Source: an uncultured Oscillospiraceae bacterium
GTDB taxonomy: Bacteria > Bacillota_A > Clostridia > Oscillospirales > Oscillospiraceae
Assembly: GCA_900754605.1 (NCBI GenBank)
Contig: CAAEDK010000209.1
Location: 1-25,167 of the forward strand
Length of the DNA: 25,167 bases
Direction of reading: 5' to 3'
Part shown: positions 1 to 25,167 of the stretch, piece by piece
Numbering within the stretch: the first letter of the stretch is position 1
Layout: the number at the start of each line of letters is the position of its first letter
Notes under the pieces: model-generated
What the model saw: only the letters and a program-made list of their open reading frames with translations
Databases searched by the model: none
Told to the model about the DNA's origin: nothing
Program-made: the position numbers and the translations under genes

Positions 1-149
1 AAGATACACTGGCGGACATCGTAGACTTTGCTAACGCAGCAGCAGCTCTAACCACCACCCGAGGCGGCGCCATTCCCGCTCTCCCAACTCCGGAGGAGAT
101 TGATTCCTGCCGAAAGCAGGGTCTGTACCGGACTCTTCAAACCCTTTGA
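1..149 (+). CDS. PfkB-family carbohydrate kinase (probable fructokinase), C-terminal end only
   Basis: An open frame runs in from the left edge (first complete codon at base 3) and stops at TGA 147-149. It gives the last 48 residues of a protein, including FANAAAALTTTRGGAIPALP. This is the typical C-terminal helix of PfkB/ribokinase-type sugar kinases, where the Asn-Ala-Ala-Ala run follows the catalytic GxGD loop. That family phosphorylates fructose or related sugars with ATP in the cytosol. The catalytic core lies outside the window, so the substrate cannot be decided. It converges on the SSB-like gene and ends 13 bases before a perfect hairpin. Family assignment is fairly secure; fructokinase in particular is a guess. 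Confidence 0.75.
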   Translation, partial: DTLADIVDFANAAAALTTTRGGAIPALPTPEEIDSCRKQGLYRTLQTL

Positions 150-162
150 CCCAATCAACAGA

Positions 163-192
163 AAGCCCGGCCGCTGTACAGCGGCCGGGCTT
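163..192. terminator. Bidirectional hairpin terminator, perfect 30-base palindrome
   Basis: Bases 163-192 are a perfect self-complementary sequence (AAGCCCGGCCGCTGT and its reverse complement). It lies between the convergent kinase end (149) and SSB-like gene end (233). A short T-rich tract (TTATTT) follows on the plus strand and TTTCTGTTG on the minus strand. Because the palindrome has no central loop, the middle bases must stay unpaired in RNA. It most likely ends both transcripts. Confidence 0.75.
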
Positions 193-232
193 ATTTGACA
201 TTTCTCCTGTCCCATTTGGATTTTTAGGGCGG

Positions 233-868
233 TCACAATACAGCTGGTTCCAGTACATCCCGGGCAGCCAGGTTCATCACTGACACCTCAAAGGCCACCC
301 GTTCCTCCGTCCGATCCCCCAGATTTTTCGTATAGGTACGGCTCTGGAGACGGCCGTCAAAGCACAGTGTGCTACCCACCTCCATCCCGCCGCACTGGTG
401 GGCCAAGCTTCCCCAAGCAATGCAGGGGAGATAGTCTGCCCGGCCATAGCGCCGGTTTACTGCCAGGATCATATCACAAATGGTCCGGCCAAGGGGGGTA
501 GATCGGAGACTGGGCGGCTTACAAATCGTCCCAGACATAAACAGGTGGTTCTCGTCCTCCCCCTGCTCCAAAATCAGTTCTTTCGCAAATACGCTGATAA
601 TCAGCTTACTTCCAACGCCGGAGCGGTTGTTAAAGGTACGGACCTCACCACGAACCGTGACCTCCTCCCCTCGCTCCAGCCAGCCGCAGTTCTCCAGCAG
701 CGCCCGGGAGGTCACTACGTTCACTTGGTCGGCTGCCCCAGACAGTCGGCTGACCACCAGAGGAAAGGCAAAAAACTCCACATCATGGTTGCAGTGAGAG
801 AGCGCGGGTGGCTGGGCGACTCTGCCATGGAGGACCATCCGATTGACATCCGTCCCGGTCTGCTTCAT
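233..868 (-). CDS. SSB-like protein with two tandem OB-fold domains
   Basis: This 211-residue protein appears to hold two single-stranded-DNA-binding OB folds in tandem, roughly residues 9-100 and 106-200. Both halves show the SSB pattern: an opening strand (MVLHGRV; LFMSGTI), a central strand block (VNVVTSRALLENCGWLERGE; YLPCIAWGSLAHQCGGMEVG) and a following G-x-V/L-strand (VRGEVRTF; FDGRLQSRTY). It ends at LEPAVL with no acidic DDDIPF-type tail, so it lacks the usual SSB tip that recruits partner proteins. Its length exceeds an ordinary 150-180-residue SSB. The ATG at 868 has CAGGAG 11 bases upstream. It is likely a cytosolic ssDNA-binding accessory protein, not the main replication SSB. 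No confident promoter was found; it could be read from the DUF1294 gene 128 bp upstream. Confidence 0.75.
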   Translation of the reverse strand: MKQTGTDVNRMVLHGRVAQPPALSHCNHDVEFFAFPLVVSRLSGAADQVNVVTSRALLENCGWLERGEEVTVRGEVRTFNNRSGVGSKLIISVFAKELILEQGEDENHLFMSGTICKPPSLRSTPLGRTICDMILAVNRRYGRADYLPCIAWGSLAHQCGGMEVGSTLCFDGRLQSRTYTKNLGDRTEERVAFEVSVMNLAARDVLEPAVL

Positions 869-996
869 CCTATATCACACTCCTGATTCGTTTGTTCCCC
901 CTATCTATATGACGCCGCCCTCACCTGTATGTCCATTTTCTCCAGCGAGAAAGTACGTTTTGTTATATCGACCTTTAATATTACAAATTTACCCGT

Positions 997-1287
997 TTAT
1001 TTGGAAAAATACCACCATCCAAGCAGAGCCGCCAGCATAAGCTGTCCGATCAGCAAAGCAGGCATCCCGTATCGGAAATACCAGTGTTTTGTCTTATGGC
1101 GAAAGGTCCGCATTCCTGCAATGGAGCCTAAGCTCCCACCCAATACCGCCGGCAGAAACAGTGCCTTTTCTGAGATGCGCCACTGTCCCCACCTGGCCCT
1201 CCTCTTGTCTAGCCCCATCAGCAAAAAGCCGGCTAGATTGATCAGCAGCAGATAGCCAGCCAGCAGCTTCCACAATTCTATGTCCAC
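997..1287 (-). CDS. DUF1294 small membrane protein
   Basis: This 96-residue protein fits DUF1294: a first membrane helix (LLAGYLLLINLAGFLLMG), then the family signature DKRRARWGQWRISEKALFLP, then GGSLGSIAGMRTFRHKTKH and a C-terminal membrane helix. I chose the GTG at 1285-1287 as start because AGGAGG sits 7 bases before it. An out-of-frame ATG overlaps it, and the longer frame upstream runs into the 1322-1353 hairpin region. Its function is not known; it is probably an inner-membrane protein. It lies downstream of ilvD on the same strand, after the hairpin, and may be read from the ilvD promoter. Confidence 0.8.
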   Translation of the reverse strand: MDIELWKLLAGYLLLINLAGFLLMGLDKRRARWGQWRISEKALFLPAVLGGSLGSIAGMRTFRHKTKHWYFRYGMPALLIGQLMLAALLGWWYFSK

Positions 1288-1321
1288 ACATATCCCTCCT
1301 AAGGTCTGCAAAATGCTTACA

Positions 1322-1353
1322 GCCCCGAAGGCGGCATCTGCCGCCTCCGGGGC
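1322..1353 (-). terminator. Hairpin between ilvD and the DUF1294 gene (weak terminator or attenuating structure)
   Basis: GCCCCG-A-AGGCGGCA pairs with TGCCGCCT-C-CGGGGC around a 2-base centre, with one A/C mismatch. On the minus strand it follows the ilvD stop (1391) by 38 bases and precedes the DUF1294 start (1287). The stretch after it is only GTAAGCATTTTGC, a weak U-run, so partial termination is more likely than complete. Confidence 0.55.
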
Positions 1354-1390
1354 CTGCGCTCTATTCTGTATGGTTATCGCCAGTCTTCTT

Positions 1391-3052
1391 TTACTCCAGG
1401 ATGGCACCCCGGTCCGCAGAAGATACCAGCTTGGCATAGCGGGCCAGATAGCCCGTCTTGATCTTGGGCTCGGGGCACACCCAATTGGCACGGCGGGCAA
1501 CCAGTTCCTCGTCCGTCACCTTCAACGTAATGGTGCGGGCTGGGATATCAATGGAGATGAGGTCACCTTCCTCCACCAGACCAATGGTTCCGCCGGAGGC
1601 CGCCTCCGGAGAGACATGTCCGATGGACGCGCCGCGGGTAGCACCAGAGAATCGTCCGTCAGTAATCAGGGCCACGTCCTTATCCAGCCCCATGCCCGCA
1701 ATCGCAGAGGTGGGATTGAGCATCTCCCGCATCCCGGGCCCGCCCTTAGGGCCTTCATAGCGGATGACTACCACATCGCCGGCCACGATCTTGCCATCGT
1801 AGATGGCCTGGATAGCGTCATCCTCGCTGTTGAACACCCGGGCGGGTCCCTCATGGACCATCATCTCCGGGGCTACAGCAGACTGCTTGACCACACAGCC
1901 ATCTGGGGCCAGGTTGCCCTTCAGCACAGCGATGCCGCCGGTTTTGGAATAGGGCTTGTCCAGAGGCCGGATGATCTCCTCATCCCGGTTGACCACACCC
2001 TCCAGATTTTCTGCCACAGTCTTACCTGTGCAGGTAACTACTCCTGTATCCAGCAGACCAGCCTGGGCCAGTTCCGCCATCACTGCGTACACGCCGCCGG
2101 CCCGCTCCAGATCCTCCATGTAGGTGTCCCCGGCAGGGGCCAGGTGGCACAGGGTGGGGGTCTTGGCACTGATCTCGTTGGCCATATCGAAGGACAGCTC
2201 GATACCGCACTCATGGGCGATGGCAGGCAGGTGGAGCATGGTGTTGGTGGAGCAGCCCAGGGCCATATCCACCGTCTCGGCATTGTAGAAAGCTGCCTCG
2301 GTCATAATGTCCCGGGGCCGGATGTCCTTCTCCACCAGATCCATGATCTGCATTCCCGCATGCTTGGCCAGGCGCAGCCGGGCAGACCAGACAGCGGGGA
2401 TGGTCCCGTTCCCCCGCAGGCCCATGCCGATCGCCTCCGTCAGGCAGTTCATGGAGTTTGCAGTATACATCCCGGAGCAGGAGCCACAGGTGGGGCAGGC
2501 GTTGTTCTCATACTCCTCCAGGCCTTCCTCGTCCAGCTTGCCGGCATAATAGGCGCCCACGGCCTCAAACATATGGGAGAGACAGGTGCGGCGGCCATCA
2601 TTCATCGTGCCGGCCAGCATGGGTCCGCCGGAGACAAAGATGGTAGGAATGTTCACCCTGGCGGCAGCCATGAGCAGGCCGGGCACGTTCTTGTCACAGT
2701 TGGGGATCATCACCAGCCCGTCAAACTGGTGGGCCATCGCCATGGCCTCGGTGGAGTCGGCGATCAGGTCCCGGGTGACCAGAGAATATTTCATCCCCAC
2801 ATGACCCATAGCGATGCCGTCGCACACAGCGATGGCGGGGAACTCCACAGGGGTGCCTCCGGCAGCCCGGACGCCAGCCTTGACGGCCTCGGCAATCTTG
2901 TCCAGGTTCATGTGCCCGGGGACAATTTCATTATAAGAGCAGACCACACCGATAAGGGGGCGTTCCAGTTCCTCCCGGGTGTAGCCCAGGGCATAGAGCA
3001 AAGAGCGGTTAGGGGCGGCGGGAGCCCCTTTTTTCACAACGTCAGAGCGCAT
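1391..3052 (-). CDS. ilvD: Dihydroxy-acid dehydratase
   Basis: This 553-residue enzyme dehydrates 2,3-dihydroxy-isovalerate and 2,3-dihydroxy-3-methylvalerate, the third common step of valine/isoleucine synthesis. IlvD/Edd-family marks are clear: [10 protein letters not shown] (41-50), [10 protein letters not shown] with Cys119, and [15 protein letters not shown] with Cys186, Cys189 and Cys192, the likely Fe-S ligand region. The NEIVPGH form lacks the PCN cysteine of the oxygen-stable [2Fe-2S] class. That suggests the oxygen-sensitive [4Fe-4S] type, fitting an anaerobe (inference). The open frame extends 29 codons further, but ATG 3052 has AGGAGG 8 bases upstream and matches family length. 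It is the only branched-chain amino acid gene seen; its 5' leader (about 30 bases) is too short for a T-box. Confidence 0.97.
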
Positions 3053-3088
3053 AAGGCGGACCTCCTGAAAATCAGAATCTTGAGTCAT

Positions 3089-3117
3089 ATAGTATAACAC
3101 CCTGGCAGTCGTGTCAA
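3089..3117 (-). promoter_or_regulatory. Promoter of ilvD
   Basis: On the minus strand, TTGACA (3117-3112) is followed after 17 bases by TACTAT (3094-3089), or after 15 bases by TATACT (3096-3091). The -35 is a perfect consensus. Transcription would start near 3082, leaving about 30 bases before the ATG at 3052. Confidence 0.75.
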
Positions 3118-3161
3118 GGAAAGTCCGCATCCCTTTCAAAAAACGATGGTCTCATGCAGCC

Positions 3162-4196
3162 TTAGCCCCAGTGAGCCAGCGCGGCCCTCGCCATGCCATA
3201 GCCCAGGGTCATACACCCCGGAAATGTAGCCAGCCAGGCCAGCAGGATGGATCGGACCACCTGCCGGTCCGCGCCCCGCGGTCCTGCAGCCCCCACCCCC
3301 AACAGGGCTGCCGTTCTGGTGTGAGTGGTAGACACCGGGAGGCCCAGCAGAGTGGCCGCAAACAGACACAGGATACCTGCCAGATCGGCAGAAAATCCCT
3401 CCCGCGGACCCAGAGTAACCATCTCCCGGCCCACGGTGTCGATGATCCGCCGCCCCCCTATGGCAGTCCCTGCCGCCATGGTGGCGGCGCACAGCACCAT
3501 CAGCCAGAGCGGGACCCGGAGAATCTGGGCCTCCTGCCGCCCCTGGGCTAGGGCCGCCCCCAGAAGGAACACACCAATAAACTTCTGCCCATCCTGAGCC
3601 CCGTGGAAAAATGCGGTTCCTGCCGCCCCCGGGATCTGGCACAATCGGAACAGTTTTGGGGACAGGGGCCAGTTCCGGGTTATCCGCTCCGTCTGCCGTC
3701 CCGCCCACAGTCCGGCGGCCACGGACAGGATCAGCCCCAGCAGCACCGCCCCCCACCTCTGCCAGCGGATGCAGGCAAGGCTCCCCTCAAGAGCCACCGC
3801 TGCCCCCGACAGTCCTGCCGCCAAGGCGTGGCTCTCGCTGGTGGGGATCCCCCACCACCAGGCCGCCGCCGCCCACAAGACCACTGCTCCCATGGCGGCG
3901 CACAGGGCCAGGGAGGCCGCCTTGGGCCCACCGCCGAAGGCGGCAATGGAATAGATGGTCTCCACCACCGAAGGGTACGCAGACGTAACGCACAGCACCC
4001 CCAGAAAATTGCACACCGCAGCCAGGGCCACCGCCCCCCGGAAGGGCAGCCCTCCAGTGACCACCACCCCGGCGATGGCGTTGGGGGCATCTGTCCATCC
4101 GTTCACTACCAGCACCGCCAGAGTGAGGAGTACAGAGACCGTCAAGGCAGGGTTTTCCACCATCAGGGCTAAAAATGTGGAAAAAGAAGCAGGCAT
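3162..4196 (-). CDS. PiT-family inorganic phosphate transporter
   Basis: This 344-residue polytopic membrane protein belongs to the PHO4/PiT family, which brings in phosphate (or metal phosphate) with a coupling cation. Repeat-type signatures are present: VNGWTDAPNAIAG (31-43), the clostridial variant of GANDVANA; GIPTSESHALAAG (116-128); FHGAQDGQK (197-205) with Asp202; and LGLPVSTTHT (284-293) near the C-terminus. About 8-10 membrane helices are visible. Length is at the short end of the family. The ATG at 4196 has GAGGTG about 8 bases upstream. It starts 69 bases after the dinB stop with no clear promoter between, so co-transcription with dinB is possible. No DUF47/PhoU-like partner, often found next to PiT genes, is adjacent. 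Confidence 0.93.
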   Translation of the reverse strand: MPASFSTFLALMVENPALTVSVLLTLAVLVVNGWTDAPNAIAGVVVTGGLPFRGAVALAAVCNFLGVLCVTSAYPSVVETIYSIAAFGGGPKAASLALCAAMGAVVLWAAAAWWWGIPTSESHALAAGLSGAAVALEGSLACIRWQRWGAVLLGLILSVAAGLWAGRQTERITRNWPLSPKLFRLCQIPGAAGTAFFHGAQDGQKFIGVFLLGAALAQGRQEAQILRVPLWLMVLCAATMAAGTAIGGRRIIDTVGREMVTLGPREGFSADLAGILCLFAATLLGLPVSTTHTRTAALLGVGAAGPRGADRQVVRSILLAWLATFPGCMTLGYGMARAALAHWG

Positions 4197-4265
4197 GAAG
4201 CTTCACCTCATGCCCACTGTATGCGCTGCCCCCGCTGGATAGCCCAAAGTATAGAGACCGCTACG

Positions 4266-5513
4266 TCAATCCTCCTCGCTCCGCACCCCAGCGGGGGGAG
4301 GGGCATGCCGCTCCCGGGCTGCGTCCCGCGGCTCAGAGGCCATCCCGATGGCCCCTTGGCCGTATTTGGCCCGGATGGCGTCCGTAGTCCGGGCCAATCG
4401 CTCCAGACGCACCCGCCGCACCTCTTCATCGCTGGTAAACAGCGTTTGCTGCACAGCAGCCTCCTCCTCAGGAATAAGGGCAATGGCGGTAACTGTCAGG
4501 GCCCGCACTGGCCGTTCCATGCTCCAGCAGCTCTCCGCCAGCTCCATGGCCGCCCGGGCAATTTCCCGACCCAGGCAGGTAGGGATCTCCAGCCGCTTCT
4601 GTCGGCTCAGATCCCGGAAGTCCGGATCCCGGATTTGAAGGGCTACTCCGGTACACTTCATCCGGTGCCGCCTTAGACGGGCGGCCACCTGTCCGGCCAG
4701 CATCCCGACTCCAGCCTGGAACTCCTCCCAGCCCATCAGGTTCCGTGCAAAGGTGTTCCCGCTGCCCACCGACTTGGGTGGGGTATACCGCCCTGCTGGG
4801 GCCACTGGAGCCCGATCCAAACCGTTTGCGTAGTCGTGAAGCTGCGCTCCATGCCGGCCCAGCAGACGGAACAGGCTCTCCCGATTAAAATGAGCCAGAT
4901 CCCCGATGGTGCGGACACCGAATTTTCGCATGGTCTCTTCTGCTGCCCGGCCTACATACAGCAGATCCCCCACCGGCAGGGGCCAGACCAGCTGCCGGAA
5001 ATTCTCCCGAGTGATGCAAGTGGTAGCGTCCGGCTTTTTATAGTCACTGCCAAGCTTGGCAAATACCTTATTAAAGGAGACCCCTACCGAGATGGTCAGA
5101 CCGAACTCCTGACGCATCCGGCGGCGGATCTCATCAGCCAGAGCCGCAGGATTCCCCCCAAACAGATGGAGGGTTCCGGACACATCCAGCCAGCTTTCAT
5201 CAATGCCGAACGGCTCCACCAGATCGGTGTAGTCCTGGTACATCTGGTTGATCCGCCTGGAAAATTCCCGGTACACCCGGTGATGGGCCGGAAGAAGGAC
5301 CAGGTCGGGACATTTTCTCTTGGCCTGCCAGATGGTCTCCGCCGTCTGAACCTGGAACTTTTTAGCTGGCTCATTTTTAGCTAAGATGATCCCATGGCGG
5401 CTCTCCGGATCCCCGCACACCGCCACCGGAAGATGGCGCAGTTCCGGGTGATCCAGCAACTCCACCGAGGCATAAAAACTGTTCAGATCACAGTGAAAAA
5501 TGACCCGTTCCAT
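4266..5513 (-). CDS. dinB: DNA polymerase IV (Y-family translesion polymerase)
   Basis: This 415-residue protein is a Y-family DNA polymerase that copies past damaged bases. Visible: HCDLNSFYASVE with catalytic Asp9 and a likely steric-gate Tyr14; GIDESWLDVSG with Asp105-Glu106; the little-finger domain (about 240-350); and a C-terminal QQTLF (355-359), the beta-clamp-binding motif type. The frame opens 31 codons upstream, but ATG 5513 sits just before the catalytic strand and has GGGAGG 9 bases upstream. An in-frame ATG three codons earlier directly abuts that site and is unlikely. The C-terminal tail (EPRDAARERHAPPP) looks unstructured. It is transcribed divergently from the SPL-like radical SAM gene from a strong promoter with no evident LexA box. 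Confidence 0.96.
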   Translation of the reverse strand: MERVIFHCDLNSFYASVELLDHPELRHLPVAVCGDPESRHGIILAKNEPAKKFQVQTAETIWQAKRKCPDLVLLPAHHRVYREFSRRINQMYQDYTDLVEPFGIDESWLDVSGTLHLFGGNPAALADEIRRRMRQEFGLTISVGVSFNKVFAKLGSDYKKPDATTCITRENFRQLVWPLPVGDLLYVGRAAEETMRKFGVRTIGDLAHFNRESLFRLLGRHGAQLHDYANGLDRAPVAPAGRYTPPKSVGSGNTFARNLMGWEEFQAGVGMLAGQVAARLRRHRMKCTGVALQIRDPDFRDLSRQKRLEIPTCLGREIARAAMELAESCWSMERPVRALTVTAIALIPEEEAAVQQTLFTSDEEVRRVRLERLARTTDAIRAKYGQGAIGMASEPRDAARERHAPPPAGVRSEED

Positions 5514-5577
5514 AGTCCTCATCCTCCCCCTGCCCTGGAATCTGTCCTCGCCGCTGAGTTGTGCTGGTTCTGTTGAT

Positions 5578-5606
5578 ATTATATCCCCTCTCACCCAAGA
5601 AGTCAA
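5578..5606 (-). promoter_or_regulatory. Promoter of dinB
   Basis: On the minus strand, TTGACT (5606-5601), a 17-base spacer and a perfect TATAAT (5583-5578). The start would be near 5571, giving a leader of about 58 bases. No GAACnnnnGTTC-type SOS box is visible nearby. Confidence 0.85.
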
Positions 5607-5624
5607 ACGTCCGTTCTATTTTCA

Positions 5625-5653
5625 TTGACAACATCCACTTCCACTGATAGGAT
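5625..5653 (+). promoter_or_regulatory. Promoter of the SPL-like radical SAM gene
   Basis: TTGACA (5625-5630), a 17-base spacer and TAGGAT (5648-5653). The perfect -35 and correct spacing support it; the -10 matches 4 of 6. It stands 19 bases from the dinB promoter's -35, back to back. Confidence 0.65.
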
Positions 5654-5686
5654 AAAAGACAAGAACAGGAATTGAGAGGGAGTACG

Positions 5687-6577
5687 ATGGAATATATCTC
5701 TGCCAAGCGCATCCTGATTCGGAACAGGTCCACCGCCTGGTTCGGCACCGACCACACTATGAACCTGTACCGGGGCTGCTGCCACGGCTGCCTCTACTGC
5801 GACAGCCGCAGCGACTGCTACCGCATCCCGGACTTCGACCGGGTGACTGCCAAGGCGGACGCGCTGCGTCTGCTCCGGGACGAACTGGCCCGGAAGATCC
5901 GCCCAGCCTTCATCGGCATGGGCTCCATGAGCGACCCCTATAATCCCTTTGAGGAAGGGCTGCTCCTCACCCGCCACGCCCTGGAACTCATCGATGCCTA
6001 TGACTGCGGCGTGGCCGCCGCCACCAAAAGTGATCTGATCCTGCGGGATGCCGACCTGTACCGCTCCATCCAAACTCACTCCCCCGTCATCTGCAAGGTC
6101 ACCGTCACCACGGCAGATGAAGACCTGGCCTTCAAGGTGGAGCCCCACGCTCCCTCCCCGGCCCGGCGTCTGAAGGCAGTGGAGGGCCTGGCCCGGGCAG
6201 GGATCTTCTGCGGAGTGCTGCTCATGCCTGTACTCCCCTTTCTGGAGGACCAGCCGGAGCAGGTTCTGGAAGTGGTGGACCGAGCAGCGGACGCAGGGGC
6301 CCGGTTCATCTATCCCGGCTTCGGGGTGACCATGCGCCAGGGGCAGCGTGAGCATTTTCTTCGGCAACTGGACCTGGCCTTTCCTGACAAAGACCTCTCC
6401 AGGCGGTATCTGGCTCGGTACGGCAACCGGTACCAATGCCCCAGTCCCCGGGCGCGCCAACTGTGGGAGGTCTTTGCCCGCCGCTGTCAGGACCGAGGAC
6501 TGCTGTACCAGATGCCCCATATCATCTCTGCCGCTACCCGGGACTATGGGGACCGCCAGCTGAGCTTCTTCTCCTGA
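5687..6577 (+). CDS. SPL-family (SplB/COG1533-like) radical SAM protein
   Basis: This 296-residue protein carries the radical SAM cluster motif CX3CX2C at Cys31, Cys35 and Cys38 in NLYRGCCHGCLYCDSRSDCY. It is followed by a TIM-barrel-like run with GMGSMSDPYNPFE, CGVAAATKSDLILRD, VICKVTVTTADED and GVLLMPVLPFLED. The family is related to spore photoproduct lyase, which repairs a UV thymine dimer. Most members are uncharacterised, and this one lacks the longer N-terminal region of true SplB, so repair is not proven. ATG 5687 has GAGGGAG 4 bases upstream; a TTG five codons earlier is in frame but sits on the ribosome site. The head-to-head position with dinB suggests, but does not show, a DNA-damage role. 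Confidence 0.85.
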   Translation: MEYISAKRILIRNRSTAWFGTDHTMNLYRGCCHGCLYCDSRSDCYRIPDFDRVTAKADALRLLRDELARKIRPAFIGMGSMSDPYNPFEEGLLLTRHALELIDAYDCGVAAATKSDLILRDADLYRSIQTHSPVICKVTVTTADEDLAFKVEPHAPSPARRLKAVEGLARAGIFCGVLLMPVLPFLEDQPEQVLEVVDRAADAGARFIYPGFGVTMRQGQREHFLRQLDLAFPDKDLSRRYLARYGNRYQCPSPRARQLWEVFARRCQDRGLLYQMPHIISAATRDYGDRQLSFFS

Positions 6578-6601
6578 GCTATACGCCTGCATCGTTTGCT
6601 C

Positions 6602-6630
6602 TTTACGGCATCCATCCGGCATGGTATGAT
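6602..6630 (+). promoter_or_regulatory. Promoter of the rRNA uracil methyltransferase gene
   Basis: TTTACG (6602-6607), 17 bases, then TATGAT (6625-6630) preceded by TGG, which forms an extended -10. It lies in the 140-base gap after the radical SAM gene and about 85 bases before the next ATG. Confidence 0.65.
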
Positions 6631-6717
6631 AGAAACTGCAAAAACACATAGACAGCGGCCGCCTCCCTCTGCTCCATTTTGCGGAGGACACGGGGCCTGC
6701 CCAGGGAGGCACAGACA

Positions 6718-8082
6718 ATGACAGAATGGAAGAAAAACGCAGTCCACCCACTCCGCATCGAGGGCTATACAGCGGAGGGAATGGGAGTTGCTCGTCTGGA
6801 GGGCCGGGTGGTCTTTGTCCCCTTTACTGCCCAGGGAGAACTCTGGCGGGTTCGTTTGGAGAAGGTGCGCTCCCACATGGCCTGGGGCCGGGGGGTTGAG
6901 CTGTTGGAGCCCTCCCCGGAGCGGTCTGAACCAGACTGCCCTCTGTTTAGTCGATGCGGAGGCTGTCAGTTCCGGCACCTTACCTATGCTGAAGAACTTC
7001 GTGCCAAAGGCCAGCGTATTGCTGACGCTCTGGAGCGAGTGGGCGGGGTTCGGCTGGATCTGCCGCCAGTGCTGGGCGCGGAAGTGCCTGACCGCTACCG
7101 CAACAAAGTGCAGTTCCCCGTGGCCTCAGGCCGCCATGGCCCCACAGTGGGCTATTACCGCCCCAGAAGCCACGATGTGCTGGATGTAGCCGACTGCCTC
7201 CTTCAGCCAGAAATCGTCACTACCTTGCGTCGGGCCTTTCTGGGCTGGATGGAGGATTTTCACGTCCCACCCTATGAAGAGACGACCAACTCCGGCCTGA
7301 TCCGCCACCTGTATGTCCGCACCAATCAAGCTGGGGAGGCCTTGTGCTGTGTGGTCGCCAATGGGCGTTCCCTTCCCCATACTCAGGAACTGATCCGGCG
7401 GCTTCGCCAGGCCGTCCCCTCCCTGGCCGGGGTAGTGCTCAACCAAAATACCCGGGACACCAATGTGATCCTAGGACAGGACTATCACACCCTCTGGGGA
7501 AAAGATTTTCTGGAGGAGACCCTGTGCGGCATGACCTTCCGCTTATCTGTCCCCTCCTTTTTCCAAATCAATCGGGCGCAGACCGAGCGCTTGTATGCCA
7601 AAGCTCTGGACTTCGCAGGCCTCACAGGGACGGAGACTGTCCTGGATCTCTATTGCGGCATTGGTACGATTTCTCTCACTCTGGCCCAGCGGGCCGCCCA
7701 GGTCATCGGTGCAGAGATCGTCCCCCAGGCCATCGAGGATGCAAAAGCCAACGCTGCCCGGAACGGCGTGGACAATGTTCGCTTTCTCTGCGGTGATGCG
7801 GGACAGACTGCTGCACAGCTGGCCCGAGAAGGCATCCGTCCACAGGTGATCTGCGTGGATCCGCCCCGAAAGGGATTGGCGCCGGACGTGCCTGCGATTC
7901 TGGCCGGGATGTCCCCAGAACGCATTGTCTATGTCTCCTGCGACCCTGCCACCCTCGCCAGGGATGTAAAGCGTCTGGCAGAGCTGGGCTACCATACAAT
8001 CTGCGCCCAAGGAGTAGATCTGTTCCCCAGAACTTCCCATGTGGAGACGGTAGTCTTATTGTCCAAACTTGCCCCCATGTGA
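6718..8082 (+). CDS. rlmD: 23S rRNA (uracil-5-)-methyltransferase, RlmD/RumA (RlmCD) family
   Basis: This 454-residue enzyme transfers a methyl group from S-adenosylmethionine to C5 of a uracil in 23S rRNA (family role). The order of parts is an N-terminal TRAM RNA-binding domain (about 1-62), [4Fe-4S] cysteines Cys74, Cys80, Cys83 and Cys160, SAM-binding DLYCGIGTISL (310-320), DPPRKGL (381-387), catalytic Cys408 in VYVSCDPATLARD and the base Glu443 in SHVETV. The open frame begins 13 codons earlier, but ATG 6718 has GGGAGG 8 bases upstream. In Gram-positive bacteria one enzyme can modify both U747 and U1939, so the exact target and symbol (rlmCD/rlmD) cannot be fixed from sequence. tRNA targets cannot be fully excluded, though the TRAM plus Fe-S layout favours rRNA. 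Confidence 0.92.
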   Translation: MTEWKKNAVHPLRIEGYTAEGMGVARLEGRVVFVPFTAQGELWRVRLEKVRSHMAWGRGVELLEPSPERSEPDCPLFSRCGGCQFRHLTYAEELRAKGQRIADALERVGGVRLDLPPVLGAEVPDRYRNKVQFPVASGRHGPTVGYYRPRSHDVLDVADCLLQPEIVTTLRRAFLGWMEDFHVPPYEETTNSGLIRHLYVRTNQAGEALCCVVANGRSLPHTQELIRRLRQAVPSLAGVVLNQNTRDTNVILGQDYHTLWGKDFLEETLCGMTFRLSVPSFFQINRAQTERLYAKALDFAGLTGTETVLDLYCGIGTISLTLAQRAAQVIGAEIVPQAIEDAKANAARNGVDNVRFLCGDAGQTAAQLAREGIRPQVICVDPPRKGLAPDVPAILAGMSPERIVYVSCDPATLARDVKRLAELGYHTICAQGVDLFPRTSHVETVVLLSKLAPM

Positions 8083-8165
8083 CTCTGCGTTCCTCTGTTC
8101 GTACTCTAATTCCAAAAAAGAAAAAGTATCCATCTCATAACAATCTTCACCCATCCAAGCAAAAG

Positions 8166-8205
8166 GCCAGGCTGGACGCCCCTCTAAGGGGCTGTCCAGC
8201 CTGGC
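8166..8205. terminator. Bidirectional terminator between rlmD-type gene and metG
   Basis: The 12-base stem GCCAGGCTGGAC/GTCCAGCCTGGC continues into an inner GCCCC/GGGGC stem with one bulged T and a 5-base loop. On the minus strand it is followed by CTTTT (end of the metG transcript) and on the plus strand by TTCCTT. It sits in the 184-base gap between convergent genes; I see nothing else there. Confidence 0.85.
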
Positions 8206-8266
8206 TTCCTTACGCCTATTGATAACGCGCCAATGCGTCAGATATGAAATTCTGCCGGAGGCTGCA

Positions 8267-10237
8267 TCAGCACAGCTTGGCCCCAGCTGGGATCTGATCG
8301 TCAAGCATCAGCAGGTTCAGCTTTTCCTCACCCTTCTCCGTGTGGACGGCAGAGAGCAGCATTCCGCAGCTCTCCTGGCCCATCATCTTCCGGGGAGGCA
8401 GATTGACAATGGCCACCAATGTCTTGCCCACCAGCTCCTCAGGCTTATACCAGGCCGCAATGCCAGAGAGGATCTGCCGGTCGGTCCCGGTTCCGTCATC
8501 CAGGGTAAAGCGCAGCAGCTTATTGGACTTTTTCACCGCCTGGCAGTCCTTTACCTTCACAGCCCGGAAGTCATTTTTGCAGAAAGTATCGAAGTCCACC
8601 TTCTCAGTGAGCTGAGGCTCTACCTCCAAGGCAGGAAGGGCAGCCTTGCGCGCCTCCTGAGCGGCCTGCTCCAGCGCCTCCAACTCCTTCTCGGCATCGA
8701 TGCGGGGGAACAGGTTGTCTCCCCGGACCACAGTGGCATCCCTGCGGAGAGAGCCGAACTGTCCAGCGCTCTCCCAAGTCGAGCAGTCCTCACAGGCGCC
8801 GATTTGGCGCAGGATCTCAGCGGAGGAATTGGGGATAAAGGGGATCAGCAGGACAGCGCATACCCGCAGAGTCTCCAGCAGATGGTACATGACGCCGGCC
8901 AGACGGGCCCCGTTGGCCTCCATGTCCTTCGCCAGAACCCAGGGGGTATTCTCGTCGATATACTTGTTGGCCCGGGAAATGACCTTGAAGATCTCCGCCA
9001 GGGCATTCTGGAAGGCGTAGTGCTCCATCTGCTCCTCATAGCGGCCCCGGAGGCCGGAGACCAGCTCCTCCAGCTCCTGATCCTTCTCCGGGTCGCCGGC
9101 CTGCTCAGCAGGCAGAGTGCCGCCGAAATATTTGCCCACCATGGACACAGTGCGGCTGAGCAGATTGCCCAGGTCGTTGGCCAGGTCCACGTTGATGGTG
9201 TTGATGAGGGACTCATTGGAGAAGTTACCGTCCGAGCCGAAGGGGAAGGTGCGCAGCAGGAAGAAGCGCAGGGCGTCCACGCCGAAGTGCTCCGCCAGCA
9301 GATAGGGGTCCACCACGTTGCCCTTGGACTTGGACATCTTGCCGCCGTCCAACAGCAGCCATCCATGTCCGAACACCTTTTTAGGCAAAGGCATCTCCAT
9401 ACTCATCAGCATGGCAGGCCAGATGATGGAGTGGAAGCGGACGATCTCCTTGCCTACAAAGTGGACGTCAGCAGGCCAGAATTTCTCATAGTCATCATAT
9501 TTGTCATTCAGGAAGCCCAGAGCAGTAGTGTAGTTGAACAGGGCATCCACCCACACATAGACCACATGGCCCGGGTCAAAATCCACAGGCACACCCCAGG
9601 TAAAGCTGGTGCGGGAGACGCACAAATCCTCCAGGCCGGGCTTGATGAAGTTGTTCACCATCTCGTTCACCCGGGAGCGGGGCTCCAGGAAGTCGGTGTC
9701 CTCCAGAAGATGCTGGATTTTGTCGGCATACTTGGACAGGCGGAAGAAGTAGGCCTCCTCCTCTGCATCCTGTACCGGGCGGCCGCAGTCAGGGCACTTG
9801 CCATCCACCAGCTGAGACTCTGTCCAGAAGGACTCGCAGGGCTTACAGTATTTGCCCACATACTTGCCCTTGTAGATGTCGCCCTTCTCGTACATCTTCT
9901 TGAAAATCTTCTGGATTGAGGCCACATGGTAGTCATCCGTGGTGCGGATAAAGCGATCATTGGAAATGTTCATCAGCTTCCAAAGATCCTTAACTCCCTT
10001 GGGACCCTCAACGATGTTGTCCACAAACTCCTTGGGCGTGACGCCGGCCTCCTTAGCCTTGTCCTCGATCTTCTGACCGTGCTCGTCAGTACCAGTAAGG
10101 AACAACACATCGCAGCCGGTCAGCCGCTTATAGCGGGCCATGGCGTCCGTGGCCACAGTGCAGTAAGTGTGGCCAATGTGCAGCTTGTCGCTGGGATAGT
10201 AGATGGGGGTTGTGATATAAAACTTCTTTCGTTCCAT
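8267..10237 (-). CDS. metG: Methionyl-tRNA synthetase
   Basis: This 656-residue class I synthetase charges tRNA-Met with methionine, including the initiator. Visible: the HIGH motif (20-23), the zinc knuckle Cys131/Cys134 and Cys148/Cys151, the tryptophan-containing FNYTTALGFLND region, KMSKS (300-304), a helical anticodon-binding domain (about 370-520) and a C-terminal EMAPII/Trbp111-type OB domain (about 550-656, KVKDCQAVKKSNKLLRFTLD) used for dimerisation and tRNA binding. Length is normal for this form. ATG 10237 has GGGAGGA about 9 bases upstream. The stop of the 276-aa membrane gene is only 43 bases upstream, so it is probably the last gene of the mnmA operon. No T-box leader or S-box is visible. 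Confidence 0.98.
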   Translation of the reverse strand: MERKKFYITTPIYYPSDKLHIGHTYCTVATDAMARYKRLTGCDVLFLTGTDEHGQKIEDKAKEAGVTPKEFVDNIVEGPKGVKDLWKLMNISNDRFIRTTDDYHVASIQKIFKKMYEKGDIYKGKYVGKYCKPCESFWTESQLVDGKCPDCGRPVQDAEEEAYFFRLSKYADKIQHLLEDTDFLEPRSRVNEMVNNFIKPGLEDLCVSRTSFTWGVPVDFDPGHVVYVWVDALFNYTTALGFLNDKYDDYEKFWPADVHFVGKEIVRFHSIIWPAMLMSMEMPLPKKVFGHGWLLLDGGKMSKSKGNVVDPYLLAEHFGVDALRFFLLRTFPFGSDGNFSNESLINTINVDLANDLGNLLSRTVSMVGKYFGGTLPAEQAGDPEKDQELEELVSGLRGRYEEQMEHYAFQNALAEIFKVISRANKYIDENTPWVLAKDMEANGARLAGVMYHLLETLRVCAVLLIPFIPNSSAEILRQIGACEDCSTWESAGQFGSLRRDATVVRGDNLFPRIDAEKELEALEQAAQEARKAALPALEVEPQLTEKVDFDTFCKNDFRAVKVKDCQAVKKSNKLLRFTLDDGTGTDRQILSGIAAWYKPEELVGKTLVAIVNLPPRKMMGQESCGMLLSAVHTEKGEEKLNLLMLDDQIPAGAKLC

Positions 10238-10280
10238 GGGTCTGATTCCTCCCGATGAATTAGTACATGATAAAATGTGA

Positions 10281-11111
10281 TCAGTGGACCGTAGAATCCA
10301 ATGTCTGCTGCCCGACGGCCTTCGGTGAAAATCGGCTGTAAGACAGGGCGGTCAGCCCGCCCAAGGTACACAGCAGAAATGCGGCGGTAGATACGATTCC
10401 AAACAGAGAGCGACCATCTGCCAGCGATGCCCCGCCGAAAGCCGATCCAAGCACAGCAAACAGAATAAAACGCCGTGGATGAGGACGATGATAGAAAAAG
10501 GCTGCCTGCTGGTACAGGGCCAACAGAAGGAACACACAGGCCAGCAGGGGCACTGATGACCGCAGAAGCACTGGATCCCGAGAGTAGGTTTGATACACCT
10601 CCATCAGCCATGGAAGAGCAGCACATGCAGGAAGGGCAGCCGGGATGCCGGTCTGCGCCCCAGTGACCGCCCGGTAGTTGTTCCGCCCAAAAACCAGAGC
10701 TCCCACCGCTCCAACCAGGCAGGCTGCCACGGTCACCGCAAAGACAGCAGGCATAATATGGTGCTTGGGATCCGCCTGCCACGCCTGCAGCTGCTCTATC
10801 AACTCAGGGACTCCAAGCGCCGCCGCCAGCAGAAAGCACATCCCAGACGCGGTCATTAAAGTCATATACCCTGGGGAGGCGCAATGAAAGGTACGCTCCG
10901 GATGCTCCGGATGCTTCCCATCCCGGCCCAACCAGAGAGCCGCCAGGGCCAGGGCCACCATCAAACCCCACAGCGCCAGCGAAGCCGGTGCACCGGATGT
11001 GAACAGTTCTGTAACCGGATCCATGGCGGAAGTTCTCTGCCATAGGCGCAGACCGAAGCCCGCCAAACCTCCGGCCAGGGCCAGAGCGGGCAGAATATGA
11101 TGCTTTCCCAT
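10281..11111 (-). CDS. Uncharacterised polytopic membrane protein (276 aa)
   Basis: I do not recognise this gene. The 276-residue product is strongly hydrophobic with about eight candidate membrane segments (near 8-23, 42-61, 83-100, 118-141, 154-170, 185-207, 214-230, 236-259). Short hydrophilic loops include GRDGKHPEHPERTFHC and YHRPHPRR. There is no obvious transporter, protease or redox motif; His-rich loops (KHHI, HPEHPERTFH, YHRPHPRR) are its only visible oddity. The ATG at 11111 has AAGGAGG 6 bases upstream. It lies between the 103-aa membrane gene and metG on the same strand, separated from the former by a perfect 18-base palindrome. Co-transcription with mnmA and metG is likely, but a link to translation is unproven. 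Confidence 0.8.
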   Translation of the reverse strand: MGKHHILPALALAGGLAGFGLRLWQRTSAMDPVTELFTSGAPASLALWGLMVALALAALWLGRDGKHPEHPERTFHCASPGYMTLMTASGMCFLLAAALGVPELIEQLQAWQADPKHHIMPAVFAVTVAACLVGAVGALVFGRNNYRAVTGAQTGIPAALPACAALPWLMEVYQTYSRDPVLLRSSVPLLACVFLLLALYQQAAFFYHRPHPRRFILFAVLGSAFGGASLADGRSLFGIVSTAAFLLCTLGGLTALSYSRFSPKAVGQQTLDSTVH

Positions 11112-11129
11112 TGAAAACCTCCTTGATCA

Positions 11130-11147
11130 CCGGGCCTGCAGGCCCGG
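11130..11147. repeat. Perfect 18-base palindrome in an operon gap
   Basis: CCGGGCCTGCAGGCCCGG lies between the stop of the 103-aa gene (11151) and the ribosome site of the 276-aa gene. In RNA it would form a short GC hairpin with a tight loop. No U-run follows, so a terminator is unlikely; an RNA-processing, stability or coupling role is possible. Confidence 0.6.
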
Positions 11148-11150
11148 CCT

Positions 11151-11462
11151 TCACTTCAGCTTCGGGTTCCCAGATGACGTGCGGCCGCCGCCGGATGGAT
11201 CTCCGAACTGGAACCACAGAGCGATCATCAGCAGGACAAGTCCCACAATGGCAATCACGTTAGAGACTGCCGCAGGCAAAAGGCCAGCACGGAACATTGC
11301 CTCTGTCGCAGCCATCAGAATCAGGGCAAACAGCAGGATATTCCGGGCAGTGCTGTTCATCCGCTTACGGGTACCATCCGAAGCAAACTCCGACTCCTCC
11401 ACCGGCGCACTCACCGGGCGCTTGGCTTGAGGATGACGCTTTTTATGTTTCTTTTGGCTCAT
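11151..11462 (-). CDS. Small uncharacterised membrane protein (103 aa)
   Basis: Family not recognised. The N-terminal third is very basic and polar (KKHKKRHPQAKRP, then EESEFASDGTRKRMN). It is followed by two membrane helices (about 41-60, ILLFALILMAATEAMF; and 66-86, VSNVIAIVGLVLLMIALWF) and a short polar tail. The ATG at 11462 lies 4 bases after the mnmA stop, and its GGAGGAGG ribosome site overlaps the last codons of mnmA. This is strong evidence for translational coupling in one operon. The Lys/Arg/His-rich N-terminus could touch RNA, ribosomes or membrane lipids, but this is speculation. Confidence 0.8.
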   Translation of the reverse strand: MSQKKHKKRHPQAKRPVSAPVEESEFASDGTRKRMNSTARNILLFALILMAATEAMFRAGLLPAAVSNVIAIVGLVLLMIALWFQFGDPSGGGRTSSGNPKLK

Positions 11463-11466
11463 GGAC

Positions 11467-12555
11467 TTAGTCCTCCTCCTTCAAAATCACGGCCCCGCCC
11501 ACAACCAGCGGACCATCATAAAAGACAACAGACTGCCCCGGGGTAATGGCTCTCTGGGGCTGATCAAAGGTGACCCGGCAGGTATCCGGGCCGGTCTGCT
11601 CCAGCAAAGCCGGCTGTGGAGCCATACGGTAGCGGATCCGGGCCTGCACCCGGATAGGCTGGTCCAGCCGTTCCATAGGGATCAGATTCAGATCCTTTCC
11701 AGTCAGCCCCCGGTGAAACAGCGCCTGATTATCCGACAGGACCACTCGATTCTCCTTAGGGCATACTTCCTTGACATACAGACGTCCCTGATTGGATGAG
11801 ACCTTCAGACCCCGGCGCTGACCTATTGTATAGTGGATAATCCCCTCGTGGACACCAAGAACCCGACCCTCTGGATCGCAGAATGGGCCAGGAGGATAGG
11901 TCTGACCAGTGTAGTGGCAGAGGAAGGCAGCATAATCACCATCCGGGACAAAGCAGATGTCCTGGCTGTCCCGCCTGCGGGCACTGATCAGGCCCTGTTC
12001 CTCAGCAATGGCCCGGATTTCCTCCTTTGACAGCCCACCCAATGGAAGGCACACCCGCTCCAGCTGAGCCTGCGACAAGGGCCATAGAACATAGCTCTGA
12101 TCTTTCTCTGGATAGATAGCCCGCTTAAGCAGGATCCGTCCGCTTCCAGCATCCCGCTCTGTCCGGGCATAGTGCCCCGTGGCAAGACGTCCGCAACCCA
12201 GCTGTTTAGCCGCCTCCAGCAGTGCCCCGAATTTAATGATCCGGTTGCAGGTCACACAGGGGTTTGGGGTACAACCCTGCTCATAGGCTCGTACAAAGGA
12301 CTCCATGACCTGTGTCCGGAATGGGCCGGACAAATCCAAGGCATGGTGTGGAATGCCCAACAGGGCAGCAACGGTTTGAGCGTCTTGAATATCCTCAAGC
12401 ACGTGGCACCGCTCCCCCTGGCCAGGAGCCAGATCCTCTGGTGTAAAGAGGCGCATGGTGACTCCTACCGTCTGCTCCCCTTGCTGCTGAAGCAGCCAAG
12501 CGGCCACCGAACTGTCCACGCCGCCGCTCATCGCCACTGCAATGGAATCGTGCAA
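11467..12555 (-). CDS. mnmA: tRNA-specific 2-thiouridylase
   Basis: This 362-residue enzyme puts sulfur on U34 of tRNA-Lys, -Glu and -Gln, using ATP and a sulfur relay. Visible: PP-loop SGGVDSS (10-16), NPCVTCN with the likely nucleophile Cys103, SQDICFV with the partner Cys201, HYTIGQRRGL and the C-terminal beta-barrel. The start is TTG at 12553-12555: AGGAGG lies about 5 bases upstream, and the first in-frame ATG (codon 9) would remove the strand before the PP-loop. It heads a minus-strand operon with the 103-aa gene immediately after. Cysteine desulfurase, often a neighbour in Firmicutes, is not in the window. Identity is secure; the TTG start is well supported. Confidence 0.97.
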   Translation of the reverse strand: MHDSIAVAMSGGVDSSVAAWLLQQQGEQTVGVTMRLFTPEDLAPGQGERCHVLEDIQDAQTVAALLGIPHHALDLSGPFRTQVMESFVRAYEQGCTPNPCVTCNRIIKFGALLEAAKQLGCGRLATGHYARTERDAGSGRILLKRAIYPEKDQSYVLWPLSQAQLERVCLPLGGLSKEEIRAIAEEQGLISARRRDSQDICFVPDGDYAAFLCHYTGQTYPPGPFCDPEGRVLGVHEGIIHYTIGQRRGLKVSSNQGRLYVKEVCPKENRVVLSDNQALFHRGLTGKDLNLIPMERLDQPIRVQARIRYRMAPQPALLEQTGPDTCRVTFDQPQRAITPGQSVVFYDGPLVVGGAVILKEED

Positions 12556-12601
12556 ATGATCCTCCTCCTCAGCCTGTTTGGTACGATTTCAATAGGTGCT
12601 A

Positions 12602-12630
12602 AGTATACCACATTTTCAGAGGGGGTGCAA
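12602..12630 (-). promoter_or_regulatory. Promoter of the mnmA operon
   Basis: On the minus strand, TTGCAC (12630-12625), a 17-base spacer and TATACT (12607-12602). A start near 12595 leaves about 40 bases to the TTG start codon. Confidence 0.7.
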
Positions 12631-12694
12631 CCGGAAGCAGGGTGTAAGAAGCTTGTTTCCCCATAAAATACAGGGAAATGGCTTACCTCCCCCC

Positions 12695-12723
12695 TTGCGG
12701 CCAGGGTCTGCCTATGATAAAAT
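12695..12723 (+). promoter_or_regulatory. Possible promoter of prfC
   Basis: TTGCGG (12695-12700), 17 bases and TAAAAT (12718-12723). The -10 is good and the -35 only partial. It is divergent to the mnmA promoter and about 48 bases before the prfC start. Confidence 0.45.
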
Positions 12724-12770
12724 AGCTTGTTAAATCCTGTGAATATCAAATATAGAGGGAGTGGACCCTT

Positions 12771-14378
12771 TTGTCTAAGTATGAATCTGAGATCAAGCGC
12801 CGCCGCACCTTTGCCATCATCTCCCATCCAGACGCCGGTAAAACGACTCTGACGGAGAAGTTCCTGCTCTATGGAGGAGCTATCGCCCAGGCTGGCCAGG
12901 TCAAGGGCAAGAAAAATACTCGTGCGGCCACCTCCGACTGGATGGAGATCGAAAAGCAGCGCGGCATCTCCGTCACATCTTCAGTTATGCAGTTCCAGTA
13001 TGATGGCTACTGCATCAATATTTTGGACACCCCTGGCCATCAGGACTTCTCAGAGGACACCTACCGCACTCTGATGGCCGCCGACTCCGCCGTCATGGTC
13101 ATCGATGCAGCCAAGGGCGTAGAAGCTCAGACCCGGAAGCTGTTTAAAGTGTGCGCCATGCGGGACATCCCCATCTTCACCTTTATCAATAAGATGGACC
13201 GGGAGGCCCGGGACCCCTTTGAGCTGTGTGAGGAGTTGGAGAAGGAACTGGGACTGGACACCTATGCCATGAACTGGCCCATCGGCTGCGGCAAGGAGTT
13301 CAAGGGCGTCTATGACCGTCAGAACCGGAAGGTGATCCATTTCACCTCCAACACCAACGCCCGGGCGGCCACCGCCACGGAGATCGAAACGGATGATCCC
13401 GCCCTGGCCGACCTGATCGGGCAATCAAAGCGAGATCAGCTGGTGGACGAGATCGAACTTCTGGATGGGGCCTCCTGTGACTTCGACCTGGAGCGGGTGC
13501 GCCACGGCAAACTCTCCCCAGTATTTTTCGGCTCTGCCCTGACCAACTTTGGCGTGGAGCCTTTCTTGGAAGAGTTCCTCCGTATGACCACCGCCCCCCT
13601 TCCCCGAAGAGCTGGAGACGATGTGATCGATTCCTTTGACGAGGACTTCTCCGCCTTCGTCTTTAAAATCCAGGCCAACATGAATAAGGCCCACCGCGAC
13701 CGCATCGCCTTTATGCGCATCGTCTCCGGAAAATTTGAGGCAGACCGTGAGGTCTATCACGTCCAAGGCGGAAAAAAGATCCGTCTGTCCCGTCCCCAGC
13801 AACTGATGGCCGCCGAGCGTGAGATCATCGAGGAGGCCTATGCCGGGGACATCATCGGTGTGTTCGATCCAGGCATTTTCTCCATCGGGGATACTCTGTG
13901 TGCACCCAGCAAAAAATTCCGTTTCGACCCCATCCCTACCTTTGCACCAGAACATTTTGAGCGCATCCGCTCTGTCGATACCATGAAGCGCAAGCAGTTC
14001 TTAAAGGGCGTGGAGCAGATCGCTCAGGAGGGCGCCATCCAGATTTTTAAGACTCCGTATACCGGCATGGAAGAGGTCATCGTAGGCGTGGTCGGCACCC
14101 TGCAATTCGACGTGTTGGAGTACCGTCTGCGCAGTGAGTACAATGTGGAGCTGTACAAAGAGGGCCTGCCCTATGAATATCTGCGCTGGATCGTCCGTGA
14201 CGAGGAGGACGCCCCCCCGCTGAAGGAAGAAGATCTGCTGCTGCCCAACGATGCCAAACTGGTAGAGGATTATAAGGGCAACCAGCTTCTGCTGTTCTCC
14301 TCTCAGTGGTCCATCCAGTGGGTCAGCGACCGGAACAAGAGCCTGAAGTTGGCCGAATTTGGCGGCGCAAAATTTTAA
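12771..14378 (+). CDS. prfC: Peptide chain release factor 3
   Basis: This 535-residue translational GTPase removes release factors 1/2 from the ribosome after peptide release. G1 is SHPDAGKTT (18-26), G2 RGISVTSS (64-71), G3 DTPGHQDF (86-93) and G4 NKMD (140-143). The RF3-type DFSEDTYRTL follows G3, and the C-terminal domain ends with WSIQWVSDRN. Length matches RF3 and differs from EF-G or Tet(M)-type proteins. The start is TTG 12771, with GAGGGAG 9 bases upstream; no upstream ATG fits. The HAD phosphatase gene follows after 15 bases, so the two are probably co-transcribed. Confidence 0.97.
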   Translation: MSKYESEIKRRRTFAIISHPDAGKTTLTEKFLLYGGAIAQAGQVKGKKNTRAATSDWMEIEKQRGISVTSSVMQFQYDGYCINILDTPGHQDFSEDTYRTLMAADSAVMVIDAAKGVEAQTRKLFKVCAMRDIPIFTFINKMDREARDPFELCEELEKELGLDTYAMNWPIGCGKEFKGVYDRQNRKVIHFTSNTNARAATATEIETDDPALADLIGQSKRDQLVDEIELLDGASCDFDLERVRHGKLSPVFFGSALTNFGVEPFLEEFLRMTTAPLPRRAGDDVIDSFDEDFSAFVFKIQANMNKAHRDRIAFMRIVSGKFEADREVYHVQGGKKIRLSRPQQLMAAEREIIEEAYAGDIIGVFDPGIFSIGDTLCAPSKKFRFDPIPTFAPEHFERIRSVDTMKRKQFLKGVEQIAQEGAIQIFKTPYTGMEEVIVGVVGTLQFDVLEYRLRSEYNVELYKEGLPYEYLRWIVRDEEDAPPLKEEDLLLPNDAKLVEDYKGNQLLLFSSQWSIQWVSDRNKSLKLAEFGGAKF

Positions 14379-14393
14379 AAAGGGGACGGGAAG

Positions 14394-15227
14394 ATGAGAC
14401 CAAAGCTGATCCTGACGGACCTGGACGGAACCCTCCTGCGGGAGGACAAGCACCTCTCCCCTGCCAACCGGGCTGCTCTGGAGCAGGCATCCGCCCAGGG
14501 TGCCGAGATCGTTGTGTCCACTGGACGACTGTATACCGGGATCCCTCAGGAACTGCGTGATCTGCCCTTTCTGCGGTATTTTATCCTGATGAATGGCGCC
14601 AAGGTCTATGATCGCCAGACAGGGCAGACTCTGGGCCGGGCAGAGATTCCTTGGGCAACGGCGGATGCAGTCATCGATTTTCTGGAGCCGCTGAACTGCT
14701 CGGTAGACTGCTTCCAGAACGACCGGGGCATGATGGCTCAAAAATACTATGACCACCTGGAACAATACGTCACCCACCCACCCTCTTTCAACCTGGTCAA
14801 GCAGACCCGCAGCCCAGTAGATGACCTCAAGAACGCCGTTCTGGCCGGAGGAGGTTCCGTCCAAAAGTTCCATGCCTATTTTCCAGACTTGACATTACGT
14901 CCCAAGGTGATGGAGCAGATTCAACATGAATTCCCTACACTGGTGCAATCCATCTCTATGCCTGCCAATCTGGAACTCAACGCCCAGGATGCCACCAAGG
15001 GAAATGGACTTCTTACGCTATGCCGTTGTCTTGGGATCGACCCTAAGGAGACCGCAGCCTTTGGAGATGGAACCAATGATATCTCCATGCTGGCTGCCGC
15101 CGGCGTAGGGGTTTCCATGGCCAACGGGGCTCCAGAGACTCTGGCAGCTGCCGATTTGATCGCTCCCTCCAATGAAGAGGACGGTGTGGCTCAAATTTTG
15201 TCCCGCTGGTTTCCGAACCGCACATAA
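14394..15227 (+). CDS. Cof-type HAD-IIB family phosphatase
   Basis: This 277-residue protein is a haloacid-dehalogenase superfamily phosphatase of the Cof/YidA type, usually acting on small phosphorylated sugars or cofactors in the cytosol. Motif I is DLDGTLL with nucleophile Asp9 and acid/base Asp11, motif II STGR (42-45), motif III Lys202 in ATKGNGL, and motif IV GDGTNDISML with Asp225 and Asp229. A type IIB cap lies at about 85-195. The ATG at 14394 has AAGGGGACGGG just upstream and is 15 bases after the prfC stop. The substrate cannot be predicted. A shared hairpin terminator begins at its stop codon. Confidence 0.93.
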   Translation: MRPKLILTDLDGTLLREDKHLSPANRAALEQASAQGAEIVVSTGRLYTGIPQELRDLPFLRYFILMNGAKVYDRQTGQTLGRAEIPWATADAVIDFLEPLNCSVDCFQNDRGMMAQKYYDHLEQYVTHPPSFNLVKQTRSPVDDLKNAVLAGGGSVQKFHAYFPDLTLRPKVMEQIQHEFPTLVQSISMPANLELNAQDATKGNGLLTLCRCLGIDPKETAAFGDGTNDISMLAAAGVGVSMANGAPETLAAADLIAPSNEEDGVAQILSRWFPNRT

Positions 15228-15261
15228 AAATCGGGAGAGCACCAGGGTGCTCTCCCGATTT
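15228..15261. terminator. Bidirectional terminator shared by HAD gene and 134-aa gene
   Basis: A 16-base inverted repeat (AAATCGGGAGAGCACC and its complement) has only 2 central bases. It begins directly after the TAA of the plus-strand gene and overlaps the first base of the TGA of the minus-strand gene. The minus strand shows a run of five T after the stem (strong); the plus strand has ATTTCATT (weaker). Confidence 0.8.
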
Positions 15262-15665
15262 CATTCTCCACCCAGCCTAGGCTGCATGACAGTCAGGTCA
15301 TAATACCGCAGCAGTGCCGCCGTTAGAACCAGGAGCGAAGCCCAAGCATTGATCCTGGCGGAGCATCCGGAGGGACTTTGCGGTGCAGAACTGCCCTGCC
15401 AGGTCTCCACAGCCAGCCGGAACAGAAACGTCAAAGGGGGCAGGACTAGGGTGCCTGCAGCATAACGCAGCCTGATGATTTCCGAATTTGAAGCAGTCGT
15501 TCCGGCACAGCCGGTCAGGTCAGCCCGTTGGAGCCAAACAGCCCGCACAGAGAGCAGCAGCCCCAAAAGCAGCAGCGACAGATTGGCCAGCACAGTGTTC
15601 AAGGTGTCCTGGGCCGTGCTCACCTCAGGCAGCAGCTCAGGATCAGATCCCATGTGGTGTTCCAT
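15261..15665 (-). CDS. Small uncharacterised membrane protein (134 aa), divergent from the Rnf-like operon
   Basis: Family not recognised. The 134-residue protein has an acidic, His/Glu-containing N-terminus (MEHHMGSDPELLPEVSTAQD) and three likely membrane helices: TVLANLSLLLLGLLLSV, YAAGTLVLPPLTFLFRLAV and ASLLVLTAALLRYYDL. The frame opens six codons further, but ATG 15665 follows AGGAGGTGA at good spacing (7 bases after AGGAGG). It is transcribed away from rnfC, sharing a 212-base upstream region, and ends in a terminator shared with the HAD gene. A weak minus-strand promoter is possible (TATACT near 15700 with TTGTGG 18 bases upstream). Whether it assists the Rnf-like complex is unknown. 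Confidence 0.7.
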   Translation of the reverse strand: MEHHMGSDPELLPEVSTAQDTLNTVLANLSLLLLGLLLSVRAVWLQRADLTGCAGTTASNSEIIRLRYAAGTLVLPPLTFLFRLAVETWQGSSAPQSPSGCSARINAWASLLVLTAALLRYYDLTVMQPRLGGE

Positions 15666-15770
15666 AGCGTCACCTCCTGACACAGTTTATTCTTGAGTAT
15701 AAAAATGGGCACAAAATTCCCACAAAAGCGGGATAGAATTTAGGAAAATGTGAATTTTTTTCTGGATGAC

Positions 15771-15799
15771 TGGACAGAAGGGTCTCAGTTGAGTATGAT
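15771..15799 (+). promoter_or_regulatory. Promoter of the Rnf-like operon
   Basis: TGGACA (15771-15776), a 17-base spacer and TATGAT (15794-15799). The start would be near 15806, leaving a leader of about 70 bases that contains the 15831-15857 hairpin. No Rex-type TTGTTAAnnnnTTAACAA site is visible. Confidence 0.65.
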
Positions 15800-15830
15800 A
15801 TACACGAATCGAAATTTGACCTAAGCGGAA

Positions 15831-15857
15831 GGCCGGACGAACGGAAAGCATCCGGCC
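15831..15857 (+). promoter_or_regulatory. Stem-loop in the rnfC leader
   Basis: GGCCGGA (15831-15837) pairs perfectly with TCCGGCC (15851-15857) around a 13-base A-rich loop (CGAACGGAAAGCA). It ends about 10 bases before the GGGAGG ribosome site. No U-run follows, so it is not a terminator. It could affect translation or stability of the operon RNA, or bind a protein. Confidence 0.5.
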
Positions 15858-15877
15858 AAACGGTCTGGGAGGTAGCC

Positions 15878-17203
15878 ATGCGGCGAAGATATTTGGGCGG
15901 GGTACACCCCGCTTCCTATAAAGAAAGCACCAGGCGCAAACCGATCGTCCCTCTGGAGGAGGTGCCTAAACAGGTGATCATTCCTCTAACTATGTGCAGT
16001 GGCGGCGGAGCAGTCCCTGTGGTCCGCCCTGGTGACACAGTGACGGCAGGACAGATCATCGCCGAGCCGGAAGGCAACGGCGTCTATGTTCATTCCAGCG
16101 TCTCTGGCCAGGTGCGCGCCATTGAGCCAAGGCCTCATCCCTGGGGCGGGAGCTGGGATGCCATCGTCATCGAGAATGATGGAAAGGACACCCCCTGCCC
16201 CGATCTTCCTAAGCCCATAGATTGGTCTAGGATGGATCGAAGCGAGGCTCTGGACCGGATCTGCCGTGCCGGGATCACCAGCATGGGCGGCGGCGCCAGC
16301 CCCACCCATTTACGCCTGCGCCAGGCAGTTGGCCGGGTGGACACCCTGATCGTCAATGCCGCCGAGTGCGAACCCTATCTGACCGCCGACCACCGGCTTC
16401 TGCTGGAGAAAGGGGATCAGGTCCTCCAGGGTGTGCAGATGATGGCCCGGCTGCTCCGGGTAGATCGGGCTGTACTGGTGGTAGCCGGAGACAAACTCAA
16501 TGCGGTGGAATTTTTGGAGCACCGCCTTCGGAGGAAGAAGCGGGCAGTCGAGCTGCTCACCATTCAGACCCGTTACCCTCTTGGCATGGAGAAACAGCTG
16601 ATCCGCACTGTGACCGGACGGGAGGTGCCGCCGGGCCAGTCGGCGCTGGATGTGAAATGCTCCGTATTCAATGTGGCCACAGTATATATGGTGCGCTCTG
16701 CCCTGATGAAGGGGAGTCCCCTGACTCACCGGGCAGTAACGGTAAGCGGAGGTGCGGTGGCCCGCCCCCGGAACCTATGGGTTCCGATCGGAACTCCTCT
16801 GCACTGCCTGCTGGAGTCGGCCGGCGGCCTGCGGGAGGAGCCCGCAGTCATTCTCACTGGCGGCCCCATGACCGGGACGGTACAGGGAAATCTGGATGCC
16901 CCAGTGGTAAAGAACACCAACGCACTGCTGTGCCTCACAGATCAGGAGCACAACTCCGCCAACCAAACGGAGACGGTGTGTGTCCGCTGCGGCCACTGTG
17001 TCTCCAGCTGTCCTATGAATCTGAATCCAGTATCGGTCTATCGTGCTATGCGGATGGGCGAGCGCGAGCGGCTCCCGGAACTTCATCTGGAGGATTGCAT
17101 GGAGTGCGGCTGCTGCTCCTATATCTGTCCCTCTCATATCCCCCTGGCGGATCTGGTCCGCCAGGCCAGACAGCTCCCAAGGGAAGGAGGAGAGCAGGAA
17201 TGA
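15878..17203 (+). CDS. rnfC: RnfC-like electron-transport subunit (NADH-side iron-sulfur flavoprotein)
   Basis: This 441-residue protein matches RnfC, the peripheral subunit that in Rnf complexes exchanges electrons with NADH through FMN and [4Fe-4S] clusters. Visible: GGVHPASYKE at the N-terminus; a barrel-sandwich region (about 30-100); the SMGGGASPTH loop (135-144) and VNAAECEPYL (159-168) of the FMN/NADH domain; and two cluster motifs, Cys368/371/374/378 and Cys407/410/413/417, each CX2CX2CX3CP. Length is normal for a clostridial RnfC. ATG 15878 has GGGAGG 5 bases upstream. The stop overlaps the next start (ATGA), so rnfC and the rnfD-rnfG fusion are translationally coupled. Confidence 0.93.
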   Translation: MRRRYLGGVHPASYKESTRRKPIVPLEEVPKQVIIPLTMCSGGGAVPVVRPGDTVTAGQIIAEPEGNGVYVHSSVSGQVRAIEPRPHPWGGSWDAIVIENDGKDTPCPDLPKPIDWSRMDRSEALDRICRAGITSMGGGASPTHLRLRQAVGRVDTLIVNAAECEPYLTADHRLLLEKGDQVLQGVQMMARLLRVDRAVLVVAGDKLNAVEFLEHRLRRKKRAVELLTIQTRYPLGMEKQLIRTVTGREVPPGQSALDVKCSVFNVATVYMVRSALMKGSPLTHRAVTVSGGAVARPRNLWVPIGTPLHCLLESAGGLREEPAVILTGGPMTGTVQGNLDAPVVKNTNALLCLTDQEHNSANQTETVCVRCGHCVSSCPMNLNPVSVYRAMRMGERERLPELHLEDCMECGCCSYICPSHIPLADLVRQARQLPREGGEQE

Positions 17204-18861
17204 GTCAGAACGGACCTGTGATCCGCCGGTCATCCCCGCAGATCGCCCAAGTATCCAGCATCTCCTCCACAATGCTGGATGTCATCGTAGCCCTGCTTCC
17301 CGCTTTAGGTATGGCAGTCTATCTGTTCGGTCCCCGGGTATTGACTCTGACAATGGTATCAATAGCATCCTGTATGGGTGCGGAATACAGCTACCGCCGA
17401 CTGATGGGATTGAGCAATACGGTAGGCGATTTGTCCGCCTGCGTCACCGGCCTGCTATTGGCTATGAGCCTTCCAGTAACTGCGCCCTACTGGGCTCCTG
17501 TGCTGGGCGGCATCTTTGCCATTGTGGTGGTCAAGCAGTTTTATGGCGGACTGGGCCGAAACTTTATGAACCCCGCCTTGGCTGGTCGAGCGCTTCTGTG
17601 TACCTTTCCCGGCCTGATGACTACCTGGGTAGATGCGTTTCAGCAGACCCCATTGTTTGGTGCAGTAGACGCAGTCTCCTCTCCCACCCCCATGGCCCTG
17701 CTTCATTCCGGAGCGCTGCCTGATCTGACCCTGAGCCAGCTGATGTTGGGACAGCACGGGGGTGCCATGGGAGGGGCACCGGTATTCATGCTTCTGCTGG
17801 GCGGGGTGTACCTGGTGGGGCGCCGTGTGATCTCCCCCCGAATTCCTCTGTCCTACCTTGGAACAGTGGCCTTGCTCACCTTGCTCTTTCCCCGTGGAGA
17901 CGGGGGTGCATTGGCCTGGATGACCGCCCAGCTGTGCAGCGGCGGACTGGTACTGGGCGCAGTGTTCATGGCTTCTGACTACACCACGACCCCAGTTACC
18001 CCGGTGGGGCAGACCCTGTTTGGGGTCGGCTGCGGACTGCTGACGGTGTTGCTGCGCTATTTCGGTTCCTACCCCGATGGGGTTGGCTGGGCCATCCTCA
18101 CCATGAACTGCTGTGTTTGGCTGCTGGATCGTGCCGCCCTTCCCCGCCGCTTTGGCGTGGGCCGCTTTGAGGCAGCACGGAGCTGGATGGAGCACCTGCG
18201 CGTCAGTGCTTCGGCCATCCATTTTATCCCCCCCAAGATGAAGTTCCTGGCTCGTGCTGGAGACGGAACAATGCCCGGCGAGGGCTACCTGGACGAGCTG
18301 CGGGGCACTGTACGGCAACTGGGCGCTTTAGCCGCAGTATTTGCTGTGACTTGCGGCGTGGTGTTTGGAGTCCATCGAATGACTGATTACGCCGCTGTCC
18401 GGGCGGAGACCTCAGCTCAGCAGACCCTGTTGGCTCAGGTCATGCCTCAGGCTACTGTCCGTTCTGAGACTCCATATCGCGCCCCTGGCGCATTGAGTAT
18501 CTCAGCCGGTTACAATGATGGCGGACTAGTTGGCTACTGTGTAGAGGTTCAAGCCAACGGCTTCGGCGGTGTACTCACCGCGGTGGTGGGCGTCAACACC
18601 AACGGCGAAGTCACTGGTGTGGCAGTAACTAATCACCGGGAAACCACTGGCGTTGGCACACAGGCCATGGAAAGCGGCTACCTCAGCCAGTACGCCGGAC
18701 GCTCCGGTACCATCCGTTCCTCCGGCAGTAATGCAGTGGAGGCAGTATCCGGTGCAACCGCTACATCAGAAGCGGTTACTGCCTGTGTGAACCGGGCTCT
18801 GGCCATTGTAGCCAGCCTAGATACAGAGGGAGAAGTGGACTATGTTGACGGCGAAGTCTAA
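17200..18861 (+). CDS. RnfD-RnfG fusion protein (membrane flavoprotein)
   Basis: One 553-residue frame carries two Rnf subunits. Residues about 1-335 are RnfD/NqrB-like: many membrane helices, QFYGGLGRNFMNPALAGRA (113-131), VDAVSSPTPM (156-165) where Thr163 fits the covalent FMN site, and MASDYTTTPVTPVGQTLFG (257-275). After a polar linker with HFIPPKMKFL comes a new membrane helix (about 373-392) and an RnfG/NqrC-like FMN-binding domain (about 420-540): GYNDGGLVGYCVEV, TGVAVTNHRETTGVGTQ and the flavinylation motif SGATAT (517-522, Thr520). In most organisms these are separate genes. The start is ATG 17200, overlapping the rnfC stop by ATGA; a much longer open frame upstream overlaps rnfC and is not real. 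No stop, frameshift or start signal is visible at the junction. ApbE, the flavin transferase needed, is not in the window. Confidence 0.92.
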   Translation: MSQNGPVIRRSSPQIAQVSSISSTMLDVIVALLPALGMAVYLFGPRVLTLTMVSIASCMGAEYSYRRLMGLSNTVGDLSACVTGLLLAMSLPVTAPYWAPVLGGIFAIVVVKQFYGGLGRNFMNPALAGRALLCTFPGLMTTWVDAFQQTPLFGAVDAVSSPTPMALLHSGALPDLTLSQLMLGQHGGAMGGAPVFMLLLGGVYLVGRRVISPRIPLSYLGTVALLTLLFPRGDGGALAWMTAQLCSGGLVLGAVFMASDYTTTPVTPVGQTLFGVGCGLLTVLLRYFGSYPDGVGWAILTMNCCVWLLDRAALPRRFGVGRFEAARSWMEHLRVSASAIHFIPPKMKFLARAGDGTMPGEGYLDELRGTVRQLGALAAVFAVTCGVVFGVHRMTDYAAVRAETSAQQTLLAQVMPQATVRSETPYRAPGALSISAGYNDGGLVGYCVEVQANGFGGVLTAVVGVNTNGEVTGVAVTNHRETTGVGTQAMESGYLSQYAGRSGTIRSSGSNAVEAVSGATATSEAVTACVNRALAIVASLDTEGEVDYVDGEV

Positions 18862-18891
18862 CTGGAATCAACAGAACGGAGGCAGCCAAAC

Positions 18892-19476
18892 ATGACGGCA
18901 ATTCATCTGGCAGGGATCGCTTTGGCGGCCCTGCTGTCAGAAAACTTTATTTTGGTCAGTTGTCTGGGGATCGGATCCCGCACTCAGGCCTTTCGGGATC
19001 CTCTGGACGCCTGGCGTACTGGTTACAGCCTGACGGCAGTGATGGTGGTCACTGCGCTGGTCGCCTGGGTGGTGAACCAGCTTTTGCGGCATTTCGCTTT
19101 GAGCTATTTTCAGACACTCGCCTTCGCTTTGACTGGCCCCCTGGTGGTGGCTGGCCTGCGGTACATTCTCCGGACCTGTGTACCTGAGTTATCCCGGCGG
19201 ATGGATGTGAATTTAGCCTCGATCACCTCCAACTGTGCTGCCATGGGCACAGCGCTGCTCATTGCCCAGCGGGGATATGGTCCAGGCGGAGCACTCCTCT
19301 ATGCCCTGTTTGGCGGGATAGGTGCTACAGTGGCTATGATGTGCTTTGCCGGTCTGCGTCGGGAAGTCAGTTTGACCAGCTGCCCACGATGCTTTCAAGG
19401 ACTTCCCATCAACTTGATCACGGTCGGGCTGATGGCCTTGTCCTTGGTGGGCTTTTATGGACTTCATCTAAACTGA
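18892..19476 (+). CDS. rnfA: RnfA-like membrane subunit
   Basis: This 194-residue protein has about six membrane helices and aligns along its length with RnfA/RsxA: ENFILVSCLGIG (17-28), SYFQTLAFAL (71-80), SITSNCAAMGTALL (110-123), GGIGATVAMMCFAGLRREV (141-159) and NLITVGLMALSLVGFYGL (174-191). It is RnfA rather than RnfE by length and C-terminus. In Rnf, RnfA and RnfE together hold a [2Fe-2S] cluster within the membrane, using an LGxC cysteine and a TNC cysteine from each. Here Cys115 is the TNC cysteine, but the LGxC position is Gly28; Cys24 lies one helix turn before. ATG 18892 has GGAGG 9 bases upstream, 30 bases after the fusion gene. It ends 15 bases before a strong terminator, and no rnfE or rnfB follows. 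Confidence 0.9.
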   Translation: MTAIHLAGIALAALLSENFILVSCLGIGSRTQAFRDPLDAWRTGYSLTAVMVVTALVAWVVNQLLRHFALSYFQTLAFALTGPLVVAGLRYILRTCVPELSRRMDVNLASITSNCAAMGTALLIAQRGYGPGGALLYALFGGIGATVAMMCFAGLRREVSLTSCPRCFQGLPINLITVGLMALSLVGFYGLHLN

Positions 19477-19490
19477 TCGAATTCACCAGC

Positions 19491-19529
19491 AACAGCTCCT
19501 GGAAGCAAATCATTCCAGGAGCTGTTTTT
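19491..19529 (+). terminator. Rho-independent terminator of the Rnf-like operon
   Basis: A 14-base perfect stem (AACAGCTCCTGGAA/TTCCAGGAGCTGTT) with an 8-base loop is followed directly by a T-run to 19529. It starts 15 bases after the rnfA stop and marks the operon end. Confidence 0.93.
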
Positions 19530-19550
19530 CTGCATATCCGCCAGTATATC

Positions 19551-19591
19551 AAAACACCCCTTCTCCGGCTAAACCGAAGAAGGGGTGTTTT
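19551..19591. terminator. Terminator of gapA, second bidirectional hairpin
   Basis: A 14-base perfect stem (AAAACACCCCTTCT/AGAAGGGGTGTTTT) has an inner CGG/CCG pair. It lies 19 bases downstream of the gapA stop on the minus strand (then TTTTG) and has TTTTTT on the plus strand. It insulates the Rnf-like operon and gapA together with the preceding hairpin. Confidence 0.88.
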
Positions 19592-19610
19592 TTCATTGGG
19601 CTGGGACCAA

Positions 19611-20678
<1,068 letters not shown>

Positions 20679-20682
20679 TCAT

Positions 20683-20688
20683 ATTATA
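20683..20688 (-). promoter_or_regulatory. gapA promoter -10 element
   Basis: A perfect TATAAT on the minus strand, about 55 bases before the gapA ATG allowing for the start. The best -35 at 17 bases is TATCCA, a poor match, so an activator or another feature may help. Confidence 0.6.
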
Positions 20689-20740
20689 TCCCGATTCCGA
20701 GCGTTTGGATAGTGATTTTTTCCATAGAATTTATCAAATT

Positions 20741-20971
20741 TTTTCGCAAGAATTAGCTATACAGCAGGAATAAGTCAAATCTTATGCGAAAAATTATGGG
20801 GCAGATCTAAGTTTAGCTTGCAGTTGAGCATATGTGCAGACGATCGGTCCGACACCCCAGCAGACAGTTCAACTGGCTTTCTCAACATTTTTTTGCGCTG
20901 CACTTGTGGTTAGCGATAGTTTTTGATATACTAAAATTTACAATTGAGTTCGTGCACCATTTTCGCATAAG
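20741..20971. repeat. Three TTTTCGCATAAG-like boxes
   Basis: Box 1 is TTTTCGCAAG (20741-20750, plus). Box 2 is CTTATGCGAAAA (20781-20792), the exact 12-base reverse complement of box 3, TTTTCGCATAAG (20960-20971). Boxes 1 and 2 form a spaced inverted pair upstream of the gapA promoter. Box 3 sits just after the predicted transcription start of the kinase-like gene. The arrangement resembles operator sites for an unknown regulator. Confidence 0.5.
20904..20932 (+). promoter_or_regulatory. Promoter of the histidine-kinase-like gene
   Basis: TTGTGG (20904-20909), 17 bases, then TATACT (20927-20932). A start near 20939 gives a leader of about 100 bases containing box 3 (20960-20971). Confidence 0.55.
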
Positions 20972-21039
20972 CTATTGCTTACAGAGATGGAAAAGACGGG
21001 GCTTTGCGCTGTAAAAAGCGTTCTGCCACAGGAGGGACT

Positions 21040-22068
21040 ATGTCTGACGTCAATCAAACCACCAACCTGGAGCAATTCCCGGACAGTGCCATAGAGGTAG
21101 TCCATGGGACGGTACAGAGGTTGAACCGCAGTGCAATGCACCGCTTTCCGGAACTAAAATCCGGGATGGAGATTCCCCACTTCCTATCCACACCGCTAGA
21201 AGATCCAGATGGGGCCGGCATCTTTACTCACCAAGGCGTGTTGTATCTATTCAGCCGGGTAGCCGGGGTGGAAGGCAACTTGCTGCTGGTGCGGCCCGCC
21301 CCTAAATACGGCCTGACAGACCGGCAGCTGGACGGCTTTGTCCGACAGATGCGGGGCTTCCTTCAGGAAGTTCTGATGGAATTTCAAGGCACTGCTGGTC
21401 AAGAGCATGACAATGCTTTCAACAGAAGTTTTTTCCGGATGTACCGTCTGTTGTCCAACCTGGAATTTATGCGCAGGATGGACAGTCCGGAAGGAACCTC
21501 TTTTCACCCCGGAACTCTGGATCTGGCAGGCCTGTGCCGCCGACTGACAGAAGAGGCCGCCTTTCTGCTCCAAGCGGCTGGGATAGAATTCCACTTCCAG
21601 TGCAAACTGCCCTCGTTGCTGGTCCCTGGTGACCCGGCTCTGATTCAGAAGCTGCTGCTGACTTTGATCTCCAATGGGATCAAGGCAGCTCCTCAGGGTG
21701 AGTTGGTGCTCACTTTAGAGCGCCGGGGAGACCGTGCCGTGCTCAGTCTTGGAGACCGTGGAGAGGGGCATGGCCTGGATGCATTCTTGCCATCTGAGGT
21801 GACCGAACCCCGGATCCCATCCCCTGAAGAGGGTGCAGGAATGGGGCTTACCATCGCACGTCACATCGTGGATCTCCACAGTGGGACACTTCTGCTGGGA
21901 GAGCGCGATGGCGGCGGCGTACTGGTGCTGATTTCTCTCCCGATGGGGCCTCTGCACACAAACCTGGCAGTCTGTACGCCAACACTGGAAGAAGCCGGCG
22001 GCATCTCGCCTGTCCTAATGGAACTGGCCGATGTGCTTCCCCTCTCCATGTTCCATTTAGACGAGTGA
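21040..22068 (+). CDS. Cytosolic histidine-kinase-like ATPase (PAS-like N-terminus, HATPase_c), orphan
   Basis: The C-terminal half of this 342-residue protein is a GHKL/HATPase_c domain: N-box LLLTLISNGIKAAP with Asn212, G1 LGDRGEG with Asp239, and G2 GAGMGLTIARHIVDLHSG (265-282). Residues about 15-88 look like a PAS-type sensor fold. Between them (95-145), where the dimerisation/phosphoacceptor helices should be, there is no normal H-E/D-x-R/K-x-P box; His123 in GQEHDNAFNR is the only candidate. There are no membrane helices, so it would be cytosolic. ATG 21040 has AGGAGG 4 bases upstream; the frame opens 12 codons earlier. The tail beyond the ATPase domain (305-342) is unusual. No response regulator is adjacent. 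It could be a true kinase with an atypical acceptor or an ATP-binding pseudokinase. Confidence 0.75.
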   Translation: MSDVNQTTNLEQFPDSAIEVVHGTVQRLNRSAMHRFPELKSGMEIPHFLSTPLEDPDGAGIFTHQGVLYLFSRVAGVEGNLLLVRPAPKYGLTDRQLDGFVRQMRGFLQEVLMEFQGTAGQEHDNAFNRSFFRMYRLLSNLEFMRRMDSPEGTSFHPGTLDLAGLCRRLTEEAAFLLQAAGIEFHFQCKLPSLLVPGDPALIQKLLLTLISNGIKAAPQGELVLTLERRGDRAVLSLGDRGEGHGLDAFLPSEVTEPRIPSPEEGAGMGLTIARHIVDLHSGTLLLGERDGGGVLVLISLPMGPLHTNLAVCTPTLEEAGGISPVLMELADVLPLSMFHLDE

Positions 22069-22093
22069 CTGCGGCAAAACATTCTGGAACAAG

Positions 22094-22135
22094 AAACAGA
22101 CCCGGAGCGGTATCACACCGCTCCGGGTCTGTTTT
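22094..22135. terminator. Bidirectional terminator
   Basis: An 18-base perfect stem (AAACAGACCCGGAGCGGT with its complement) and a 5-base loop, with TTTT on the plus strand and TTTCTTGTT on the minus strand. It lies between the convergent kinase-like gene and hemolysin III gene. Confidence 0.92.
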
Positions 22136-22146
22136 CATCCCCGCTG

Positions 22147-22866
22147 TCACATCCAAGCGATCACATGGTACATGAGCACAAAGTGACATACCGAACCCAG
22201 CAGGATAAATATATGAAAGATCTCATGACAGCCAAATCGAGGATTCTCTCGCCCAGGCCACTTGATGGCGTACAATACGCCTCCCACAGTATACAGCAGC
22301 CCGCCGGCCAGCAGCCAGGCAAAGCCCGCCGCGGGCAGGGCTTGGTACAGGGGGACGATGGCGAAAATGGCCAACCACCCCATCAGCAGATAGATGGCGC
22401 TGGTGAGCCAGCGGGGGATCTCCAGCCTGGCCACGGTGAGCGCCATGCCCACCACGCCCACGGCCCACACCGCCGCCAGCAGGGCCGGTCCCCCAGACTG
22501 CCGCAGCGCCACCATACACACCGGCGTATAGCTCCCGGCGATAAGCAGATAGATCGCGCAGTGGTCGTACTTCCGCAGGGCCCGCCGCCCGGCCACCGAT
22601 GTGTTGACACAGTGGTAGAGGGTGCTGGCGGTATACAGCCCCGTCATGGACAGGCCATAAATCAAAAAGACCGCGAACAGCAGGCCGCTCCCCCGCAGGG
22701 CGGCCAGACGCAGCAGAAGCGCCGTCCCCACCGCCGACAAAACGGCCCCCGCCCCGTGGGTGATGGCCGACCAGGGCCGCAGCCCGTCATAGGGGTCCCG
22801 AACCTCCCGATGACGCGCCCTCCGGACCGAAACCGGCGCCCGCATGGTCATTGCCGACTGTCTCAT
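22147..22866 (-). CDS. Hemolysin III / PAQR-family membrane protein (TrhA/YqfA type)
   Basis: This 239-residue protein has seven likely membrane helices and the conserved PAQR metal-site pattern: Ser81 and His85 in ASTLYHCVN, Asp101 in RKYDHCAIYLLIAGSYTP, and His214 and His218 in GCHEIFHIF. Bacterial members have been named hemolysin III, but links to membrane fluidity are better supported for the family; lysis activity should not be assumed. The Arg-rich N-terminal stretch (VRRARHREVRD) precedes the first helix. ATG 22866 has GGGAG 8 bases upstream; ATGs at codons 6 and 8 are alternatives. It has its own promoter and a shared terminator. No functional link to ClpC upstream is evident. Confidence 0.93.
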   Translation of the reverse strand: MRQSAMTMRAPVSVRRARHREVRDPYDGLRPWSAITHGAGAVLSAVGTALLLRLAALRGSGLLFAVFLIYGLSMTGLYTASTLYHCVNTSVAGRRALRKYDHCAIYLLIAGSYTPVCMVALRQSGGPALLAAVWAVGVVGMALTVARLEIPRWLTSAIYLLMGWLAIFAIVPLYQALPAAGFAWLLAGGLLYTVGGVLYAIKWPGRENPRFGCHEIFHIFILLGSVCHFVLMYHVIAWM

Positions 22867-22925
22867 ACAAACCGCTCCCTTCCAGCGCCGGGTCCGTCCC
22901 CTATACGCCGCTGTCTGTATGATCT

Positions 22926-22954
22926 AGTATAATCTCTTTGGCCGCAATTATCAA
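22926..22954 (-). promoter_or_regulatory. Promoter of the hemolysin III family gene
   Basis: On the minus strand, TTGATA (22954-22949), 17 bases, then TATACT (22931-22926). Both hexamers match 5 of 6. The start would be near 22919, about 53 bases before the ATG. Confidence 0.75.
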
Positions 22955-23017
22955 TATCAAAAATTACTAAATCTAATATTTAATATCATATTTATAGGCT
23001 CCGTTCTCCATCCGCCG

Positions 23018-25167
23018 CTACGCTGGCCGAACCTGTATCCGGTCCCCCTCGGCCACCACCCGGAGAGTCCCGCCGGAGCACAGCGCCCCCTCCAGCAGCA
23101 GGTCGGCGGCGGGATCCTCCACCTGGGCCGCGATGGCCCGCCGCAGCGGCCTGGCTCCATAGTCCCGGTCCCCTCCTGCCCGGGCCAGAAGCCGGACTGC
23201 TCCCTCCTCCACCTGGAGGGACACCCCCAGAGCAGACAGCCGCTCCCCCGTCTGATCCAACAGCTGCCTGGTGATAGCAGTCAGACTGTTCCCGTCCAGC
23301 GGGTGGAACACCAAAGTACCATCCAAACGGTTTAGAAATTCTGGGGCAAAGGTCCGTCTGGCCTCGGCCAGCACCATCCGCTCTACTTCTTCTCTGTCAG
23401 CCCCCTCTTCTGGAAGAAAACCCAGCCTTCCCTGTAGTCGGAAATGCTGCGACCCCAAATTGGAAGTCATCACCAACACAGTATTTCGAAAATCGGTTCG
23501 TCGCCCCTGGGTATCGGTGAGCACCCCTTCTTCCATCACCTGGAGGAGGATGGACCATATATCCCGATGTGCCTTCTCCAGTTCATCCAGCAGAACTACC
23601 GACCAGGGGTTCCGACGAACCCGCTCAGTCAGCTGCCCCCCCTCGTCATGGCCCACATAACCAGGAGGTGACCCGATGAGTCTGGATACACTGTGCCCTT
23701 CCATATACTCGGACATATCAAAGCGCAGCAAGGCATCCTGACTTCCGAAGAGAGCAGACGCCAGAGCCCGGCACAGCTGGGTCTTTCCCACACCGCTGGG
23801 ACCCAGCAGCAGAAAACAGCCCACCGGGCGGCGGGGATCCTTCAGCCCCAGCCTCCCCCGGCGAACCGCCCGTGCTACGATCCTAGCTGCGTCGTCCTGA
23901 CCCAGCAGTTCCCGTCGGAGGGTCTCCTCCAGGCTGGCCAATGCCTTCCGGTCCCGTTCTGTTGGATCGCTTACTGGCACCCCAGTCCATTGGGACAGAA
24001 CAGCTCGGATGTGTTCCTCCCCCACCGCTCTGGGCGCATGCTCCGCCTGCCAGCGGCGCTTCCCAGCCTCCAGTTCCCGGCGGAAATCTCCCTCCGCATC
24101 CCGAAGCATAGCCGCCTCCTCAAAGTCCTGCTTCCGAATTGCCTCCGTCAGCTTCCGCCCCGTCTGGACTGCCCGCTCCTCCAATTTTTGAAGTTCCTCC
24201 GGCAGAGATCGGGTGGACAGTCTGGCCCTAGAGGCCGCCTCATCCACCAAATCAATGGCCTTATCCGGCAGGAAACGCTGTGGCAGGTAGCGAATCGAAA
24301 GATCTACCGCCGCTTCCAAAGCCTCGTCGGTGATGGTCAGGTGGTGGTGGGTCTCATACCTGCCCCGCAGTCCCCGGAGAATCGCCATTGTCTCCTCCCG
24401 TGATGGCTCCCGGACGGTGACCGGCTGGAACCGCCGCTCCAGAGCGGAGTCTTTTTCAATATATCGCCGGTACTCGTCCAGAGTGGTGGCTCCCAGCACT
24501 TGGATCTCTCCCCGCGAGAGCGCAGGTTTCAGGATGTTGGCCGCATCAATGGCCCCCTCCGCCGATCCCGCCCCCACGATGGTGTGCAGCTCATCGATAA
24601 AAAGAATGATATTCCCCGCCCGGCGCACCTCCTGAAGCACATGCTTCAGCTTCTCCTCAAATTCCCCCCGGTACTTAGTGCCCGCTACCATGGCGGACAG
24701 GTCCAGGGCACATACCCGCTTACCCAGCAGATGAGCCGGCGCTGTGCCATCGGCAATGGACAGAGCCAGCCCCTCCGCCACCGCCGTCTTTCCTACACCA
24801 GGTTCCCCAATTAGGGCTGGGTTGTTCTTCGTGCGGCGGGAGAGGATCTGGATCACTCGGTCCAGTTCCTCCGCCCGGCCGATCACTGGATCCAGCCGCC
24901 CCTCCGCTGCCATCCGAGTCAAATCTCTGGCACACTGATCCAACTGGCGGGTATCGCCGGAGGACCGCTCCGGCTCCCTGCTCCGAATGGGGCGAGAAAT
25001 ACCCTCCTCCCCTCCCAATGCAGCATATACCGCCCGGCGCAGAGCCTCGCAGTCCACCTCACAGGCACCCAGCAAGCGGGCGCCAGAACTGTCCGGCTCC
25101 AGAATCACGCCCAGCAGAAGATGCTCTGCTCCCACCGCCGGACTGCCAAGCCGCCGGCACTCTTCCG
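23018..25167 (-). CDS. clpC: ClpC-type AAA+ ATPase of the Clp protease, 5' end outside the window
   Basis: About 715 residues are visible; the frame stays open to the right edge, beginning [20 protein letters not shown], the second half of the Clp N-domain. The GTG at 25135 is therefore an internal valine, not a start. Next come AAA1 with Walker A GEPGVGKT and Walker B ILFIDELH, a UVR-like middle segment ([20 protein letters not shown]) typical of ClpC, and AAA2 with GPSGVGKT and [11 protein letters not shown]. The loop [10 protein letters not shown] contains LGF, the tripeptide type that docks onto ClpP. ClpC unfolds proteins for ClpP; in Firmicutes it works with McsA/McsB and CtsR, whose genes would lie upstream, outside the window. 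No terminator hairpin follows the stop; an AT-rich stretch leads to the hemolysin III promoter. Confidence 0.95.

What the first reader, a model, noticed from the sequence alone, without database searches (positions are those of the whole stretch)
15878..19476. Compact Rnf-like operon: rnfC, rnfD-rnfG fusion, rnfA, with no rnfE or rnfB
Seen: three genes in tight order (ATGA overlap, then a 30-base gap) with their own promoter and a strong terminator directly after rnfA. Known: the Rnf ion pump uses C, D, G, E, A and B; B takes ferredoxin electrons and A/E together hold a [2Fe-2S] cluster. Inferred: without E and B this may be a reduced NADH-to-membrane-flavin electron-transfer system, perhaps feeding an outside acceptor, rather than ferredoxin:NAD oxidoreductase. 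It is the strongest candidate for an undescribed system here.
Basis: partly seen in the sequence, partly recalled or inferred. Interest (0 to 1): 0.75.

Follow-up and report, generated by a model that had tools for sequence, protein, structure and literature searches.

The report
Half-Rnf operon missing its ferredoxin limb
Some gut bacteria related to Flavonifractor carry, besides a normal Rnf ion-pump complex, a stripped-down second version that has lost the ferredoxin-side electron path but kept the NADH-to-outer-flavin path, which suggests an electron outlet made from half of a known pump.

Summary
In detail: rnfC, an rnfD-rnfG fusion and an rnfA-like gene form a tight operon with no rnfE or rnfB. 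It is conserved: 47 of 49 loci from one genome scan carry C-DG-A, and 56 of 61 genomes of a genus-level group carry the compact rnfA. All 16 relatives examined also hold a separate complete rnfCDGEAB operon, so it is a paralogue. Tree and gene neighbourhood derive it from a second complete Rnf lineage ("Y"), with B-less sister operons as likely intermediates. The compact RnfA lost one of four invariant cysteines that hold the intramembrane [2Fe-2S] cluster (Gly in 49 of 49 distinct copies; Cys in 45 of 45 operons with full RnfB), while the other limb keeps its motifs: eight RnfC cysteines in 48 of 48, FMN threonines of D and G in 49 of 49. Best reading: a half-Rnf, NADH -> RnfC -> RnfD -> outward RnfG, with the ferredoxin/RnfB/[2Fe-2S] limb removed. 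Two genomes with B-less sisters have no detectable RnfB, which argues against borrowing. Direction, acceptor and ion pumping are inferred. An inverted RnfA homodimer is not supported. I found no description in the open-licence papers searched.

The parts
15771..15799 (+). promoter-like site ahead of rnfC (weak evidence)
   Evidence: consensus scan 10 of 12; 4 sites found against 1.5 expected
15878..17203 (+). rnfC: NADH/FMN domain, SLBB, two [4Fe-4S] motifs
   Evidence: TIGR01945 434 bits; PF01512, PF13375, PF10531; 7zc6_C E 2e-97
16979..17131 (+). two CxxCxxCxxxC motifs of RnfC; all 8 cysteines kept in 48 of 48 distinct compact copies
17200..18861 (+). rnfD-rnfG fusion (553 aa): RnfD about residues 10-319, linker, RnfG helix and FMN domain about 373-540
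   Evidence: PF03116 and PF04205; 7zc6_D and 7zc6_G by sequence and by fold of a low-confidence model
17686..17688 (+). RnfD flavinylation threonine Thr163 (motif SSPT); Thr in 49 of 49 distinct compact copies
   Evidence: role by homology
18757..18759 (+). RnfG flavinylation threonine Thr520 (motif SGAT); Thr in 49 of 49 distinct compact copies
   Evidence: role by homology
18892..19476 (+). rnfA-like gene (194 aa), single, no rnfE partner
   Evidence: PF02508 88 bits; TIGR01943 117 bits, below cut-off 229; fold of a low-confidence model matches RnfA/NqrE
18973..18975 (+). Gly28 at the place of the invariant RnfA cluster cysteine (Cys25 in C. tetanomorphum)
   Evidence: Gly in 49 of 49 distinct compact copies, Cys in 45 of 45 operons with full RnfB; no Cys in 58 of 58 distinct copies with the later loci added
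19234..19236 (+). Cys115, the second RnfA cluster cysteine, retained
   Evidence: 58 of 58 distinct copies
19381..19383 (+). Cys164, cysteine of the CP motif, conserved in the compact family
   Evidence: 57 of 58 distinct copies; 18 of 18
19492..19530 (+). intrinsic terminator directly after rnfA
   Evidence: 13-pair hairpin with U-tract, z -6.5

Best explanation
The operon encodes a half-Rnf. Shown by sequence: it is a conserved paralogue, nearest to a complete Rnf lineage (Y), without rnfB and rnfE, with one [2Fe-2S] ligand of RnfA gone and rnfD fused to rnfG, while the cofactor motifs of the NADH limb are kept. Inferred: RnfC oxidises NADH (FMN, two [4Fe-4S]) and passes electrons to the flavins of RnfD, which carry them across the membrane to the covalent FMN of the fused RnfG on the outer face, from where an unidentified extracytoplasmic acceptor takes them. 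Flow in the opposite direction is possible. RnfA no longer conducts electrons and serves as a scaffold for RnfD and the RnfG helix.
For: C-DG-A in 47 of 47 loci L001-L047, three of them cut within or before rnfC by a contig end, and in 9 further distinct loci (duplicates found). dN/dS 0.04-0.12. Cysteine contrast: with full RnfB 45 of 45 keep the RnfA cysteine; without it 56 of 58 distinct operons lack it. Motifs of the kept limb: 48 of 48, 49 of 49, 49 of 49. Tree of C+D (51 operons chosen by me): compact is one clade (SH-aLRT 99), next B-less L156 (95), then L149 and L158 (96), all within lineage Y. Synteny: complete L155 and B-less L149 share both flanking genes; 22 of 49 distinct compact loci have the same 3' gene within about 510 bp. 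G043 and G046, which hold L156 and L158, have no PF04060 match and only one PF02508 pair, no TIGR01944 match over cut-off and one FMN_bind match each. Independent case G195: RnfB without its FeS domain, the RnfA cysteine lost, a divergent neighbouring protein with two FMN_bind domains, and 42 FMN_bind matches in the genome.
Against: No acceptor is known: in 14 of 16 compact genomes PF04205 matches only the two Rnf proteins, and the neighbouring genes I could name are housekeeping ones. L138 has no RnfB in its operon and no TIGR01944 match over cut-off in its genome G048, yet keeps all four cysteines. L049, a gammaproteobacterial contig, has a 200-residue RnfB but no cysteine at the RnfA site; I had counted it as lacking full RnfB. 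On the tree only 5 independent pairs exist: 4 agree, 0 oppose, 1 shows no difference, p 0.125, which cannot reach 0.05. Two RnfC glutamates vary slightly (46 and 44 of 47). Structure models are low confidence (pLDDT 64-65).
Confidence: 0.62

Rival explanations
1. C-DG-A assembles with RnfE and RnfB of the resident complete Rnf into a hybrid, full ferredoxin:NAD oxidoreductase.
For: A complete Rnf is present in 16 of 16 relatives; 53 of the 56 compact-bearing genomes show a further RnfA match (96-121 bits), which I take as canonical.
Against: The RnfA cluster cysteine is absent in 58 of 58 distinct copies. The resident Rnf is lineage X (about 34% identity in C, 41% in D) whereas the compact operon is nearest to lineage Y. 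B-less sister systems stand without any detected RnfB in G043 and G046.
Confidence: 0.12
2. A reduced NADH-driven ion pump: RnfD still couples electron transfer to Na+ or H+ movement, with an outer acceptor of higher potential than ferredoxin.
For: RnfD is well conserved (TIGR01946 270 bits). RnfA, whose last helix contacts a helix of RnfD that may line the Na+ path (PMC9588780, passages), is kept under selection.
Against: The alternating-access switch described for RnfA-RnfE is thought to depend on their [2Fe-2S] cluster (PMC12174285 section 14), which cannot form as known here.
Confidence: 0.15
3. RnfA alone forms an inverted, dual-topology homodimer that rebuilds a cluster site from four cysteines.
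For: RnfA and RnfE arose from one gene and sit inverted (PMC12174285 section 14). Cys24 lies four residues before Gly28 in 45 of 49 distinct copies.
Against: Positive charge bias is strongly one-sided: mean in-minus-out +8.3 in 50 compact rows (one duplicate) against +6.7 in 45 canonical ones, with helix ends set by me and the N-out orientation of RnfA recalled. Cys24 is Ser in 4 of 49 and Pro in L163.
Confidence: 0.04
4. A decaying remnant without function.
For: Stepwise gene loss.
Against: dN/dS 0.04-0.12, cofactor motifs kept, intact compact RnfA in 56 of 61 genomes of the group.
Confidence: 0.04

Closest known systems
Rnf complex (RnfABCDGE), ferredoxin:NAD+ oxidoreductase
   Same: RnfC, RnfD and RnfG homologous over nearly full length with their cofactor motifs; RnfA fold
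   Different: no RnfB, no RnfE, RnfA lacks one invariant cluster cysteine, D and G fused
Na+-NQR
   Same: proposed to stem from a duplicated rnf operon that lost rnfB (PMC4014512, passages)
   Different: NQR keeps both RnfA/RnfE-type subunits and the cluster, gained NqrF, and its NqrA carries no redox cofactor (PMC12174285 sections 12 and 14); here subunit C keeps its Fe-S motifs and no NqrF lies in the operon
NQR/RNF-like flavinylated systems of Meheust et al. 2021 (PMC8238504, passages)
   Same: single electron path from NAD(P)H to an extracytosolic FMN domain
   Different: those fuse RnfD/NqrB to an NqrF-type PF00175 domain; here electrons would enter through RnfC. That survey required RnfB to call RNF, so a C-DG-A operon meets neither definition

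Membership tests
Rnf complex | RnfB, the ferredoxin-oxidising subunit, in the complex | tested here: not met
   none in the operon; the single PF04060 match of each of 16 relatives sits in the separate complete operon; the window's own genome is not held
Rnf complex | RnfA/RnfE heterodimer with four cysteines for [2Fe-2S] | tested here: not met
   no RnfE in the operon; no Cys at the RnfA Cys25 site in 58 of 58 distinct copies
Rnf complex | RnfC with NADH/FMN domain and two [4Fe-4S] motifs | tested here: met
Rnf complex | RnfD and RnfG with covalent FMN sites | tested here: met
   sequence motifs only, 49 of 49 each
Rnf complex | ferredoxin:NAD+ activity with ion transport | not testable with these tools
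   needs biochemistry
Na+-NQR | NqrF (FAD, [2Fe-2S]) and cofactor-free NqrA | tested here: not met
   no NqrF gene in the operon (genomes not searched for it); subunit C scores 434 bits as RnfC against 26-64 with the NqrA models and keeps 8 Fe-S cysteines
NQR/RNF-like system (PMC8238504) | PF03116 domain fused to PF00175 | tested here: not met
   DG carries PF03116 and PF04205 only

The most novel reading that the evidence does not exclude
A second evolutionary exit from Rnf besides Na+-NQR: after rnfB was lost, the complex became a one-way NADH-to-outer-face flavin conduit, the four-cysteine intramembrane cluster was dismantled, and RnfA was turned from half of an electron gate into a scaffold, with intermediate steps still readable in living relatives.
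Probability: 0.5. Interest if true: 0.82.

Novelty: new variant of a known kind. Interest (0 to 1): 0.7.

Why it matters
Rnf and NQR move electrons out across the membrane by one limb and back by another. A natural complex with only the second limb would let the two be studied apart, test whether pumping needs the [2Fe-2S] gate, and bear on the proposal that NQR arose through loss of rnfB from a duplicated rnf operon. It also points to an NADH outlet in gut bacteria for which I found no description.

Tried and rejected
Dual-topology RnfA homodimer: rejected on charge bias. Compact-only genomes in the family: the intermediate-scoring hits that I followed turned out to be canonical RnfA of lineage Y. 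A partner gene in the neighbourhood: none that suggests a function; one uncharacterised membrane-protein gene recurs on the 3' side. A viral-contig scan with the single RnfA sequence gave nothing. Rfam gave nothing at gathering score. Structure models of A and DG were low confidence and served only for fold class. One search returned the same genomes as and added nothing.

Mended while checking: one search showed that L143 is the same locus as L007, L172 the same as L005, and L169 the same as L037, so the counts (50 compact rows, 59 operons without full RnfB, 49 of 49 and 50 of 50) are given here as distinct copies (49, 58, 48 of 48 and 49 of 49). In one search the column of the second RnfA cysteine was misplaced; one search used the right one. 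'Full RnfB' means over 100 bits with my own profile, starting within its first five positions; L150 counts as full although its frame ends after 126 residues; without it the figure is 44 of 44. In one search I left out L160 and set L150 to full by hand.
Full report
What is there. Three genes lie in tight order: rnfC (15878-17203), an rnfD-rnfG fusion (17200-18861, ATGA overlap) and an rnfA-like gene (18892-19476) after a 30-base gap. RnfC and the RnfD part pass the NCBIfam cut-offs; the RnfG part (62 bits, cut-off 102) and RnfA (117, cut-off 229) do not, so the last two have diverged. A strong hairpin follows rnfA; by eye one with a changed stem sequence follows rnfA in the relative L001 (sequence printed). 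The promoter claim rests on one consensus site.

It is conserved and under selection. A profile of the compact RnfA, turned into exact peptide patterns, found 49 loci in genome contigs, one genome for each of 84,980 species. Of these 47 carry C-DG-A, three of them cut within or before rnfC by the contig end; the other two (L048, L049) are different Rnf operons. The record titles of the 47 name Oscillospiraceae or genera such as Pseudoflavonifractor, Flavonifractor, Lawsonibacter, Flintibacter and Colidextribacter, or only Clostridiales, Clostridium, Firmicutes, Bacillota or uncultured bacterium. In a genus-level group of 61 genomes I count 56 with an intact compact RnfA: 50 at 256 bits or more, and 6 at 185-203 bits, which all proved to be C-DG-A when fetched. 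The other five genomes have only a match of about 111 bits (three) or a fragment (two). In 200 genomes drawn from the family it appears in 4, by scores over 300 bits. dN/dS is 0.04-0.06 against L001 and 0.11-0.12 against L003 for the three genes.

It is a paralogue. In 16 of 16 relatives PF02508 matches exactly three times (canonical RnfE, canonical RnfA, compact RnfA) and PF04060 once, beside canonical RnfA; the fetched operons read C-D-G-E-A-B. The window's own genome is not held. Completeness of the assemblies is not told.

Where it came from. Other members of the family have a second complete Rnf lineage, which I call Y. The compact proteins resemble Y (C 38-49%, D 48-60%) more than the resident lineage X (C about 34%, D about 41%). 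A tree of C+D from 51 operons that I chose places compact as one clade (SH-aLRT 99), next to B-less L156 (95) and then L149 and L158 (96), all within Y; the root is at the midpoint and support is SH-aLRT only. Gene neighbourhood agrees: complete L155 and B-less L149 share a gene that I read as acetolactate synthase on the 5' side and a gene for a 303-residue membrane protein on the 3' side; the latter follows the compact operon within about 510 bp in 22 of 49 distinct loci, many of the rest being cut by contig ends or rearranged, the window among those without it. The order read from this is loss of rnfB first, with change of RnfA cluster cysteines, then loss of rnfE and D-G fusion. D-G fusion alone is not diagnostic: L160 has it in an operon with E and A.

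What was lost and what was kept. In C. tetanomorphum Rnf, Cys25 and Cys113 of RnfA and Cys26 and Cys109 of RnfE form a metal site in a region called strictly conserved in Rnf and Nqr (PMC9588780, passages); a later review describes it as a [2Fe-2S] cluster that takes electrons from RnfB and hands them to RnfG (PMC12174285 section 14). Over 103 distinct operons, 45 with full RnfB all keep the RnfA Cys25 equivalent; of 58 without, 56 lack it. The two exceptions are L138 and L160; L160 is cut by a contig end behind rnfA, so its rnfB is unknown. The 58 comprise 49 compact, L049, and L048, L138, L149, L156, L157, L158, L159 and L160. L152 has full RnfB and lacks one RnfE cysteine. L049 has a 200-residue RnfB that my threshold did not pass. 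Correcting for kinship leaves 5 independent pairs, 4 in agreement, 0 against, 1 tied, p 0.125. With nine further distinct loci added, none of 58 compact copies has a cysteine at the site, and all 58 keep the second cysteine. In contrast the eight RnfC cysteines are kept in 48 of 48 distinct compact copies, and the FMN threonines of RnfD and RnfG in 49 of 49 each.

Could it borrow the missing parts? G043 and G046, which hold the B-less sisters L156 and L158, have no PF04060 match and only one PF02508 pair, no TIGR01944 match over cut-off and one FMN_bind match. So these relatives, if they work, do so without a detected RnfB. Borrowing of canonical RnfE by the compact RnfA is not excluded but could not rebuild the known cluster site. 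An inverted RnfA homodimer is not supported by the charge bias.

Mechanism. Most likely NADH gives electrons to RnfC, then RnfD, then the outward FMN of RnfG, where an unknown acceptor takes them. In the independently altered G195 the Rnf lies beside a divergent gene for an 835-residue protein with two FMN_bind domains, which by inspection looks like a FAD-dependent reductase, and the genome has 42 FMN_bind matches; this fits an outward feed there. In 14 of 16 compact genomes PF04205 matches only the two Rnf proteins, so their acceptor is open.

Literature. Passages of PMC8238504 show that RNF was called there by presence of RnfB and NQR/RNF-like by PF03116 with PF00175, so this operon fits neither. 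Passages of PMC4014512 propose that NQR arose after rnf duplication and rnfB loss. Of PMC12174285 I saw the outline with abstract, sections 12 and 14, and one search for six terms without hits. In searches no listed title or abstract start describes an RnfB-less or C-DG-A system; several lists were capped (15 of 259, 20 of 84, 12 of 79, 10 of 20 shown), and only open-licence PMC papers are held. The labels lineage X, lineage Y and half-Rnf are mine.

Noticed in passing
L157 (G195:C60:38500-51000): An Rnf operon whose RnfB lacks the N-terminal FeS domain and whose RnfA lacks the cluster cysteine, divergent to an 835-residue protein with two FMN_bind domains, in a genome with 42 FMN_bind matches.
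   Followed up: partly
L149 (G175:C1:602000-611000): A C-D-E-A operon with no rnfG or rnfB found, RnfA lacking both cluster cysteines, in a genome with a second, more complete Rnf whose rnfB frame ends after 126 residues.
   Followed up: partly
L159 (G129:C29:57000-68000): A C-D-G-E-A operon without rnfB that branches near lineage X; RnfA lacks both cluster cysteines and RnfE one; no PF04060 match in the genome.
   Followed up: partly
L048: An rnf operon with a 915-residue RnfG that has several FMN domains, no rnfB found on the stretch, and Ser at the RnfA cysteine site.
   Followed up: no
window 19533 and 8051-8862: Against L001 the window is collinear up to just behind the rnfA terminator; there L001 continues with what is window 243-8051, a rearrangement breakpoint.
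   Followed up: no
L171 and L172/L005 (G235): One genome assembly carries two different compact operons on two contigs; a mixed bin is possible.
   Followed up: no
L160 (G122:C101): An rnfD-rnfG fusion in an operon that still has rnfE and a cysteine-complete rnfA.
   Followed up: no
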